Source of the DNA: Chryseobacterium sp. POL2
GTDB lineage: Bacteria; Bacteroidota; Bacteroidia; Flavobacteriales; Weeksellaceae
Reading direction: 5' to 3'
NCBI RefSeq assembly: GCF_011058315.1
Contig: NZ_CP049298.1
Span: 744,001-808,000, forward strand
Length of the DNA: 64,000 nucleotides
Positions 1 through 64,000 of the stretch are shown in pieces (within the stretch, counting starts at the first letter, position 1; each line of letters begins with the position of its first letter). The position numbers were made by a program, and so were the translations under genes. A model generated the notes under the pieces. That model made no database searches. It saw nothing but the letters and a program-made list of their open reading frames with translations, and had not been told where the DNA came from.

Positions 1-2
1 AG

Positions 3-728
3 CAGGCTAATGGATTCTCTGCTAATTTTGGTATTATTGGAAAAGTTAACAATATGTTCCGTGTGGGAGCAGCTATTGAAACACCAACTTGGTGGTCTAC
101 AGAGCGCGTCTATAGAGATTATATGATCGATAATGATGGATATACAGATGCAGCAGACTTTAGCGAAAAGAGAGATTTGAGAACACCTTTCAAGGCAACC
201 TTAAGTGCCGCTTTTGTTCCAAATAAAAACTTTGCGTTTAACGTGGATTACATCCAAGGATTAGGAAAACCAAAATACACCACAACATCAGCGGTGAACA
301 CAGATCTCAATGCGTTTTATAACGAAAATTATAAAAGCTCATCAGAAGTTAGATTAGGTGCTGAATACCGTTTCCAAGGTCTTCGCGTGAGAGCGGGTTA
401 CGCATTTTCCAGCAATCCATTCAACAATATGAGCTTATCGAGTTATAATGACAGTGGCATCATACAAGACACCAACTACTCTAATTTAATTCTATCTAAA
501 AGAAATACTTTGGGTGTAGGACTTGGTTACGATTTCAAAGCATTTTATATCGATGCGGCATACCAAAATGTTTCATCGGATTATAACAATCCATTCTTGT
601 ATGGAAATGTTGACCAAGGCACTGGTTATTACAGTAACAATTTTGATATTAACGCGCCTGCTTACGCCGTTTCTAAAGTTAAAAATCAAGTGAACAATTT
701 TGTTTTCACATTGGGTTGGAAATTTTAA
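3..728 (+). CDS. FadL/OmpP1-type outer membrane porin, C-terminal part (5' end outside window)
   Basis: The reading frame is open from the first bases of the window, so only the last ~241 codons of a longer protein are present. The visible part is made of alternating hydrophobic/polar beta strands separated by Asn/Tyr/Ser-rich turns (for example VRLGAEYRFQGLRVRAGYAF), and the chain ends in a typical outer-membrane signature with C-terminal aromatic residue (FVFTLGWKF). In Bacteroidota this pattern belongs to the OmpP1/FadL/TodX family, long-chain fatty acid or hydrophobic-compound channels often annotated as hemin receptor. A fatty-acid substrate would suit the beta-oxidation genes nearby, but that is inference. 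A terminator follows 22 nt after the stop. Confidence 0.75.
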   Translation, partial: QANGFSANFGIIGKVNNMFRVGAAIETPTWWSTERVYRDYMIDNDGYTDAADFSEKRDLRTPFKATLSAAFVPNKNFAFNVDYIQGLGKPKYTTTSAVNTDLNAFYNENYKSSSEVRLGAEYRFQGLRVRAGYAFSSNPFNNMSLSSYNDSGIIQDTNYSNLILSKRNTLGVGLGYDFKAFYIDAAYQNVSSDYNNPFLYGNVDQGTGYYSNNFDINAPAYAVSKVKNQVNNFVFTLGWKF

Positions 729-750
729 TTGAATCAATTTACATACAATA

Positions 751-781
751 AAAAAGCTATTCATTTCTGAATAGCTTTTTT
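751..781 (+). terminator. Rho-independent terminator of the FadL-type gene
   Basis: AAAAAGCTATTCA pairs with TGAATAGCTTTTT around a 4-nt loop, ending in a T run. It lies 22 nt after the stop codon. Because the A and T runs are symmetrical it could also stop minus-strand transcripts that run through the small gene at 789-905. Confidence 0.85.
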
Positions 782-788
782 ATTAAGG

Positions 789-905
789 CTATGTCAACTG
801 TTTGTCAGTTGGTCGTTGTTTCTTTTGCGTAAACTTTTTAACAACATAATCAATAACAATTGGTGCTAAAATGGTCAATAAAGTTTTGAATAGTTTAGAT
901 CTCAT
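789..905 (-). CDS. Small cationic peptide of 38 aa, unknown function
   Basis: A short frame starts with ATG at 903-905 and ends with TAG at 789-791. The product begins MRSKLFKTLLTILAP, continues with a hydrophobic VIDYVVKKF segment and ends in a Lys/Gln/Arg-rich tail (TQKKQRPTDKQLT). The hydrophobic stretch followed by many basic residues suggests a membrane-associated or amphipathic small protein. A purine-rich GAGAAAA lies upstream of the start. It sits between the FadL terminator and the HopJ-like gene, with the same orientation as the latter and 50 nt from its stop. Similar short proteins starting MRSKLFK are, from memory, common in Chryseobacterium genomes; no function is known to me. 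Calling it real rests on that recollection and on the sensible composition. Confidence 0.5.
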   Translation of the reverse strand: MRSKLFKTLLTILAPIVIDYVVKKFTQKKQRPTDKQLT

Positions 906-955
906 AATTAAATATTTTCTCAATACCAACAAGATTTAAGCCACAATTATCAAAG

Positions 956-1294
956 CTATTTTTCAACCAAAGCTTCCCCATCGAATTTAACATCGTCCCA
1001 ACCATACTTCATAAAATTTCGGATATTTTGATGATCACTTCCAGTAGGATTTTTCAAAACTTCTTTTGTGTAAAAATCTCCGAATAAAGACAAAGTTTGA
1101 TCTTTTGTTAAATCATTTAATTTTGCAAAACTAAAAATCTTACAAGATCCGTTATTTTGATTAGCAACATTCACTTGGTCACCATTGGTAAATTTGGTTG
1201 GATAAAAATGATAATGGCTATCAATATAAGCGATAACATCATTAAAATTAAACTCAGTTTTCCCGTCTTTTATCTGTTCTAAAATCGTACTCAT
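956..1294 (-). CDS. HopJ-type effector family protein
   Basis: This 112-aa protein carries the highly conserved core of the HopJ family: FTNGDQVNVANQNNGSCKIF near residues 36-55, LSLFGDFY around 68-75, and VLKNPTGSDHQNIRNFMKYG around 79-98. The family was named after a Pseudomonas syringae type III effector, but most members are ordinary small cytosolic proteins of many bacteria, and there is no type III secretion here. Length is normal for the family (about 110 aa). There is no signal peptide. It is followed by the 38-aa minus-strand gene and preceded by the terminator of the nucleoside transporter, so it probably has its own promoter. The biochemical role is unknown. Confidence 0.85.
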   Translation of the reverse strand: MSTILEQIKDGKTEFNFNDVIAYIDSHYHFYPTKFTNGDQVNVANQNNGSCKIFSFAKLNDLTKDQTLSLFGDFYTKEVLKNPTGSDHQNIRNFMKYGWDDVKFDGEALVEK

Positions 1295-1340
1295 TGTCTA
1301 TTCATTAAATTTAAAATCATTTCTAAAACCAAAATTACAA

Positions 1341-1374
1341 CAAAAAAAATCCGAATTCAATGGAATCCGGATTT
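1341..1374 (-). terminator. Terminator of the nucleoside transporter gene
   Basis: Read on the minus strand, AAATCCG and CGGATTT form a stem starting 8 nt after the transporter stop, followed by eight T residues (the A run at 1342-1349 on the plus strand). Confidence 0.75.
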
Positions 1375-1381
1375 ATATTAA

Positions 1382-2773
1382 TTAATGTCCTGAATTATCA
1401 ACAGCCTTGGCTACTGTTTCAGCATTATGTTTGTGTCGGAAAAGAATGGCGAAAGCCACACCAACTATCAACGCGTAAATCGCGAAGGTCAGCCATATCT
1501 CATGCCAATTTTTCATTAAAATTGTTGTTGATAAAATACCATCGGGACCTATGCTAGCATTGAAAGAATTTTTAAGTATTGACAAGAAAGTCGGGTTATC
1601 AACCGTTGTTTCCAAATAAGTTGCCAACTCTGTCGCCGTTGTGAACTTGTATGTGAAGTATTTATCAATCATCCAACCTGCAACATTACTCCCGATAACG
1701 GCCCCGAAACCATTTGTCATCATCATAAATAAACCTTGCGCAGATGATCGGATTTTTTTCTCCGTAGTCGTCTCAACAAACAAAGAACCCGAAATGTTGA
1801 AGAAGTCGAATGCCATACCATAAACAATACAAGACATAACAATCATCCAAAGTCCATCCTGTGGATTACCATAGGCGAATAATCCGAAACGTAAAACCCA
1901 AGCAAACATACTCAGCAACATCACGTTTTTGATACCATATTTCACTAGGAAAAATGGAATGGCAAGGATAAACAAAGTTTCAGAAACCTGAGAAATTGCC
2001 ATAATAATCGTAGAACGTTGTACTACAAAAGAATCGGCATATTTCGGAAAATTAGCAAACTCGCTCAAGAAAACATCGCCATAAGCATTGGTCAATTGCA
2101 ACGCAGCCCCCAACAACATCGAAAAGATGAAGAACAAAGCCATCTTATAATTCCCGAAAAGCTTGAAGGCATTAAGACCCAATTGCTCAGTAATCGGTGC
2201 TTTTTTATCGATCAGGTTTTCTGGCGGACATTTTGGAAGCGTTATCGCATAGACGCCCAAAAGCACAGCAACGGCTCCTGCGATATAGAATTGTCCTTCT
2301 GTAGCCTTGCTTCCTGATAGGTTGGTGATAATCATCGCAACAATGAAACCAACGGTTCCCCAAACACGAATGGGCGGAAAATCCTTGACAACATCCAGAT
2401 TATTATTTTTAAGAATGCTATAAGAAATTGAATTACAAAGCGAAATCGTTGGCATATAGAAACACATCGCTGCTAGCATAATATAAAAAAATGTACTAGG
2501 ACTGTCTGCATGAGGTAGCAAAAATAACGTAGCACCATATAATACATGCAAAATAGCATAAATCCTTTCCGCGTTCACCCAGCGGTCAGCAATAATCCCC
2601 GTAAGGGTTGGCATAAATATCGCCGCAATCCCCATGGTTCCGAAAACTGCCCCGAATTGTGTACCGTCCCAATGTTTTGTTCCAAACCAGAAGTTAGCCA
2701 TCGTAATGAGCCAAGCTCCCCAAACGAAAAACTGAAGAAAACTCAGTATCGTTAAACGTAATTTTATGTTCAT
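1382..2773 (-). CDS. Nucleoside:H+ symporter, MFS family (NupG/XapB-like)
   Basis: A 463-aa integral membrane protein with about twelve hydrophobic segments. The first helix (LTILSFLQFFVWGAWL) and the following FGTMGIAAIFMPTLTGIIAD match the nucleoside H+ symporter branch of the major facilitator superfamily, whose best known members are Escherichia coli NupG and XapB; these import nucleosides using the proton gradient across the inner membrane. Other family-like stretches are MCFYMPTISLCNSI and PPIRVWGTVGFIVAM. Length is slightly above NupG (about 418 aa). It stands 21 nt downstream of the BFN gene on the same strand, so they may be co-transcribed, and it has its own terminator. The exact nucleoside cannot be told from sequence. 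Confidence 0.88.
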   Translation of the reverse strand: MNIKLRLTILSFLQFFVWGAWLITMANFWFGTKHWDGTQFGAVFGTMGIAAIFMPTLTGIIADRWVNAERIYAILHVLYGATLFLLPHADSPSTFFYIMLAAMCFYMPTISLCNSISYSILKNNNLDVVKDFPPIRVWGTVGFIVAMIITNLSGSKATEGQFYIAGAVAVLLGVYAITLPKCPPENLIDKKAPITEQLGLNAFKLFGNYKMALFFIFSMLLGAALQLTNAYGDVFLSEFANFPKYADSFVVQRSTIIMAISQVSETLFILAIPFFLVKYGIKNVMLLSMFAWVLRFGLFAYGNPQDGLWMIVMSCIVYGMAFDFFNISGSLFVETTTEKKIRSSAQGLFMMMTNGFGAVIGSNVAGWMIDKYFTYKFTTATELATYLETTVDNPTFLSILKNSFNASIGPDGILSTTILMKNWHEIWLTFAIYALIVGVAFAILFRHKHNAETVAKAVDNSGH

Positions 2774-2794
2774 AGTAAAGTAATGTAAATAGAA

Positions 2795-3412
2795 TTATTC
2801 AATCTTTCGGTTGCGCTTTTTGATTTCTTCTTGAATGCGCATTGCTGTGTCAAAATCTTCATCGCGAACGGCATCTTCCAATAGTTGATTCAGTTCTTGC
2901 GTAGAAAATTTAGAAAATGTATTTTTATCTGTGAAATCTGCTTTTTCATCAAAAGATTCTTCTGTATAGTTTTGTTCTTCTTCTTTTTCTTCTATTTCTA
3001 AAAGTATTCCGGCCTCGTTAAGCACTTGCTCTGTTGTATAGATGGGCGCATCAAAACGAACCGCCATCGCCACAGCGTCAGAAGTGCGGGCATCCAATAT
3101 AAGATCTTCGTCCGTAATATTATTCGTAAATACCAAATTGGAAAAAAATACACCATCCAAAATTTGATAAATTATAACAGAACTAAGCTTGTATTGCGTA
3201 GAGGTCACAAACTTTGCAAACAAATCATGTGTAAGCGGTCTAGGTGGCTGGATGTCTTTTTCTAAACCTAAAGAAATGGATTGCGCTTCAAAATTACCAA
3301 TAACGACAGGAAGTTTGACACCCGTCTCTTCGTGTTCTAAAAGTAATGCATAAGCGCCAGATTGGGTCTGGCTATAGGAAATTCCTCTAATGATAAGTCT
3401 TTTGTAATCCAT
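2795..3412 (-). CDS. Bifunctional nuclease (BFN) family protein with C-terminal UVR motif
   Basis: The start at 3412 gives 205 aa beginning MDYKRLIIRGISYSQTQSGA, the family-typical N terminus; an upstream start at 3472 would add 20 atypical residues. Residues 1-135 form the BFN domain (LPVVIGNFEAQSISLGLE, RPLTHDLF, DARTSDAVAMAVRFDAPIY), named after plant nucleases acting on RNA and DNA; bacterial members are poorly studied. An acidic linker (EEKEEEQNYTEE) follows, then a UvrB/UvrC-like helical hairpin at the C terminus (LEDAVRDEDFDTAMRIQEEI), as seen in proteins that contact UvrA/UvrB or McsA-type partners. TATATTTG at 3417-3424 (minus strand) fits the -7 box of this phylum and almost touches the start codon, so translation may be nearly leaderless. 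Confidence 0.88.
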   Translation of the reverse strand: MDYKRLIIRGISYSQTQSGAYALLLEHEETGVKLPVVIGNFEAQSISLGLEKDIQPPRPLTHDLFAKFVTSTQYKLSSVIIYQILDGVFFSNLVFTNNITDEDLILDARTSDAVAMAVRFDAPIYTTEQVLNEAGILLEIEEKEEEQNYTEESFDEKADFTDKNTFSKFSTQELNQLLEDAVRDEDFDTAMRIQEEIKKRNRKIE

Positions 3413-3592
3413 ATAGCAAATATAAAGTTTTTTAGGAATTATCGTATCTGTTTTTATAGTGAGCTTAATCATTTGATTTGTAATAAATAAACTTAGGATT
3501 CAAAAAATTCTGGGATAAAGAAAAAACCCCATTTTGTTGGTCAAAACCTAAGTTGTAAGCTCATTAAAATTCATAGTTTTTTAGGGCTTAAA

Positions 3593-3680
3593 AAATAGCA
3601 AGCTTGCCAAGGCCCAACGGCAAGCTTGGTATCAGTCAATAGCAAGCTTGTTATCATCCAATAGCAAGCTTGCTTTTTTG
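3593..3680. repeat. Four tandem copies of a 22-bp repeat containing the palindrome GCAAGCTTGC-like core
   Basis: Units lie at 3593-3614, 3615-3636, 3637-3658 and 3659-3680, each exactly 22 bp. The shared core is CAATAGCAAGCTTG; the second unit reads CAACGGCAAGCTTG and the first AAATAGCAAGCTTG. Each core is nearly self-complementary (CAAGCTTG), so each can form a short hairpin, and the last unit ends in a T run that could end transcription on the plus strand. There are no unique spacers of CRISPR length. The flanks 3473-3592 and 3681-3724 show no gene. Confidence 0.85.
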
Positions 3681-3724
3681 TGGGATCTAAAATTCTTGAG
3701 ATCCGTTGGTATGTGCAAAGCTGG

Positions 3725-3821
3725 TGCGCCCCGGATGGAACGGCCTGTCGGAGCTCGCGCCGCAGGCGCGGGCATTGGCTGTGGCGCGACGCAGCGACTA
3801 GTGACAGCCGGAAATGGCGCC
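3725..3821 (+). repeat. GC-rich dispersed repeat, copy A (97 bp)
   Basis: The stretch from TGCGCCCCGGATGGAACGG to CCGGAAATGGCGCC is far richer in G and C than its surroundings and occurs again in reverse orientation at 24538-24634, also 97 bp, with about 85-90 percent identity by eye. Both copies share the start, the hairpin core GCGCCGCAGGC, and a fully conserved 3' part (GCAGCGACTAGTGACAGCCG then GAAATGGCGCC). The ends are roughly inverted (GCGCC...CCGG against CCGG...GGCGCC). Both copies sit in gaps downstream or between genes. I recall similar elements in many Chryseobacterium genomes; function unknown. Any open frame across it is chance. Confidence 0.88.
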
Positions 3822-3823
3822 CA

Positions 3824-3856
3824 AATAAAAAAGCCCGAGAAAATTCTCAGGCTTTA
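3824..3856 (-). terminator. Terminator of the etfBA operon
   Basis: On the minus strand AAGCCTGAGA pairs with TCTCGGGCTT around a short loop and is followed by TTTTTTATTT. It lies about 20 nt beyond the etfA stop codon and abuts repeat copy A. Confidence 0.85.
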
Positions 3857-3875
3857 TATATGGTCCAAAAATCGA

Positions 3876-4823
3876 TTACGATTTGAAGGCTTTTAATTTT
3901 TCCGTTAAAGCGGGTACGATTTGGAACGCGTCACCTACTACCCCGTAATCCGCAGATTTGAAGAATGGTGCTTCTGGATCACTGTTGATTACCACAATGG
4001 TTTTGGAACCGTTAACTCCTGCTAAGTGTTGGATAGCGCCAGAGATTCCTACGGCGATGTACAAGTTAGGCGAAATTGCTTTACCTGTCTGTCCAACGTG
4101 CTCAGCGTGGGGTCTCCATCCAATATCTGCTACTGGCTTGGACGATGCTGTTGCAGCGCCAAGAACATTAGCTAGCTCTTCGATCATTCCCCAGTTTTCT
4201 GGACCTTTCATCCCACGACCTGCAGAAACTACGATTTCGGCTTCTTTTAGGTCTAGTTTTCCTGATGATTGCTCGTGGCTGATGACTTTTGTGTCTTCGT
4301 TAACAATGCTAAGGTCTTTCACTTCTTCGGAACCTGCAACAATGTTTTCTTTAACACCGAAAGCGTTTTGAGATACAGTCACAATAACTGAAGTTGCATC
4401 TGCTTTTGCTATCATAAAGCCTTTTCCTGAGAATGCTTTTCTTTTCACTTGGAAAGGTGTGATGTTTTCTGGTGCTGCAATAACGTTAGTTAATAGCGAT
4501 GCGTTTTTTTGGATGGCTAACATTGGCGCGATAGAAGATGCATCTGTTGTATGTGGGAAAACCACGATGTTGCCTTCTGCTACTTGGTTAACGGCATCTG
4601 CATAAGCTTTTGCACTGAAACTTTTAAGTCCTTCATCTTTAACATTCACAACTTTTGTTGCACCGTATTTGTATAATAAATCTGAAGAATCTGTTGGGTT
4701 GATAGAGATTGCAGTTACTGTATCGCCAGCTTGATCTGCAATTGCTTTAGCGTAAGATACTGCCTCGAAAGCTGCTTTCTTGTAAACGCCATTTATATTT
4801 TCTGCATATACGAATATTGCCAT
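3876..4823 (-). CDS. etfA: Electron transfer flavoprotein, alpha subunit
   Basis: A 315-aa protein with the ETF-alpha fold. The N-terminal half is a nucleotide-binding-like domain (MAIFVYAENINGVYKKAAFE), and the C-terminal FAD-binding domain shows the family signature: AGRGMKGPENWG near residue 205, SKPVADIGWRPHAEHVGQTG near 232, ISPNLYIAVGISGAIQHLAG near 252, and NSDPEAPFFKSADYGVVGD near 283. ETF takes electrons from acyl-CoA dehydrogenases during fatty acid oxidation and hands them to ETF:quinone oxidoreductase in the cytoplasm. It is the second gene of an etfB-etfA pair, 38 nt after etfB, and shares the operator described at 5637-5679 with the fad operon. Length and motifs are normal. Confidence 0.97.
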   Translation of the reverse strand: MAIFVYAENINGVYKKAAFEAVSYAKAIADQAGDTVTAISINPTDSSDLLYKYGATKVVNVKDEGLKSFSAKAYADAVNQVAEGNIVVFPHTTDASSIAPMLAIQKNASLLTNVIAAPENITPFQVKRKAFSGKGFMIAKADATSVIVTVSQNAFGVKENIVAGSEEVKDLSIVNEDTKVISHEQSSGKLDLKEAEIVVSAGRGMKGPENWGMIEELANVLGAATASSKPVADIGWRPHAEHVGQTGKAISPNLYIAVGISGAIQHLAGVNGSKTIVVINSDPEAPFFKSADYGVVGDAFQIVPALTEKLKAFKS

Positions 4824-4861
4824 GTCTTTAAAATTTGAAATTAAACAATTGAGATTTGAAA

Positions 4862-5608
4862 TTAGATAACTTTAGCTTCTTCGTGAAGTAGTCTTACCAA
4901 TTCGTCTAAGTTGTCTGGAGAAACCAATTTAACAGCTGCTCTTGCAGGAACACTATCAAAAGAAATAGCGTCAACTTTAACTTCTGAGTTGATTGGCTCT
5001 ACCACTTGCAAAGGTTTGGTTCTTGCAGACATAATTCCTCTCATGTTAGGAATAATCAAATCTTTTTCTTCTACGATCCCTTTTTGTCCAGCGATAACTG
5101 CAGGTAACTTAACAGAAATGGTTTCTTTACCACCTTCAATTTCTCTAACTGCTGTTGCTTCCGCACCATTAACATCTAGTCCGACACATGCATTTACAAA
5201 AGGTTGATTTAGCAATGCTGCCACCATACCAGGAACTGCGCCACCGTTATAATCGATAGACTCTTTACCTGCCAATACGATATCGTATCCACCATCCTGA
5301 GCTACTTTTGCAATTTCTTTAGCTACAGAAAAACTGTCTTTAGCGTCGGAGTTTACGCGTACAGCATCGTTAGCTCCGATAGCCAAAGCTTTACGGATAA
5401 CAGCTTCTGTACCTGCGTCGCCTACATTAACCACCGTAACTGTAGCGCCTTGAGATTCTTGTAATTTTATAGCTTTTGTTAAAGCGAATTCATCCAAAGG
5501 ATTGATTACCCATTGGATACCATTCTTATCAAATGCAGACTTGTCTGCTGTAAAGTTAATTTTACTTGTCGTATCAGGCACACTGCTGATGCAAACTAAT
5601 ATTTTCAT
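4862..5608 (-). CDS. etfB: Electron transfer flavoprotein, beta subunit
   Basis: A 248-aa protein beginning MKILVCISSVPDTTSKI, the standard ETF-beta start. Further family motifs are WVINPLDEFALTKAIKLQE near residue 33, RKALAIGANDAVRV near 71, AGKESIDYNGGAVPGMVAAL near 112 and PNMRGIMSARTKPL near 187. It binds the AMP of the ETF heterodimer and docks to acyl-CoA dehydrogenases. It is the first gene of the etfBA operon. Its upstream region carries a TATGCGTGCATA operator-like palindrome at the same distance from a -7-like box as in the fad operon promoter, which links the two units in one predicted regulon. Nothing unusual is seen in the protein. Confidence 0.97.
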   Translation of the reverse strand: MKILVCISSVPDTTSKINFTADKSAFDKNGIQWVINPLDEFALTKAIKLQESQGATVTVVNVGDAGTEAVIRKALAIGANDAVRVNSDAKDSFSVAKEIAKVAQDGGYDIVLAGKESIDYNGGAVPGMVAALLNQPFVNACVGLDVNGAEATAVREIEGGKETISVKLPAVIAGQKGIVEEKDLIIPNMRGIMSARTKPLQVVEPINSEVKVDAISFDSVPARAAVKLVSPDNLDELVRLLHEEAKVI

Positions 5609-5636
5609 CTGGATAATTTTTAAAAATTAAGCTTCG

Positions 5637-5679
5637 TAAAGATACTAAAATTTACTATGCGTGCATAATATTTTAGTAT
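5637..5679 (-). promoter_or_regulatory. etfBA promoter with predicted MarR-type operator
   Basis: TATGCGTGCATA lies at 5656-5667 and differs by one base from the perfect palindrome at 16380-16391. It sits inside a longer inverted repeat with arms at 5642-5651 and 5670-5679 (ATACTAAAAT / ATTTTAGTAT). Read on the minus strand, 11 nt separate the palindrome from TATCTTTA (5644-5637), a near match to the TAnnTTTG -7 box; the same 11-nt spacing is found in the fad promoter. The -7 box lies about 28 nt before the etfB start. The operator would cover the -33 region, so repression is the simplest reading. The rest of 5680-5831 shows nothing clear. Confidence 0.7.
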
Positions 5680-5831
5680 TTTATGAATAAGAAAAGCTTA
5701 TGCTTTGATATAAGGGAATTTGATAAACGGTACGGGAAAAACTTCATTAATATTTATTAAATAAAATAGTCATCTGTGAGTTCATGCAATCCCAAAAATC
5801 TTTATCAACTTCCGAAATCTGTATTTGTTAA

Positions 5832-6536
5832 TTATTTTTTTACTTGACTTGCCCGCAATTCTATCTTAGAAGGAAGGACGCGCGGATCCATATTTAGCAT
5901 GTTAATAATTAAATCACCAACATCACTAGGTTGTATCTTCCAAGCATCTTCTTCTTTCGGTTCAGAATTGTTAAAATAGGTATTAATTGATCCTGGCAAA
6001 ATCACAGCGCATTTGATATTAAACTTTCTCAAATCTATCATAGCCGCTTGTGTAAAGCCAACAACGCCAAACTTAGAAGCATTGTAACCACTTCCCTTTT
6101 CAAAGAAATATTCTCCCGCCAAACTTGCAATGGAAATGAAATAGCCTTCGGTTTTCTTCAAAGCTTCGATCGATGATTTTAATGTATAAAAAACGCCTGT
6201 CAAATTGGTGTCAATCATTTCGTGCCAGTCTTCAATACTCAACTCATCAACAGATGCAAAATGCCCCAAGCCAGCATTGGCCACCACTAAATCTATTTTT
6301 CCGAATTTTTCTAAGGTTTTTGAAATCGCTTGTTGTTCATCTCCAAAATTTTTAACATCGGATACAATTCCCAAAACATGCTCTCCTAAAGGATCGAGTT
6401 GAGTTGCTGCCTTATCAACATCTTCGGGTTTTCTCCCAGAAAAAGCGACTTTAAAGCCATTTTTTAAGAGAACTTCAGCAATTCCAAAACCAACACCTTT
6501 TGTTCCACCTGTTATATAAGCTACTTTATTAGACAT
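5832..6536 (-). CDS. SDR family oxidoreductase
   Basis: A 234-aa classical short-chain dehydrogenase/reductase. The NAD(P)-binding motif TGGTKGVGFGIAE is near residue 9, a basic residue follows the second strand (FSGRKPEDV), which favours NADP(H), NAGLG is near 89, and the catalytic Ser and Tyr-x-x-x-Lys are present (SIASLAGEY near 135, YNASK near 150). SDRs reduce carbonyls or oxidise alcohols of many substrates; the substrate here is unknown. It ends 223 nt upstream of etfB on the same strand and starts about 60 nt from the dipeptidase terminator, so it is probably a single-gene unit. The length is normal for the family. Confidence 0.88.
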   Translation of the reverse strand: MSNKVAYITGGTKGVGFGIAEVLLKNGFKVAFSGRKPEDVDKAATQLDPLGEHVLGIVSDVKNFGDEQQAISKTLEKFGKIDLVVANAGLGHFASVDELSIEDWHEMIDTNLTGVFYTLKSSIEALKKTEGYFISIASLAGEYFFEKGSGYNASKFGVVGFTQAAMIDLRKFNIKCAVILPGSINTYFNNSEPKEEDAWKIQPSDVGDLIINMLNMDPRVLPSKIELRASQVKK

Positions 6537-6561
6537 ATTAAAACTTTAATTATGTAAAAAT

Positions 6562-6594
6562 AAAAAAGACAACTCAAATTGAATTGTCTTTTTT
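6562..6594. terminator. Symmetric terminator between SDR and dipeptidase genes
   Basis: AAAAAAGACAA (6562-6572) pairs with TTGTCTTTTTT (6584-6594). It lies just after the dipeptidase stop on the minus strand. Confidence 0.85.
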
Positions 6595-6601
6595 ATACAT
6601 T

Positions 6602-7984
6602 TTATCCTTTTGCGTAAAACTCAAAGAAATACGGAATACTTTCAATGCCTTTATAATAATTGTAAAGGCCGTAATGTTCGTTGGGTGAGTGGATTGCATC
6701 CGAATCTAGACCAAAGCCCATTAACACAGATTTTGCGCCCAACACTTTTTCGAATAATGAAGTAATCGGAATACTTCCACCACTTCTGTAAGGAAGAACT
6801 TCTTTACCGAAAGCTTTCTCCATCGCTTTTTTCGCTGCTTGGAATTCTTTGGTATCACTCTCTAGCACGTAAGGCATTCCACCGTGATGTGGTGTTACTT
6901 TTACTTTTACGCTTTTCGGAGCGATTTTCTCGAAATACTTCGTGAATTTTTCTGTGATTTCTTCAGGGGTTTGATTCGGTACCAAACGCATCGAGATTTT
7001 AGCAAAAGCTTTAGAAGCGATTACCGTTTTGGCGCCTTCGCCTGTGTAACCTCCCCAAATTCCGTTAACATCTAAAGTCGGACGAATAGAGGCTCTTTCT
7101 AAAGTCGTATATCCTTCTTCCCCTTGAATATCGTTTAAACCAATTGATTTTTTATATGCTTCTGGATCGTCTTTCAATTTGTTCATTTCTTTACGATCTT
7201 CATCAGAAACCACCAAAACATTGTCGTAGAAACCATCAATGGTGATATGGCCTTTATCATCGATAAGATCGCCAATCATTTTTGACAATACATTAATCGG
7301 GTTAGGCACTGCTCCACCATAAAGTCCAGAGTGCAAATCTCTGTTTGGCCCTTCCACTTCTACTTCTACATAACTAAGACCTCTAAGTCCCGTAGTTACC
7401 GTAGGTTGATCAACCGAATAAATATGCGTGTCTGAAATTAAAATAACATCACATTTTAGTTTTTCTTTATTCTCTTCCAGGAAATCGGCTAAACTTGCAG
7501 AACCCACTTCTTCTTCCCCTTCAATTATGAATTTAACATTACACGGCAACGTATTGGTTTTCATCATCGCTTCGAAAGCTTTCACATGCATAAAGAACTG
7601 ACCTTTGTCATCGGCAGAACCTCTTGCGAAAATTGCTCCGTCTGGGTGTAACTCCGTTTTTTTAACCACTGGCTCAAAAGGATCGCTTGTCCATAATTCT
7701 AACGGATCCGCTGGCTGCACATCATAATGCCCGTACACCAAAACAGTAGGCAACGCTGGATCGATGATTTTTTCGCCATAAGCCACGGGATAGCCTTTGG
7801 TTTTTAATACTTCAACATTATCCGCGCCTGCTTTTTTTAAATGTCCTGCAACAGTGTCAGCACATTTCAAAACCTCTTCTTTGTAAGCTGGATCAGCAGA
7901 GATGGAAGCTATTCTTAGCACATCAAACAATTCGTCTAAAAAACGTTGTTTATTTTCTTGAATATAATTTTGAGTTTCGTTCAT
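6602..7984 (-). CDS. M20 family dipeptidase
   Basis: A 460-aa metallopeptidase of the M20 (carboxypeptidase-like) family. The five metal ligands of the two-zinc site are visible: His in VYGHYDVQP (near residue 87), Asp in FARGSADDKGQ (near 120), the paired glutamates in IEGEEEVGS (near 155), Asp in LISDTHIY (near 183) and His in DAIHSPNEH (near 438). The lid/dimerisation insert lies between about 200 and 350. Enzymes of this group (DapE/CNDP-like) cleave dipeptides or related amides in the cytoplasm. No signal peptide is visible. It is a single transcription unit, with a terminator right after the stop. Length fits the family. Confidence 0.93.
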   Translation of the reverse strand: MNETQNYIQENKQRFLDELFDVLRIASISADPAYKEEVLKCADTVAGHLKKAGADNVEVLKTKGYPVAYGEKIIDPALPTVLVYGHYDVQPADPLELWTSDPFEPVVKKTELHPDGAIFARGSADDKGQFFMHVKAFEAMMKTNTLPCNVKFIIEGEEEVGSASLADFLEENKEKLKCDVILISDTHIYSVDQPTVTTGLRGLSYVEVEVEGPNRDLHSGLYGGAVPNPINVLSKMIGDLIDDKGHITIDGFYDNVLVVSDEDRKEMNKLKDDPEAYKKSIGLNDIQGEEGYTTLERASIRPTLDVNGIWGGYTGEGAKTVIASKAFAKISMRLVPNQTPEEITEKFTKYFEKIAPKSVKVKVTPHHGGMPYVLESDTKEFQAAKKAMEKAFGKEVLPYRSGGSIPITSLFEKVLGAKSVLMGFGLDSDAIHSPNEHYGLYNYYKGIESIPYFFEFYAKG

Positions 7985-8004
7985 TTTAGAAAATTTGAAA
8001 TTAA

Positions 8005-8040
8005 AATATATAAAAAATGTCTCACAAGACGTAAGACATT
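8005..8040 (-). terminator. Terminator of the small lipoprotein gene
   Basis: On the minus strand AATGTCT (8040-8034) pairs with AGACATT (8023-8017), followed by TTTTTATATATTTT. It lies 23 nt beyond the stop of the lipoprotein gene. Confidence 0.75.
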
Positions 8041-8062
8041 ATATGCTTTTAACAGTATTTTA

Positions 8063-8299
8063 TTAATTTGCTTTTACAGTATCAACTTTTGCAGCAGGCA
8101 TTTCCTCAACAGCAGCAGTTTGTACTGGAGCCGCTTTTGTTGTATCAACCACTGCTTTGTAAGTTCCTTTTGGTGCGTTAGGATCATCATATCTCACCAC
8201 ATCGTCGGTTTTCTTAACACGACCTTTGTTACCGCCTTCTGGCAAACTACAAGATACTATAACTAAAGCTGAAGCCAATAATAAAACTGATTTTTTCAT
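8063..8299 (-). CDS. Small secreted lipoprotein, unknown function
   Basis: The start at 8299 gives 78 aa beginning MKKSVLLLASALVIVSC: a basic N end, a hydrophobic core and a lipobox ending in Cys17. The mature part is short, hydrophilic and Ala/Val/Thr/Lys-rich (KAVVDTTKAAPVQTAAVEEM), without a recognisable domain, and is probably disordered. An in-frame extension upstream to 8320 would spoil the signal peptide. A strong consensus promoter lies directly upstream and a terminator downstream, so it is a well-defined single-gene unit that may be highly expressed. Function unknown. Confidence 0.8.
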   Translation of the reverse strand: MKKSVLLLASALVIVSCSLPEGGNKGRVKKTDDVVRYDDPNAPKGTYKAVVDTTKAAPVQTAAVEEMPAAKVDTVKAN

Positions 8300-8317
8300 T
8301 CTTAAAAATTTAAAGTT

Positions 8318-8348
8318 CAAAATTAATAAAACTAGCCGTCACAACAAA
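8318..8348 (-). promoter_or_regulatory. Consensus Bacteroidota promoter of the small lipoprotein gene
   Basis: On the minus strand TTTG (8348-8345) and TAATTTTG (8325-8318) are separated by 19 nt, matching the known -33 TTTG / -7 TAnnTTTG pattern of this phylum. The expected start site gives a leader of roughly 15 nt before the ATG at 8299. Confidence 0.7.
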
Positions 8349-8387
8349 ATAAAAGCACGAAATTTATTCAGGTTTTAAATAACCTCT

Positions 8388-9542
8388 TTACGCATCCAAA
8401 CTTCTGAGAATAATTTTCCCTTTTTGACTTTGCGTAAATATTAAATATTGATTTCCACCATCTTTTATTTTGTATTTCTTTTTGATGTCGTCGGGCGACA
8501 AAGGATGGTTTTTTGAAATGATATTGTATTTTGAATTTTTCTCAATCTGTTTGGCATCTATTTTTTCAATGTTTAAAATTCGACCTGGAAAATTTTTCAC
8601 CAATATTTCAGAAGTATAAAAATGGGTATTGGGATGAAGTTTTGTCAAATTAAATGCTTTTGAAATTAAATTAAAAGCGCCCGATTTCAAAATCGAATTG
8701 TTCGGAATGTACAGATAATTGGAAGTTTCGCCGAAACTTGCGTGACTGCGTTTTTCATCATCAATATTAAATGTAAAAACCGCTTCGTTGCTTTCCAGAT
8801 TAATGCAAGAGCATTGTATTTCTTTGTAAGAATGTTGCGGTTCTATAACAACCAACAATTCTTTAACGTCGTTTTTGACAGCGATAATCTGGATTTCAGT
8901 TATGTTTTTCAAAACCGAAATCAAGTAGGAAATATCAATTAATGGTGATAATTTAACAACTATTTTCTTCCCGACTTCATTCAATACATCTTGAATTTCT
9001 AATAAATTTGGCGACAAATCTTCTAGTAAAAATTTCTTTTTCAGTTGCTGGTCGCGTCGCGCTGGATCGAGATAAATAACATCAAATTGACTTTGATTTT
9101 TGGACAAAAAAGTTTCTAAACTTTCATTGATAAACTTAGCTTTTCGATCAAAAACAGTCCAGTTGTGTTCTACGATTTTAATCAAACTTTCGTTCTGCTC
9201 AACCAAAGTAACTTGCTCAAAATTTTGAGACAAAAAATAAGCATCAATTCCAAAACCGCAAGTCAAATCAATAAAACTTTTTCCTTGCAACAATTGCGCT
9301 TTGTAAACGGCTGTTGATTGTGACGAAGCCTGCTCCAGATTAAGATTTGGAGGGAAAATTATTCCCTCTTTTTTTAAAAATGGAAACTTTTTTTCGGCCA
9401 CTTTTTTGCCTTTTATTTGCTGAACAATTTCGTGCATCGAAATCCCATCAAAAGGGGATTTTTTCAACAATAAAGAATGCAAATCTGCGTGGAGATTTGC
9501 ATTAATATAATATTGTATGTCTTTATTTAAAATAGTCTGCAT
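8388..9542 (-). CDS. THUMP-like domain class I SAM-dependent methyltransferase
   Basis: A 384-aa protein. Residues about 80-200 form a class I methyltransferase fold with the SAM-binding motif FIDLTCGFGIDAYFL (near 90) and the motif YLDPARRDQ (near 155) in the catalytic position. The C-terminal part (from about 300, NFPGRILNIEKI and KYNIISKNHPLSPDDIKKKY) matches the THUMP-like domain found after such methyltransferases in Bacteroidota, which suggests an RNA substrate; the exact site is unknown. The ATG overlaps the stop of the preceding mutase gene by one base, so the genes are translationally coupled. It is the last gene of the udk operon. Confidence 0.85.
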   Translation of the reverse strand: MQTILNKDIQYYINANLHADLHSLLLKKSPFDGISMHEIVQQIKGKKVAEKKFPFLKKEGIIFPPNLNLEQASSQSTAVYKAQLLQGKSFIDLTCGFGIDAYFLSQNFEQVTLVEQNESLIKIVEHNWTVFDRKAKFINESLETFLSKNQSQFDVIYLDPARRDQQLKKKFLLEDLSPNLLEIQDVLNEVGKKIVVKLSPLIDISYLISVLKNITEIQIIAVKNDVKELLVVIEPQHSYKEIQCSCINLESNEAVFTFNIDDEKRSHASFGETSNYLYIPNNSILKSGAFNLISKAFNLTKLHPNTHFYTSEILVKNFPGRILNIEKIDAKQIEKNSKYNIISKNHPLSPDDIKKKYKIKDGGNQYLIFTQSQKGKIILRSLDA

Positions 9543-10702
9543 TATTCAAACATTTCTGCCCAACGCACTGCTTTTATTTCGTTTTTATTATAAAGATCAG
9601 CAACCGATTTTGTAATATCAAGTTTTGGATAAAGATTGACACCAATTAATTTAATTTTACCTTCTTCCACCCAAGATTGCTCTTTTGTTGCTTGGTTAAA
9701 AATAAGTTCTTGGATTTTCCCTGACGCAATAGATTTTGTAAAACCTCCGTTTTGCTCAATGTTTAGGAATAAAGTCCACGTTTTTTCTGACAATTGTCTG
9801 GTAATATCTTCGATAACATAACTGCCAGAAGTCGCGTCCTCAAAGACATTGATGATACTTTCGTAAGCCAAAACAATCATCTGTTTGAACGAAACTTCTT
9901 CCGAAAGTTTGCTTTGATTATTTATTTTGAAATTGTTTGCAAAAACAGCATCGGCTCCACCAATCATGGCTGCCGATAATTCTAAAGTTGAACGAATTAA
10001 ATTGTTTTCTTCATCATTATTAGCTTTGTTTCTAAAACTTGTTTCAGCAAAAATATATGGGAATAAATTAAGTCCGTATTCTTTTGACAATTGATTAAAC
10101 AAATATTTGAAAGCGCGGATTTTTCCGATTTCTAAAAAATATTGATAACCAACTGCAAAACGGAAACTTAGTTTATCTAAAATTTCGGCACCGAATTCTT
10201 CTACCAAATCTTTGGTTTTCGCTAATGCGATTGCCAACTGCTGAACCAAAGAAGCGCCAGCATTTTGATAAATTGTAAGGTCAACACCGATATTTCTTTT
10301 GAAATTTTGATTTAATAGATATTGTGCTAATTCTACATTAATGCTTGCATCTGCATTGAAAACATCCACCAAAGAGATATATTGATTGGACGCGTCCTGA
10401 CTAATGTTTTTCGCCAAAACAGCATTGGTGAAAAACAAAATTTTCTCAGCAACTTTTACATCTTCATCAATCAAAAATGCATAAGCATCTTCTTCTAAAG
10501 TCTCGTTATATTTTGCGACAAGATGTGTGCTTTCTTCTAGTCTTGGAAGTTTTGGCGCTGCTGGATTTGTATTATCGTAATAAGGTTTTACGATAATATC
10601 TTCAAGATTTTCTTTAATTAATATTGAATAAATATCTTCGGTTTTCAATTGTTTTTGTACCAATTGTTCCCAATCCTGAAGACTAATTTTTGGAAATTCC
10701 AT
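9542..10702 (-). CDS. Methylmalonyl-CoA mutase, small (beta) subunit-like, without cobalamin domain
   Basis: A 386-aa protein related to the barrel domain of the small, non-catalytic subunit of methylmalonyl-CoA mutase (FPKISLQDWEQLVQKQLK at the start, IKPYYDN-type strand, FRFAVGYQYFLEIGKIRAFK near 185, ETSFRNKANNDEENNLIRST near 222). Compared with the usual small subunit (about 600 aa with a degenerate C-terminal cobalamin-like domain) it is shortened, and no DxHxxG cobalamin motif is seen. Its partner would be the catalytic large subunit, which is not in this window. It is packed between the DivIC-like gene (2-nt gap) and the THUMP-like gene (1-nt overlap). The mutase interconverts succinyl-CoA and methylmalonyl-CoA. 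Confidence 0.82.
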   Translation of the reverse strand: MEFPKISLQDWEQLVQKQLKTEDIYSILIKENLEDIIVKPYYDNTNPAAPKLPRLEESTHLVAKYNETLEEDAYAFLIDEDVKVAEKILFFTNAVLAKNISQDASNQYISLVDVFNADASINVELAQYLLNQNFKRNIGVDLTIYQNAGASLVQQLAIALAKTKDLVEEFGAEILDKLSFRFAVGYQYFLEIGKIRAFKYLFNQLSKEYGLNLFPYIFAETSFRNKANNDEENNLIRSTLELSAAMIGGADAVFANNFKINNQSKLSEEVSFKQMIVLAYESIINVFEDATSGSYVIEDITRQLSEKTWTLFLNIEQNGGFTKSIASGKIQELIFNQATKEQSWVEEGKIKLIGVNLYPKLDITKSVADLYNKNEIKAVRWAEMFE

Positions 10703-10704
10703 GT

Positions 10705-11055
10705 TTACTTTTTATCAATTGTTGTACTGTCTGCTACGAGAATAAAAATTTCTTCATTTGGTTTTTTCATAAAGTAATTTTCGCGTGCATACTTTTCTTT
10801 CTCATCTTTATTATTCATGAGTTTTTTGAAGAATGCATCATTTTTCTCGTATTCATTTTTATAATAATCAAGTTGGTGTTCATACTTTTTGATGTCACCA
10901 TTTAGTTCATTAACAACCAAAAAAGAGGTGTTATCAAAGAATATCATCCATACAAAAAACATCATCAAAGTGATGGTATATTTGTTAAGAATGTAAGATC
11001 TAACAAAAGTAAATCCTGTTGATTTTTTCTTGATATCTTTGATAAGTTCTTTCAT
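10705..11055 (-). CDS. Septum formation initiator family protein (FtsB/DivIC-like)
   Basis: A 116-aa bitopic membrane protein: a basic cytoplasmic N end (residues 1-27), one transmembrane helix (ITLMMFFVWMIFF, about 28-41), and a periplasmic coiled coil (LNGDIKKYEHQLDYYKNEYE, about 52-71) followed by EKYARENYFMKKPNEEIFIL, the typical ending of the FtsB/DivIC family. These proteins join FtsL and FtsQ/DivIB in the divisome. The start codon overlaps the udk stop by one base and the mutase gene follows after 2 nt. The operon context with udk is typical for Flavobacteriia from memory. Confidence 0.88.
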   Translation of the reverse strand: MKELIKDIKKKSTGFTFVRSYILNKYTITLMMFFVWMIFFDNTSFLVVNELNGDIKKYEHQLDYYKNEYEKNDAFFKKLMNNKDEKEKYARENYFMKKPNEEIFILVADSTTIDKK

Positions 11056-11666
11056 TATTTCTTCAGAGAATTGTTAATAACCGTTGTCAGAAAATCTATC
11101 GCTACTGTATTGTTTTTCATATTCGGCACGATAAGATCCGCTTCATTTTTTGATGGTTCGATAAACTCCTGATGCATTGGCTTTAGCGTTGTTTGGTAAC
11201 GGTGAAGCACTTCTTGCAAATCTCTTCCGCGCTCTTGTGTATCGCGACGAATTCTACGTATAAGTCTTTCGTCAGAATCTGTATGAACAAATACTTTAAG
11301 ATCATATTCTTTAAGAAGATCTTTATTGGTCAACACCAAAATACCTTCTACAATCAACACATCTTTGGGTTCTACCAAAACATGATCTCCCGTTCTGGAA
11401 TGTGTTACAAACGAGTAAACAGGTTGTTCTATGGCTTGGTTATTTTTTAGCGCACGAACATGTTGTGTTAACAATTCGAAATCTATAGACTTCGGATGAT
11501 CGTAGTTTAAAGCTTCGCGTTCTGTTAAAGTTAAATGTGGATTATCGTGATAATAATTGTCCTGCGAGAGAACGTTAACGCCTTCTACATTAAGCTGTTG
11601 AAGAATTTTGTTAACGACTGTGGTTTTTCCAGATCCTGTTCCTCCGGCAATTCCAATGACAAGCAT
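11055..11666 (-). CDS. udk: Uridine kinase
   Basis: A 203-aa kinase that phosphorylates uridine and cytidine with ATP or GTP in the pyrimidine salvage pathway. The Walker A motif GIAGGTGSGKTTVVNK is at residues 5-20, the substrate-binding region SQDNYYHD near 35 and NYDHPKSIDFELL near 54, and DVLIVEGILVL near 102 is the conserved core strand; RRIRRDTQERGRDLQEVLHR near 135 is the lid. Length is normal (about 205 aa). It is the first gene of the four-gene operon udk, divIC-like, mutase, methyltransferase, and shares its last base with the next start codon. The nucleoside transporter at 1.4-2.8 kb could supply substrate, though it is not linked in transcription. Confidence 0.95.
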   Translation of the reverse strand: MLVIGIAGGTGSGKTTVVNKILQQLNVEGVNVLSQDNYYHDNPHLTLTEREALNYDHPKSIDFELLTQHVRALKNNQAIEQPVYSFVTHSRTGDHVLVEPKDVLIVEGILVLTNKDLLKEYDLKVFVHTDSDERLIRRIRRDTQERGRDLQEVLHRYQTTLKPMHQEFIEPSKNEADLIVPNMKNNTVAIDFLTTVINNSLKK

Positions 11667-11751
11667 ATTTTGATTTTTTACAAATTTAATTTAAAAATCA
11701 CATTCAGCACAAAAGAAATAGCTACAAAAAACATGATTTTACGTACAAAAA

Positions 11752-12378
11752 TTAGTTCTCTTTCGGTGAAATTCCTAAAACATAATAAACAACTGCCAAA
11801 ACTCTTGCTAAAAATTCTCGGGTATGATTTCTATAAAAGCTTTCATTTTTAGTAACATCTTGGGCATCAAATCCCAAAGCATTCATATTATTATTTCGTG
11901 CAAAAAACAAAGCTCTTAGATTATGAAAACCTTGTGAAACGATAATCACATTCGACTGTTTATAAATATCTTTGCAACGCAAAATACTTTTGTGGGTGTT
12001 AAAACCTTTTGGATCTTCGATGATAATTTCTGGTGGGACACCTTCTGTATAGACCAAAAATTTTTTCATTGCGGCTGGCTCATCATAATTCTTACTTTTC
12101 TCACCACTTACGATGATTTTTTTAATTTTTCCATGATGATACAAAGTCCCTACAGCAGCCATTCTTGCGGTGAAATAAGGATTTGCAAAACCCGATCTCA
12201 TTTTGGGAGATGTCCCAAGAACCAAAGCGCTTTCGCGAGGTGGCACTTTGCTAATTTTGGTATACGTCCTTCCACTGGTTAATGCGAATACCCAGAAATT
12301 TGCTAAAATCATCAGCAAAAAAATCAGTTCAAGGCTAACAAAAATAGTCTTGAAAAAAGATTTTATAAACTTCAACAT
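11752..12378 (-). CDS. SanA/YdcF-like DUF218 membrane protein
   Basis: A 208-aa protein with one N-terminal transmembrane helix (FVSLELIFLLMILANFWVF, about residues 13-31) and a DUF218 domain: ESALVLGTSP near 49, KIKKIIVSGEKS near 83, DEPAAMKKFLVYTEGVPPEI near 99, and FNTHKSILRCKDI near 125 followed by VIIVSQGFHNLRALFFAR near 144. E. coli SanA, the vancomycin high-temperature exclusion protein, is the closest named relative; the family acts at the cell envelope with unclear chemistry. It lies 85 nt upstream of udk, so it may or may not belong to the same transcript. Confidence 0.87.
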   Translation of the reverse strand: MLKFIKSFFKTIFVSLELIFLLMILANFWVFALTSGRTYTKISKVPPRESALVLGTSPKMRSGFANPYFTARMAAVGTLYHHGKIKKIIVSGEKSKNYDEPAAMKKFLVYTEGVPPEIIIEDPKGFNTHKSILRCKDIYKQSNVIIVSQGFHNLRALFFARNNNMNALGFDAQDVTKNESFYRNHTREFLARVLAVVYYVLGISPKEN

Positions 12379-12452
12379 ACAAAGGATCCGCTAGACGTCA
12401 TTTTTTTTGAAGGAGTGAATTTAACTATAATTTTTTAAAAATGAAAAAATTA

Positions 12453-13586
12453 TTAATCCATTAAATCAAAATCCAAAAATAAATCTTGACTCATCGCAAA
12501 GGCAGAACATGGCAAAATTTTGGACTGTGACAACTCTTTATCTGTCAAATATTCATTTTCTTCCATCTCGACTTCGCCTTTTTCCAGTTTACAAATACAA
12601 CTTCCGCACACGCCAGATTTACAAGAATACGGTACATTAATCCCCATTCCTAAAAGTTGTTGCAGGATTTTCCCTTTATTATTTTTCAAAATAATATCGT
12701 CTTTTATAAGATGATTGTATTTTATTTTCACCTTAATATTTTCGATTATCGGGAAAGCTTTTTCTTGCGGATAAATATTGTCGTTAAAAGATTCGAACAA
12801 TTCAAAATGAATGTCGCGTTTTGGGATTCCATTATTATAACAGGCATTTGCGACAGATTTTATCATATCGCCAGGACCACAAATCACCACTTTGTCCGTA
12901 GAATCCCAAATTGTTGACTCGTCATCTTCGTCGTCCAAATGCAGAATTTGATTAATAATAAGTTTGACTTTTTTTTCGTCTAAACGCCCTTCTAAAAGTG
13001 GATTATTAAGCTTTTGGCGGGAGAAAAAATAATAGACAAAAAAACGATCTGCATGGTCTTTCTGGAGTTGCTTTAACTCATCAAAAAAAATAATATCCTC
13101 TTTGGTTTTGTTGCTATAAAAGAGAAAAATCCTTGTCCTAGGCTCTTGATACAAAAGATTTTTTATGTGACTGAAAATTGGCGTAATCCCAATCCCTGCA
13201 GCAAAAGCTAAAATACTTCTTTTCTCATGCGGTTTTATGATCAAACTAAATCGACCTTGTGGCGGACTTACCAAAATCTCATCGCCAACTTGATAATTTT
13301 GGTACAAAGCATTGGCAGAACTTTCTGAAGATTTTATTTTAACGGCCACTTCAAAATTTGACTCGTTTGGGGAAGTAGTAATGGAGTAATCATTAATTAT
13401 TTCGTGCTGATTTTCATTAAACTTCAAAGCAACATACTGTCCTGATTGATAACCGAATACAGCCTTCTTATCTTCAGGAATACCGAAACCTAATAGAAAA
13501 CTATCTTTGGTCAAGTCCATTTTTTTAACTATTTTTAACCGATAAAACCGAGGCTGGTTACCAACTGATAATACTTGTTCTGTCAT
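12453..13586 (-). CDS. PaaE-like ferredoxin:NAD(P)H oxidoreductase with C-terminal 2Fe-2S domain
   Basis: About 377 aa. The first ~230 residues are a ferredoxin-reductase module: FAD-binding INDYSITTSP, and NAD(P)-binding LAFAAGIGITPIFSHI with VVICGPGDMIKSV. The C-terminal ~90 residues are a plant-type ferredoxin with cluster ligands in YSCKSGVCGSCICKLEKG and a fourth Cys in ILPCSAFAMS. This layout is that of PaaE, reductase of phenylacetyl-CoA epoxidase, but no paaABCD genes are nearby, so the electron acceptor is unknown. The ATG at 13586 is preferred over 13604 because a -7-like TAATTTTG lies at 13592-13599 between them, which would put the transcript start downstream of the first ATG. It is divergent from the thioredoxin-like gene. 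Confidence 0.85.
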   Translation of the reverse strand: MTEQVLSVGNQPRFYRLKIVKKMDLTKDSFLLGFGIPEDKKAVFGYQSGQYVALKFNENQHEIINDYSITTSPNESNFEVAVKIKSSESSANALYQNYQVGDEILVSPPQGRFSLIIKPHEKRSILAFAAGIGITPIFSHIKNLLYQEPRTRIFLFYSNKTKEDIIFFDELKQLQKDHADRFFVYYFFSRQKLNNPLLEGRLDEKKVKLIINQILHLDDEDDESTIWDSTDKVVICGPGDMIKSVANACYNNGIPKRDIHFELFESFNDNIYPQEKAFPIIENIKVKIKYNHLIKDDIILKNNKGKILQQLLGMGINVPYSCKSGVCGSCICKLEKGEVEMEENEYLTDKELSQSKILPCSAFAMSQDLFLDFDLMD

Positions 13587-13665
13587 AGCCTCAAAATTAA
13601 TCAAAAATTATCAAAGTATAATTTCAAAAAATCAACAACAACCGAGTTTAATCAATAGAAAATAA

Positions 13666-14301
13666 ATGAAAAAATACGTCTTAGGTCTTATTTTAGGAAC
13701 ATCTTTAATCGCATGTAAAAATGATAAAGATTTGAAGTTTGAAAACAAAAACAACGCAGAAGATTCTTTAGCAATTGACAGTACACAAGAAGTTGATTCT
13801 CTTGGTGCGCATCGAGAATTACTAGAATTAACACCTGAAAAAATTCCTACTTTGCTATCTGCAAAAACCAATGATACGCTGTATGTAACCAACTTCTTTG
13901 CGACCTGGTGCCAACCTTGTATGATAGAAATTCCGCATTTCAAAGAAAAAATGGAACAATTAAAAGATCAACCTGTTAAATTCACTTTTGTAAGTCTGGA
14001 TAACAAGTCGGATTGGCCAACACAAGTTAGCGATTTCGCTGATGAATACGGACTTCGCAACAATATCGTTTTGTTAGATGGCAGTCTTTTGACACCCGAA
14101 TTCTTCTCTCAAAATTTTGACACTTGGAATGGAGAAGCTATTCCTTTCACCTTGATGCGTCGCGGAAATATGGTGGACGAATATATGGGCTCAATGAAAA
14201 AGGAAGAAATAAATGCCAAGATTGATAAGATGATGGCTGCCAATTTCACTCCAAATATTAATGAGCAAAAAGAAAAAAATAAAATTACTGGCAAAAAATA
14301 A
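13666..14301 (+). CDS. TlpA/thioredoxin-like lipoprotein
   Basis: A 211-aa lipoprotein. The signal peptide MKKYVLGLILGTSLIAC ends with a lipidated Cys17, followed by a polar linker. From about residue 60 a thioredoxin fold is visible: strand TLYVTNFFATWC, active site WCQPC (Cys at about 84 and 87), and later EAIPFTLMRRG with the cis-Pro. Periplasmic TlpA-type proteins reduce or isomerise disulfides and usually receive electrons from DsbD or CcdA. The last ~25 residues are a charged, probably disordered tail. The neighbours do not suggest a specific partner. A terminator follows. Confidence 0.88.
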   Translation: MKKYVLGLILGTSLIACKNDKDLKFENKNNAEDSLAIDSTQEVDSLGAHRELLELTPEKIPTLLSAKTNDTLYVTNFFATWCQPCMIEIPHFKEKMEQLKDQPVKFTFVSLDNKSDWPTQVSDFADEYGLRNNIVLLDGSLLTPEFFSQNFDTWNGEAIPFTLMRRGNMVDEYMGSMKKEEINAKIDKMMAANFTPNINEQKEKNKITGKK

Positions 14302-14305
14302 TCTA

Positions 14306-14340
14306 AAAAAGGTATCCAATTGGATGTCTTTTCTTTTTAA
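14306..14340 (+). terminator. Terminator of the thioredoxin-like lipoprotein gene
   Basis: AAAAGGTATCCAA and TTGGATGTCTTTT form a stem with two weak positions, followed by a T-rich tail. Confidence 0.7.
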
Positions 14341-14371
14341 ATAATCGTATTTTTGGCATTCAAAATTAAGT

Positions 14372-15352
14372 ATGGCAAAAGGCTTTGGAATTCTCGGTAT
14401 TGTTTTAGGCATCGGCATTCTTGTGGCGGTAGTTGTTAATCTTAATATCGGATATATCCCATTAGAATTATCGGATTTTTTCGATAAAACTGCTGACAAT
14501 TCTGCGATCGCAGACATCCGTATCAATCGTGTTTTGGCCATGCTTTTAGCAGGTATATCCATCCCAAGTAGTGGATTTTTATTACAAGAATATTTTAAAA
14601 ACCCTTTAGCAGGACCAGATGTCTTAGGCATAACATCGGTATCGAGTTTGGCAGTGGCTTGTTTTATTTTTTTTTCACAATCTTGGATAATGCCAGATTT
14701 TATACAAAATAGCTTCATCAGCATATCAGCCATTGGCGGTAGCTTGATTTTAATGCTTGTTTTAATTTTGTTTTCAAAACGTTTTCAAAATGCTTCTTTC
14801 ATTATTATTTTTGGATTTTTAATTTCAGCTTTGGCAGGCGCAGTTGTCAGCATTTTACAATTTTATGTCGAAAGTCAAAGCCTGAAAAACTATATTTTAT
14901 GGTCTTTTGGAGCGAATAATAATGCAAGTCGAGATCAACTTTTAATTTTGTTTTTATTTGTTGTGCTGGGCTTATTTTTTAGTTTTAAATCTATAAAACC
15001 TTTGATGGGAAATGCTTTCGGCGCGGCTTATGCAAAAAGTCTAGGTGTTAATCTAGATCGACTGAAATACACAATCATCATCGCCACATCTTTGCTATCA
15101 GCTTCTGTCACAGCTTTTCTTGGTCCTATATTGTTTGTTGGAATTGTTGTTCCACATTTTTGCAGATTACTTTATAATCCATCAAAACTTTGGCACCAAT
15201 GGATTCTGAATATGATTTTAGGCATTTTTATCATGCTTAGTTTTTCAGTTTTAGCAGAATTAACGCAATTTCCTATCAATATCATAACATCAATTATTGG
15301 CATTCCTGTCATCCTTTTAATGCTTGTCAAACAATCTAAAAATCTAGCGTAA
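14372..15352 (+). CDS. FecCD-family ABC transporter permease
   Basis: A 326-aa polytopic membrane protein with nine to ten helices and the motifs of the BtuC/FecCD/FhuB family: IRINRVLAMLLAGISIPSSG (near residue 51), FKNPLAGPDVLGITSVSSLA (near 75), LGPILFVGIVVPHFCRLL (near 255, the ATPase-coupling loop) and FPINIITSIIGIPVILLML at the end. Such permeases carry ferric siderophores, heme or cobalamin across the inner membrane. The ATPase gene overlaps the stop by one base. No substrate-binding protein or TonB-dependent receptor is adjacent, so the substrate is open; cobalamin would be useful for the mutase at 9.5 kb, but that is only a guess. Confidence 0.92.
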   Translation: MAKGFGILGIVLGIGILVAVVVNLNIGYIPLELSDFFDKTADNSAIADIRINRVLAMLLAGISIPSSGFLLQEYFKNPLAGPDVLGITSVSSLAVACFIFFSQSWIMPDFIQNSFISISAIGGSLILMLVLILFSKRFQNASFIIIFGFLISALAGAVVSILQFYVESQSLKNYILWSFGANNNASRDQLLILFLFVVLGLFFSFKSIKPLMGNAFGAAYAKSLGVNLDRLKYTIIIATSLLSASVTAFLGPILFVGIVVPHFCRLLYNPSKLWHQWILNMILGIFIMLSFSVLAELTQFPINIITSIIGIPVILLMLVKQSKNLA

Positions 15353-16293
15353 TGGAAAAATTTTTAGACTTAAAAAACTTAAGCATAGGCTACAAAAAAG
15401 CTTTAGTAGAAGACATTAATGCAGAACTTCACTTAGGCGAAGTTGTTCTGTTGATGGGAAATAATGGCGTCGGCAAAACTACTTTGATTAAAACACTTCT
15501 CAAACAAAATACTATTCTGCAAGGTGATATTTTTTTAAACTCTAAAAACATAAAATCATATAGCCAGAAAGCCATTGCAGAAGAAATTGCAATTGTCTTT
15601 TCCAAAGCTGATATTCCGTACAATTATAGCGTTGAGGAACTTATCAATTTCGGAAAATATATCCATTATCCTTATTATTTTAAAATTGACGCAGCAGATA
15701 AAAACGACATTTCAAATCTTATTGAAAAATTAGACCTTGAACAATATCGTCATACCCAACTGCAACATTTGTCAGATGGAAATCTTCAAAAAGCATTTAT
15801 TGGTCGTGCTTTAGCACAGAATTCTCCCATGATAATTTTGGATGAACCAACAACGCATTTGGATGAAGATAACAAACTAATGATCCTGAAACTATTGCGT
15901 CAATTGGCGAAAAAACATAACAAACTGATTTTGTTTTCATCACACGACTGGCGATTAGCCCGTGAATTTGCGGATAAAATTTGGTGGATTCGCGATCAAA
16001 ACTTACAAGCTGGTTTAACAGAGGAAATTCTTTTAAAGAATAAAAACTTCCTAGATCCTCATATTTTCAATGTTAATCACAATTTTGTTTCCCCAAAAAT
16101 CGACGCGCCACAATTGGAAAAAGAGTTGCTATTTTCTTTTTTGCAAAAGAATTTTGACGTAAATTTATCTTCATTTTCAATTACTTATAAAGAAGACAAA
16201 TGGTCGGTAATCTCTAATTTTTCAACAACTTCCCACAAAAGTTTAGCCGAAATTAAAAATTCATTACAAACACTCTTAAATTCTACAATTTAG
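15352..16293 (+). CDS. ABC transporter ATP-binding protein (FecE/BtuD type) with C-terminal extension
   Basis: A 313-aa protein. The ATPase domain occupies about residues 1-230: Walker A MGNNGVGKTTLIK (near 34), signature LSDGNLQKAFIGRALAQ (near 139, with LSDGN in place of LSGGQ), Walker B MIILDEPTTHLDE (near 160) and the switch His in LFSSHDWRLA (near 194). The last ~80 residues, from about LFSFLQKNFDVN onward, are an additional small domain ending in EIKNSLQTLLNS that I do not recognise. FecE-type ATPases are usually 250-260 aa, so the extension is real but of unknown role. Its start overlaps the permease stop, so the two make one transporter. Confidence 0.9.
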   Translation: MEKFLDLKNLSIGYKKALVEDINAELHLGEVVLLMGNNGVGKTTLIKTLLKQNTILQGDIFLNSKNIKSYSQKAIAEEIAIVFSKADIPYNYSVEELINFGKYIHYPYYFKIDAADKNDISNLIEKLDLEQYRHTQLQHLSDGNLQKAFIGRALAQNSPMIILDEPTTHLDEDNKLMILKLLRQLAKKHNKLILFSSHDWRLAREFADKIWWIRDQNLQAGLTEEILLKNKNFLDPHIFNVNHNFVSPKIDAPQLEKELLFSFLQKNFDVNLSSFSITYKEDKWSVISNFSTTSHKSLAEIKNSLQTLLNSTI

Positions 16294-16371
16294 ATAATCA
16301 ATTTTAAATTTTATTACGAATAGCATAACAAATAACCTGTTGATTTTCAATATTTAACATTTATTTAACGG

Positions 16372-16410
16372 AAATATACTATGCATGCATAATATATTTT
16401 CTTATTTTTG
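16372..16410 (+). promoter_or_regulatory. Promoter of the fad operon with palindromic MarR-type operator
   Basis: TATGCATGCATA at 16380-16391 is a perfect palindrome at the centre of a 28-bp symmetric site; the outer arms AAATATA (16372-16378) and TATATTT (16393-16399) share the same centre. After 11 nt comes TATTTTTG (16403-16410), a full match to the TAnnTTTG -7 box, and the marR start follows 22 nt later. An almost identical palindrome with the same 11-nt spacing precedes etfB. A dimeric winged-helix repressor encoded by the next gene is the obvious candidate binder. Confidence 0.75.
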
Positions 16411-16432
16411 AATAATCACTTTAAAGGTTATT

Positions 16433-16885
16433 ATGGACAAGAAAAATTCAGATAAAGTTGAAAGTGTAGATTTATTACTTAAGTCTGCGTGGTTAGCGGT
16501 TTCAAAAATGTATTCGGATAAAGCATCCTTATACAATTCAACAGCAGTACAAGCTTTGACATTGTTAAAAATTGACCCAAAAGAAGGGACAAGAAGTACA
16601 AATCTAGGCCCTAAAATGGCTATTGAACCAACTTCTTTAACAAGAATCATTAAGCTTTTGGAAGATAACGGTTACATCTATAAAGAAAAAACTACGACGG
16701 ACAAACGTGAAGTCATTATCAAACTTACCGAAAAAGGTATCGAATCGAGAAATCTATCAAAAGAAGTCGTTCTGGATTTCAATACTCGCGTTATGGAAAC
16801 AATTCCGCAGGAGAAGTTTGATGTCTTCAAAGAAGTAATGTCTTCGATTCTTAAAATAGCAAACGATCTAAATAATAAAAAATAA
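16433..16885 (+). CDS. MarR-family transcriptional regulator, predicted regulator of beta-oxidation
   Basis: A 150-aa protein with the MarR winged-helix fold: helix AVQALTLLKIDP (about 39-50), recognition region NLGPKMAIEPTSLTRIIKLL (about 58-77), wing KEKTTTDKREVIIKLTEKG (about 85-103) and terminal dimerisation helices. It is the first gene of the operon and its stop lies only 10 nt before fadN, so it travels with the beta-oxidation enzymes. The palindrome 42 nt upstream of its start suggests autoregulation, and the same site before etfB suggests a wider regulon. In Bacillus the fadNAE operon is controlled by a TetR-type FadR, so a MarR-type regulator here would be a different solution. The effector is probably an acyl-CoA, by inference. 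Confidence 0.88.
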   Translation: MDKKNSDKVESVDLLLKSAWLAVSKMYSDKASLYNSTAVQALTLLKIDPKEGTRSTNLGPKMAIEPTSLTRIIKLLEDNGYIYKEKTTTDKREVIIKLTEKGIESRNLSKEVVLDFNTRVMETIPQEKFDVFKEVMSSILKIANDLNNKK

Positions 16886-16895
16886 CAAAATTATA

Positions 16896-19301
16896 ATGAA
16901 AAGACGAATCAAACACGTTACAGTTTTAGGTTCCGGAATTATGGGAAGCGGGATTGCTGCACACTTTGCGAACATTGGTGTAGAAGTTTTGCTTTTGGAC
17001 ATCGTTCCTTTTGAACTGACTGAAGCTGAACAGAAAAAAGGACTTACCAAAGAAGACAAAGTGGTTCGCAACCGTATTGCTTCAGAAAACTTTGCGAAAC
17101 TTCAGAAAGCCAGTCCAGCGCTACTCTATTCTCCGAAATTTGCAGATAGAATTAAAGTTGGAAACTTCGACGATGATTTAAAGAAAATCAAAAACACCGA
17201 CTGGATTATCGAAGTTGTTGTGGAACGATTAGACATCAAAAAATCGGTGTACGAAAAAATTGAACAGTTCAGAAAGCCTGGAACATTGGTTTCTTCTAAT
17301 ACTTCGGGAATTCCAATTCACCTTTTAACAGAAGGTAGAAGCGATGATTTCAAAGATTATTTCGCAGGAACGCATTTCTTCAATCCAGTGAGATATTTGC
17401 CTTTATTAGAAATTATTCCTACGCCGCACACAAAACCAGAAATTGTCGATTTCTACATGACTTACGGTGCAAAATTCTTAGGAAAAACAACCGTTCTTGC
17501 AAAAGATACGCCTGCATTTATCGCCAACAGAATTGGGGTTTTCGGCATTATGAACATCTTTAATACCATCCAAAAATTAGGTCTGAATATTTCTGATGTT
17601 GATAAATTGACAGGTCCTGTAATCGGTCGTCCAAAATCAGCAACTTTCCGTACAGCGGATGTGGTTGGTTTGGATACTTTGGTGCACGTTGCCAACGGTG
17701 TTCGTGAAAGCGGTGTTGAACAAGAGATCTTCAAAGATCAGTTCGCCATGCCTTCTTACATCGATTTCTTGATGAGCAATAATTTCTTAGGTTCAAAAAC
17801 CAACCAAGGTTTCTTCAAGAAAGTGAAAAATGCCGACGGTAAATCAGAAATTTTAAGATTAAACTTAGACACTTTAGCATACGAACCTCAAGGAAAAGTA
17901 GCTTTCCCGACTTTAGAATTAACAAAAACCATCGATAAACCTATCGACAGATTCAAAGTTTTAATTGGTGGAAAAGATAAAGCAGGCGAATTCTACAGAG
18001 CTTCTTTCGGTGCGATGTTCGCGTATGTTTCACACAAAGTTCCAGAAATTTCTGATGACATCTATAAAATCGACGATGCCATGAAAGCTGGTTTCGGTTG
18101 GGAAAACGGTCCTTTCGAAATTTGGGACGCAATTGGTGTTCAAAAAGGAATTGATTTGGCTAAAGAAGCCGGTTACGAAGTTTCTGATTGGGCGAAAGAA
18201 TTGGCGGCAAAAAATGAAACCTTCTATAAAGTAAATGACGAAGGCCAAAGCATTTTCTACGATAAAAATACCGGAAACTACGATCAAATCCCTGGTCAGG
18301 AAGCTTTCATTATTTTAGATAATATCAGAAAAAACAAAACCCTTTGGAGCAATTCCGGATCGGCAATTTTAGATTTAGGCGACGGAATTATCAATTTCGA
18401 AATTCGTTCTAAAATGAATTCTTTGGGTGGTGAAGTTCTGGACGGATTAAACAGAGCCATCGATCTAGCCGAAAAAGAATACGACGGTTTGGTGGTTGGA
18501 AATCAAGGTGCTAATTTCTCTGTAGGAGCCAATTTAGCCATGATTTTGATGATGGCAATTGAGCAAGATTGGGACGATTTGAATATGGCAATCGCGTATT
18601 TCCAAAAATCGATGATGCGCGTTCGTTACTCATCAATCCCAGTCGTAGTTGCGCCTCACGGAATGACTTTGGGCGGTGGTTGCGAAATGACCATGCATGC
18701 AGACCGCGTAGTTGCCGCTGCCGAAACCTACATCGGATTGGTAGAAACCGGAGTTGGTGTCATTCCTGGCGGTGGTGGTTCCAAAGAATTTGCGTTGAGA
18801 ACATCTAGAGAATTCCATGCAGATGATGTTAAAAACAACCGTCTTCGTGATGCGTTCATGAATATCGCCATGGGTAAAGTAGCGACTTCCGCTTACGAAG
18901 CTTACGATATGGGAATCCTTGAAAAAGGAAAAGACATCGTGGTGGTTGACAAGAAACGTCAGATTGCAGAAGCTAAAAAAGTAGCGAAATTATTGGCCGA
19001 ACAAGGTTACACCCAACCAATTGAGCAAACGGTAAAAGTTCTTGGAAAAGATGCTTTAGGAATGTTCTACGTAGGAACCGACCAAATGTTAACCGGTAAT
19101 TTCATTTCAGAACACGACAAGAAAATTGCGGACAAACTAGCCAATGTTTTAGTAGGTGGAAATCTTTCCGAACCAACTGTTGTTACTGAACAATATCTAT
19201 TAAATCTTGAAAGAGAAACTTTCCTGCAATTATGTGGCGAAAGAAAAACTTTGGAAAGAATTCAGTACATGTTGCAAAATGGGAAACCACTTCGTAATTA
19301 G
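16896..19301 (+). CDS. fadN: 3-hydroxyacyl-CoA dehydrogenase / enoyl-CoA hydratase (FadN type)
   Basis: An 801-aa bifunctional enzyme. The order is dehydrogenase first, hydratase last, as in Bacillus FadN and opposite to E. coli FadB. N-terminal NAD-binding motif VLGSGIMGSGIAAHFAN (near residue 10), dehydrogenase core EVVVERLDIKKSVYEKIE and SSNTSGIPIHLL (near 130), GTHFFNPVRYLPLLEIIPTP (near 150) and the C-terminal helical part ending around 440. The crotonase-like domain starts near 480 with oxyanion-hole stretches NFSVGANLAMILMM (near 541) and TLGGGCEMTMHADRVVAAAE (near 590), and GVGVIPGGGGSKEFAL (near 620). It performs the hydration and second oxidation steps of fatty acid beta-oxidation. 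It lies 10 nt after marR; the RAYT/REP insertion follows it. Confidence 0.95.
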   Translation: MKRRIKHVTVLGSGIMGSGIAAHFANIGVEVLLLDIVPFELTEAEQKKGLTKEDKVVRNRIASENFAKLQKASPALLYSPKFADRIKVGNFDDDLKKIKNTDWIIEVVVERLDIKKSVYEKIEQFRKPGTLVSSNTSGIPIHLLTEGRSDDFKDYFAGTHFFNPVRYLPLLEIIPTPHTKPEIVDFYMTYGAKFLGKTTVLAKDTPAFIANRIGVFGIMNIFNTIQKLGLNISDVDKLTGPVIGRPKSATFRTADVVGLDTLVHVANGVRESGVEQEIFKDQFAMPSYIDFLMSNNFLGSKTNQGFFKKVKNADGKSEILRLNLDTLAYEPQGKVAFPTLELTKTIDKPIDRFKVLIGGKDKAGEFYRASFGAMFAYVSHKVPEISDDIYKIDDAMKAGFGWENGPFEIWDAIGVQKGIDLAKEAGYEVSDWAKELAAKNETFYKVNDEGQSIFYDKNTGNYDQIPGQEAFIILDNIRKNKTLWSNSGSAILDLGDGIINFEIRSKMNSLGGEVLDGLNRAIDLAEKEYDGLVVGNQGANFSVGANLAMILMMAIEQDWDDLNMAIAYFQKSMMRVRYSSIPVVVAPHGMTLGGGCEMTMHADRVVAAAETYIGLVETGVGVIPGGGGSKEFALRTSREFHADDVKNNRLRDAFMNIAMGKVATSAYEAYDMGILEKGKDIVVVDKKRQIAEAKKVAKLLAEQGYTQPIEQTVKVLGKDALGMFYVGTDQMLTGNFISEHDKKIADKLANVLVGGNLSEPTVVTEQYLLNLERETFLQLCGERKTLERIQYMLQNGKPLRN

Positions 19302-19305
19302 TGGA

Positions 19306-19382
19306 GAGCTCCGTAGGAGCGAACTGTTAATAGATTGAATAATTGAATTCAAAAACGAGCCTCGTAGAGGCGACCTGTTAAT
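19306..19382 (+). repeat. Two REP-like hairpins upstream of the RAYT gene
   Basis: First copy at 19306-19331: GAGCTCCGTAGGAGC hairpin followed by GAACTGTTAAT. Second copy at 19357-19382: GAGCCTCGTAGAGGC hairpin followed by GACCTGTTAAT. Both have the same direction, the same GTA loop and the same conserved tail. They begin 5 nt after the fadN stop and end 5 nt before the RAYT start. Confidence 0.88.
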
Positions 19383-19386
19383 TTTT

Positions 19387-19851
19387 ATGGCAAACACGTA
19401 CACACAAATTTATGTTCAAATTGTTTTCGCAGTTAAAGGAAGACAAAATCTGATTTCAAAAGAAAACAGAGAAGAATTGCATAAATATATCAATGGAATC
19501 GTAAGCAATAGAAAACAGAGATTATATGCTGTTTTTGCAATGCCAGATCACGTTCATCTACTTATAAGTATGAGTCCAGCTATGTCGATTTCAGATTTGG
19601 TAAGAGATATTAAAGCGGGTTCTTCAAAATTTATTAATGATAAGAAATGGATGAATGAAAAATTCAATTGGCAAGAAGGTTATGGCGCATTTTCTTATTC
19701 CAAAAGTGGTGTAGATCATGTGATAAAATACATTTTGAACCAAGAAGAACATCATCAAAAAAAATCATTTAAGGAAGAATATTTAGAATTTCTACAAAAA
19801 TTTGAAATTGAATACGATTTTCAATATTTATTTGAATGGATTGAAAACTAA
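19387..19851 (+). CDS. REP-associated tyrosine transposase (RAYT), IS200/IS605-like Y1 transposase
   Basis: A 154-aa HUH/Y1 transposase. It starts like IS200 TnpA (YTQIYVQIVFAVKGRQNLIS), carries the metal-binding HUH motif in MPDHVHLLISMSP (about residues 56-68) and a catalytic-Tyr region in WQEGYGAFSYSKSGVDHVI (about 98-116). Flanking REP hairpins in inverted orientation on the two sides mark it as a RAYT, a domesticated single-copy relative that is believed to mobilise or process REP sequences rather than itself. Its TAA stop lies inside the downstream REP copy. It is located between fadN and fadA in the same direction, so it will be transcribed with the fad operon. The gene looks intact. 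Confidence 0.92.
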   Translation: MANTYTQIYVQIVFAVKGRQNLISKENREELHKYINGIVSNRKQRLYAVFAMPDHVHLLISMSPAMSISDLVRDIKAGSSKFINDKKWMNEKFNWQEGYGAFSYSKSGVDHVIKYILNQEEHHQKKSFKEEYLEFLQKFEIEYDFQYLFEWIEN

Positions 19852-19921
19852 CAGGTCGCTCCTACGGAGCTCCGCACCCCAAACCATTATTAAATTTATT
19901 AACAAAAAACCTCTACGAGGT
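19849..19921 (-). repeat. REP-like hairpins downstream of the RAYT gene (inverted)
   Basis: 19849-19872 is the reverse complement of the left REP (TAACAGGTCGCTCCTACGGA then GCTC). A shortened second hairpin ACCTCTACGAGGT is at 19909-19921 and matches the stem of the second left copy. Left and right copies are thus arranged as mirror images around the transposase gene. Confidence 0.85.
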
Positions 19922-19950
19922 AAAAACAAAATTAATTTTAAATCAAAAAA

Positions 19951-21129
19951 ATGAAACAAGCATATATAATTAAAGGTTACAGAACCGCAGTAGGCAAAGC
20001 GCCAAAAGGTTCTCTTCGTTTTACAAGACCCGATGTCATGGCGGCTACCGTAATTGAAAAATTAATGGCGGCTGTACCACAATTAGATAAAGACAGAATC
20101 GACGATCTCATCGTTGGAAACGCAATGCCAGAAGCAGAACAAGGCTTGAATGTGGCGCGTTTAATTTCCTTAATGGGATTAAATACCGACAAAGTTCCTG
20201 GTGTTACCGTGAACAGATATTGCGCATCGGGTTCGGAAGCGATTGCGATTGCATCCGCTAAAATCCAAGCCGGAATGGCAGATTGCATCATCGCGGGTGG
20301 AACAGAATCGATGTCGTATATTCCGATGGGCGGTTACAAACCCGTTCCGGAAACGGATATCGCAAAAACAAACCCCGATTATTATTGGGGAATGGGCTAC
20401 ACTGCGGAAGAAGTGGCAAAACAATACAATATTTCTCGTGAAGAGCAAGATCAATTTGCTTTTGAATCTCACATGAAAGCTTTAAAAGCCAATGCGGAAG
20501 GGAAATTTGCCAACCAAATTGTTCCAATTCCTGTGGAATATAATTTCTTGGACGAAAACCAGAAAATGCAAACCAAAAAGTTCGATTTCTCGGTAGATGA
20601 AGGTCCAAGAGCCGACACTTCTTTGGAAGGTTTGGCTAAACTTCGTCCCGTTTTTGCAAACGGAGGTTCTGTTACCGCAGGAAATTCATCTCAAATGAGT
20701 GACGGTGCGGCTTTCGTGATTGTAATGTCCGAAGAAATGGTGAAAGAATTAGGCCTTGAACCAGAAGCGAGATTAGTCGCTTATGCAGCAGCAGGTTTGG
20801 AACCAAGAATCATGGGAATGGGACCAATTTATGCCATTCCAAAAGCGTTGAAACAAGCTGGTTTAGAACTAAAAGACATCGAATTAATCGAATTAAACGA
20901 AGCTTTCGCTTCTCAATCCGTAGCTATTAAAAAAGAATTAGGTTTAAATCCGGATATTCTGAATGTCAACGGCGGCGCAATCGCACTTGGTCACCCACTG
21001 GGTTGTACAGGAACAAAATTAACGGTTCAGCTTCTAGACGAAATGAGAAAACGCGGCAACAAATACGGAATGGTTTCCATGTGCGTAGGAACCGGACAAG
21101 GAGCGGCTTCCATTTTTGAACTGCTTTAG
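19951..21129 (+). CDS. fadA: Acetyl-CoA C-acyltransferase (3-ketoacyl-CoA thiolase)
   Basis: A 392-aa thiolase that performs the last, thiolytic step of beta-oxidation, giving acetyl-CoA and a shortened acyl-CoA. Nucleophile Cys91 sits in VNRYCASGSEAIA; the other active-site parts are IELNEAFASQSVA (near 315), NGGAIALGHPLGCTGTK (His near 348) and the second Cys in SMCVGTGQGAASIFELL near the C terminus. Length is normal. It is the second enzyme gene of the fadN-fadA-fadE series, 99 nt after the RAYT stop, preceded by the shortened REP hairpin and followed by a tandem-repeat array and an S23 gene. Confidence 0.96.
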   Translation: MKQAYIIKGYRTAVGKAPKGSLRFTRPDVMAATVIEKLMAAVPQLDKDRIDDLIVGNAMPEAEQGLNVARLISLMGLNTDKVPGVTVNRYCASGSEAIAIASAKIQAGMADCIIAGGTESMSYIPMGGYKPVPETDIAKTNPDYYWGMGYTAEEVAKQYNISREEQDQFAFESHMKALKANAEGKFANQIVPIPVEYNFLDENQKMQTKKFDFSVDEGPRADTSLEGLAKLRPVFANGGSVTAGNSSQMSDGAAFVIVMSEEMVKELGLEPEARLVAYAAAGLEPRIMGMGPIYAIPKALKQAGLELKDIELIELNEAFASQSVAIKKELGLNPDILNVNGGAIALGHPLGCTGTKLTVQLLDEMRKRGNKYGMVSMCVGTGQGAASIFELL

Positions 21130-21141
21130 CTTAGACTTGAG

Positions 21142-21231
21142 GATAAGAGACAAGGAGATCATAGACAAAGAGATAATAGACGAAGAGATAATAGACGAAG
21201 AGATAATAGACAAAGAGATAATAGATAATTG
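21142..21231 (+). repeat. Tandem array of a 15-bp repeat upstream of the S23 gene
   Basis: About six copies of a 15-bp unit, best form GATAATAGACGAAGA (exact at 21172-21186 and 21187-21201), with diverged copies at 21142, 21157, 21202 and 21217. It begins 12 nt after the fadA stop and runs up to the S23 start. A related array in reverse orientation lies after the S23 gene. Purine-rich on the plus strand. Confidence 0.9.
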
Positions 21232-21237
21232 AAAAAA

Positions 21238-21603
21238 ATGAGTGATTTTAAGCGACATAATTTTAAAAAATTAAAAATATGGCAAATGGCAATGGACTTG
21301 TCAAGAATCACTTTGGATCTAACGGATACTTTTCCGGCTTATGAAAAATACGGCTTGAAAAGTCAAATGGACAGATGTTCAATATCAATCCCTTCAAATA
21401 TTGCAGAAGGTTCCAGTAGAACAAATAAATCGTTCAGTCATTTTTTAGATATTTCTTTAGGTTCTTCATTCGAACTTCAGACTCAACTTTTATTGGCTGC
21501 CCACAGAAAATATCTAGCTGATGAAAATTGTGAAATTTTTGAAAATAAAATCGAAGAATTTCAAAAAGCGACGATGGTTTTTCAAAACACTTTAAATCAA
21601 TAA
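21238..21603 (+). CDS. Four-helix bundle protein of the S23/23S rRNA-intervening-sequence family
   Basis: A 121-aa all-helical protein starting MSDFKRHNFKKLKIWQMAMD. The family hallmark LKIWQ...A...LS and the central YGLKSQMDRCSISIPSNIAE (about residues 36-55), followed by EGSSRTNKSFSHFLDISLGS, are present. These proteins were first found encoded in sequences that interrupt 23S rRNA genes; related four-helix bundles act in diversity-generating retroelements (Avd). Here it stands in a gap of a metabolic operon, between fadA and fadE, bounded on both sides by related short tandem repeats, so it behaves like a small mobile cassette. No reverse transcriptase is nearby. The biochemical role is unknown. 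Confidence 0.9.
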   Translation: MSDFKRHNFKKLKIWQMAMDLSRITLDLTDTFPAYEKYGLKSQMDRCSISIPSNIAEGSSRTNKSFSHFLDISLGSSFELQTQLLLAAHRKYLADENCEIFENKIEEFQKATMVFQNTLNQ

Positions 21604-21605
21604 AA

Positions 21606-21647
21606 GTCTATCCGTCTATCATCTATCCGTCTATCCGTCTATCATCT
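21606..21647 (-). repeat. Short tandem array downstream of the S23 gene, inverse of the upstream array
   Basis: The plus strand is GTCTATCCGTCTATCATCTA repeated with variation. Its reverse complement contains GATGATAGACGGATAGACGG, which resembles the upstream unit GATAATAGACGAAGA, so the gene is framed by imperfect inverted arrays. Confidence 0.8.
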
Positions 21648-21685
21648 AAAAAACTATAATTAATTACAAATAAAAACAAAATCAT

Positions 21686-23461
21686 ATGGCAAATTTAATT
21701 GGTGGCGAGTTCCTTATCAAGGAAGTTCCTACAACAGAAATCTTCACCTTAGAAGAACTTTCAGAAGAACAAAGAATGCTTCGTGACAGTATTCGCGAAT
21801 TTATCGATAGAGACGTAATCCCAAACAACCCTCGTTTCGAGAGCAAAGATTATGCATTAACCCACGAATGCATGCAAAAATTAGGCGAAATGGGTGCTTT
21901 AGGAATTGCTGTTCCGGAACAATATAACGGACTTGGAATGGGTTTCGTTTCTACAGTTTTGGCTTGTGACGTAGCTTCCGGAGCCAATGGTTCTTTGGCA
22001 ACAGCTTACGGAGCGCATACCGGAATTGGGACGCTTCCTATCCTACTTTATGGATCCGAATATCTAAAAAACAAATACCTTCCAGCTTTAGCAACAGGTG
22101 AAAAATTCGGGGCGTATTGTTTAACAGAGCCCGATGCAGGTTCTGATGCCAATTCAGGAAAAACCAAAGCGGTACTTTCTGAAGACGGAAAACACTACAT
22201 CATCAACGGACAAAAAATGTGGATTTCTAACGCAGGTTTTGCAGATACTTTTACGTTTTTTGCAAGAATTGACGATGACAAAAACATCACCGGTTTCGTG
22301 ATCAACAGAAGCGAATTGGAAGATCCAAATTCAATGACTTTTGGTGAAGAAGAGCACAAATTGGGAATCCGTTCCTCTTCTACCCGTCAGGTTTTCTTCA
22401 ACGATATGAAAGTTCCTGTGGAAAATCTTTTAGGAGAAAGAAATAACGGTTTCAAAATCGCCATCAACGCTTTAAACGTAGGTAGAATTAAATTGGGTGC
22501 GGCAAACTTGGACGGACAAAGAAGAATTCTAAACCATTCGCTTCAATATTCAAATGAGAGAAAACAATTTAATGTTTCTATTTCTACTTTTGGAGCGATT
22601 CGTAAAAAATTGGCTGAAATGGCGACTGGCGTTTTCGTTTCGGAAGCTGGAGTTTACCGTGCTGCAAAAGATATTCAGGACAAAATTGATGAATTGGTTG
22701 CGGGTGGAATGAACCATCAGGAAGCGGAATTGAAAGGTGTTGAAGAATATGCCGTTGAATGTTCAATTTTGAAAGTTTTCGTATCGGATTTAACACAAAA
22801 AACAGCGGACGAAGGAATCCAAATTTATGGTGGAATGGGATTCTCCGAAGATGCCCCAATGGAAGCGCCTTGGAGAGATGCCAGAATTGGAAGAATCTAC
22901 GAAGGAACCAACGAAATCAACAGACTTCTTGCCGTTGGATTGTTGATCAAGAGAGCCATGAAAGGTCAGTTGGATCTTCTTTCTCCGGCAATGGCTATTT
23001 CTAAAGAATTAATGGGAATTCCATCATTCGATGTTCCCGATTATTCAGCATTCATGAGTGAAGAAAAAGCACTTCTTGCCAATTTGAAAAAAGTTTTCTT
23101 AATGGTTTCCGGAGCTGCCCTACAAAAATACATGATGGATATTGAGAAACAACAACACTTATTGTTAAACGCTTCCGAAATCCTGAACCAAATCTACATG
23201 GCAGAATCGGCGGTATTAAGAGCTGAAAAACATTTCGCACCGGATTCTGTAGAAGCAGCAATGGCTCAGTTGAATTTATACAAAACGGTTGATGCCATTA
23301 TCACAGCAGCTAAAGAAGGCATTGTTTCTTTCGCAGAAGGTGATGAGCAACGAATGATGCTTTCTGGCCTTAGAAGATTTACGAAATATACCAACACACC
23401 AAATGTGGTAGCACTTACAGAAAAAATTGCTGCTCATTATGTTGAAAAAGGGAATTATTAG
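21686..23461 (+). CDS. fadE: Acyl-CoA dehydrogenase (FadE type of the fadNAE group)
   Basis: A 591-aa flavoenzyme for the first step of beta-oxidation. FAD/substrate motifs: GALGIAVPEQYNGLGMGFVS (near 72), FGAYCLTEPDAGSDANSGKT (near 144), IINGQKMWISNAGFADTF (near 172), and IYGGMGFSEDAPMEAPWRDA (near 378) with the catalytic Glu in IYEGTNEINRLL (near 408). The C-terminal ~170 residues form the additional helical domain typical of the larger acyl-CoA dehydrogenases found beside FadN and FadA. Electrons pass to ETF, encoded by etfBA at 3.9-5.6 kb under an apparently shared operator. It is the last gene of the operon, followed by a strong terminator. Confidence 0.94.
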   Translation: MANLIGGEFLIKEVPTTEIFTLEELSEEQRMLRDSIREFIDRDVIPNNPRFESKDYALTHECMQKLGEMGALGIAVPEQYNGLGMGFVSTVLACDVASGANGSLATAYGAHTGIGTLPILLYGSEYLKNKYLPALATGEKFGAYCLTEPDAGSDANSGKTKAVLSEDGKHYIINGQKMWISNAGFADTFTFFARIDDDKNITGFVINRSELEDPNSMTFGEEEHKLGIRSSSTRQVFFNDMKVPVENLLGERNNGFKIAINALNVGRIKLGAANLDGQRRILNHSLQYSNERKQFNVSISTFGAIRKKLAEMATGVFVSEAGVYRAAKDIQDKIDELVAGGMNHQEAELKGVEEYAVECSILKVFVSDLTQKTADEGIQIYGGMGFSEDAPMEAPWRDARIGRIYEGTNEINRLLAVGLLIKRAMKGQLDLLSPAMAISKELMGIPSFDVPDYSAFMSEEKALLANLKKVFLMVSGAALQKYMMDIEKQQHLLLNASEILNQIYMAESAVLRAEKHFAPDSVEAAMAQLNLYKTVDAIITAAKEGIVSFAEGDEQRMMLSGLRRFTKYTNTPNVVALTEKIAAHYVEKGNY

Positions 23462-23522
23462 AATCTTAAAAATAATAAATATAGGCAGCTAATTAATTGC
23501 CTATAATTATCTTTAAGAAAAC

Positions 23523-23553
23523 AAAAAAGCCTCGACTTCGTCGAGGCTTTAAT
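23523..23553. terminator. Bidirectional terminator between fadE and rpoD
   Basis: AAAGCCTCGAC (23526-23536) pairs perfectly with GTCGAGGCTTT (23540-23550) around TTC, with A and T runs on both sides, serving the convergent fad operon and rpoD. Confidence 0.93.
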
Positions 23554-23570
23554 ATTTAAAATCGTTAAAA

Positions 23571-24437
23571 TTATTTACCCAAATAAGATTTTAGAATCTT
23601 GCTTCTTGAGTTGTGTTTTAGGCGTTTGATAGCTTTTTCTTTAATCTGACGAACACGCTCTCTTGTAAGATCGAATGTCTCCCCGATTTCTTCCAAAGTC
23701 ATAGGATGTTTTCCGCCAAGACCAAAATACAATCTAACAAGATCTGCTTCTCTCGGCGTCAAAGTATTCAATGCGCGCTCAATCTCGATTTGTAGAGATT
23801 CTAGCATCAAATCTTTGTCAGGACTTGGAGATTCTCCAGAACGCAAAACGTCGTACAAGTTAGAGTCTTCTCCTTCTACCAAAGGGGCATCCATAGAAAG
23901 GTGACGTCCAGAATTCTTCATAGATTCTTTGATGTCTTCCTCGCTCATGTCCAACACTTCAGCCAATTCTTCTGGAGAAGGTGGTCTTTCATTTTCTTGT
24001 TCTAGGTGTGCGTAGGCTTTGTTAATCTTGTTGATAGACCCAATTTTGTTCAACGGAAGTCTTACAATTCTCGATTGTTCAGCCAAAGCTTGCAAGATAG
24101 ATTGTCTAATCCACCATACTGCGTAAGAAATGAATTTAAAACCTCTCGTCTCATCATAACGTTTCGCAGCTTTCATTAAGCCTAAATTACCCTCGTTAAT
24201 AAGATCCGGAAGCGAAAGTCCTTGGTTTTGGTATTGTTTTGATACTGATACAACGAAACGAAGGTTGGCTTTAATTAATTTTTCCAAAGCGGCTCTGTCG
24301 CCAGCACGGATGCGTTGTGCCAAATCTACTTCCTCGTCGGCAGTAATCAATTCAACTTTTCCAATTTCTTGCAGATACTTGTCAAGCGAAGCGGTTTCCC
24401 TATTGGTAACCTGTTTTGTAATTTTTAACTGTCTCAT
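23571..24437 (-). CDS. rpoD: Primary RNA polymerase sigma factor (Bacteroidota type)
   Basis: A 288-aa sigma-70. Region 1.2 ([20 protein letters not shown]), region 2 ([60 protein letters not shown]), region 3 and region 4 ([37 protein letters not shown]) are complete. Region 1.1 is absent, as is usual for the primary sigma factor of this phylum, which recognises -33 TTTG / -7 TAnnTTTG promoters, the type found upstream of several genes here. It directs most transcription in growing cells. The gene is a single unit facing the fad operon. Confidence 0.95.
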
Positions 24438-24537
24438 TATAGATATTCCTCAATATAGAGTTCTATTAGATTATACGAATAAGTTTGCCAAAAGGTTACA
24501 AATAATTTATTTTAACTATTAATTATCTTTTTTTAAC

Positions 24538-24634
24538 GGCGCCATTTCCGGCTGTCACTAGTCGCTGCGCCGCCTCAAAGCTATTGCCCGAGCCTGCGGC
24601 GCGAGCTCCAACATACCGTTCCATCCGGGGCGCA
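24538..24634 (-). repeat. GC-rich dispersed repeat, copy B (97 bp)
   Basis: The reverse complement aligns over its whole length with copy A at 3725-3821. The 3' part GCAGCGACTAGTGACAGCCG and GAAATGGCGCC is identical; differences cluster in the middle, and a base missing there is compensated so both copies are 97 bp. It is preceded on the plus strand by a T run and lies 100 nt upstream of rpoD. Confidence 0.88.
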
Positions 24635-24673
24635 TAATAGTCATCCGTAGCAAATTTTATCTATAATTAGAAA

Positions 24674-24704
24674 GCCTTGTTAGGGCTTCGAGCCCTAACA
24701 AGGC
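24674..24704. repeat. Perfect 14-bp-stem hairpin, CCTTGTyAGGG family, copy 1
   Basis: GCCTTGTTAGGGCT and AGCCCTAACAAGGC are exactly complementary around TCG. A second member of the same sequence family is at 54409-54441. It is in a gene-free gap, without a T run that would make a standard terminator. Confidence 0.85.
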
Positions 24705-24913
24705 TCCTATATTTTTAAAATTAATATCAAAATTAATTTTTTATGCCTTCACAACAAATTTCGAAGATAAACACTTTGTCATTCCCAAGAACGAGAAACC
24801 GAAGGCTCAACGTCGTTAAATCTAGTAAAACTTCAATTTACATAAAATTCTACGCTTCGCTAGGTTCTGAATAACAAAATCTAGTAATTTTAGGCTTTTG
24901 AGACAACCACATT

Positions 24914-27565
24914 TTATTTCCTAAATAATTTCACCATTTCATTTAGAAGCATCGGAATTAAACCTAAACCTAAAATCCAAAGCCATCCTTCACCATGCAA
25001 CGGCTGCAAATGAAAAGCTTCTGCCAAGAAAGGAATATACAAAACAATCGTCTGCATTAGGAACCCCACTACCACAGCGCCTATTAAATATTTATTTCTT
25101 AACAAACCACCATTCAGAATGGTGTGGTGAATGCTGTTGTAAGACAAAGACATGAAAAGCTGACAAGAAACTAAAGTCATAAAAGCCAGTGTTCGTGCAT
25201 ATTCAAGAACATTTTGGGGAACATTAGAATCAAAAGGAGAATAACCGTGTTGGTTGTAGCCATGCCAAAATCCAAAAATAGTCACCAAACCAATCAATAC
25301 TCCAGCGATTAAAATTTTGGCGGCACCGCCGTTAGCAAAGAAACCTTCGGATAGCTTTCTAGGTTGCTCTTTCATCACATCTGTACTTCCCGAATCTAAA
25401 CCTAATGCCAAAGCCGGCAACGAATCGGTGATTAAATTAATCCACAACAATTGGGTTGCAATTAATGGCATCGGCATTCCCGCAACCACCGCAATAAGCA
25501 TGGTAATTACTTCGCCCAAATTACTGGAAAGTAAAAATAGAACCGATTTTTTAATATTGTTAAAGATAATTCGGCCTTGCTCAATCGCATTAACAATGGT
25601 ACTGAAATTATCATCCGCCAAAATCATATCCGAAGCCGATTTTGCAACATCTGTACCCGTAATTCCCATCGCAACGCCAATATCGGCAGCGTTCAGAGAT
25701 GGCGCATCGTTCACGCCATCACCCGTCATCGACACAATATTTCCTTTGGACTGAAAAGCTTTTACAATATTCACTTTATCTTCAGGGGAAACCCTTGCAA
25801 AAACCCGACATTCCGTTACGGTATCGTTGTATTTTTCTGGCGCAATCATTCGAAGGTCCACACCAGAAATAGCTTGTTTGTTATCTGTTGCAATGCCCAA
25901 TTCTTTGGCAATAGCCATGGCTGTATTTTTGTGATCGCCTGTAATCATCACGGTCATAATCCCGGCTTGTTTTGCTTCGTTAATGGCGTCTTTTACTTCT
26001 AATCTTGGCGGATCCATCATCCCCACCACACCAACTAAAATAAGATCGTTTTCGTATTGTGTTTTCGGAATATCCGAATTTTCCCGTTTGTACGCCAAAG
26101 CCAAAGTTCGTAACGCATGGTCCGACATTTTTTCTGCAGCTTCCTGTATCAGCATTCTGTGAACATCGGTCAGTGGGATTACTTCATCGTTTTCCAACAC
26201 ATATTTAGAACGTAATAAAATAGAATCTAAGGCGCCTTTCACATAAATTTCTCGAGTTTCATCAGCTAAAAGATGACAAGTGGACATCATTTTTCGCTCC
26301 GAATCGAAAGGCAATTCACCAATTCTGGGATAAGAATCCGTAAGTTTTTGACGGTTTAATTTTAAATCATCTGCAAACATCAATAAAGCAATTTCCGTAG
26401 GATCACCCGTTGCCACATCATCTTCCAAAGTGGCATCTGAAGCCAGAAACATACCTTTCGCTAAGCATTGGGAAGAACTCGTTTTAATAGTAGAAAAATC
26501 ATCAATTAAAGCATCAGAAAAAGTATAAAATTGCGTAACGGTCATTTTATTTTGGGTAAGCGTTCCCGTTTTATCCGAACAAATAACACTTACCGAACCC
26601 AAAGTTTCTACAGCTGGTAATTTTTTGACAATTGAATTTTGACGCGCCAGTTTGGTAACGCCCACCGAAAGGACAATGGCCACAATGGCGGCTAAACCTT
26701 CCGGAATAGAAGCCACAGCCAAAGAAACCGATGTCATGAAAAGTTCGAAAACCTCGCGCCCCTGAAAATAACCAATCCCAAACATAAGGACACAAACACC
26801 AATAGCAATTTTACCCAAAGTTTTTCCGAGTTCGGCCAATTGAATTTCCAAAGGTGTTTTGCGGTCTTCTTCTTCAGAAATAATCGTGGCTATTTTACCG
26901 ATTTCTGTAGAATTTCCCGTGCCTACAACCACGCCAACGCCTCTGCCATAGGTCACCAATGTGGACATGAACGCCATATTGTGAAGATCGCCAATGCCAA
27001 GATCTGTTTTACTGGACAAAGTTTCGGCAGTTTTTGGACTGGCCAACGATTCTCCTGTAAGAGCAGATTCATCGATTTGAAGATGGGCGGCTTCGATGAT
27101 TCTAATATCGGCAGGAACATTTCGTCCCGCTTCCAAAATAACCAAATCGCCAGGAACCAAATCTGAGGTGTTGATCTCCAAAGTTTGTCCATTTCTTTTA
27201 ACAATGGCGTGCGGATTGGAAAGTTGTTTGAGGGCTGCAATGGCGTTTCCAGCTTTCATTTCCTGATAAACACCCAAAACAGCATTCAGAATAACAACCA
27301 CCAAAATAATGATGGCATCTACCCATTCTCCCAAAAATAAAGTGATCATCACTGCGCCCAACAAAACATAAATGAGGGCATCGTTCAATTGTTCCAAAAG
27401 CAATTTGAAAACAGATTTGGATTTTTCTTCAGTCAAGGTATTGAAGCCAAACTTTTTTTGGTTTTGCAATACTTGTTGATCGTTCAAACCTTCGGCTTGC
27501 TGAACGTTAAACTGCTTTAGAATTTGCTCTTGGGATTGAGAATACATAGATTTCAGATCAATCAT
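24914..27565 (-). CDS. Calcium-translocating P-type ATPase (P2 type)
   Basis: An 883-aa inner-membrane cation pump. An N-terminal cation-ATPase domain (FNVQQAEGLNDQQVLQNQKK) is followed by the actuator motif ALTGESLASP (near 165), transmembrane helix 4 with ASIPEGLAAIVAIVLSVGVT (near 286), the phosphorylation site CSDKTGTLTQNKMT (Asp near 330), the ATP site region VKGALDSILLRS, and the hinge MTGDGVNDAPSLNAADIGVA (near 605). Ca-pump features are the PEGL motif in helix 4 and NLITDSLPALALGLD in the C-terminal helices. The start at 27565 gives the usual N terminus. It probably exports Ca2+ (Mn2+ possible). It appears monocistronic. Confidence 0.92.
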   Translation of the reverse strand: MIDLKSMYSQSQEQILKQFNVQQAEGLNDQQVLQNQKKFGFNTLTEEKSKSVFKLLLEQLNDALIYVLLGAVMITLFLGEWVDAIIILVVVILNAVLGVYQEMKAGNAIAALKQLSNPHAIVKRNGQTLEINTSDLVPGDLVILEAGRNVPADIRIIEAAHLQIDESALTGESLASPKTAETLSSKTDLGIGDLHNMAFMSTLVTYGRGVGVVVGTGNSTEIGKIATIISEEEDRKTPLEIQLAELGKTLGKIAIGVCVLMFGIGYFQGREVFELFMTSVSLAVASIPEGLAAIVAIVLSVGVTKLARQNSIVKKLPAVETLGSVSVICSDKTGTLTQNKMTVTQFYTFSDALIDDFSTIKTSSSQCLAKGMFLASDATLEDDVATGDPTEIALLMFADDLKLNRQKLTDSYPRIGELPFDSERKMMSTCHLLADETREIYVKGALDSILLRSKYVLENDEVIPLTDVHRMLIQEAAEKMSDHALRTLALAYKRENSDIPKTQYENDLILVGVVGMMDPPRLEVKDAINEAKQAGIMTVMITGDHKNTAMAIAKELGIATDNKQAISGVDLRMIAPEKYNDTVTECRVFARVSPEDKVNIVKAFQSKGNIVSMTGDGVNDAPSLNAADIGVAMGITGTDVAKSASDMILADDNFSTIVNAIEQGRIIFNNIKKSVLFLLSSNLGEVITMLIAVVAGMPMPLIATQLLWINLITDSLPALALGLDSGSTDVMKEQPRKLSEGFFANGGAAKILIAGVLIGLVTIFGFWHGYNQHGYSPFDSNVPQNVLEYARTLAFMTLVSCQLFMSLSYNSIHHTILNGGLLRNKYLIGAVVVGFLMQTIVLYIPFLAEAFHLQPLHGEGWLWILGLGLIPMLLNEMVKLFRK

Positions 27566-27984
27566 ATTGTGATGACTTTTGCAGCTATAAATTTACAAGG
27601 ATTACATAAGATAAAAAAATTCATTAAGGGAAAATGACTATATAATTTTTAGTATATTTTATGTTCATTTTTTTAGTAATTGATTTAAATTCTTGTGACC
27701 TAATCAGAGATAATGATTTGATTAAGAACACAACGAAACCTCAGTTTTTTATTAAGGAATTTTGAATAAAAATATATTCGGGAAACCTAAAGAAAAGTTT
27801 TACAACAGAAAATCTTTAAATAATGAAAACTTTTGATACTATTTTGATACTTTTCATGGCATTGTTCGAAACATAGCTCTTTCCTAAACGCAAAATACCT
27901 AAAGCCTAGTTTGTTACAACAAAATAAAAGTCTTGTGGCATAATAAATGTACTAATTATAATAACAAAAAAAACATCTATAAAA
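27566..27984. other. Gene-free AT-rich gap upstream of the SMUG2-type gene
   Basis: No coding frame, tRNA or terminator is evident. A direct repeat TTTTGATACT occurs at 27831-27840 and 27842-27851, two copies 11 bp apart, which could be a regulator site. The segment separates divergent genes and should hold promoters for both, but I cannot place them confidently. Confidence 0.5.
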
Positions 27985-28689
27985 TTGTCAAAAACATTTG
28001 CAGATAGAGTAATTGCGTTTAATTGCAGTTTGCATTATACAGGAAAACTCCCAAAAACTTTTCGGGTAATGAATCCTTATATGGACAATCCAGAAACTTT
28101 AAAAGTAATGCAAGCTTTTTATCATAAATATTACAACGATAACAAAGAACGAAAATTTATTATTGGTATCAATCCTAGTCGGCATGGTGCAGGAATAACA
28201 GGAATTCCGTTTACCGATACAAAACGTTTGGACAGTATTTGTGGAATAAAAATGCAATCGGCCCATACCCATGAAATTTCCTCGGTTTTCATGTACGAGA
28301 TGATTGCTGCTTATGGTGGAGCAAAAGACTTTTATAATGATTTTTATATCAACTCGCCTTTTCCATTGGCTATTGTTCGGGAAGCAAAAAAAGGGCAATT
28401 ATTGAATGCCAATTATTATGATGATAAAGATTTGTTCGACGACGTAAAAGATTATATGATAACATCTTTGCAGCAGCACATCAGCATAGGGCTGAACACT
28501 TCCGAAGTCTATGTTCTTGGAAAGAAAAATGCCAATTTTATTCAGAAACTAAACCAAGAAGTCAAACTATTCGACCGTTTAATAGTTTTAGAACATCCAC
28601 GCTACATTCAACAATACAAATCCAAAGAAAAACAACACTATATTGACAAATATCTTTTAGCTTTTCATCAATCAAAAGAATCATTATGA
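27985..28689 (+). CDS. SMUG2-type uracil-DNA glycosylase family protein (DUF4918)
   Basis: A 234-aa protein, starting at TTG 27985 (no ATG is available upstream of the conserved part). The key motif FIIGINPSRHGAGITGIPFT (about residues 59-78) resembles the GMNPGP...TGVPFG active-site loop of SMUG-type uracil-DNA glycosylases, and VYVLGKKNANFIQKLN followed by LIVLEHPRYIQQYKS (about 186-207) corresponds to the HPSP-like loop. The family is predicted to remove uracil or related damaged bases from DNA, but the biochemistry of this branch is poorly known. Its TGA overlaps the next ATG by 4 nt, so the DUF2945 gene is coupled. Confidence 0.8.
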   Translation: MSKTFADRVIAFNCSLHYTGKLPKTFRVMNPYMDNPETLKVMQAFYHKYYNDNKERKFIIGINPSRHGAGITGIPFTDTKRLDSICGIKMQSAHTHEISSVFMYEMIAAYGGAKDFYNDFYINSPFPLAIVREAKKGQLLNANYYDDKDLFDDVKDYMITSLQQHISIGLNTSEVYVLGKKNANFIQKLNQEVKLFDRLIVLEHPRYIQQYKSKEKQHYIDKYLLAFHQSKESL

Positions 28690-28895
28690 AAACAAAATTT
28701 AAAGTTGGCGACAAGGTAAAATGGAATTCGGAAGCGGGTATTGTTTCGGGAACGATTATCAAAATACACACAACAGATTTTAAATACAAAACCTACACGC
28801 ATCATGCCACAGCTGCTGATCCGCAATACGAAATAAAAAGCGACAAATCGGATCATATTGCCGCCCACAAAGGCTCTGCACTAACTAAAATTTGA
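28686..28895 (+). CDS. DUF2945/HVA1 Tudor-like small protein
   Basis: A 69-aa protein beginning MKTKFKVGDKVKWNSEAG, with VSGTIIKIHTTDFKYKTY and the closing DPQYEIKSDKSDHIAAHKGS. This is the small Tudor-like beta barrel named hypervirulence-associated (HVA1) in eukaryotic contexts and DUF2945 in bacteria; function unknown in bacteria. The start codon overlaps the stop of the SMUG2-type gene (ATGA), which indicates translational coupling. The pairing with a DNA-repair type enzyme may be functional, as Tudor-like barrels often bind nucleic acid or modified chromatin, but that is inference. Confidence 0.85.
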   Translation: MKTKFKVGDKVKWNSEAGIVSGTIIKIHTTDFKYKTYTHHATAADPQYEIKSDKSDHIAAHKGSALTKI

Positions 28896-29040
28896 TACAA
28901 ATTCAACACAATTGGCTGAAAGCAAGAAAGGAATTACACACTCTATTTTACTGAATTCTTTTCTTTCTCACAAATGAAGATTGGCACTGTTCCTGCTTTA
29001 TTATAAGCAACAACAGAAACTGTTTTATCAATCAAAATAT

Positions 29041-29752
29041 GTAAAAAAGACATTCAATTTCAAACCTATTTTCGCGATTCTTCTGGGAAGTGGATTATTT
29101 CTTTTTTCTTGCAAAAACATTCAAAATAGCGCTAACCAAACGCTTAATGAACAAATATCAACCGACCAATTAACAGAGAACAACAAAAAAATGCTAATCG
29201 GTTCTTGGGAAGATTAATCAGAAAGTGCATTGAATTTTAGCTTGTTTGGCGGCGGTACAGCTCAATCGGATACTATGTCAACTTTACTGTATGAAAGATG
29301 GAGCGTGGAGGGCAACCAACTTACTTTGACCGCAAAAAGCATCGGTAACAAACAGTCTTCCATCGACTCCAAAATTTATTTCATCCAAAAACTGAATGAC
29401 AAAGAATTGGTTTTAAAAGATAAAATGCAACTTCTGAACTACAAAAAAGTAAACACGAAATCTCAGCAAAAATCTAAACCTAAAAGGACAATTGGTTTTC
29501 AGTCATGAAGTTCGGACCTTCCAAGCCTGTGGAAGCGATAAGTTATATTGGATTTCCGATCAAACAGGAAAAATAAAAGACGTTTACAGCCAGCTCACCA
29601 AAGATCAAAAATCTTACACTCCAATTTTTGTAGAAATACAAGCGGAAGACCAAGGAAAATCCAATGACGGTTTTTCAGCAAAATACGAAAGTGTCTATCA
29701 TGTTACCAATCTTTTAGAAGCCAAACTTGTTACCGAAAATGATTGTCATTAA
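29041..29752 (+). pseudogene. Decayed lipocalin-like lipoprotein gene
   Basis: The pieces read as one former secreted lipoprotein. First a signal peptide (FKPIFAILLGSGLFLFSC) and NNKKMLIGSWED, then a TAA at 29215-29217, where the same frame goes on as SESALNFSLFGGGTAQSD and WSVEGNQLTLTAKSIGN, a lipocalin-like NlpE-type barrel. Near 29480 the frame shifts by one base: KSKPKR continues in the next frame as GQLVFSHEVRTFQACGSDKL and then SQLTKDQKSYTPIFVEIQAE to the end at 29752. So there is at least one nonsense codon and one single-base frameshift. The normal ATG is also missing: the expected MKKTF start reads GTAAAAAAGACATTC. The intact family is thought to be a periplasmic envelope or copper-stress lipoprotein. 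Confidence 0.75.
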
Positions 29753-29836
29753 AAACAAAAACGTATTTTCCGAAATTAAAATAGAACTCAAAAAAAACCG
29801 TAAAACTTTAATCCAACTTAAAAACAAAATCCCATT

Positions 29837-30586
29837 ATGATGAATACACTTAACAATCAAGTCATCATCGTTACCGGCGGTGCTGCGGGAATCGGCGGTG
29901 GCATTACCCAAGAACTTGTTCAGCGCGGCGCTACTGTAATTGCTGTAGATGTGAATGAAGAAGCAGGCACACAAATCGAAAAAAACAATCCAGGAAAAGT
30001 TATTTTCCTAAAAGGAGATGTTTCTCAAAAATCGGTTGCCGATGAAGCCGTAAACATTGCCGTAAGCCAATTCGGAAAACTAACCGGCGTGGTGAACAAC
30101 GCACATGTTTCCAGACAAAAACCACTCATGGATCTTACCGAGGACGATTGGGCGATTTCCTTCGGAACAGGATTTAACGCCACACTTAATTTCATGAAAT
30201 CCGCTTATCCCGAACTCAAAAAATCGCAAGGTGCTATCGTGAATCTCGGTTCGGGCGCAGCATTGCAAGGAAGCAGGTTTCAGGCGAGTTACGCAGCGGC
30301 AAAAGAAGCCATTCGGGGTTTGAGTCGTGTGGCAGCAACCGAATGGGCCGCGGATAATATTCGGGTAAATGTGGTTTGTCCTTTAGCTTTTACCGCAGGT
30401 GTCAAAAACTGGAAAGAAAATTTCCCAGAAGATTACCAACATGTGGTCGAAAAAATACCGTTGGGACGTTTTGGAGATCCACAACATGACGTTGCGCCGA
30501 TTGTAGCTTTCCTTCTGAGTGAAGACAGCAAATACATGACGGGACAGACTTTAATGGCTGATGGTGGTGATATTATGCTGCGCTAA
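29837..30586 (+). CDS. SDR family oxidoreductase
   Basis: A 249-aa classical short-chain dehydrogenase. NAD-binding motif VTGGAAGIGGGI (near residue 13), Asp at the end of the second strand (VIAVDVNEEAG near 36), which favours NAD(H), VVNNAHVSRQ (near 86), catalytic Ser in NLGSGAALQGS (near 135), Tyr and Lys in SYAAAKEAI (near 153), and the C-terminal MTGQTLMADGGDIM typical of SDR glucose/alcohol dehydrogenases. The substrate is unknown. It lies between two decayed genes, but is itself intact. Confidence 0.9.
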   Translation: MMNTLNNQVIIVTGGAAGIGGGITQELVQRGATVIAVDVNEEAGTQIEKNNPGKVIFLKGDVSQKSVADEAVNIAVSQFGKLTGVVNNAHVSRQKPLMDLTEDDWAISFGTGFNATLNFMKSAYPELKKSQGAIVNLGSGAALQGSRFQASYAAAKEAIRGLSRVAATEWAADNIRVNVVCPLAFTAGVKNWKENFPEDYQHVVEKIPLGRFGDPQHDVAPIVAFLLSEDSKYMTGQTLMADGGDIMLR

Positions 30587-30600
30587 AAACAAAATTTGAA

Positions 30601-31134
30601 ATTCAGAAAACGAAAATAAGACAAGAAAACTCAAAGGATTACGAACAAATTTTTGAACTCATTAAAAATGTCTTCGAAAATTAAATCCAGTCCGATCATC
30701 AAGAGCAATTTCTTGTAGAAAGATTAAGAAAATCTGAAAATTTCATCCCTGAATTATCGATTGTTGCAGAAATAGACCAAAGCATTGTTGGATATATTTT
30801 ATTGACAAAATTGAAGATTAAAAATTCCGAAAACGAGTTTGAATCTCTTGCATTAGCTCCAGTTGCTGTATTACAAAAACTTCAAAATACAGGAATTGGA
30901 GCTTCTCTCATAAACTATGCGCAGGACAAAGCAAAGGCATTGAATTTTAAGTCCATAATTCTTCTCGGTCACGAAGATTATTATCCAAGATTTGGTTATA
31001 AACTTGCTAAGTCTTTTAATATCAAATTACCGTTTGATGTTCCCGATGAAAATTGTATAGTCATTGAACTCGAGGAAAATGCACTGAAAAACATCAGCGG
31101 AATTGTGGAATATCCTAAGGAATTTTATGATTAA
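30601..31134 (+). pseudogene. GNAT N-acetyltransferase, interrupted by one stop codon
   Basis: A continuous frame encodes KIRQENSKDYEQIFELIKNV, then after Phe-Glu-Asn a TAA at 30682-30684, then SDHQEQFLVERLRKS, ELSIVAEIDQSIVGYILLTK, and the acetyl-CoA-binding core LQNTGIGASLINYAQDKAKA with LLGHEDYYPRFGYKLAKSF. This is a YhbS-like GNAT protein in which one sense codon, probably GAA, has become TAA. No ATG lies at the expected N terminus, so the start may be lost as well. A shortened product from the TTG at 30802 would lack the first strands of the fold and is unlikely to work. Confidence 0.75.
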
Positions 31135-31158
31135 AAAATGATTCTTACAAATCTTGAA

Positions 31159-31917
31159 TTATAAATGAAAATACCGCGGATCTGGATATTGAAATTCAAA
31201 GTCCAAATCAGCAACTAATTTTGCAGATGAAATTCGTTTTCCTTTTGGCCCGGATTCTTCGGAGTAAGGCTTATTTTTTTGAGCATTGATGACTTCAGAT
31301 TTACTCGGATGAAGTGGTGCAACGACATTGTAAACTTTGGATTGAGATTTTAATGCCATCATCTTTTCCACAACCGAACAGATATCCACATAATGAATAT
31401 GATTAACCGACACATCCAAATTAGAAATATTATAATTGGACAAAAGTCGGTTGTCCCCCATCAATCCTGCTAAACGTAAAATATTAATTTGTGGAAATTT
31501 TCCTTTCATCATGCGTTCCCCTGAAACCTGATTAAGAGGCACATTTTCTTCCACAAATTCTTGTTCTAAATCGGGATAAACACTTGTAGAACTCATGAAA
31601 AACATCAATCCTTTAAAATCTCCAATAAAGGCATGCAAATTCTGAGTCCTGTTGTATAAAGAACTAACGCAACATGTTTTTTCCGAAAAAGGTATCGTAA
31701 TAATGATGATGTCCAAATCCGAAATAATATTCCATTCTGTTTTTTCGGTCTGTTGATAATCTGTAAAACAAACTAAAGTGGGATGAAATCCTTTAGCATC
31801 CAAAGTTTCTTTTTTATCGATTGAGGTTGTCGTGGTATAAATTTGAAATCGTGGTGACAAATGTTCTGCAAGTCGCAATCCGAGCCAGCCACAACCTATT
31901 ATTCCTATCTTTTGCAT
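31159..31917 (-). CDS. NAD(P)-binding epimerase-like protein (YeeZ type)
   Basis: A 252-aa Rossmann-fold protein: IGIIGCGWLGLRLAEHL at the N terminus (GxGxxG), a second-strand region YTTTTSIDKKETLDAKG, LDIIIITIPFSE, GLMFFMSSTSVYPDL with the SDR-type Ser, and NILRLAGLMGDNRLL near residue 155. These resemble E. coli YeeZ and other extended-SDR or nucleoside-diphosphate-sugar-epimerase-like proteins with unclear activity. The canonical Tyr-x-x-x-Lys pair is not obvious; GERMMKGKF is at the corresponding place, so catalysis may differ. The gene follows the OhrR-like regulator by 3 nt on the same strand, so it is likely in its operon and under its control. Confidence 0.75.
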   Translation of the reverse strand: MQKIGIIGCGWLGLRLAEHLSPRFQIYTTTTSIDKKETLDAKGFHPTLVCFTDYQQTEKTEWNIISDLDIIIITIPFSEKTCCVSSLYNRTQNLHAFIGDFKGLMFFMSSTSVYPDLEQEFVEENVPLNQVSGERMMKGKFPQINILRLAGLMGDNRLLSNYNISNLDVSVNHIHYVDICSVVEKMMALKSQSKVYNVVAPLHPSKSEVINAQKNKPYSEESGPKGKRISSAKLVADLDFEFQYPDPRYFHL

Positions 31918-31920
31918 GAT

Positions 31921-32337
31921 TTATTTTTTTGATTTGATGATGATGTCGTCGAGATTGGACATGAGTTGATCTTTTGTAAGTTTTGGAAGCCCAAGACAAT
32001 CCTGAACGGCAAAAGGAATATGACTTGCTTTTTCTTTGAGCTTCGCTCCTTTTTCGGTTAAACTTATCTGGACGATTCTTTCGTCTGAAGAGCTGCGAAC
32101 ACGCGTCAACAAGCCGTTGTTCTCCATTCGTTTAAGTAATGAGCTTAGCGTAGCCTTGTCCAAATGCAAAAATTCACCAATTTTAGTGATACGCATACTG
32201 CCGTTTTCCCACAAAACCAGCATCACCAAATATTGCGGATAAGTCAAAGATATCTCATCCAGAAAAGTTTTGTACAAACTGGTCAAGTATCGAGAAAGTA
32301 CATAAGTTTTGAAACATAAATGATCCGACAAATTCAT
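31921..32337 (-). CDS. OhrR/SarZ-like MarR-family regulator
   Basis: With the start at 32337 the protein has 138 aa and begins MNLSDHLCFKTYVLSRYLTS. The Cys at residue 8 in LCFKTY, followed by LTYPQYLVMLVLWENGSMRI, matches the reactive cysteine and following helices of OhrR, the organic-peroxide sensing MarR regulator, where oxidation of this Cys releases DNA. The HTH and wing (LDKATLSSLLKRMENNGLLT, RSSSDERIVQISLTEKGAKL) are complete. No ohr peroxidase is adjacent; the partner gene is the YeeZ-like protein, 3 nt downstream. A longer start at 32361 is possible but adds atypical residues. Confidence 0.87.
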   Translation of the reverse strand: MNLSDHLCFKTYVLSRYLTSLYKTFLDEISLTYPQYLVMLVLWENGSMRITKIGEFLHLDKATLSSLLKRMENNGLLTRVRSSSDERIVQISLTEKGAKLKEKASHIPFAVQDCLGLPKLTKDQLMSNLDDIIIKSKK

Positions 32338-32361
32338 CATAACGTACATATTGAAATACAA

Positions 32362-32780
32362 AGCTATTCTTTTTATTTCGCATACAAACTATTTGTTTAA
32401 AAATAATAAAATGCAGCAAGCTGTATTTATATGTAGTTTCTGTTTAGAATAGAAAAAAACAAGCTTATTATAATTTACGAGAATTCTTAATAATAAATAG
32501 AGTTTAGAGATTGATTTTTGTCAGAAAAAATTAGCTTCATTGAAGAATGACTATTTTTTATTCAACATCTAATAACATTTTTTAGCTGCTTTATCAAACA
32601 TTTGATTAATTTATCAATTATTCTAAATTATTTAAGTATAAAATTATTAATAATATAAAAACTAACAATCGTTAGGATATTTATCATACTCAATAATTTC
32701 ATCTTAATATCAATTATTCATACTTTTGTATTAGAAAATTAACAAAGATAATTCAATAATAACTATAAAAAATTATAAAT
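32362..32780. other. AT-rich gap between the OhrR-like gene and the YceI gene
   Basis: Very AT-rich. It contains the promoter of the YceI gene at 32721-32728 and must contain the OhrR-like promoter. No coding frame, tRNA or clear terminator is seen. Confidence 0.55.
32721..32728 (+). promoter_or_regulatory. -7 box of the YceI-porin unit
   Basis: TACTTTTG matches TAnnTTTG. The start codon lies 52 nt downstream, leaving room for a leader of about 45-50 nt. No good -33 TTTG is visible upstream, so regulation by an activator is possible. Confidence 0.5.
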
Positions 32781-33326
32781 ATGAAAAATACATCTAAAAA
32801 AATTGGAGTTTTGGTTGGCGCATTAATGCTTGGACTTTCTGCTAACTTTTTAAATGCACAAAAAATAAGTCAACAATCTTCTAATATAAAAATTGATGGT
32901 ACATCGACATTACACAAATGGGATATGACATCCACGCAGTCAACTTTTACAGGTGATGTTAATGGTAACAAAATCGAGGATGTAAAATTCGTAATGAAAG
33001 CAACGAGCTTAAAGAGCAAAGACTCATCATTGGATAAAAATGCTTACAAAGCTTTGAACACGACGAAATATCCAGATATCGTTTTCACAGCAGCTAGTCT
33101 GCCAACATCAGGAACTGCGACAATACAAGGCAACATGACCATTAGCAATGTTACAAAAAATATCAGTATTCCTGTAAGTGTTACAAAAAATGGCAATTCT
33201 TATGTTATAAAAGGTAGTACAAAAATGAAGATGACAACATTCGGGATAAAACCACCAAGTGTGATGATGGGAACCATAAAATCTGGAGATGAGATAAACA
33301 TCAACTTTAATATAACAACTAAATAA
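32781..33326 (+). CDS. YceI family periplasmic protein
   Basis: A 181-aa protein with a signal peptide (MKNTSKKIGVLVGALMLGL, cleavage after NAQ about residue 27) and a YceI lipocalin-like barrel: IKIDGTSTLHKWDMTS, SLDKNAYKALNTTKYPDIVF (the conserved xxLxxxxYPxxxF) and GNMTISNVTKNISIPVSVTK, ending in DEININFNITTK. YceI proteins bind isoprenoid or other long hydrophobic molecules in the periplasm or act as cargo carriers. It is followed 41 nt later by a porin gene and further on by a second, diverged YceI, so the three are probably expressed together. Confidence 0.92.
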   Translation: MKNTSKKIGVLVGALMLGLSANFLNAQKISQQSSNIKIDGTSTLHKWDMTSTQSTFTGDVNGNKIEDVKFVMKATSLKSKDSSLDKNAYKALNTTKYPDIVFTAASLPTSGTATIQGNMTISNVTKNISIPVSVTKNGNSYVIKGSTKMKMTTFGIKPPSVMMGTIKSGDEININFNITTK

Positions 33327-33367
33327 TATTTAACTCAACTATTTATAAACAATTAAATCAAAAAACT

Positions 33368-34639
33368 ATGAAATCTACAATACTAAAAGCAACAGCCCTA
33401 GGTGCAATTTTCTTCAGTGGATTAGCTTATGCACAAGAACAAAAGTTTGATAACTTCAGTCCAAAAGACCAACATGGTATCAACCAATTCGAAAGTCCAA
33501 AAGATTCTATCACGACTTTTGAAAAGTTGAAAGTTAAAGTTGGTGGTGCATTTGCTCTACAATTCCAAGGTATTAAACACGAAAGTGGCGCAGACCCATC
33601 GGTTCCTGCAACTAAGTTATACAATATCGGAAATAACTTTAACCTTCCGACAGCTAACTTAGACATTGATGTAGCTTTGTACGATGGTGTTAACTTACAT
33701 TTGAGAACTTTCCTTTCATCAAGACACCACAACGAAACTTATGTGAAAGGAGGATATTTACAAATCGACAAATTAGATTTTATTAAAAAAGACTTCTTAG
33801 GCGATTTTATGAAATATGCTACAATCAAAGTAGGACAGGACGAAATCAACTACGGTGATGCGCACTTTAGAAGAAGTGATAATGCCTACACGCTTCGTAA
33901 TCCATTTGTAGGAAATTACCTTATGGATGCCTATGCAACTATGGTTTTCGCAGAAGTTTACTATCAAAGAAATGGATTCTTAGGAATGGCTGGTGTTACC
34001 AATGGACGACTTAACCAAAATGCAACTGGCGGAACAAGTCCTTCTGTATATGCAAAAGTGGGTTATGACAAACAAGTTAACAACGACCTTAGAGTACGTT
34101 TAACAGGTTCCGTTTATAACGCAGCGCAAACACAAAGATTAGATTTCTACGATGGCGACAGAGCAGGTTCTAGATATTATTTTGTGATGGAAAACGCAGC
34201 AGCAACTTCTTCTGCCAACTTCAAATCAGGACAAGTTGTTCCAGATTTCAAAAATAAAGTGACCAGTTTTATGATTAACCCATTTGTGAAATACCAAGGT
34301 TTAGAATTCTTCGGAATCTTCGAAACTTCTTCTGGTAGAAACTTCGCAGAGGTTGACAGAAGAACTTGGAATCAATATGGTGCTGAATTGCTTTACAGAT
34401 TCGGAAATAACGAAAACCTATACCTAGGCGGACGTTACAACATGGTAAAAGGAGAACTAGCAACCAAAGAAGATGTAGAAGTATCTCGTTACAACATCGG
34501 TGGCGGTTGGTTCATGACAAAAAATATCATGGCGAAAGCAGAATATGTTAGTCAGAAATATGATGGCTACTCACCTGCAAGCATTTTGCACAACGGAAAA
34601 TTTAATGGTTTTGTTTTAGAAGCAGCCATTTCATTCTAG
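33368..34639 (+). CDS. Outer-membrane porin-like beta barrel
   Basis: A 423-aa protein with signal peptide MKSTILKATALGAIFFSGLA (cleavage after YAQ) and a barrel of alternating strands: VGGAFALQFQGIKHESG, LHLRTFLSSRHHNETYVKGG, IKVGQDEINYGDAHFRRSDN, LYLGGRYNMVKGELAT, and the closing GFVLEAAISF with terminal Phe. It resembles large porins of Bacteroidota annotated as phosphate-selective porin or unnamed porin; the substrate cannot be assigned. It lies between two YceI genes, which suggests handling of a shared small molecule. A terminator follows 28 nt after the stop. Confidence 0.75.
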   Translation: MKSTILKATALGAIFFSGLAYAQEQKFDNFSPKDQHGINQFESPKDSITTFEKLKVKVGGAFALQFQGIKHESGADPSVPATKLYNIGNNFNLPTANLDIDVALYDGVNLHLRTFLSSRHHNETYVKGGYLQIDKLDFIKKDFLGDFMKYATIKVGQDEINYGDAHFRRSDNAYTLRNPFVGNYLMDAYATMVFAEVYYQRNGFLGMAGVTNGRLNQNATGGTSPSVYAKVGYDKQVNNDLRVRLTGSVYNAAQTQRLDFYDGDRAGSRYYFVMENAAATSSANFKSGQVVPDFKNKVTSFMINPFVKYQGLEFFGIFETSSGRNFAEVDRRTWNQYGAELLYRFGNNENLYLGGRYNMVKGELATKEDVEVSRYNIGGGWFMTKNIMAKAEYVSQKYDGYSPASILHNGKFNGFVLEAAISF

Positions 34640-34666
34640 ATTTTTTATAGTTTATATTGTTTGTAC

Positions 34667-34703
34667 TAGAAGGGGAAATTCCCTAAGACTTTCCCCTTCT
34701 TTT
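34667..34703 (+). terminator. Terminator after the porin gene
   Basis: GAAGGGGAAA (34669-34678) pairs with TTTCCCCTTC (34690-34699), followed by TTTT. The second YceI gene starts 10 nt later, so it would be read by leak-through or its own weak promoter. Confidence 0.88.
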
Positions 34704-34712
34704 AAATTTTTC

Positions 34713-35222
34713 ATGATGAAAATTTTTCACATTCTATTGTTTGCTGTCTTTGGTCTATTAAAAACTTATGGCCAGCAAAATTTTATAGAAATAAATGGCA
34801 AAACCAATGTCAACACTTTCAAATGTATTAATGACATTTCGGGTGAAAGCCAAAAACTTAGCTTCGTAGACACGCAGCTTCCCGAATTGGAAATCAAAGT
34901 TGGTGGCTTCGATTGTAAAAATCGAGTGATGACCAACGACTTCAAAAAAACATTATCCGAAAAACAATTTCCAAATATGTACGTGAAGTTCCTCAACTTC
35001 TCAAAAACCAGTAACAATCAATATCTGGCGAATGTGGAAGTTAAGATTATGAACAAAACGCAGAAGTATCAGATTAATTTTTCAAACCAAAACGGAAGGC
35101 TTAGCGCAAAAAAGAACGTAAAATTCAGTGACTTTCAAATCACACCACCGAAGAAAATGGGCGGTATGGTAGTTGTGAAAGATGACTTAACATTACAGTT
35201 TTGTCTCGATGCTAAGATATAA
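34713..35222 (+). CDS. Second, diverged YceI-like secreted protein
   Basis: A 169-aa protein with signal peptide (MKIFHILLFAVFGLLKTYGQ). The mature part follows the YceI pattern: FIEINGKTNVNTFKC, the LSEKQFPNMYVKFLNF stretch that matches the YPxxxF core, and a final VVVKDDLTLQFCLDAKI. It has three Cys residues (FKCINDI, GFDCKNR, FCLDAKI), unlike the first YceI protein, which has none in its mature part. It stands in the same direction as the first YceI and porin genes, after a terminator. Ligand unknown. Confidence 0.8.
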   Translation: MMKIFHILLFAVFGLLKTYGQQNFIEINGKTNVNTFKCINDISGESQKLSFVDTQLPELEIKVGGFDCKNRVMTNDFKKTLSEKQFPNMYVKFLNFSKTSNNQYLANVEVKIMNKTQKYQINFSNQNGRLSAKKNVKFSDFQITPPKKMGGMVVVKDDLTLQFCLDAKI

Positions 35223-35258
35223 TTAAAAACACACACTTTATATAAATTCCACGTTTCG

Positions 35259-35288
35259 GAGTTGCTCTTTCGGGAGCAGCTCTTTTTT
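35259..35288 (+). terminator. Terminator after the second YceI gene
   Basis: GAGTTGCTC pairs with GAGCAGCTC (one G-T pair) around TTTCGG, followed by a run of six T. Confidence 0.9.
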
Positions 35289-35354
35289 ATTTATACATGA
35301 TTAAATAAAAAATGCGACAAGCATACAATTTCACAAAATATAAACATCATTTTA

Positions 35355-35362
35355 TATCTTTG
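35355..35362 (+). promoter_or_regulatory. -7 box directly before the mutS2 start codon
   Basis: TATCTTTG is a full TAnnTTTG match and ends one base before the ATG at 35364. A transcript from it would start at or within the first codons, so it either gives a leaderless mRNA or the true start is further downstream. Confidence 0.5.
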
Positions 35363-35363
35363 C

Positions 35364-37514
35364 ATGGTGCAAGTTAGTTCAGAAAATTTACAAGAATTAG
35401 AGTTTCCACGTTTGTTGGCCGAAATCGCGCCACTCGCCTACTCTCCAAAAATATCCGAGAACATCCTTCATCTAAAACCAATGCCAATAGATGAAGCCGA
35501 ATTGTCGTTGAAAAAAACATCAGAATTTTTAAGTTCTTATGAAAGTGACAACGCGATTCCGTTTGATGAATATGAAGATATTGAAGCCGAACTAAAAGTC
35601 ATGCACATCGAGAATTATCGACTAGACAATCATGCTTTTATTAAAATTAAAAATCTGACAGAACAAGTCGGAAAACTTCAAAACTATTTTCCAAAGCTGA
35701 TTGATATTTTTCCAATTCTCAATAACGATGTCAAAGACTTGGATTTTCAAAAAGAAATTATTGAAAAAGTCAACAAAGTTTTCAACCGATTTGGCGAAGT
35801 CAAAAGCGATGCTTCTTCGGATCTACAAATACTTCGCTCGGAAATTCAACATGCCAAAAAAGCCATTCAAGAGAATTTTAACAGAGCTTTGTCCGCTTTA
35901 GCACAAGGCGATTTTCTGGATGATATCCGCGAAAGTATTATAGACGACCAACGTGTGCTAGCTATCAAATCGGGTTATAAAAAACGGGTTCCTGGAAGAA
36001 CTTTAGGTGTTTCCAAGACAGGTTCTATTACATATATCCAGCCAGAAAGCGTTATAAAACACCAGTTCAAACTGCGTGAAAATGAAGAGGAAGAAAAAAA
36101 GGAAATCGACAGAATTCTTAGAAAACTTACTGCTGAGCTATCGGCTTTTCAACCACAACTAGAAAGCTATCAACAATATATTTTCAATCTCGATATCATT
36201 CGTGCCAAAGCGAGATTTGCAAAACTCATCAATGGTGTTTTACCAAAGATAAATCGACATAAAAGTCTAAGGCTTATCAATGCTTTTCATCCATTATTAT
36301 GGTTACAAAATACGGCTGAGAATAAAGCCATTTTTCCACAAACTTTAGAATTGTCAGACCACAACAGAATCATTTGTATTTCTGGTCCCAATGCCGGTGG
36401 AAAATCGATTACGCTAAAGACTTTAGGATTGTTGCAACTCATGATTCAGACAGGCATTTTAGTTCCTGTACATCCAAAAAGTGAGATGTTTTTCTTTGAC
36501 AAATTAATGACGGATATTGGCGATAATCAATCCATCGAAAATCATCTTTCAACCTATTCCTCACGTCTTAAAAAAATGGCGAGTATCATTCGCGAAGCCG
36601 ACGAAAACACTTTGCTATTAATTGACGAATTTGGCACAGGTTCGGATCCAGAATTAGGTGGCGCATTGGCAGAAAGTTTCCTCGAATTTTTCTATGAAAA
36701 GAAAAGTTTTGCAATTATCACAACGCATTACACCAACATCAAACTGGTTGTCGAGCAACTTCCACACGCGATAAATGCTGCGATGCTTTTCGATGAAGAA
36801 ACTTTGGAACCGATGTACAAACTGGAAATTGGCCAGGCAGGAAGTTCGTTCACTTTTGAAGTTGCTGAGAAAAACAGAATCCCGAGATTTATCATTCATA
36901 ACGCCAAGAAAAAAGTAGAACACGACATCGTTAATCTTGACAAGACCATTGTTAAACTACAACAAGAAAAATACGAAGTAGAAAAACTAAAATCGGATCT
37001 TACCGTACGCAAAGAGTCTGTAGAAGACAAGCGCGACAATCTTCATAAACTGAATGAGCAATTGCAGCAAAAGTTGTTTAATTTTCAAAAATTATATGAA
37101 GAGGAACACCGCAAGTTACAATTTGGTAACAAAGTAGAAAACTTTATAGACAGCTATACCAAAGGAAAATCCAGAAAAGAAGTTGTCAAAGATTTTGTAA
37201 AACTTTTGGAACAAGAAAAGTTCCGAAAAGTAGGTGCCGACAAAGATGAGAGCAAACGTCTACAAGTTGTAAAACGCAAAATTACACAGCAATTAAAGAA
37301 AGAAGAAGTTCAGGAAAAAATTGCTGAAACCAATGAGAAAATTGAGGAAAAACGTCAAAAAGAACGTGCGCTTTGGTTGAAAGTTGGACAACGTGTTCGT
37401 ATCGCTGGAAGTACAAGTGTTGGCACGATTGAGATGATTAATAAAAATAAAATCACAGTTAACTACGGTACTTTCAAAACGGTGATAAGTGGCGATGAGT
37501 TAGAAAGAATCTAA
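35364..37514 (+). CDS. mutS2: MutS2 family ATPase lacking the C-terminal Smr domain
   Basis: A 716-aa MutS-like protein. Residues 1-300 are the clamp/lever part with LDDIRESIIDDQRVLAIKSG and GSITYIQPESV; the ATPase has Walker A CISGPNAGGKSITLKTLG (near 338), Walker B LLLIDEFGTGSDPELGGALA (near 414) and the H-loop region IITTHYTNIKLVVE. A long coiled coil (about 515-640) and a KOW-like end (LKVGQRVRIAGSTSVGTIEM to the C terminus) follow. Typical MutS2 proteins (about 780 aa) end in a Smr nuclease domain; here the chain stops before it, without frameshift. MutS2 suppresses recombination or rescues collided ribosomes; without Smr, cleavage must be done by another protein or not at all. Confidence 0.9.
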   Translation: MVQVSSENLQELEFPRLLAEIAPLAYSPKISENILHLKPMPIDEAELSLKKTSEFLSSYESDNAIPFDEYEDIEAELKVMHIENYRLDNHAFIKIKNLTEQVGKLQNYFPKLIDIFPILNNDVKDLDFQKEIIEKVNKVFNRFGEVKSDASSDLQILRSEIQHAKKAIQENFNRALSALAQGDFLDDIRESIIDDQRVLAIKSGYKKRVPGRTLGVSKTGSITYIQPESVIKHQFKLRENEEEEKKEIDRILRKLTAELSAFQPQLESYQQYIFNLDIIRAKARFAKLINGVLPKINRHKSLRLINAFHPLLWLQNTAENKAIFPQTLELSDHNRIICISGPNAGGKSITLKTLGLLQLMIQTGILVPVHPKSEMFFFDKLMTDIGDNQSIENHLSTYSSRLKKMASIIREADENTLLLIDEFGTGSDPELGGALAESFLEFFYEKKSFAIITTHYTNIKLVVEQLPHAINAAMLFDEETLEPMYKLEIGQAGSSFTFEVAEKNRIPRFIIHNAKKKVEHDIVNLDKTIVKLQQEKYEVEKLKSDLTVRKESVEDKRDNLHKLNEQLQQKLFNFQKLYEEEHRKLQFGNKVENFIDSYTKGKSRKEVVKDFVKLLEQEKFRKVGADKDESKRLQVVKRKITQQLKKEEVQEKIAETNEKIEEKRQKERALWLKVGQRVRIAGSTSVGTIEMINKNKITVNYGTFKTVISGDELERI

Positions 37515-37577
37515 ATATTCAATCTCTTAGAAAGTCTAACTTTAAAATAAAACACTTTCAAAATTTCGTTTTAGTTT

Positions 37578-37617
37578 AAAAAAAAAAAAAAAAATCCGCG
37601 ACCAAAATCGCGGATTT
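37578..37617 (-). terminator. Terminator of the tlpA-DUF6029-dsbD operon with 17-nt T tail
   Basis: On the minus strand AAATCCGCGA (37617-37608) pairs with TCGCGGATTT (37601-37592), followed by an unbroken T run (A run at 37578-37594 on the plus strand). It can also serve mutS2 from the other side less well. Confidence 0.93.
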
Positions 37618-37645
37618 CACTTAAACTTAAACTTTATATCAAGAA

Positions 37646-39712
37646 TTAATTCTTTTTATAATAATTGATTCCACATTCTAAGAATTTCTTGAAATCATCT
37701 TTTGGCATATAGCCTGATACTGGCGTGTTAATCACCTTTTGGTCTGGCGTTACCAATACATAGTGTGGCTGCGAATTGTTATTAAAATTCACCTGTTGGA
37801 ACATGGACCATTTGTCACCAATGGTTTTAATTTTCTTCATTTGACCGCCACCCATATCAATTTTCATTTGCTCTGCTTCTGGCAATTCTTCTTTGTCATC
37901 AACATATACTGAAGCAATCACAACATCGTTCTGTAATAATGGCAAAATATCTTCCTGACTCCAAACGAATTCCTCCATTTTACGACAGTTTTCGCAACCA
38001 TAACCTGTAAAGTCGATAAGTACCGGTTTGCCTTGTTTCTTGGCTTCTTCTAAAGCGTCGAAATAATTATGATGCAGTTTTAATCCTAAAACGCCATCTT
38101 CTTCATTATGAAAATAACTTACATTCATCGGAGGAAGAATGCCACTTAACAATTGAAGTTTTGGTTTGTCAGAAGGGATAAGACCATAAATTAAATAACC
38201 TAAAAATCCTAAACCTAAAACACCTAATAATTTTCTTCCTAAAGAAATCTTCGGTTCTTTATCATCGTGTGGGAATCTTATTTTCCCGAATAAATAAAGG
38301 ACTAATCCAATAGTTATGATAATCCATAACACAATGAAAAGTTCTCTTTTTAATAAGAAAGTTTTGGAAACTAAATCTGCTTTTGAAAGGAATTTTAAAG
38401 CCAAAGCGACTTCGATAAATCCTAAAACAACCTTCACAGTATTCATCCAGCCACCTGATTTTGGAAGACTTTGTAATGCTTGCGGGAACAATGCCAAAAG
38501 CCCGAATACCAATGCCCAAGACAATCCAAATCCTGCTAATGCAAAAGTTAATAAAGTCGGCACATTGGACGATCCTGTAACAACGCCTCCTAGCAAACTT
38601 CCCAAAATAGGTCCTGTACACGAAAACGAGACGATAACCAAAGTTAAAGCCATGAAGAATATCCCGATAAGTCCACCCGCTTCTTCTGCTTTTGATGATT
38701 TGTTTGCAACCCAGTTTGGTAAGGTAATTTCGTAATAACCGAAGAAACTGAATGCAAAGAAAATAAAGATGATAAAGAAGAAAATATTCAACCAAATATT
38801 TGTTGAGATTTGATTAAAGATATTTCCAGAAATACCATCAATAATATGAAACGGAATACTTAATAATACGAAGATTAATAAGATGAAAAATCCGTAAATA
38901 AAAGCGTCGCGTTTTCCTTTTGCTTTGTCTTTGCTTCCTTTTGTAAAAAACGAAACCGTCAAAGGAATCATTGGGAAAACACAAGGTGTCAACAAGGCAA
39001 TAAGTCCACCCAAAAAACCTAACGCTAAGATTAACCAGTTGTTATCGCCACCAGCATGCTCTTGTACAACACCACAATTCGTCAATGGATTTCTGAAATC
39101 CAAAGAGTTAATTTTAAGTTGTTCTTCGTGATTTGTGCTAACAGGTGACACCACTGTTATTTCGCCATTAGCTTCTGGAATGGCCACTGATGCCGTATCT
39201 GTTGTAGCAAGTGCTTCTTCTGGTTTTGTAGCATCTTCAACTTTAGGCGTTGTGCTTTTAACCTCTTTTTCGAATTCTAAAGTTGTTGGCGCAAGACACA
39301 ATCTGTCGTTACAAACTTGATAGGTAATTTCTGCCGCAACTTTAAAATCTTTATCAGGATTTTTAGCTTTAAATTTTTGTTTGAACAAAACTTGGTTGGC
39401 GTAATAAACAATCTGCGCCCCGAAAGCTTCGGAATATTCGTCATGCTTCTTCCCTACCTCCAAGACTTTACCTATTGTTGTAATTCCTTGTTTTGAAGAC
39501 AACTTAAATTCTGTTGGAAATCCAGAATCTTCTGGCAAATCTTGTGAATAGATATGCCATTTGTCCTCCATTTTTGCAGTTAACACAGCTTCATACTCTC
39601 CTTTTCCTAAGTCTTTAACATCAAATTGAAACTTTACAGGATTCTGAACTTGTGCTACGACTAAAACTGAAAAAATAAAGGAAAGAAATAATAAAATCTT
39701 CTTTAAATTCAT
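37646..39712 (-). CDS. dsbD: Thiol:disulfide interchange protein DsbD
   Basis: A 688-aa electron conduit across the inner membrane. After the signal peptide (MNLKKILLFLSFIFSVLVVA) comes the N-terminal alpha domain with the CNDRLC cysteine pair (near 134). The central eight-helix beta domain has LLTPCVFPMIPLTVSFF (near 241) and VSFSCTGPILGSLLGGVV (near 358), and the C-terminal gamma domain is thioredoxin-like with DFTGYGCENCRKMEEFVW (near 573). It takes electrons from cytoplasmic thioredoxin to periplasmic partners. It is the last gene of an operon with a TlpA protein and a DUF6029 barrel, which marks these as likely clients. Length is above E. coli DsbD (565 aa) because of a linker after the alpha domain. 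Confidence 0.95.
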   Translation of the reverse strand: MNLKKILLFLSFIFSVLVVAQVQNPVKFQFDVKDLGKGEYEAVLTAKMEDKWHIYSQDLPEDSGFPTEFKLSSKQGITTIGKVLEVGKKHDEYSEAFGAQIVYYANQVLFKQKFKAKNPDKDFKVAAEITYQVCNDRLCLAPTTLEFEKEVKSTTPKVEDATKPEEALATTDTASVAIPEANGEITVVSPVSTNHEEQLKINSLDFRNPLTNCGVVQEHAGGDNNWLILALGFLGGLIALLTPCVFPMIPLTVSFFTKGSKDKAKGKRDAFIYGFFILLIFVLLSIPFHIIDGISGNIFNQISTNIWLNIFFFIIFIFFAFSFFGYYEITLPNWVANKSSKAEEAGGLIGIFFMALTLVIVSFSCTGPILGSLLGGVVTGSSNVPTLLTFALAGFGLSWALVFGLLALFPQALQSLPKSGGWMNTVKVVLGFIEVALALKFLSKADLVSKTFLLKRELFIVLWIIITIGLVLYLFGKIRFPHDDKEPKISLGRKLLGVLGLGFLGYLIYGLIPSDKPKLQLLSGILPPMNVSYFHNEEDGVLGLKLHHNYFDALEEAKKQGKPVLIDFTGYGCENCRKMEEFVWSQEDILPLLQNDVVIASVYVDDKEELPEAEQMKIDMGGGQMKKIKTIGDKWSMFQQVNFNNNSQPHYVLVTPDQKVINTPVSGYMPKDDFKKFLECGINYYKKN

Positions 39713-39738
39713 TTTTTGCTAAATATTAAGAAATTAAT

Positions 39739-41394
39739 CTAGAATGTTGTATTGATATTAAGCGTAAAACCAGTGTTTTCCGGAACCATACGACAAACGC
39801 CACCTACGCATATTAACCCACCTCTTTGACGTCCATAAGAAGCTTGAATTCTTGTTGAATTCTTTCTGAAAACTCCTCCGAAAGTATAATAATGCATTTG
39901 TTTTTCCTTGTCATCGTTTCCGTAATTATACATATCGCTTACAAATATAGACCAATTCTTTTTAAAATTAAACTCTGTGAGTGCTGCCGCCCAATTTTTA
40001 TAAGACGAATTTGCCCACTGATGCTGTAATTCTAGCTTTAATGAATTTTTATTTATTTTGAATAAGTTATCCCAAACTGTTGTTGTCGCGTACACATGCC
40101 CTTCTGTCTCTTGGATTCTGTCGGTATTATAATCTTGATAAACATAGATTAAAGCCGTATTCCAATTTTGTGTTAGTTTTTTTCTAATATCAACATTGAA
40201 ATCTGAATAATAACGTTCTCCTAGATCCAAGGCCTTAGTCTCCACTGTGTTATAATCTTCATAGACACGGTATTTTCCTTTTAGTCCATACCAATTTGCG
40301 AAGTTGACGGCGATGTCTGTACCATATTTTCCTCCAAGAGCTGTGCCTTTTTTGAACTGGTAATTAATGTCAAACTGAGAACCTATTTCACCAGCTTTTC
40401 TTTGTGGGAAGAAAGTCATTTGTGGTTGCGCTTGATAAACGTAGATATTTGCTAAACTATAGTCAAACTGTTTTGTAAGTGCTGGCGTGTAGTTAAGCAA
40501 AGCTTGATTGTATTGATTGCCAATACGTTCTCTATCCGAATAGATGTTGAAATTTTCCAAACGACGAAGCGTTCCACTAATACCAAAACCTGTCTTTGCA
40601 AATCCCAGAACAACATTCATGGCATTTCCAGAATATACGTTAACTGGATCCACTGCTGACGCCATTTTGATGGCATCTTTAGTTTTATAAAGATATTCTG
40701 CGTTTAGATAAAAATCTTTGTATTCGTTATTCCAACGGACACCATAAATATTGACGTCTGCTGGTGCATTTATAAAATTAGGATCTTCGGATTCATGCTT
40801 GTTGACAAAACTGAATCCAACATTTGAATCAAACTTATCCGATCCCAAAGCTTTCGTCAATTGGAACTCTGCATCAACACCTGCAACGCTGGTTTTGGAA
40901 AGATCGAACCCCATCCCAACACGTTGTTTTCCATAAAGTGCTTTCACCGTTGCTAAGTCATCAGCAAAAGATAATTTGACGCGACCACCGACTAAGGAGT
41001 TGGCAATTCCCAATTGTCTGTCTTCCCAAGTTCTGAGTGCCAAGCCCGATCCAAATTGGTCGTAGAAATGTCCTAAAGTAACATCAACCCCTTTTTCGTT
41101 ATTATAGTTAACATAATAAGTCCCAAGGTTTACACTTTTAAAATCTGGTGAATAATTGAGTAAAGCTTTTGGCTCATAAGATTCTACCTGTGCTCCTACT
41201 GTAAATTGCTTATATTTATAAGTCATGGTTAAGTAAGAGTTGGAGCGGAATCTTTGGTCGGCTTCGGTTTCTGCTAGTTTTATTTTTTTGTCATCTACAT
41301 AATATTGATTATTAGAATCTAAACTGGCGTTGAACTGGGCATACATCATACCTTGTCCTAGTAGCATTATTATAGGGAGTAGTTTTTTCTTCAT
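39739..41394 (-). CDS. DUF6029 family outer-membrane beta-barrel protein
   Basis: A 551-aa protein with a signal peptide (MKKKLLPIIMLLGQGMMYAQ) and many amphipathic strands over its whole length: YLTMTYKYKQFTVGAQVESY, LGHFYDQFGSGLALRTWEDR, GVRWNNEYKDFYLNAEYLYK, and a terminal FTLNINTTF with the C-terminal Phe of outer-membrane proteins. The pattern and length fit DUF6029, a Bacteroidota family of unknown function. Four Cys-poor regions are followed by two cysteines close to the end (LICVGGVCRMVP), which could form a disulfide. It lies between the TlpA gene (9-nt gap) and dsbD (26-nt gap), so it is probably served by this thiol pathway. Confidence 0.82.
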   Translation of the reverse strand: MKKKLLPIIMLLGQGMMYAQFNASLDSNNQYYVDDKKIKLAETEADQRFRSNSYLTMTYKYKQFTVGAQVESYEPKALLNYSPDFKSVNLGTYYVNYNNEKGVDVTLGHFYDQFGSGLALRTWEDRQLGIANSLVGGRVKLSFADDLATVKALYGKQRVGMGFDLSKTSVAGVDAEFQLTKALGSDKFDSNVGFSFVNKHESEDPNFINAPADVNIYGVRWNNEYKDFYLNAEYLYKTKDAIKMASAVDPVNVYSGNAMNVVLGFAKTGFGISGTLRRLENFNIYSDRERIGNQYNQALLNYTPALTKQFDYSLANIYVYQAQPQMTFFPQRKAGEIGSQFDINYQFKKGTALGGKYGTDIAVNFANWYGLKGKYRVYEDYNTVETKALDLGERYYSDFNVDIRKKLTQNWNTALIYVYQDYNTDRIQETEGHVYATTTVWDNLFKINKNSLKLELQHQWANSSYKNWAAALTEFNFKKNWSIFVSDMYNYGNDDKEKQMHYYTFGGVFRKNSTRIQASYGRQRGGLICVGGVCRMVPENTGFTLNINTTF

Positions 41395-41403
41395 ATTAAA
41401 AAA

Positions 41404-41880
41404 TTACTGCAATTTTTTTAGTTCTTCAAAAAGTGTTACTTCGTCACCTGGCACATATCCCACATGAGAATAAACTAATTTGTTTTTATAATATACTAGC
41501 GTAGTCGGTACATTGTTAACATTGAGTTGTCTTTTGATAGATTGAGAAGAATCTAAAAGAACTTGGTCAAACTCCCAGCCTTTCCCTTTAACAACAGTCT
41601 TCACTTTAGCAACAGTTCTTGGGTCATCTGTAGAAACCGCAACAAAATCAAAATCTCTTTCTTTTTTCCATTCTTCCAAATTCTCATTAACAACATTTAG
41701 TTCTTCCATGCATGGAAGGCACCAAGTTGCCCAGAAACTCATTACTAAAGGTTTTTCATTATTCATATCCTTTAGTGCAACATTTTTTCCTTCGATGTTT
41801 TTTGCTACAATATTGTCAATTGCTTGCGCATTCAATAAAGTACTGCCGATAATCGCTAGTCCAATTGCAAATCTCTTCAT
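41404..41880 (-). CDS. TlpA family disulfide reductase
   Basis: A 158-aa periplasmic thioredoxin-like protein. The signal peptide is MKRFAIGLAIIGSTLLNAQ; the fold has VMSFWATWCLPCMEELNVVN (active site WCLPC, Cys at about 54 and 57), a FDFVAVSTDDPRTVAKV strand and cis-Pro in NVNNVPTTLVYYKN. TlpA-type reductases keep specific envelope proteins reduced and are recharged by DsbD, which is encoded two genes downstream in the same operon. It is the first gene of the tlpA-DUF6029-dsbD unit and diverges from the Omp28-like gene across a 194-bp AT-rich gap that should hold promoters for both directions. Confidence 0.92.
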   Translation of the reverse strand: MKRFAIGLAIIGSTLLNAQAIDNIVAKNIEGKNVALKDMNNEKPLVMSFWATWCLPCMEELNVVNENLEEWKKERDFDFVAVSTDDPRTVAKVKTVVKGKGWEFDQVLLDSSQSIKRQLNVNNVPTTLVYYKNKLVYSHVGYVPGDEVTLFEELKKLQ

Positions 41881-42074
41881 AATACTTAATATGTGATTTA
41901 TATATTTTTTTAAAACACTAAACTATTAATAAAAATTTAATTCTAGATTCAAAAACTTAATTTTTTTTTACGAATATCGTTTATTATATTTTTTTTCACT
42001 TTTTTATCATTTTATTTCCTACTTAAACGAAAAAATATTTAGTTTTACATAAATCTTTTGAAATTACGTATAAA

Positions 42075-43139
42075 ATGAAGAAAATATTACTATTGCTAAC
42101 TTTGTTTGTTATTTTACTAAAATCATGTGCAGGCTCGGAAAGTGATGAAGGTAGGGATGTGGTAACTTTTGTTAAATTATCATCAAGTGAAAACGCGGTT
42201 TTGTTAGGAAATTCTGTAAAATTTAGTTTAACAGACAATCTTAATAACGATGTAACTGCGGAAGCGAAATTCTATATTAATGGTGTACAAATCGACGAAA
42301 ACACCTATATCCCAGAAGCTATTGGCGATTATAAGATTACTGCAACTTATAAAGAATTTACAAGTAAAGTTTTATCCATAAAAGCGATTGCATTAACAGG
42401 TGTTAACTTTGTACATCGTATCATGTATGAAGATTTTACAGGAACCTGGTGTGGTAACTGCCCTATTGCGAGTGTTAGGTTTGATAATTTAATCAAACAA
42501 AATGACAAAGCAGTAATTCTTGGCATCCATGGACCAAATGTAGGAAGTGATCCTTTCACAAGCGAAGCGTCGCAAGCCCTTATTTCGGAATTAAAAATTG
42601 GGGCCTATCCAACAATTTTGCTAAACCGTACAAAGAACTGGAGCACAGCGAATAATGATTTTGCGGATGTTTCTTTTCCGATATCTTTAATAAAAGCTTA
42701 TAGTAAAATTGGTATCGCGATTACATCAAAACTAGAAGGCAATACCTTGTCTGGTGAGTACAACCTAGCTTTTGCGGACAACTATGACAATCTAAAATTG
42801 GTAGCTTATATTGTGGAAGATAAAATTACCTACCCTCAACACAACTACTTCAACGGATCTGGTGGAAAACCAATCTTATATGGTGGCGTTCCTATTATCG
42901 AAAATTATGTTAATCATAATGTTTTGAGAGCCTCATTAACGCCTATAAAAGGCGAAAACATTCCAAATACTAATTCTCAAAACAACACGGGATATTTCAA
43001 AAACTTTAGCTATACCATTCCAGCTAATTTTAATAAAGAAAATGTAAAAATAATCGTTGCCGTTATGAATGCGCAAAACGAAGTGTTGAATGTTCGTGAA
43101 GCAATGGCTAACACAACAAACGCATTAGAAACATTATAA
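42075..43139 (+). CDS. Omp28-related lipoprotein with thioredoxin-like CxxC motif
   Basis: A 354-aa lipoprotein: signal peptide MKKILLLLTLFVILLKSC with lipid Cys18, an Ig-like domain (about 30-108, VTFVKLSSSENAVLLGNSVK), then the Omp28-related region with MYEDFTGTWCGNCPIASVRF (about 119-138), a thioredoxin-like active site, GAYPTILLNRTKNW (cis-Pro region) and a C-terminal domain including YTIPANFNKENVKIIVAVMN. Omp28 was described as a Porphyromonas gingivalis surface adhesin; the CxxC suggests a redox role instead or as well. It opens the plus-strand group of secreted proteins and is divergent from tlpA-DUF6029-dsbD, so the two halves probably form one system. Confidence 0.88.
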   Translation: MKKILLLLTLFVILLKSCAGSESDEGRDVVTFVKLSSSENAVLLGNSVKFSLTDNLNNDVTAEAKFYINGVQIDENTYIPEAIGDYKITATYKEFTSKVLSIKAIALTGVNFVHRIMYEDFTGTWCGNCPIASVRFDNLIKQNDKAVILGIHGPNVGSDPFTSEASQALISELKIGAYPTILLNRTKNWSTANNDFADVSFPISLIKAYSKIGIAITSKLEGNTLSGEYNLAFADNYDNLKLVAYIVEDKITYPQHNYFNGSGGKPILYGGVPIIENYVNHNVLRASLTPIKGENIPNTNSQNNTGYFKNFSYTIPANFNKENVKIIVAVMNAQNEVLNVREAMANTTNALETL

Positions 43140-43172
43140 AAAAACGTAAAACAATTTATAAAAAGTAGAGTT

Positions 43173-43889
43173 ATGAAGAAATTTTTTATCCTTTCAACAT
43201 TCTTAGGATTTGCATTATCCAATGCACAAATGCTTATCAAAAAACACGACGGTACAGTTATTAACGATGGCGCAGTATTCTCCTTTAATACTTTTGATGA
43301 TGATGCCAGCAAAATGTATTACCGAGTAATCAATTCATCAACTACAGAAGACATCAAAGTTAAAATGATCTGCGAATCTCTAGAAAATAGCGATGGCGAT
43401 AGCTTCCAGTTCTGTTTCGGTGGATATTGTATGCCTTTCGTAATGCTTAATTTTAACTACCCACCAGAAGGTTACGTTATCGCACCAGGCTCTAACTCGG
43501 GAGATAATGACTTCTTATGGAACCAAAAAGATTATGATGCGCCAATGAGTGCTTCTTTCAAATTCTATCAAGTAGATGCGTTTGACAACGAAATAGGAAC
43601 GCCAATTCGTGTAAAATATATCTATGACAAAAATCTTGCAGTAACAGATGTTAACGCTGTTAAAGATGTTTTAGTTAAAAATACAGTCGTTACCAATTCT
43701 TTAGAATTAAATTCTAAAATCAATACGAGTTTCCAGTTGTTTGACATGAATTCCAAATTGGTTTTGAATTCTGATATTAAAGTTGGAGATAACAAGGTTA
43801 ATGTTCAAAACTTAGCAACCGGTGTTTATATTTTGAATATTAAAAATGCGAACGGTAAAAACCAAACTCAAAAAATTATGAAGAAATAA
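43173..43889 (+). CDS. T9SS type A sorting domain protein, small
   Basis: A 238-aa secreted protein. The signal peptide MKKFFILSTFLGFALSNAQ is followed by a beta-sandwich-like domain (about 20-150, VINDGAVFSFNTFDDDASKM, YYRVINSSTTEDIKVKMICE) with two closely placed cysteines in QFCFGGYCMPFV, and a C-terminal T9SS sorting domain (from about 170: TSFQLFDMNSKLVLNSDIKV ... LATGVYILNIKNANGKNQTQ). It will be exported across the outer membrane by the type IX system and released or anchored. It follows the Omp28-like gene by 33 nt and precedes the 625-aa cargo protein by 47 nt, so the three are likely one operon. The core domain is not recognised. Confidence 0.82.
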   Translation: MKKFFILSTFLGFALSNAQMLIKKHDGTVINDGAVFSFNTFDDDASKMYYRVINSSTTEDIKVKMICESLENSDGDSFQFCFGGYCMPFVMLNFNYPPEGYVIAPGSNSGDNDFLWNQKDYDAPMSASFKFYQVDAFDNEIGTPIRVKYIYDKNLAVTDVNAVKDVLVKNTVVTNSLELNSKINTSFQLFDMNSKLVLNSDIKVGDNKVNVQNLATGVYILNIKNANGKNQTQKIMKK

Positions 43890-43936
43890 TTTCCCCCACC
43901 AACCCAAAACACACAACCAAATCACAAAATATTTTT

Positions 43937-45814
43937 ATGAAAAAACTTTACACTGTAGCGGCAGCATTTTTGCTCGCCAACACGCTTAGTGCACAGGTGC
44001 ATTATTCGCAAAATTTTGAATCTTTAGATTTCAACACTTGGACAAACACCGACCTAGATGGCGATGGGAAAAAGTTCTTCGTAGCCAATGCTAGTAATAT
44101 TTATCCAAATGCTGGCTTAGGTACCAGAACGCTAGGATCATACTCCTATCAAAACATTCCGTTGACGCCCAACAATTTGGTTACTTCTACGCCCATAACC
44201 TTACCTACTGGTGTTAATAACATTTTCTTAAAATACCAAGTGGCATCATACAACGGATCTTATGGTTCCGAGCATTATGCAATTTACTTATCACCAACTA
44301 ATGTTGCAGCGGATGTGCTTGCCACAACACCTATTAAAGAAGAAACGCTTCCATTTGTAGGTGGAATCAAAGAAGTGGCTATAGATGTTTCTAGCTACGC
44401 TGGTCAAACAGTTTATTTATCCTTTAGACACTTTAATACTTCGGATATGTATTATCTATTGTTCGACAATCTTTCAATAGAAACATTAGAAGATAATAAT
44501 GCTAAACTCGTTTCATCATCCATCGATAAATACATTGTTGCTGGAAGTCAAAATGATTTGATGTTTAATATTAAAAATATGGGAGCCAATACTATTACTT
44601 CCTTAGAATTAAATTGGAATGATGGTACAACAGATCATATTGCGACTGTATCTACTAATATTGCTCCAGGAGCTTCGGCGCTTGTGGCGCATCCAACAAA
44701 AGTAAATTACTCTGATATTACAACAAAAAACTTTAGCTTAACAATTTCTAAAGTTAATGGCTCTACAGATTCAAATCCAAGTGATAATATTGGTACAGCA
44801 AAAACCTCTGTAGCATCCCAACTCGTAGCTAAAAAAGTCGTTCTTGAAGAAGGTACGGGTACATGGTGTGGCTGGTGTCCTCGAGGAATGGTTGGGCTAG
44901 ACAAAGTTAACCAAGACTATCCTAATGATCAAATTAGTATAGCCGTTCATAATGGTGACCCAATGGTATTGGCCGCATACAACTCAGGAGCTGCTTTTGC
45001 TGGTTTCCCAGGTATGAATGTCGATAGAGAACTAAAGAACGAAGATCCAGGACCAGCAGGCATTAACGATTTTGTAATTAGCAGAAAAAATCTGCCTACA
45101 CCAGTTAAACTTTCTGGAGATTATACCATTTCTGGTTCAGAACTCACAGCTAATGTTAGCGCACAATTCTATATCAATAATTCTTCGGCCAATTTCAAAA
45201 TGGGCGTTGTAGTAGTAGAAGATGGCGTGAAGGGCACAAGTTCTAATTATGGACAAGTTAATTATTACGCTGGCGGTGGTAACGGACCAATGGGAGGATT
45301 CGAAAGTCTACCAAGTCCTGTCCCAGCATCACAAATGATATACGACCATGTCGGTAGAGCATTGTTAGGCGGTTATGCAGGGCAGGCAGGATCTGTTCCT
45401 ACAGCAATCACAGATGGATCTACTGCAAACTATACATTTAGTTATACAATTCCTGCGGCTTATAATGCCGATAAAATGAGTGCTGTATTGTTATTAATCG
45501 ATGCTAATGACGGAAGCATCCTTAATGCGACAAAACTTAATAAAACACTCGCAGTTAATGATATCTCAAAAATCGGAGCTAACACGTTAATTTATCCTAA
45601 TCCTGCAAAATCTGAATTCAATATCAAACTTGTTGACGATGGTAAATATACAGTAAGCATTTATGATATGTCAGGACGCGAGGTGAAAAATTATGGTACA
45701 ATGAACTCTTCATCCAAGAATATCAATGTTCCGATTAATTTACTACCTGGAAAATATATGATCAATATTGCAAAAGATGGTGTGTCTTTTACAAAAGATC
45801 TGTTGGTTAAGTAA
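43937..45814 (+). CDS. T9SS cargo protein: cleaved-adhesin (choice-of-anchor J), CARDB-like, Omp28/CxxC, sorting domain
   Basis: A 625-aa secreted protein. Order: signal peptide (MKKLYTVAAAFLLANTLSAQ), a choice-of-anchor J/cleaved-adhesin lectin-like domain (about 21-190, YSQNFESLDFNTWTNTDLDG, LSFRHFNTSDMYYLLFDNLS), a CARDB-like Ig domain (about 195-290, DKYIVAGSQNDLMFNIKNMG), an Omp28-related thioredoxin-like domain starting EEGTGTWCGWCPRGMVGLDK (about 307-326), and a type A sorting domain (IGANTLIYPNPAKSEFNIKL to the end). The CARDB, Omp28 and sorting parts are duplicated in the next gene. The CGWC motif suggests disulfide chemistry outside the cell or at its surface. Confidence 0.87.
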   Translation: MKKLYTVAAAFLLANTLSAQVHYSQNFESLDFNTWTNTDLDGDGKKFFVANASNIYPNAGLGTRTLGSYSYQNIPLTPNNLVTSTPITLPTGVNNIFLKYQVASYNGSYGSEHYAIYLSPTNVAADVLATTPIKEETLPFVGGIKEVAIDVSSYAGQTVYLSFRHFNTSDMYYLLFDNLSIETLEDNNAKLVSSSIDKYIVAGSQNDLMFNIKNMGANTITSLELNWNDGTTDHIATVSTNIAPGASALVAHPTKVNYSDITTKNFSLTISKVNGSTDSNPSDNIGTAKTSVASQLVAKKVVLEEGTGTWCGWCPRGMVGLDKVNQDYPNDQISIAVHNGDPMVLAAYNSGAAFAGFPGMNVDRELKNEDPGPAGINDFVISRKNLPTPVKLSGDYTISGSELTANVSAQFYINNSSANFKMGVVVVEDGVKGTSSNYGQVNYYAGGGNGPMGGFESLPSPVPASQMIYDHVGRALLGGYAGQAGSVPTAITDGSTANYTFSYTIPAAYNADKMSAVLLLIDANDGSILNATKLNKTLAVNDISKIGANTLIYPNPAKSEFNIKLVDDGKYTVSIYDMSGREVKNYGTMNSSSKNINVPINLLPGKYMINIAKDGVSFTKDLLVK

Positions 45815-45860
45815 TTTTAAATTACTAAACAGAAATATTACTTCTGTCTAGTAATACTTT

Positions 45861-45900
45861 ATAGATATGTTTTTTTCATTATGGAAAAAACATATCTATT
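45861..45900 (+). terminator. Terminator-like hairpin between the two paralogous cargo genes
   Basis: ATAGATATG with a T run pairs with an A run and CATATCTAT around CATTATG. The stem is long but AT-only, and no T run follows it. Confidence 0.6.
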
Positions 45901-45944
45901 TGAGTTTAATATAGGTTTAAAAAAATAATCTAAATAAATTTATT

Positions 45945-47396
45945 ATGAAGAAAAACTATCTTTTAGCAATAGCATTATGCATAACTACTTTTGCTAATGC
46001 TAGTACGATGAACCTCCCAGACAATGGGACTAATTTTAATGTAGTATCAAAAAATGTTTTTGCAACCAACGATGTTAAAATGGTAAGTGCTAAACTCGAC
46101 AAGTTTTTACTACCTGGCGGAGAAACTTTCATTAAAGCTACAATAAAAAATGTAGGAACCAACTCCATCAGCTCAGTTGAAATTAGTTGGAACGATGGTA
46201 CAAGCGAACGCAAACAAAGAATCACGGCCTATCTAAGTGCAGGCCAGCAACGAGAAGTTACCCATCCTATCGCGGTTTCTTTTAGCGATCCTACAGTTAT
46301 GACAAGAAATATTACACTGTCCATTACTCAAGTTAACGACACTCCCGACTCTAACCCTGCGGACAATACAATAAACTTACAAAACAGCATTGTTTCTCAG
46401 CAGATTTCAAAAAAAGTCGTTTTTGAAGAAGGTACAGGCACATGGTGCGGCTGGTGTCCTAGAGGGATGGTTGCACTAGAACAAGTTAACCAAGAATATC
46501 CAGATGACCAGATCAGTATCGGTGTTCATAATGGCGACCCAATGGTTGTTGCCGAATATAATAGTGGTGCTGCTTTTGGTGGATTTCCAGGGATGAATGT
46601 TGACAGAGAACTAAAAGGTGTTGATATCAACCCTAACTCAATAGGAAATTACGTTCTTACAAGAAGAACTATTCCTGCACCAGCTATATTATCAGGAAGT
46701 TTTAATATTGATGGAACACAATTAACTGCGAACGCCAACTCTCAATTTTTTATTAATAATCCAAATGCCAATTACAAACTATCTGTTATTATTGTAGAAG
46801 ATGGTGTAAAAGGAACGGCTAGCGGATACAGACAATCTAACTATTATGCCGGTGGTGGCAATGGAGAAATGGGAGGCTATGAAAGTTTACCAAATCCAGT
46901 CCCTGCAAACCAAATGGTTTACGATCACGTTGGTAGAGCTATTCTAGGTGGATATAAAGGACAAAACGGATCAATCCCAACAAATATTACAGATGGTTCG
47001 GCGGCTAATTTTACTTTTAATTATAGCATTCCATCTAATTTTAATGTGGATAAATTAAGTGCCGTATTACTACTACTTGACGGAACGGACGGAACCATCT
47101 TGCAAGCCACTAAACTAACCAAAACTTTAGCAGTGAGCGATGTTTCAAAAATTGGCGCAAATACCTTAATCTATCCTAACCCTGCTAAATCTGAATTCAA
47201 TATCAAACTTGTTGATGATGGCAATTACAGTGTTACAATTTTTGACATGGCTGGTAGAGAAGTTAAAAATTATGGAAGTCTTAAATCTTCTTCTAAAAAT
47301 ATCAATCTGTCAATTAACAATTTAACTCCAGGAAAATATCTTGTGAACATTGTTAAAGACGGCGTTTCATTTACTAAAAATCTATTGGTTAATTAA
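45945..47396 (+). CDS. T9SS cargo protein, paralogue: CARDB-like, Omp28/CxxC, sorting domain
   Basis: A 483-aa secreted protein that copies the last three domains of the preceding protein: signal peptide (MKKNYLLAIALCITTFANA), CARDB-like Ig domain (about 45-145, DKFLLPGGETFIKATIKNVG), Omp28-like domain with EEGTGTWCGWCPRGMVALEQ (about 162-181), HNGDPMVVAEYNSGAAFGGF, and the type A sorting domain (IGANTLIYPNPAKSEFNIKL). The adhesin domain is missing. Similarity is still high at the DNA level (sorting domains differ by few bases over long stretches), so the duplication is fairly recent or kept alike by conversion. It has its own gap of 130 nt with a hairpin upstream. Confidence 0.87.
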   Translation: MKKNYLLAIALCITTFANASTMNLPDNGTNFNVVSKNVFATNDVKMVSAKLDKFLLPGGETFIKATIKNVGTNSISSVEISWNDGTSERKQRITAYLSAGQQREVTHPIAVSFSDPTVMTRNITLSITQVNDTPDSNPADNTINLQNSIVSQQISKKVVFEEGTGTWCGWCPRGMVALEQVNQEYPDDQISIGVHNGDPMVVAEYNSGAAFGGFPGMNVDRELKGVDINPNSIGNYVLTRRTIPAPAILSGSFNIDGTQLTANANSQFFINNPNANYKLSVIIVEDGVKGTASGYRQSNYYAGGGNGEMGGYESLPNPVPANQMVYDHVGRAILGGYKGQNGSIPTNITDGSAANFTFNYSIPSNFNVDKLSAVLLLLDGTDGTILQATKLTKTLAVSDVSKIGANTLIYPNPAKSEFNIKLVDDGNYSVTIFDMAGREVKNYGSLKSSSKNINLSINNLTPGKYLVNIVKDGVSFTKNLLVN

Positions 47397-47421
47397 TCAA
47401 TTGGCTACTTTTATAATTGTT

Positions 47422-47448
47422 AAGGGAAGTTAATAGCTTCCCTTTTTA
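47422..47448 (+). terminator. Terminator of the T9SS paralogue gene
   Basis: AAGGGAAG (47422-47429) and CTTCCCTT (47437-47444) pair around a 7-nt loop, followed by TTT. Confidence 0.85.
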
Positions 47449-47451
47449 TAC

Positions 47452-47480
47452 AAAAAAAACCGAAGAATATTCTTCGGTTT
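47452..47480 (-). terminator. Terminator of the repetitive lipoprotein gene
   Basis: AAACCGAAGAAT and ATTCTTCGGTTT are fully complementary; on the minus strand the hairpin is followed by a T run (A run 47452-47459). It lies 22 nt past the lipoprotein stop. Confidence 0.88.
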
Positions 47481-47501
47481 CATTATTATAATGATGGTTA
47501 A

Positions 47502-48008
47502 CTACTTTGCTTTTGCATTTTCTAAAGTTTTGTTGTAAGCATCTTTAACATCAGAAGCAGCTTTTTTGGTAGCATCTTTGGTATCTTGTGCAGCTTTGTT
47601 AACGTCGCTTTTTACATTTTCTGTCGCAGTTTTCAAATCTTTTTTAGCATCTTTTGCCGCTTCATTCGTTTTTTCTACCGCGTTGTTAACCCCAACTTTT
47701 ACATCTTGTGCGGCTGAATTAACAGCGGCTTTAGTATGCTCCCAAGCTAGCTCTGCATCAGACAATGTTTTTCTTGCACGCTCCTCAGCAACTTTATCGC
47801 CTTTTTTGATTGCAGCGTCCAGATCTGCTTTCGCCTGATCAACTTTAGCTTTCGCTTCTGTCTCTGTCATTATAGTAGTTTCTTCAGTGTGTACAACTGC
47901 TACAGTATCTGTATTGTTATCAGTCGTAACAAGTGTACTGGTTTCTTTTTTACAAGAGATTGCAGTCAATAACAATGTAGCTGATGCTGCTAAAAATAAT
48001 TTTTTCAT
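47502..48008 (-). CDS. Repetitive Ala/Lys-rich coiled-coil lipoprotein (LEA-like)
   Basis: Starting at 48008 the protein has 168 aa: a lipoprotein signal MKKLFLAASATLLLTAISC, a Thr/Val-rich linker and, from about residue 50, a long helical region of 11-residue-type repeats rich in Ala, Lys, Asp and Glu (KAKVDQAKADLDAAIKKGDK; AAVNSAAQDVKVGVNNAVEK; SDVNKAAQDTKDATKKAASD). Such amphipathic repeats resemble late-embryogenesis-abundant and YtxH-like stress proteins. The position of the lipobox decides the start; the longer frame to 48083 has no signal peptide. It lies 88 nt downstream of pafA's stop strand-wise reversed order, i.e. pafA (ending 48096) is its upstream neighbour on the same strand. 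Role probably envelope stress, by inference. Confidence 0.78.
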   Translation of the reverse strand: MKKLFLAASATLLLTAISCKKETSTLVTTDNNTDTVAVVHTEETTIMTETEAKAKVDQAKADLDAAIKKGDKVAEERARKTLSDAELAWEHTKAAVNSAAQDVKVGVNNAVEKTNEAAKDAKKDLKTATENVKSDVNKAAQDTKDATKKAASDVKDAYNKTLENAKAK

Positions 48009-48095
48009 AGGTTTGAATTTTGGATTTTTTTTAATATTTGTATTTAACTCCAAAACATTAGTAAATATTGTACCAAAATTCATTTTTATAAAAAG

Positions 48096-49733
48096 TTATT
48101 TCCCTAACACCTCAACAATAGGCTCTCCAATGTTTCCGCTTGGATTTTCAATTTTTAAAAACTGAGCCAATGTCGGTGCAATGTCGGTCATATAATACGG
48201 TTTATTGCTTTCACCATTTTTAACTTTCCAGCCCATGAATATCAATGGAATATGCGCATCATAAGAATTCCAAACAGAATGTGTGGTTCCTTTTTTAGCA
48301 TAATAAGCCAAATAGCCGTCTTTGGTCACCATTTGTATATCGCCGCTTCTTTTCCAATTGTAGCCATTAATCGTTCTTGTTTTTATCGGTTCTGGAATGG
48401 GTGCTTCTCCAATTTCCGTCATATCTACGGCGTACAAAATTTCCGGTAATTTTTGCAAATGCGAAATAATGGCTTTTTTAACATCATCAAGATCCAAACT
48501 CTTTTCAGCAATGAGTTTATCATGGGTATAAACTTGATAATTGTCGATTTCCATCACCAAACCAGCGGCTCCAAATTTCTTTTCCAGTTCTTCGTTGATT
48601 GATTTTTTTAAACCTTCACCAAAGAAACCTGTTGGCATTTTGTTCTCTTGCAAATAACCCACAGAATGCGCACCACCGTGATCCGCAGACAAGAACACCA
48701 AATAATTATCCTTCCCTACCTTTTTATCCAACATTTTGAAAAACGCTGCCAAATCACGGTCGAGTCTTAAATAAGTATCTTCAACTTCGATAGAATTGGG
48801 TCCAAAAGCGTGACCAACATAATCTGTAGAGGCAATATTAATCGCTAAAAAATCGGTGATTTCATCCGCGCCCAATTGATAGCCATCCACGGAAGCTTCT
48901 GCAAACTTCAGCGTATAGGTATTTCCGAAAGGTGTTGTTCTCAGAACGCCTTTCTTTTTATCATAATCCGCAGGCAAATTATTGTACGGAAAAACAGGTT
49001 TCGTTGCCGATCCCAAAAGACTTTCCCAAGGAACGTCATCTCTGGAACTTTCGGTGTATTGTTCAATTGGCAATAAGGTATTCCAACCTTTAGAAACCAA
49101 TTCTTTAGCGAGATTTTTAGCATTAAAATCGTCCACCCATTTCGGTAAATCCTGCATATAATAAGTGCTGGTAATGAAATTCCCTGTGGTTTCATCAAAC
49201 CAAAAAGCACCCGTTGGATTGTGTCCGGCAGGTAAAATGGAAGCGCGGTCTTTCAAAGAAACGCCCACGACTTTCGATTTAAAATTAGTGGCGATGCCCA
49301 ACTGATCGGTAATGGTTGTGCTCCAAAGATTTCTGGGAGAATGTGCACCGATCTTTTCAGAGGTTGTCCCAACACCTTTGTACGCTGTATCGGTAGTACA
49401 ATAAACGCTTTTTCCGGTCTCCTTATCCGTCCAGTCGTTTCCTGCAATCCCATGAATGGAAGGTACAGAACCCGTGTATATACTGGTGTGACCAATGGCG
49501 GTAACCGTCGGTAAATACGGAATCATAACATTGTTGAAAGAATAGCCCTGTTGAAGCATTCTCTTGAAACCATCAACTTGAAATTTATCATAATAACGGT
49601 AGAGATAATCCCAACGCATTTGATCTATAACCAAGCCTACCACCAACTTTGGGCGCTCTAGTTTTGTTTGAGCCGACACCTGAAATATTCCTAAAAAAGC
49701 AATCGCGGCTGCAATTCCTAATCTTTTTACCAT
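48096..49733 (-). CDS. pafA: Alkaline phosphatase PafA
   Basis: A 545-aa secreted phosphatase with signal peptide MVKRLGIAAAIAFLGIFQVS. The catalytic residues known for PafA of Elizabethkingia meningoseptica (D38, T79, N100, K162, R164, D305, H309, D352, H353) are all present one position earlier: D37 in VIDQMR, T78 in LPTVTAIGHT, N99 in AGNDW, K161 and R163 in SLKDRASI, D304 and H308 in STDYVGHAFG, D351 and H352 in LSADHGGAH; the H486 equivalent is in GTTHSVWN. It is a zinc phosphomonoesterase of the periplasm, known in related bacteria for not being repressed by phosphate. The gap downstream to the lipoprotein gene on the same strand is 87 nt. The start gives the expected N terminus. Confidence 0.96.
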   Translation of the reverse strand: MVKRLGIAAAIAFLGIFQVSAQTKLERPKLVVGLVIDQMRWDYLYRYYDKFQVDGFKRMLQQGYSFNNVMIPYLPTVTAIGHTSIYTGSVPSIHGIAGNDWTDKETGKSVYCTTDTAYKGVGTTSEKIGAHSPRNLWSTTITDQLGIATNFKSKVVGVSLKDRASILPAGHNPTGAFWFDETTGNFITSTYYMQDLPKWVDDFNAKNLAKELVSKGWNTLLPIEQYTESSRDDVPWESLLGSATKPVFPYNNLPADYDKKKGVLRTTPFGNTYTLKFAEASVDGYQLGADEITDFLAINIASTDYVGHAFGPNSIEVEDTYLRLDRDLAAFFKMLDKKVGKDNYLVFLSADHGGAHSVGYLQENKMPTGFFGEGLKKSINEELEKKFGAAGLVMEIDNYQVYTHDKLIAEKSLDLDDVKKAIISHLQKLPEILYAVDMTEIGEAPIPEPIKTRTINGYNWKRSGDIQMVTKDGYLAYYAKKGTTHSVWNSYDAHIPLIFMGWKVKNGESNKPYYMTDIAPTLAQFLKIENPSGNIGEPIVEVLGK

Positions 49734-49833
49734 TTTAAAAATTTTATTGTCACAAAGTTAAGATACAGATCTTGGATAGAAAAATTAATTCTGATTAATA
49801 ACAAAAAATAAACACCTCGGTTTGCTACATTTT

Positions 49834-50211
49834 TTATAATTTATTGATCAGAAGAGGAATATTTCGATTAAGGTAATTTATTTCAGAAGAAACGGGAAAG
49901 TTTTTTTGAATATCAGTTTTAAGCATAATAACAGATTGTAAAATAAAATTAAAATCACGGATAATTTCTCGTTGTTCTTTTTCACTTTTTGTTTTTTGGA
50001 GTTGCTTTTCTAAGATATTACGTTGATGTTTGCCTTGATCAATAACATGCTTAAGTTTGTTTATTTTCTGATTCATCGTATTGGGCGCATAGTCTACTGC
50101 TTCTTGGATTTGGGACAAGTATGTTTTTGTAATGTCGAAATTATTTTTGTTTTGGGTTTGCGCAATGAGCTGAATATTAAATATCAGCATCAAGAATAAG
50201 ATTGTTTTCAT
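49834..50211 (-). CDS. Small secreted helical protein, unknown
   Basis: With the start at 50211 the protein has 125 aa: signal peptide MKTILFLMLIFNIQLIAQ and a mature part of long charged helices (INKLKHVIDQGKHQRNILEK, QLQKTKSEKEQREIIRDFNF). No known domain. The longer frame up to 50295 overlaps the neighbouring gene and hides the signal peptide, so it was not chosen. It is the last of a series of minus-strand genes (54373 to 49834) for small secreted proteins. Confidence 0.65.
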   Translation of the reverse strand: MKTILFLMLIFNIQLIAQTQNKNNFDITKTYLSQIQEAVDYAPNTMNQKINKLKHVIDQGKHQRNILEKQLQKTKSEKEQREIIRDFNFILQSVIMLKTDIQKNFPVSSEINYLNRNIPLLINKL

Positions 50212-50245
50212 AAAATATTTTTTTATTTTAACCTCAACAGCCAAT

Positions 50246-50728
50246 TCAGTAACTGCATTCGATGTCGTAACCTGCCTTTTTAAAGGCTTTAGCAAGGCGT
50301 TTCATAAATCGGTTTGGATAATGTTCTTTATTGATTTCGGTGGAAAACAAATGCGTTTTGTCTGTTTTTGTTTTCAGAATTTTGCCGTTTTTTTCGTAGT
50401 GGGTTTGGGTTTCGGTAACGTCGTTGTCTAAAGTTTCAAAATAAATGTTGTGATCCCTTCCAATATTGATTATTTTGTTTAATGGAATTTTACTGTAGAT
50501 GCTTATTTTTCCTCCATCGTAACTCTTTATCGTATAACCAAAATGCAAGATATTGTTTTCATCTATCCGAAAGGCTTCTGTAACGGTAAAGTTTTCTCTT
50601 TCTTTCTCATTATAAAAATGCGTCATTTCTTTTTGCAACTGTTTGTTGAGTAGTTGCGCAATTTTGTGGTTTTGTCCTAAGGAGATTTGACTTATCAGCA
50701 ACAAGAAAAGTAACACTATGTTTTTCAT
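50246..50728 (-). CDS. Secreted protein of unknown family
   Basis: A 160-aa protein with signal peptide MKNIVLLFLLLISQISLGQ. The mature domain looks like a small alpha/beta fold (FTVTEAFRIDENNILHFGYT, KISIYSKIPLNKIINIGRDH, FSTEINKEHYPNRFMKRLAK) with one Cys at the end (IECSY). It shares its first residues with the signal peptide of the next gene upstream (MKNIVLLF), which suggests copying of the gene start. Function not recognised. Confidence 0.68.
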   Translation of the reverse strand: MKNIVLLFLLLISQISLGQNHKIAQLLNKQLQKEMTHFYNEKERENFTVTEAFRIDENNILHFGYTIKSYDGGKISIYSKIPLNKIINIGRDHNIYFETLDNDVTETQTHYEKNGKILKTKTDKTHLFSTEINKEHYPNRFMKRLAKAFKKAGYDIECSY

Positions 50729-50764
50729 AAGAGATGTTTTAAAAAAATTCTGAACTTAGATTAT

Positions 50765-51559
50765 TTACAAATCTTTGGCGTGCTTACCGCCGTTTCTAAC
50801 GATAGCTCGGTATAGGTTTTCATAATCTCGAATTTTGTTTTCTGCTGGAGGAGTCAGTCTTTTCTCTTCATCAATCCTACTTTGAACAAAGTCCAAAAGC
50901 GTCATTCCATCTTTTTTATCAACAAAGTTAAAGTCACATTTATAAGCAATTACCAGTTCTGATGCAAAACGATGGTTTGTGCTATCAATCGCAAACTTAG
51001 CGATGTTTAAATCTTCAGAGCGGGACCCGCCGCCGACTTCGCATCTAATATTTTCTTTATGTTTTGCCCACATCTTACGTACTTTTTCACGTCCAACCTC
51101 GGTTGGATCTACTTTAGGAACGGCACATGCCATGTTCCAAAGAGAACGATGATAGGTATATCCAATACCGTCTGGTGCTTCATCTTTTTCATAAAATCGA
51201 ACTGTTCGACAGAGGTTGGCGATTTGGTCTGCCGTCGGTGCTGGGCATTCATCAATTTCCTGTAGTATTTGGGCAAGATAGCCTTGGTCTTTTTGGTTAT
51301 CTACCAACCATGCAGTCAGGCGAAGTGCTTCGTCCCAACTGAGCGACAATACTTTTGTTTCTTCTATAAAATAATAGTCATTCGGTTGTTGGGTAATTCC
51401 ACAGAAAAGCGACCATTCTTTTTGGGTGGTTTCGGTTTTAATAATAGAAGCCATTTCCAGAAAATGTTCTGGCGTTATCAACGGATTAGACTCTTTAGAA
51501 TGGGCGTGTGCAGAATTCCAACCCAATAATAATGCGAATAGTAACACTATGTTTTTCAT
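50765..51559 (-). CDS. Secreted ankyrin-like protein, paralogue of the broken gene 51571-52422
   Basis: A 264-aa protein with signal peptide MKNIVLLFALLLGWNSAHA. The N-terminal part (about 25-125) is helical, and the C-terminal part contains a stretch reading RFASELVIAYKCDFNFVDKK then DGMTLLDFVQSRIDEEKR, which resembles an ankyrin-type repeat (x-D-F-N-x-x-D-x-x-D-G-x-T-x-L-D). Cysteines in DECPAPT, NLCRTV, MACAVP and IRCEVGG are conserved in part in the paralogue. DPTEVGREKVRKMW is the best conserved block. I do not know the family; periplasmic ankyrin-like proteins of this kind often protect against toxins or peroxide, but nothing here shows that. It starts only 11 nt downstream of the broken paralogue. 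Confidence 0.75.
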   Translation of the reverse strand: MKNIVLLFALLLGWNSAHAHSKESNPLITPEHFLEMASIIKTETTQKEWSLFCGITQQPNDYYFIEETKVLSLSWDEALRLTAWLVDNQKDQGYLAQILQEIDECPAPTADQIANLCRTVRFYEKDEAPDGIGYTYHRSLWNMACAVPKVDPTEVGREKVRKMWAKHKENIRCEVGGGSRSEDLNIAKFAIDSTNHRFASELVIAYKCDFNFVDKKDGMTLLDFVQSRIDEEKRLTPPAENKIRDYENLYRAIVRNGGKHAKDL

Positions 51560-51570
51560 AACTCTTTTTT

Positions 51571-52422
51571 CTATTTATAGGTATCTCTTTTCTTTAACCA
51601 GTTTTCAGAATGTTTACCGCCTGCTCTTACAATGGCATCATAAACTGCTTGGTATTCAATTAATCGTGCTTGTGGTTTTGGTATGGTTCTATTAGCCATA
51701 TCAATCCTAACTTTAACAAAATCCAAAACTGTTAATCCATCTTTTTCATCAATAAAATTAAAATCTACTTTATAGGCTATTGCAAGTTCTCTTACAAAAC
51801 GAATCCCCGTAGCATCCACAGCGTGTTTGGCAACACTTAAATCATCAGTATCTCTACCTCCTGTTGCAGGACAACGGATATCTTTTTTGTATTTATTCCA
51901 ATAGCGTTGTACTTTTACTCTGCCAACTTCGGTTGGGTCTATTGTAGGCTTGGCGCCAGCTAATTTTCAAAGTTCATTTTGATAATTGTATCCAATGGAA
52001 GTTTCCGAAGTATCTTGTGCAGATGTCATTAACTCGCTACAAAGTGGCGAGACAGATGCTGAGGTCGGTGCAGGCGCATTGGCAATTTCCTTTAAAATTT
52101 GTTGTAAATAGTTTTGGTCTTTTTGATGTTTAGCCAACCACTGACTTACAAATTCAGCATCTTCCTGAGTCAGGATGATTTTCTCTTTCGGATGCGAAGC
52201 GGTATATTTTTTAGCGTCTGTATTTTTCACAAAATTCCTGGCTTCTGCACCATTAGCTAAGTTCATTATATCATAAAACAGTATCCATTCTTCGTAGGTG
52301 GTTTCGAAACTTGTTTTATGAATGCTTGTATCAATGCGTTTTTGAACTGCAGGTCTTGAGGCTTCTACCATAATAGAAGCCAGTGAACAAAGCAAAATAA
52401 AAAGGAAATTACATTTTTTCAT
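51571..52422 (-). pseudogene. Paralogue of the ankyrin-like protein, interrupted by one in-frame TGA
   Basis: One frame runs through 283 codons with a single TGA at 51969-51967. Before it: signal peptide (MKKCNFLFILLCSLASIMVE) and a helical part ending SIGYNYQNEL. After it: KLAGAKPTIDPTEVGRVKVQ, WNKYKKDIRCPATGGRDTDD, RFVRELAIAYKVDFNFIDEK, DGLTVLDFVKVRIDMANRTI and GGKHSENWLKK. In the intact paralogue the position of the TGA is Trp (SLWNMACA), so TGG has changed to TGA and nothing else is wrong. Without readthrough the product is a 151-aa fragment lacking the ankyrin-like part. TGA is a normal stop elsewhere in this window (28689, 28895), so a different code is not the reason. Confidence 0.8.
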
Positions 52423-52446
52423 AATAATTTATTTTAAGTAAAATGA

Positions 52447-52869
52447 TTAGTCTTGAAACAATGATTCTTTTAAATCTGTATAATCTTTTACTTTTACGAG
52501 TTTTCCTTTTCTATTATAAAAATAGGCTTTGTTACCCTTCACGGCTTGAAATAGTTTGTCATTTGCAAAGTAATTCACCCCATCATATTCTATAGGTACG
52601 ATGATTTTCCCCGATTCGTCTATAACTCCCCAAAATCCTCCCATTAATCCTAGGATTTCACTTTCCGTAGCCCCTACATTTACTTCTGCCCAGCCTTCAT
52701 CGGAAAATTCTTTGGCATCATCATAAACAGGTTTAATAACCATTTTTCCTTTTGCGTTTTCATACCCAAATTTATTTCCCACTTTTTTAATTGTAAGCTC
52801 TTGAGAAAATGCAAAAATTGTTGCTCCAAATAATAGGATTGCCGTAAGCGTTGTTTTTAATGTGATCAT
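52447..52869 (-). CDS. Secreted WG-repeat protein
   Basis: With the start at 52869 the protein has 140 aa: signal peptide MITLKTTLTAILLFGATIFA (cleavage after FSQ) and WG-type beta repeats: KVGNKFGYENAKGKMVIKPV, YDDAKEFSDEGWAEVNVG, GGFWGVIDESGKIIVPIEYD and KGNKAYFYNRKGKLVKVKDY. WG repeats are short beta units found in proteins of unclear role in many Bacteroidota, often in polymorphic toxin and immunity regions. A longer frame to 53016 overlaps the upstream gene and has no signal peptide. The start lies 7 nt after the upstream gene's stop codon. Confidence 0.82.
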   Translation of the reverse strand: MITLKTTLTAILLFGATIFAFSQELTIKKVGNKFGYENAKGKMVIKPVYDDAKEFSDEGWAEVNVGATESEILGLMGGFWGVIDESGKIIVPIEYDGVNYFANDKLFQAVKGNKAYFYNRKGKLVKVKDYTDLKESLFQD

Positions 52870-52876
52870 GATTATA

Positions 52877-53431
52877 TTAATAATTTGTAGTTTTAACCTC
52901 TCCGTTGATGTTGTATAGCTTCCACACTCCAACTTTTTTACTGTTATTGTATTCCCCCGTTTCAACAAGTCTTCCTTTTTCAGCATATCTTTTATAAATA
53001 CCATGGAGGTTTCCATTTAAAAAGTTTTCTTCAATACGTAGTTCCCCTTCAAAACTATACGTTTTTCGTACCCCAGAAAGCTGTCCTTTGGAATCAAAAT
53101 TTTGGATCATTTGCGTTTTTCCGTTCTGGAAAATATATTTAGATTCACTGATTGCAATTCCATTTTTATAATTCCATAGTTCTGATATCCCGCCTTCTGG
53201 ATGATAACTTTTCCATTCGCCATCTTTTAGCCCCTTGCTATATTTTCCAATTTCCCAAATATTACCATTGGAATGGTATTTTTTCCATTCGCCTTCCTTT
53301 AGTTTGTTAACCAAATTACCTTCTTCAAATTTTTTCTCGCTTTGTCCGTAGTAATATATCGTGTTTTGAGAAAAGGAATAGATGCTAAATAGCAATAACA
53401 TTGCTGCAATTCTTGTTTTTAACTTGTTCAT
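52877..53431 (-). CDS. YwqK family antitoxin-like protein (MORN repeats), secreted
   Basis: A 184-aa protein with signal peptide MNKLKTRIAAMLLLFSIYSF (cleavage after SQ) and MORN-type repeats: GNLVNKLKEGEWKKYHSNGN, GKYSKGLKDGEWKSYHPEGG, ENFLNGNLHGIYKRYAEKGR and GEYNNSKKVGVWKLYNINGE. Bacillus YwqK, with the same repeats, is the antitoxin of the YwqJ toxin, hence the family name; in Bacteroidota the assignment is loose. It is followed after 7 nt by the WG-repeat gene, so both are probably one unit. If they are immunity proteins, the matching toxin is not in this window. Confidence 0.85.
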   Translation of the reverse strand: MNKLKTRIAAMLLLFSIYSFSQNTIYYYGQSEKKFEEGNLVNKLKEGEWKKYHSNGNIWEIGKYSKGLKDGEWKSYHPEGGISELWNYKNGIAISESKYIFQNGKTQMIQNFDSKGQLSGVRKTYSFEGELRIEENFLNGNLHGIYKRYAEKGRLVETGEYNNSKKVGVWKLYNINGEVKTTNY

Positions 53432-53459
53432 GATACTTATTTTTTTTGCTTAGAATTTT

Positions 53460-53873
53460 TTAGTTTTTTTCAAAAGTGCCCGATTCTAAATAATGGACAA
53501 TTTCGTTTACTGGCGTATTAAAATAGCCGGCTTTTTCTTCGTCGTATAGGTTTTTCCAATGCACAAAACCAAACTCGTAATCGGGCAATTCGCAGCGATC
53601 GTCCTTGAGTTGTGTGGTACTGTTTCGCAAAGCGGCTTCGGCAATAGGGATGTGCAATATTTCTTTTAATCCGTCAGGGTGTTGCGGATTTTGAATATTG
53701 ACATTGAGTATCGCAATATGAATAATGCAGCCCACTCCTGTATAATATTCTATTTTGGTTATTTTTATGGTAGAAGCTTCCTCGCCTAGGCGCGTATGGT
53801 AATGCCACTCTTGCGCTACTTGGTAGGCGGGTGGCGGTGTTTCTTTTTTGTTGAATAAATTGAATAGACTCAT
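53460..53873 (-). CDS. Cytoplasmic protein of unknown family
   Basis: With the start at 53873 the protein has 137 aa and begins MSLFNLFNKKETPPPAYQVA; the longer frame to 53936 runs into a terminator hairpin and has no reason to be used. No signal peptide. Visible stretches: EWHYHTRLGEEASTIKITKI, YYTGVGCIIHIAILNVNIQN, and FGFVHWKNLYDEEKAGYFNT. It resembles small uncharacterised proteins of Bacteroidota annotated as hypothetical, sometimes next to effector and immunity genes. It is located between the YwqK-like gene and a secreted protein, all on the minus strand. Confidence 0.7.
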   Translation of the reverse strand: MSLFNLFNKKETPPPAYQVAQEWHYHTRLGEEASTIKITKIEYYTGVGCIIHIAILNVNIQNPQHPDGLKEILHIPIAEAALRNSTTQLKDDRCELPDYEFGFVHWKNLYDEEKAGYFNTPVNEIVHYLESGTFEKN

Positions 53874-53885
53874 AGTTTTTATATA

Positions 53886-53918
53886 AACCCAAACGGAATT
53901 TTGAACTCCGTTTGGGTT
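53886..53918 (-). terminator. Hairpin terminator after the secreted protein 53933-54373
   Basis: AACCCAAACGGA (53886-53897) pairs exactly with TCCGTTTGGGTT (53907-53918). The T run on the minus strand is imperfect (TTTATATAAAAA), so termination may be partial. Confidence 0.75.
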
Positions 53919-53932
53919 AGTTTTAGAATATT

Positions 53933-54373
53933 TCAATTTTCGATTACAGCATAATAAAATGAAGACATCATTCCATAATATTTAATTTCTATAATTTTAC
54001 GAAACTTTGCACTGTACTGTTTTTCAGGAATCATTAATGTAACATATGATATTGTCCTTAGTAATTCCAATGGATCTTGCGTTTTTTTTTCAAGTCTTAT
54101 ATGGTATTTCGTAAACTTCACCCCTTTGCCTTCGCCATAAACATCTTCATCTTCCTGATTTTTTTCTATTTCGTATTTTTCTATTTTGTAGTCTACTTTT
54201 TTTTCATTTTCAAATTTAATTTTTAATGTTTTAGCTTTAAGGTCAATAGTATAGATATCTGATATCTTTTCTCCATCTTCCAAGTCCATAGTGGTTTTAT
54301 ACTCCATTTTTTGTGCAAAGCTTGTAATGCTAAATAGCAATATAATTGCAGTGATGATTGTTTTTGTTTTCAT
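53933..54373 (-). CDS. Secreted protein of unknown family
   Basis: A 146-aa protein: signal peptide MKTKTIITAIILLFSITSFA (cleavage after AQ) and a mature beta-rich part (MEYKTTMDLEDGEKISDIYT, KTLKIKFENEKKVDYKIEKY, KFTKYHIRLEKKTQDPLELL, RKIIEIKYYGMMSSFYYAVI). No cysteines and no recognised domain. It heads the minus-strand series of small proteins 54373-49834. Upstream lies a dispersed hairpin repeat and about 230 nt without features. Confidence 0.7.
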   Translation of the reverse strand: MKTKTIITAIILLFSITSFAQKMEYKTTMDLEDGEKISDIYTIDLKAKTLKIKFENEKKVDYKIEKYEIEKNQEDEDVYGEGKGVKFTKYHIRLEKKTQDPLELLRTISYVTLMIPEKQYSAKFRKIIEIKYYGMMSSFYYAVIEN

Positions 54374-54408
54374 AATTTAATTAGTTTAAAATTTTGTTTT
54401 TTGTATAA

Positions 54409-54441
54409 AACCTTGTCAGGGTTCGGAATCCTGACAAGGTT
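54409..54441. repeat. 15-bp-stem hairpin, CCTTGTyAGGG family, copy 2
   Basis: AACCTTGTCAGGGTT pairs with AATCCTGACAAGGTT (one G-T pair) around CGG. It belongs to the same sequence family as the hairpin at 24674-24704 (CCTTGTTAGGG...CCCTAACAAGG). It lies at the 5' end of the minus-strand gene series. The rest of the gap 54374-54677 shows no gene or other structure. Confidence 0.85.
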
Positions 54442-54677
54442 AGATTTTTCTGTCTTAAGCCCCAGTCTTGGGGTTCTAGATAGAAGTATTGGAGTTTTTT
54501 ACTGCTATTTTTCTCTCTTTTACCGAAAATTTGGAGCTTTTAAGTCCAAAATTGCGGTTGGTGAAGCTTATTTTTTCGGTTGTTAACCTCAGTTTTTAGG
54601 TTTTTTAGTTGAAAATTAGGCTCATCAAACGCCAAAACTTCTATTTTTTAATTCATCATTTGTGTTTAGGGGTTCAT

Positions 54678-55175
54678 TTATGGGGTCTCCGACCCATCGG
54701 TTGGGGTTTCAGACGGCTTTTTTGGGGTTCGACTAAAAAACTGTTTCAGGTCGTTTTGTTTGGTTTCATAACCTGGCGTACTGGTACCTGCCATGTAATT
54801 GGTGTAGGCATAGTCAATGAGTGCTTCCTGATAATTGTCGTAATCGTATAGGGTTTTGGCATTTTTCAGTCGGGTAAGCAGATTTTCTAATCGGCCCGTA
54901 AGGTTTTCCATGAGCATACGGCTGTTGTAGTCGTTTTCAAACTCGGTCCAATCAACTTGTGCGTTTTGCAATTGCGGCTGATTTTTGTGGTAATCGTAAA
55001 TTTTGTTAACAAAGAGTTTGTTTTGTTCATTTACGCTTCCATAGCGTTGGCGGTCTTCGCTAGTCAGGTTGATGTTGATTCCTGCTAATGCGTTTTCTAA
55101 CTGTGTTAAAGCGTCTAATGCTTCTGTAGTTTCTGTAGTGCCAAGGTGCACATTGTTGAGATTGGATAATGGCAT
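54678..55175 (-). CDS. All-helical protein of unknown family, common in Chryseobacterium-type genomes
   Basis: A 165-aa protein without signal peptide, beginning MPLSNLNNVHLGTTETTEAL. The rest is helical: LTQLENALAGININLTSEDR, QRYGSVNEQNKLFVNKIYDY, NLTGRLENLLTRLKNAKTLY, YDNYQEALIDYAYTNYMAGT; the tail is Pro/Thr-rich (TPKKPSETPTDGSETP). I recall proteins with the same start and the RYGSVNEQNKL block in several copies in Chryseobacterium genomes, function unknown. It is divergent from the PAS-LuxR regulator, with an inverted repeat in the shared gap, so that regulator may control it. Confidence 0.75.
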   Translation of the reverse strand: MPLSNLNNVHLGTTETTEALDALTQLENALAGININLTSEDRQRYGSVNEQNKLFVNKIYDYHKNQPQLQNAQVDWTEFENDYNSRMLMENLTGRLENLLTRLKNAKTLYDYDNYQEALIDYAYTNYMAGTSTPGYETKQNDLKQFFSRTPKKPSETPTDGSETP

Positions 55176-55234
55176 AATAAATTTTTTTTTATGTTAATGT
55201 TTTTATCAAAAATAAATTTAATATATTCACAAAA

Positions 55235-55256
55235 AAATAGCTACATCTAGCTATTT
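55235..55256. promoter_or_regulatory. Inverted repeat in the divergent gap before the PAS-LuxR gene
   Basis: AAATAGCTA and TAGCTATTT are perfect 9-bp arms around CATC. The site lies 26 nt before the regulator ATG and 60 nt before the divergent gene, a position suited to an operator; no T run supports termination. Confidence 0.6.
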
Positions 55257-55281
55257 ACAAGTTATAAACCATTTGTTTTTG

Positions 55282-56037
55282 ATGGATAAGATAGAGAAAC
55301 TACGAAATATTTGGGAAAACATTCCAAAATCAATAATTGAACAAATAGATCTTTCGCAGAAGGAAATCATCAATCGGTATATGGATGTGTTTCATTTTGG
55401 CGATTATTTTTATGTGATTTTTAATACCCGTACTGCCCAAATGGAATACGTGCATCCCAATGTAGAAAAGGTGTTGGGTTATGCGCCACAGGATTTTGAG
55501 TTGGCAACGGTTTTAGAAAGCATTCATCCAGATGATTTACCGTATTATTATCATTATGAACAAAGTGCTGTTCGTTTTTTTAGTAATCTTACGCCTGATC
55601 TGTTTTTTAAGTATAAATTTTCTTATGATTATCGTTTAAAACTAAAAGATGATAGCTACAAAAGGCTGTTGCAACAGGTAGTTCCTATTTATTTTTTTCC
55701 TGAAGGTGGTGCCCGTACTTTGGCTATTTTTACAGATTTATCACACCTAAAACTTACGGGTATTCCCAAACTATCATTTATGGGTATGCATGGGGCACCG
55801 TCTTTCTACAATGTGCATCTGGAAGAGGATTTTAAAATGATGGAGTCGCTTTTCTCGAAAAAGGAATTGGAGATTTTACAGCATATGATTCAGGGTAAAA
55901 AAAGTGAGGAAATAGCGGATCTGCTGGCACGGAGTATTCACACCGTTCGCAATCACCGCAAAAATATTCTTCAAAAATCGGGTTGCAACAACGTGCACGA
56001 GTTATTGGTAAAATCAGTAAGAGAAGCTTGGGTATAA
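55282..56037 (+). CDS. PAS-LuxR transcriptional regulator
   Basis: A 251-aa protein starting at the ATG at 55282. The N-terminal half holds a PAS fold (about 35-160: FYVIFNTRTAQMEYVHPNVE, VLGYAPQDFELATVLESIHP, DDLPYYYHYEQSAV), and the C-terminal ~65 residues are a LuxR/GerE-type HTH: FSKKELEILQHMIQGKKSEE, IADLLARSIHTVRNHRKNIL, QKSGCNNVHELLVKSV. There is no receiver domain, so the input is a ligand or redox signal sensed by PAS, not phosphorylation. Such PAS-LuxR proteins are frequent in Flavobacteriia. A perfect inverted repeat lies just upstream, possibly its own operator. Confidence 0.9.
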   Translation: MDKIEKLRNIWENIPKSIIEQIDLSQKEIINRYMDVFHFGDYFYVIFNTRTAQMEYVHPNVEKVLGYAPQDFELATVLESIHPDDLPYYYHYEQSAVRFFSNLTPDLFFKYKFSYDYRLKLKDDSYKRLLQQVVPIYFFPEGGARTLAIFTDLSHLKLTGIPKLSFMGMHGAPSFYNVHLEEDFKMMESLFSKKELEILQHMIQGKKSEEIADLLARSIHTVRNHRKNILQKSGCNNVHELLVKSVREAWV

Positions 56038-56040
56038 CAA

Positions 56041-56075
56041 AAAAAAGAATGCACTTTCGTACATTCTTCTCTATT
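56041..56075 (+). terminator. Terminator of the PAS-LuxR gene
   Basis: AAGAATG-C-AC pairs with GT-A-CATTCTT (one mismatch) around TTTC, followed by a T-rich tract. Confidence 0.7.
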
Positions 56076-56089
56076 TTAAAAAATTCGAT

Positions 56090-58240
56090 TTATTTTCCGC
56101 CACCCTGATTTTTTTCTGCATCGGTTTTGGTATTTTCTTTTACTTTTTGGTTTCCAAAGCGTTTGGTAATGGTAAAAGCAGCGCCGTACCAATCGGAATT
56201 ATTTACATTTCTTATTGTTCCCACTTGGCTATAACTTGTTCTGTCAAAAACAGGTCTCAAGAAAATATTATTAAGTTGCAAAGAGGTTTCAATGCCATTA
56301 TTTGGAAATATTTTGGTGATAGAAATATTATGGAAAACATTGAGATTATTACCAATAGAATTACCATTATTGTGTTGATAAGCACCTACCCAACCCGAAA
56401 CATTAATGTTTTTATTGAACAAATTGGTGTACGAAAAGTTAGAACTAGCCGTAAAACTCGTTAAGTAACTTTTCATATCCAGGTTATTTCTTTTATTGAA
56501 ATCGCTATTGTCGGAGTAGTTCACTCCTACCGTTAAGTTGACGTTCAACTTATTTTTGAAAAAGGTTTGATTGGTATTTAAACTAAAGTTATAACGCTTA
56601 GATTTTCCGTCAAAATTATTTTCAAAAATCACAAGCTTTTCTCCGTCACGGTAATAATCTGTCCAATAATCTTGATCGGTAAAATAATACGATGCAGAAA
56701 GAAAATACTTTTTGTAAACACCAACCTTAAAGGTGAATCTATGATTAGGATTGGGATTTAAATACATATTTCCACGGCTGTAAGTTCCATCATTATTTGG
56801 CAACTCAAACGGATTAAATTCCGAATACCAAGGCCTCCATAAATTGTAATTATAGGAAGTAGAAATATTGAAATTAGGTGTAAAAGTATATTTCAAAAGG
56901 GCATTAGGTAAAAAAGTTCCATAAGAGTCTTTCCTTTCTAAATGATCTGTTTCCTGAAGAATTTTGTAGGTAATATATTCATACCTCAAACCTACTCTAA
57001 CATCTAATTTTTCAAAAAATTTAGTACTATAATTGGCGTAAACTGAATTTAGATTATCTGTATATTTAAATCTGTTGTGCAAATTAGTAGGTTGATTATT
57101 TTGATCTAAAAACCCGTAATAATCACTTGGTATAACATTGTTATTAAAATTGAATTTTGCACCCACCTCAAAGCTGCTACCCACACTGTCTAAAGGCTGA
57201 GAATAATCTAACTTTAAATAATAATTTCTAGTCTCGTTGTTTTCAAAAATTTTGGTATTGGTGGACATTGGTGCAATTAACTGAGTCTTATCAAAAGTTC
57301 TATCCGTCTGTTGCCCATTGTAATTTACCCCTAAATTAACATCCAAGATTTTGTTTTTAACCTTATCATAATATTTGTAAAATAAATTTGAACTTAAAAC
57401 TCGGTATTTCCAATTTTGATTCTGATCCAAATGATAATTATTGTACAGAACATCATTGACTGTTTTGACAGCATCCGAGGCGTTTTCAGATTTACTCTTA
57501 TTCTGATACAATTCTACAATAACTCCAATGTTATTTTTATCATTTAATTCTAATTCAGACGTAGATGAAACCGATGGAGATTTACCTCTCCACATGCCAT
57601 TTTGGTGAATTTCTGTGTATGAATTATCTTTATATTCTTTAATTTCATTTAAAGAAGACGAAACATTTGTATTGTCATTATAACTTCCTACCAAAGTTTG
57701 TGTAAAGTTCTTTTTGTGATAATTCACATTAAGATTCGAATATTGATTGTTCTTTCTATTCTGTGTATTCGTCATAGAAACGCTTCCTTTTATACCTTCG
57801 TCGTCACGTTTTTTAAGAACAATATTAATCACCTGTCCGGTTGTTTCGTATCTTGAAGACGGATTGGTAATGACTTCTATTTTCATCAAATTATCGGCTG
57901 GAATAGATTTTAAATATTCCTTCAACTCTTTTCCTGTGAAAACAGATTTTCTATCGTTAATATAAACCGTTACACTTTCTCCTTCAGATTTTATAACGTC
58001 ATCGCTATCTATACTTACCAAAGGCGTCATTCTTAAAACCTCCCAAGTGGTATTTCCTGCAAGAATGGAACTTTCGGCAACATTGAAAACGGTTCGGTCC
58101 ACTTTAGTTTCTACTGTTGGCTTTTTAGCAACAATTTTTACTTCTTCAATGGAGCTTGATTTTATGGTATCTTGAACGGTGGTTTGAGCCATAAAAAAAG
58201 TACTACAAACTAATCCCGCACTTGCCAAAAATAATTTCAT
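56090..58240 (-). CDS. TonB-dependent-receptor-like outer membrane beta-barrel family protein
   Basis: A 716-aa outer-membrane protein. After the signal peptide (MKLFLASAGLVCSTFFMAQ) comes a plug-like domain (about 30-150: SSIEEVKIVAKKPTVETKVD, VLRMTPLVSIDSDDVIKSEG, VYINDRKSVFTGKELKEYLK, MKIEVITNPSSRYETTGQVI), then a large 'outer membrane protein beta-barrel family' domain with strands such as FEVGAKFNFNNNVIPS, LDVRVGLRYEYITYK and NISTSYNYNLWRPWYSEFNP. A short hydrophilic tail (KVKENTKTDAEKNQGGGK) ends the chain instead of an aromatic residue. The carboxypeptidase-like N-terminal extension seen in many relatives is missing. The substrate is unknown; siderophore or peptide uptake is possible. 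Confidence 0.88.
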   Translation of the reverse strand: MKLFLASAGLVCSTFFMAQTTVQDTIKSSSIEEVKIVAKKPTVETKVDRTVFNVAESSILAGNTTWEVLRMTPLVSIDSDDVIKSEGESVTVYINDRKSVFTGKELKEYLKSIPADNLMKIEVITNPSSRYETTGQVINIVLKKRDDEGIKGSVSMTNTQNRKNNQYSNLNVNYHKKNFTQTLVGSYNDNTNVSSSLNEIKEYKDNSYTEIHQNGMWRGKSPSVSSTSELELNDKNNIGVIVELYQNKSKSENASDAVKTVNDVLYNNYHLDQNQNWKYRVLSSNLFYKYYDKVKNKILDVNLGVNYNGQQTDRTFDKTQLIAPMSTNTKIFENNETRNYYLKLDYSQPLDSVGSSFEVGAKFNFNNNVIPSDYYGFLDQNNQPTNLHNRFKYTDNLNSVYANYSTKFFEKLDVRVGLRYEYITYKILQETDHLERKDSYGTFLPNALLKYTFTPNFNISTSYNYNLWRPWYSEFNPFELPNNDGTYSRGNMYLNPNPNHRFTFKVGVYKKYFLSASYYFTDQDYWTDYYRDGEKLVIFENNFDGKSKRYNFSLNTNQTFFKNKLNVNLTVGVNYSDNSDFNKRNNLDMKSYLTSFTASSNFSYTNLFNKNINVSGWVGAYQHNNGNSIGNNLNVFHNISITKIFPNNGIETSLQLNNIFLRPVFDRTSYSQVGTIRNVNNSDWYGAAFTITKRFGNQKVKENTKTDAEKNQGGGK

Positions 58241-58356
58241 GTGTTGTTTTTAATATAAGACAAACAAGTATATCATTATGTTACATCAAAATTAAAATTC
58301 GTCACTAAATATTTCGTTATATACTGATTATCATCTCATTAATTTTAGCTGAAAAC

Positions 58357-58386
58357 AAAAAAAGGAGCACATTTCTGTACTCCTTT
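58357..58386 (-). terminator. Terminator of mdh
   Basis: AAAGGAG-C-ACA pairs with TGT-A-CTCCTTT; on the minus strand a T run follows (A run 58357-58363). It is 22 nt past the mdh stop. Confidence 0.8.
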
Positions 58387-58407
58387 ATTATATTTAAGCA
58401 AACTTAA

Positions 58408-59334
58408 TTAGAATTTCAAATCGCCATTTACTTCTCTTACTGCATTAGCAGCTTCTGCAAACTTCGCTTTTTCAGCGTCTGTTAAAGTAATATCAACAAT
58501 TTTTTCTACACCGTTAGCGCCAATAATTGCTGGAACACCAAGACAGATATCAGATTGTCCGTACTCGCCATCCAACATTAAAGAACAAGGAATCATTTTC
58601 TTTTGATCGCAAAGGATAGACTGCACCAAAACAGATACAGCAGCACCTGGCGCATACCAAGCAGAAGTTCCTAAAAGTTTAGTCAATGTAGCTCCACCCA
58701 CTTTAGTTTCTTCAGCTACGTAAGCTTGTTTTTCTTCAGATAAAAATTCAGTTACTGGAACTCCGTTTCTTGTCGCTTTCGTCATCAAAGGAAGCATTCC
58801 TGTATCAGAATGCGCTGCGATTACCATTCCGTCCACATCAGAAATTGGGCAATCTAAGGCTTCCGCCAATCTGTATTTGAAACGTGCAGAATCTAAAGCT
58901 CCACCCATACCGATGATTCTTTCTTTTGGAAGGCCAGAAGTTTTGTGTACCAAGTAAGCCATAGTATCCATAGGGTTAGAAACTACAATGATGATAACGT
59001 CTGGAGAATGTTTTACTAAGTTTTCTGTAACTTCTTTTACAATTCCTGCGTTAATACCAATAAGTTCTTCTCTTGTCATCCCTGGTTTTCTTGGGATACC
59101 AGAAGTAATAACTGCTACTTTAGACCCAGCTGTTTTGCTGTAATCTCCTGTTGTACCAGTAATTTTAGTATCAAAAGCGTTAAGAGACGCACACTGCATT
59201 AAATCCATAGCTTTACCTTCTGCAAAACCTTCTTTAATATCCACTAAAACCACTTCTGAAGCGAAATTTTTCATCGCAATATACTCTGCACAAGATGCTC
59301 CTACAGCACCAGCGCCAACAACGGTTACTTTCAT
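58408..59334 (-). CDS. mdh: Malate dehydrogenase
   Basis: A 308-aa LDH-like malate dehydrogenase that oxidises malate to oxaloacetate with NAD in the citric acid cycle. NAD motif VVGAGAVGASCAEYIA (near residue 5), Asp at the end of strand 2 (VLVDIKEG near 30), substrate-binding arginines in SGIPRKPGMTREELIG (near 78, 84) and the third in GGALDSARFKYRLAEAL (near 151), VVSNPMDTMAYL (near 115) and the catalytic His in IAAHSDTGMLPL (near 174). The arginine in GMTREEL, rather than a Gln, marks malate rather than lactate specificity. Divergent from pfkA across 195 nt. Start and length are normal. Confidence 0.96.
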   Translation of the reverse strand: MKVTVVGAGAVGASCAEYIAMKNFASEVVLVDIKEGFAEGKAMDLMQCASLNAFDTKITGTTGDYSKTAGSKVAVITSGIPRKPGMTREELIGINAGIVKEVTENLVKHSPDVIIIVVSNPMDTMAYLVHKTSGLPKERIIGMGGALDSARFKYRLAEALDCPISDVDGMVIAAHSDTGMLPLMTKATRNGVPVTEFLSEEKQAYVAEETKVGGATLTKLLGTSAWYAPGAAVSVLVQSILCDQKKMIPCSLMLDGEYGQSDICLGVPAIIGANGVEKIVDITLTDAEKAKFAEAANAVREVNGDLKF

Positions 59335-59529
59335 TTATTTTTAAATTTAATTATTATTAAAATTAACGTTTGTAAATATACTAAAGATTGAGCGAATAGA
59401 AAATATGTCTTGAGCTAAAAAATATCATTTTTCTGCAATACCAAATGTGATTAAAATCAAATTACAAAAATGTTATCTTCACAACAAAATGCCGATTTTT
59501 TTGTAAATTCGCGTACTAATTATATTATC

Positions 59530-60516
59530 ATGTCAAATCAAAAAATAAAAACAGTCGCTGTTTTGACTTCTGGTGGAGATGCACCAGGCATGAATGCTGC
59601 AATCCGTGCAGTGGTGAGAACCGCAAATAGTATGGGATTGGAATGTTATGGCGTTCGCGAAGGCTTCAATGGTCTTATCCATGGGGATTTTACCAAAATG
59701 GGACCTCGTTCGGTTAAAAATATAATTAATGCAGGAGGAACCATTTTGAAATCTGCCCGTTCTTCAGAATTCAAAACACCAGAAGGCCGTGCCACAGCTT
59801 TTGAACAATGCAAAAAACATCATATTGATGCTTTGGTATGCATCGGTGGAGATGGTAGTTTTACTGGTGCTAAGATTTTCAATGAAGAATTTGGAATACC
59901 TGTTATTGGCGTTCCTGGTACTATTGATAATGATATCTTTGGGACTGATAATACCATTGGTTATGACACCGCTTTGAATACCGCAATGGAAGCTATTGAC
60001 AAGATTCGTGATACAGCGACGTCTCATAATAGAGTTTTCTTTGTGGAAGTTATGGGGCGCGATGCTGGTTTTATTGCGCTTAATAGTGGTATTGCAACTG
60101 GGGCTTTGGATATTTTAATTCCTGAACAAAAAGACAGTCTGGATGAACTTTTTGGTACTTTCCGAAAAGCTGAAAAAGTTGGAAAATCATCAAGCATTGT
60201 GGTGATTGCAGAAGGTGAAAAACTCGGAAATGTCTATGATCTAGCTGAAGCAACAAAAGCGGAATTTCCAAATTTTGATATTCGGGTAGCGGTGTTGGGA
60301 CATATCCAGCGTGGTGGCTCACCAAGTTGCGCGGATCGTGTATTGGCTAGCAAAATGGGTTATGGTGCCATAGTTGGTCTTATAGAAGGTAAAAACAAAG
60401 TGATGGTTGGGATGAAGTCTAACAAACTTATTTATACCCCTATCGAAGAGGCCATTAAAAAACATAACGAAATAGATAAAGACTTGCTAAAGATTTCCGA
60501 AATATTAGCAATGTAA
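59530..60516 (+). CDS. pfkA: 6-phosphofructokinase (ATP-dependent)
   Basis: With the start at 59530 the enzyme has 328 aa and begins MSNQKIKTVAVLTSGGDAPG, the typical N end; an in-frame ATG at 59470 would add 20 unrelated residues. Motifs: GGDAPGMNAAIRAVVR (ATP/glycine loop), IGGDGSFTGAKIF (near 100), VPGTIDNDIFGTDNTIGYDT (catalytic Asp near 127), FFVEVMGRDAGFIAL (near 160) and LGHIQRGGSPSCADRVLASK (near 250). GGDG with Gly at the position that selects ATP over pyrophosphate supports ATP use. It phosphorylates fructose 6-phosphate in glycolysis. It is followed by gapA on the same strand (57-nt gap). Confidence 0.96.
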   Translation: MSNQKIKTVAVLTSGGDAPGMNAAIRAVVRTANSMGLECYGVREGFNGLIHGDFTKMGPRSVKNIINAGGTILKSARSSEFKTPEGRATAFEQCKKHHIDALVCIGGDGSFTGAKIFNEEFGIPVIGVPGTIDNDIFGTDNTIGYDTALNTAMEAIDKIRDTATSHNRVFFVEVMGRDAGFIALNSGIATGALDILIPEQKDSLDELFGTFRKAEKVGKSSSIVVIAEGEKLGNVYDLAEATKAEFPNFDIRVAVLGHIQRGGSPSCADRVLASKMGYGAIVGLIEGKNKVMVGMKSNKLIYTPIEEAIKKHNEIDKDLLKISEILAM

Positions 60517-60570
60517 TTAATATAAATTTTTGTAATTTTAGAAACAATATATTATCAAATTAAAAAGTAA

Positions 60571-61578
<1,008 letters not shown>

Positions 61579-61600
61579 TCAAAAAGATTTTAAAATTATA

Positions 61601-61640
61601 AAAAAAGACTTTCCAATGTTGGAGAGTCTTTTTGTTTTAA
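61601..61640 (+). terminator. Terminator of the pfkA-gapA unit
   Basis: AAAGACTTTCCAA pairs with TTGGAGAGTCTTT (one G-T pair) around TG, followed by TTGTTTT. Confidence 0.9.
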
Positions 61641-61654
61641 AGACATATTTAATT

Positions 61655-61694
61655 CTTAAAAAAATAAAACTCCCTCTATTTAAATAAAGGGAGT
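61655..61694 (-). terminator. Terminator of the DUF3575 gene
   Basis: ACTCCCT (61669-61675) pairs with AGGGAGT (61688-61694) and the loop TATTTAAATA is itself a palindrome. On the minus strand a T-rich tract follows. Confidence 0.8.
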
Positions 61695-61744
61695 CCTTGA
61701 AAGAATAAAAAAATCCTGAAAAAATTTCAGTTAATTATATTTAA

Positions 61745-62500
61745 TTAAAATCTATAGCCTAATGACAATCCAGAACGAAGACCCGCCCATGGACCATCTA
61801 GTTTCACAGTACCACCGTTCGCATTAATATGAGCTTCATATTTAACAATAGGAATATTTAAGTCATTAATCTCATCTTGTAAATCTTGTTGTTCTTCTGG
61901 AGTAAGAGCATATTTAGTCTTTCCAGCAAGATCACCTTTTGCGAATCCATAATGACCTCCGATAAGCCACCAATCTAATACCCAATTTTGTTTTTTGCCC
62001 AATAGCCATTGTACTCCTATCATTAATCCAAAACTGTGGGCAGAAAACTTACCATTTAAGTCAATCGGATTATTGGTTTCTACGTTAGTATCTTCATCAT
62101 AAGTGTAGAAGTTATATCTAATTTCATCAATTTTCATATTAGTATAGCGATAATATGGTGCCAAATAAAATCCGCTGTTGTATTTTTTTCCAAAATAAAA
62201 TCTTGTTTCTAGAGTGAAAGCTGTATTTCCTAATTGGATATCGCCAATATCTTCGCGATTTTCTTCCTTTACAAAAGAATTCAGAAAAGGAACGTCGCCT
62301 TTGGGCATCGTTGCAAAAGTCGCACTAACAGCGATGGTTTTGTTAATAGATCTTTCGTAGGTAAGATTAAAATTCCTAAATGCATAAGCCGTAAGATTAG
62401 TCTTAATCGTGTTTTTGTTGATGATTAAGCTATCCGCAGATTGTTGGGCAGAGATGAAACTTGAAGCTAATAAAGAAAATAGTAAAATCTGAGTTTTCAT
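61745..62500 (-). CDS. DUF3575 family outer-membrane protein
   Basis: A 251-aa protein with signal peptide MKTQILLFSLLASSFISAQ and an eight-strand type barrel: IKTNLTAYAFRNFNLTYERS (the DUF3575 start), FTLETRFYFGKKYNSGFYLA, FGLMIGVQWLLGKKQNWVLD, WWLIGGHYGFAKGDLAGKTK, and the last strand AGLRSGLSLGYRF ending in Phe. The family is common in Bacteroidota, with unknown role. A mostly helical insert (LTPEEQQDLQDEINDLNIPI) lies before the last strands and faces one side of the membrane. It follows the T9SS gene by 5 nt on the same strand, so the two form an operon. Confidence 0.85.
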   Translation of the reverse strand: MKTQILLFSLLASSFISAQQSADSLIINKNTIKTNLTAYAFRNFNLTYERSINKTIAVSATFATMPKGDVPFLNSFVKEENREDIGDIQLGNTAFTLETRFYFGKKYNSGFYLAPYYRYTNMKIDEIRYNFYTYDEDTNVETNNPIDLNGKFSAHSFGLMIGVQWLLGKKQNWVLDWWLIGGHYGFAKGDLAGKTKYALTPEEQQDLQDEINDLNIPIVKYEAHINANGGTVKLDGPWAGLRSGLSLGYRF

Positions 62501-62505
62501 GGTTT

Positions 62506-63918
62506 TTAATTTTTAATAATTTTTTGAGTGATAATTTGGTTTCCAAAATAAAGTTTTATTAAATATGATCCTTTTGCTAAGTCTTTTACAGAAATGCTTT
62601 TCGTTGGATTTTCATAGGTTTTTATAAGTTTTCCTGAGAGATCAAAAATTTCTAATTGATTTAAATTTTCTTTTTCTTCTAATTTTATATTGATGAAATC
62701 TGAGGTAGGATTTGGATAGATTGTAACTTTAGTTTGGGCAACGTCTTTTACAGCTAAAGATCCACCCATTTTATAAAGACTATATTTTGAAGTAATCATA
62801 GCCTCATCCATATACTTTTTTGTAAGTAGCATAAGGTTATTATCATTGGTTTTAATAATATCTGAGAAATTAACTAAACCGTTAAAAATTTCATTGTCAT
62901 AAGAATGTTCCCAAGCAATATTTCCATCGGAAGTTAGTTTTTTAATATTTGCTGTGCTTCCATTATCAGTAAGACTACTTAGTTCAGTAGCTATAGTATA
63001 TTCATTAGGAGAGAATTCTATAATTTTAGATAGATTAACATTATAATCATTATAAGTAAATGTTTTTCTCCAAACCTCATTTCCTGCGCTATTTATTTTT
63101 GTTACAAATGAAGTCTCATTATCATCAATATAATAGTTACCAAATACTACAATGTCATTATTCGCAGAAATGATAGAGTTTTGGATATAGGTATCCTCAC
63201 TAGATGCATAATCTAAATACTTTTCCCAAACCAAATTACGTTGACTGTCGTATTTTGCGATATAACCAGCTTCGCTATAGTCAGCATCAAAACTTCCTCC
63301 CGATACAATCACACCTCCATCGCTATGCGGCATTACATTCCCAATATAAGCAATTGGAAAACCTGTAAACGATTTTTTCATAATCCAAGTTTGATTCCCA
63401 TTACTATCATATTTTGCATAAAAATAACCACCCGAAGTCTCACCCATTTCATAGGTTCCACAAACTAAAAGTGAATTATCACTTAGAACATTTATACCAT
63501 ATATATAAGTTGGATAAGACTCCACGCTAATAGACTTTAGCCATTGTTGTTCACCATTTGAGTTTAATTTTCCTATTCGATCCTCTACTCCTTCCGAGCC
63601 TTCATAAAGCAAAAAAATATTTCCCGAAGAATCAGCTTTCAAACCAAAAGCATAATAGCCTGCAACATTGGCATATTGTTTTTGCCACAACACCGTTCCT
63701 GTTGGAGAAAGCTTCGATAATTCGGGCGAAACTATCCCATCTACAAATACATTGCCTAGAACCAAAAAATTAGAATCTTGCAATTGTATAATTTCATCAG
63801 AATTAAAATCTGAAGAGCTCGACTCAAAATCTTTATTCCAAAGAATACCAGGTGCTTCTGATTGCGAGAAAGCATTAATAGCAAATACTAACGCAAAAGA
63901 AGTAATAATTGTTTTCAT
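62506..63918 (-). CDS. T9SS type A sorting domain protein with beta-propeller-like repeats
   Basis: A 470-aa secreted protein: signal peptide MKTIITSFALVFAINAFSQ, then about seven beta units of the type LSPTGTVLWQKQYANVAGYY, LNSNGEQQWLKSISVESYPT, KYDSNGNQTWIMKKSFTGFP and KYDSQRNLVWEKYLDYASSE (each with an N/D-G...W core), which resemble delta-60 or PQQ-like propeller blades. The C-terminal ~70 residues are a type A sorting domain (VTIYPNPTSDFINIKLEEKE, LEIFDLSGKLIKTYENPTKS, GSYLIKLYFGNQ). It is exported by the type IX secretion system. It is upstream of the DUF3575 gene by 5 nt. Ligand or enzymatic role unknown. Confidence 0.85.
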   Translation of the reverse strand: MKTIITSFALVFAINAFSQSEAPGILWNKDFESSSSDFNSDEIIQLQDSNFLVLGNVFVDGIVSPELSKLSPTGTVLWQKQYANVAGYYAFGLKADSSGNIFLLYEGSEGVEDRIGKLNSNGEQQWLKSISVESYPTYIYGINVLSDNSLLVCGTYEMGETSGGYFYAKYDSNGNQTWIMKKSFTGFPIAYIGNVMPHSDGGVIVSGGSFDADYSEAGYIAKYDSQRNLVWEKYLDYASSEDTYIQNSIISANNDIVVFGNYYIDDNETSFVTKINSAGNEVWRKTFTYNDYNVNLSKIIEFSPNEYTIATELSSLTDNGSTANIKKLTSDGNIAWEHSYDNEIFNGLVNFSDIIKTNDNNLMLLTKKYMDEAMITSKYSLYKMGGSLAVKDVAQTKVTIYPNPTSDFINIKLEEKENLNQLEIFDLSGKLIKTYENPTKSISVKDLAKGSYLIKLYFGNQIITQKIIKN

Positions 63919-63970
63919 GGTTTTTAATTTTTATAATAATAATAATCCAAATTTATTCTATCACAAACAA

Positions 63971-64000
63971 TAAAATATACCTAGTATTAGGTATATTTTA
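63971..64000. repeat. Inverted repeat at the window end
   Basis: TAAAATATACCTA (63971-63983) and TAGGTATATTTTA (63988-64000) are exactly complementary around GTAT. It lies upstream of the T9SS gene start (63918) and may be a terminator of a gene beyond the window or an operator; the window ends here. Confidence 0.7.

Follow-up and report, generated by a model that had tools for sequence, protein, structure and literature searches.

A MarR-family protein as a predicted repressor of fatty-acid beta-oxidation in Flavobacteriia, with a conserved palindromic site before marR-fadN and etfBA

The window, the whole 64,000-nucleotide stretch of Chryseobacterium sp. POL2 DNA that was analyzed, encodes a MarR-family protein that likely represses fatty-acid beta-oxidation in Flavobacteriia and in their relatives among the Bacteroidota. 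The protein is predicted to bind TATGCATGCATA and to be released by acyl-CoA. Repression of fatty-acid breakdown is the likely role because the site recurs before marR in families of the class and before electron-transfer genes. The palindrome is present and conserved beside marR, and its binding by a MarR dimer is predicted. The marR-fad region contains the following features.

16372..16399, no strand: operator 1, a 28-bp imperfect palindrome, conserved before marR in relatives
16377-16394: conserved 18-bp element inside operator 1
16380-16391: TATGCATGCATA, the exact core of operator 1
16403-16410, plus strand: -7-like promoter box TATTTTTG, a match to TAnnTTTG, 11 nt after the TATGCATGCATA core
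16433..16885, plus strand: marR, MarR-family winged-helix protein of 150 aa, predicted repressor
16896..19301, plus strand: fadN-type 3-hydroxyacyl-CoA dehydrogenase/enoyl-CoA hydratase of 801 aa
19387..19851, plus strand: IS200-like Y1 transposase gene, between fadN and fadA
19951..21129, plus strand: fadA, acetyl-CoA C-acyltransferase (TIGR01930, 447 bits; cut-off, 240.6)
21229..21603, plus strand: four-helix-bundle (23S rRNA-intervening-sequence type) gene, between fadA and fadE
21686..23461, plus strand: fadE, acyl-CoA dehydrogenase (NF058590, 672.7 bits; cut-off, 600)

The sequence-only reading had described a perfect 28-bp symmetric site before a MarR gene. The location and the near symmetry stand, but the palindrome is imperfect, with 13 of its 14 pairs matched and C16379/A16392 the exception. 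The full-match -7 box claimed at 11 nt past the site is TATTTTTG, and the MarR-family gene claimed directly behind it is marR (16433-16885). Two 28-bp spacer-less palindromes with at most one mismatched pair were found in the window, the second at 63972. The same class of palindrome had a mean count of 0.05 and a largest count of 1 in 40 dinucleotide shuffles. The exact 12-mer TATGCATGCATA occurs a single time in the 3,243,462-base genome.

The gap between marR and fadN is 10 nt, as the same reading had it. Its placement of fadA and fadE directly next does not hold; two small genes are interposed. The first encodes the Y1 transposase. Relatives of this gene were found in 19 of 80 named loci (about 80 to 86% identity in the best eight), with 20 matches inside the fadN-fadA gap of named loci. 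Its repeated placement inside the operon suggests a retained, perhaps domesticated copy. Of the 80 named loci, 47 contain relatives of the four-helix-bundle gene. These relatives account for 32 matches between fadN and fadA and 24 between fadA and fadE.

The protein contains a MarR winged-helix domain (PF01047, 43.2 bits; cut-off, 24.6). Four Pfam matches were obtained at E up to 0.001 (MarR, MarR_2, SarA/Rot, and HTH_27), and none of the four is a TetR or GntR domain. The AlphaFold2 model has a mean pLDDT of 89.3. It matches MarR-fold chains, including MepR-DNA, FabT-DNA, HpaR, and HcaR. All 16 NCBIfam models matched at E up to 0.001 scored below their cut-offs, among them HpaR, OhrR, BilQ, and other named MarR models. 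The protein is not assigned to FabT (NF050133, 28.4 bits; cut-off, 200). The closest named proteins to that of the marR locus are from Soonwooa, with 95% identity. All 24 sequences of alignment A1 keep S68, L69, and R71 in the predicted recognition helix. The motif S-L-[STV]-R is common to the site-bearing proteins and to three proteins of family f17 without the site. It was rejected as an operator predictor; it does not predict the operator alone because the site-less f17 proteins share it.

We searched 59 genomes, the genome itself and relatives, for the MarR protein. A match was found in 45, one of them (G047; E of 2.3e-5, 21% identity) weak and counted as without the protein. Of 30 marR loci read, 27 have the exact core upstream of the gene and two (L047 and L048) have a one-mismatch core there. 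The remaining locus, L045 of genome G003, has no core, and G003 has no fadN match. Among named relatives, TATGCNNGCATA was found within 260 bp upstream of marR, with fadN downstream, in 80 of 80 loci (the best 80 of 564). These 80 loci are mutually related and not independent, which counts against the main reading. They include Epilithonimonas, Chryseobacterium, Kaistella, Cloacibacterium, and Halpernia. All 80 have TAnnTTTG at 8 to 13 nt after the core, and 58 have two cores upstream of marR. The operator copies are about 83 bp apart at marR in Chryseobacterium. In the Cloacibacterium-like loci (L025, L026, L158, L163, L164, and L202), they are 31 to 33 bp apart, around a -7-like box.

The alignment of 28 marR promoters omits two of the 30 marR loci from its column counts. 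Its 12 core columns are high in part because the rows were picked by the core. The three bases flanking the core on each side were not fixed by this selection, and they carry 1.1 to 2.0 bits. Most columns beyond these flanks carry at most 1 bit.

The sequence-only reading proposed a search for TATGCRTGCATA. This search retrieved a second exact match that the reading had left unreported, at 5656-5667 before etfB. The features at this locus are as follows.

5653..5670, no strand: operator 2, before etfB, with core TATGCGTGCATA at 5656-5667
5637..5644, minus strand: -7-like box TATCTTTA of the etfB promoter, an imperfect match to TAnnTTTG, 11 nt after operator 2
4862..5608, minus strand: etfB, electron transfer flavoprotein beta subunit, predicted target (PF01012, 118.5 bits)
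3876..4823, minus strand: etfA, electron transfer flavoprotein alpha subunit, predicted target (PF00766 and PF01012)

The core of operator 2 lies 47 bp upstream of the etfB start, and etfA comes next after etfB. Acyl-CoA dehydrogenases pass their electrons to the electron transfer flavoprotein (ETF). The 18-bp consensus TACTATGCATGCATAGTA was searched with at most three mismatches across the whole 3.24-Mb genome. It matched only the marR-fadN and etfBA promoters, and the reversed consensus, used as a control, gave 0 matches in the same genome. Sites spread at random away from fatty-acid genes, the outcome set against its own claim by the earlier reading, were thus not seen in this genome. The 12-mer has six one-mismatch matches in the genome, one of which is the etfB site. 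Three lie within open reading frames (ORFs) (L004, L006, and L007), and two (L002 and L003) lie between genes judged by eye to be unrelated to fatty acids. These five were discarded as sites; they are lost under the 18-bp pattern.

The -7-like boxes of etfB are weak. TAnnTTTG was found at 4 to 16 nt from the etfB site in 0 of 29 loci, which counts against the main reading, and TAnnTTT was found at this distance in 13 of 29.

Bacteroidota promoters are modeled with -33 and -7 elements. A MarR dimer is predicted to occupy the palindrome, flanked by the probable -33 and -7 elements. Bound there, it would block RNA polymerase at its own operon (autoregulation) and at etfBA. We infer repression from the position of the site just upstream of the -7-like box. 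The signal would be an intermediate of the pathway, most simply long-chain acyl-CoA, a guess based on how the pathway runs. Incoming fatty acids would free the repressor, and the beta-oxidation enzymes and their electron carrier would be made together. The same regulon could instead have MarR as an activator, or as a repressor for another signal such as free fatty acid, acyl-ACP, or redox state. We regard this as rather unlikely. TAnnTTTG lies 7 to 13 nt after the core at 28 of the 30 marR loci of the genome set, and a site so placed before a -7-like box fits blocking and not activation.

The predicted repressor and its site also occur beyond the family. The MarR protein was present (E of at most 1e-12) in 74 of 395 sampled genomes of the phylum. 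Seventy-three of these, its own genome included, are of the same class. Twenty marR loci from outside the order were read, 19 from the same class and 1 from another class. Fifteen have fadN downstream, 12 with an exact core and 3 with a one-mismatch core. The other five have no fadN in the stretch; none has an exact core, and one (L261 of G245) has a one-mismatch core. The gene-site pair reaches families outside the order, and this comparative evidence supports the proposal of the sequence-only reading that a MarR-type fatty-acid regulator is a separate regulatory solution. L261 encodes a MarR protein with no fadN within 3.5 kb. Its one-mismatch core lies in another palindrome, GGTATGCTGACATACC, upstream of marR. 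The etfB gene of G245 retains TATGCAAGCATA.

The RY form of the core had 49 matches in 12 genomes of the wider set, against 5 for the reversed pattern. Outside the family, we read 10 of the 16 non-marR matches of G036, G037, and G052 and 11 of at least 18 matches listed for G038, G041, and G054. Only the marR matches were read for G039, G048, G049, G051, G057, and G058. Four of the 36 wider-set stretches read have the site in an ORF, and 32 have it outside, by a simple ORF caller. Twenty of these 32 sites point toward an ETF-related gene or a gene for a fatty-acid or acyl-CoA enzyme, as identified by Pfam, by NCBIfam, or by similarity to a protein identified in either way; the L328 nitronate monooxygenase, counted among the 20, is a doubtful member.

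Sites before unlinked genes of fatty-acid degradation were found at marR-fadN and etfB and, in G054, G424, and G304, at scattered genes. The fad genes of G054 are not in the marR operon, and fadE (L139), fadN (L140), fadA (L345), and etfB (L341) each have a site. At its own marR, G054 has no more than a two-mismatch core, AATGCACACATA, which lies 8 nt ahead of TACATTTG; this counts against the main reading. In G424 and G304, sites lie ahead of genes for acyl-CoA dehydrogenases of three kinds and thiolases of two kinds. In these two genomes and in G374, a site also lies ahead of the gene for a 4Fe-4S-domain protein that we take to be ETF-quinone oxidoreductase-like (Pfam on L313 of G374; the others are 54 to 55% identical). 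Sites also precede old-yellow-enzyme/FadH-like reductases (L334 and L335), thioesterases (L122 and L332 by Pfam, L339 by similarity), and FabH-like synthases (L119, L121, L326, and L337). One precedes a FadL/TodX-like protein (L124) that scores 28.0 bits, just below the Pfam cut-off of 29.7. In three genera, an orthologous TonB receptor with a CarboxypepD_reg domain has a site 74 to 78 bp ahead of the start of its gene (L325, L333, and L340; 60 to 69% identity). It is a candidate lipid or fatty-acid receptor. No clear lipid link was seen by eye for sites L138, L329, L342, L343, L344, and L409. The same applies to L347, whose target has no Pfam match, to the outer-membrane protein of L348/L057, and to the TonB receptors of L327 and L338.

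A broader reading is that Bacteroidota possess a MarR-type master regulator that is class-wide, predates the divergence of the orders, and governs the entire fatty-acid economy. It would cover uptake (FadL-like protein and TonB receptors), beta-oxidation, ETF, an Fe-S protein that may pass electrons to quinone, acyl-thioesterases, the entry into gluconeogenesis (pckA), and the initiation or elongation steps of synthesis (fabH-like genes and fabF). It would switch between degradation and synthesis like E. coli FadR, from an unrelated family. We consider the chances of this broader reading to be evenly balanced.

The site could be read by another lipid-gene factor, with the MarR gene just residing in the operon. 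We consider this improbable. In its favor is G045, a genome of 99% completeness that speaks most strongly against the protein and the site being strictly paired. It has no MarR match and no full-length FadN match, yet it holds four cores, all of them intergenic. One (L053) lies before an esterase-like protein (Pfam), and one (L410) lies before a nitronate monooxygenase that is 61% identical to the L328 target in a MarR-bearing genome. The other two (L408 and L409) have no assigned target. Either a diverged MarR was overlooked in G045 or another factor reads the motif. Three f17 genomes point the same way. They encode a similar MarR protein with SLSR kept, and they have no site and no adjoining fadN, which counts against the main reading. 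G040 and G053 have FadN with no MarR match, which counts against it as well.

The genomes without the MarR protein, G045 included, taken together argue against a second factor. Of their 22 core matches, seven order-level genomes contribute 17 (all matches read in the seven that have any), and G017 and G033 contribute 5. Sixteen of the 22 lie in ORFs, and only two of the other six are outside G045. None of the 10 tested genomes that lack the protein has the core ahead of etfB. G003, which has marR and no fadN, also has no site.

We tested for the etfB core in a deliberately difficult set of genomes. The exact core was found before etfB in 17 of 38 MarR-bearing genomes, a nonrandom sample in that 27 genomes of the test were chosen for a missing protein or few sites; the 21 of 38 without it count against the main reading. 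The Fisher value for 17 of 38 versus 0 of 10 is 0.009, with relatedness ignored. By family, the core was found in 11 of 11 f3 genomes, 3 of 3 f24, 1 of 1 f21, and 2 of 4 f17. It was found in 0 of 2 f23 genomes, 0 of 5 f1, and 0 of 6 across six more families. It was absent before etfB in G003 and in the three f17 genomes whose MarR relative has no adjoining fadN.

These counts bear on the possibility that the operator is local and autoregulatory, with MarR governing its own operon alone and the etfB copy incidental. Family f22 fits such an operator, with the exact core at marR in five of six genomes and at etfB in none of six. Three f22 genomes (G131, G328, and G166) have the RY form of the core nowhere besides marR. 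The scattered fadE, fadN, fadA, and etfB sites of G054 contradict it, as do all 11 f3 genomes tested. So does the family, with the etfB site in 25 of 32 genomes that have the MarR protein (it is absent in G003, G004, G008, G016, G022, G026, and G032). A purely local role is therefore quite improbable.

Within the family, the site is found at more places than the marR operon. TATGCNNGCATA had 89 matches in the 36 family genomes (G000-G035), and the reversed-pattern control had 28. Forty matches are at marR-fadN, 25 are before etfB, 2 are in the pckA/fabF gap, and 22 are in ORFs. All non-marR matches were read individually, and the marR matches were assigned by coordinates. An ORF was taken by a simple script as at least 80 codons in the family set or at least 90 in the 36 wider stretches. 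Among the 21 family ORFs, four have fewer than 140 codons and are possibly spurious (L126, 96; L117, 111; L127, 129; L113, 135). The first ATG called by the script overlaps the site in L318, L335, and L053. By this tally, with four ORFs short, each non-ORF family match is at marR, etfB, or pckA/fabF. Random scatter away from fatty-acid genes was not seen here either: all 27 non-ORF, non-marR matches, with those of the genome itself counted in, are before etfB (25) or in the pckA/fabF gap (2). A chance palindrome in AT-rich DNA is already refuted by the conservation of the site; the 22 of 89 family matches in ORFs are about equal to the whole reversed-pattern control (28), but each non-ORF match sits at one of three places and the core is upstream of marR in every one of the 80 named loci.

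The core in the divergent pckA-fabF gap was observed in three genomes of two families (L079, 1501-1512; L135, 1501-1512; L346, 2201-2212). The two genes were identified by NCBIfam for L079 and by similarity for L135. These sites hint that fatty-acid sensing is connected with both gluconeogenesis and the synthesis of fatty acids.

Bacteroidota are major biomass degraders in water, soil, and hosts. Other bacteria use unrelated regulators to repress fatty-acid breakdown. The conserved regulator, the exact operator, and the predicted regulon make the question testable. Annotators could name a protein now labeled just "MarR family transcriptional regulator." The site may also serve as a marker for lipid-related genes, such as the TonB receptor in three genera.

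To our knowledge, the regulators of fatty-acid degradation in the groups described are of the TetR or GntR type. We found no description in the open-access papers searched of a MarR-type regulator of fatty-acid degradation in Bacteroidota, or of any regulator of fatty-acid degradation for this phylum. The novelty is a known family with a known job, in a group for which no regulator was found described for that job.

FabT of streptococci is also of the MarR family. It differs in that NCBIfam labels its model with fatty-acid biosynthesis, and the present protein scores 28.4 against that model's cut-off of 200. HcaR, HpaR, and CouR are MarR-family regulators of CoA-thioester or aromatic pathways, local repressors that act at palindromes; their substrates are aromatic. 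The present protein shares their family, and HpaR and HcaR chains are among its fold matches. It differs from HpaR in its score against the HpaR model (35.8 bits; cut-off, 121.2).

Table 1 of PMC5343134 places E. coli FadR in the GntR family. Like the predicted repressor, E. coli FadR is a single regulator over fad genes, and the pckA-fabF sites (L079, L135, and L346) hint at a similar link to synthesis. It differs in family, fold, and operator, being GntR there and MarR here. PsrA and FadP are TetR regulators of fatty-acid degradation in Proteobacteria, according to the same paper (PMC5343134). They are likewise lineage-specific replacements over fatty-acid degradation, and they differ in belonging to the TetR family and to another phylum. 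Bacillus FadR, a TetR-family protein, represses beta-oxidation genes including the ETF genes and acts over fadNAE and etfBA. The FadE of the present operon passes the NCBIfam model for Bacillus-type FadE. The fold of the regulator is TetR in Bacillus and MarR here.
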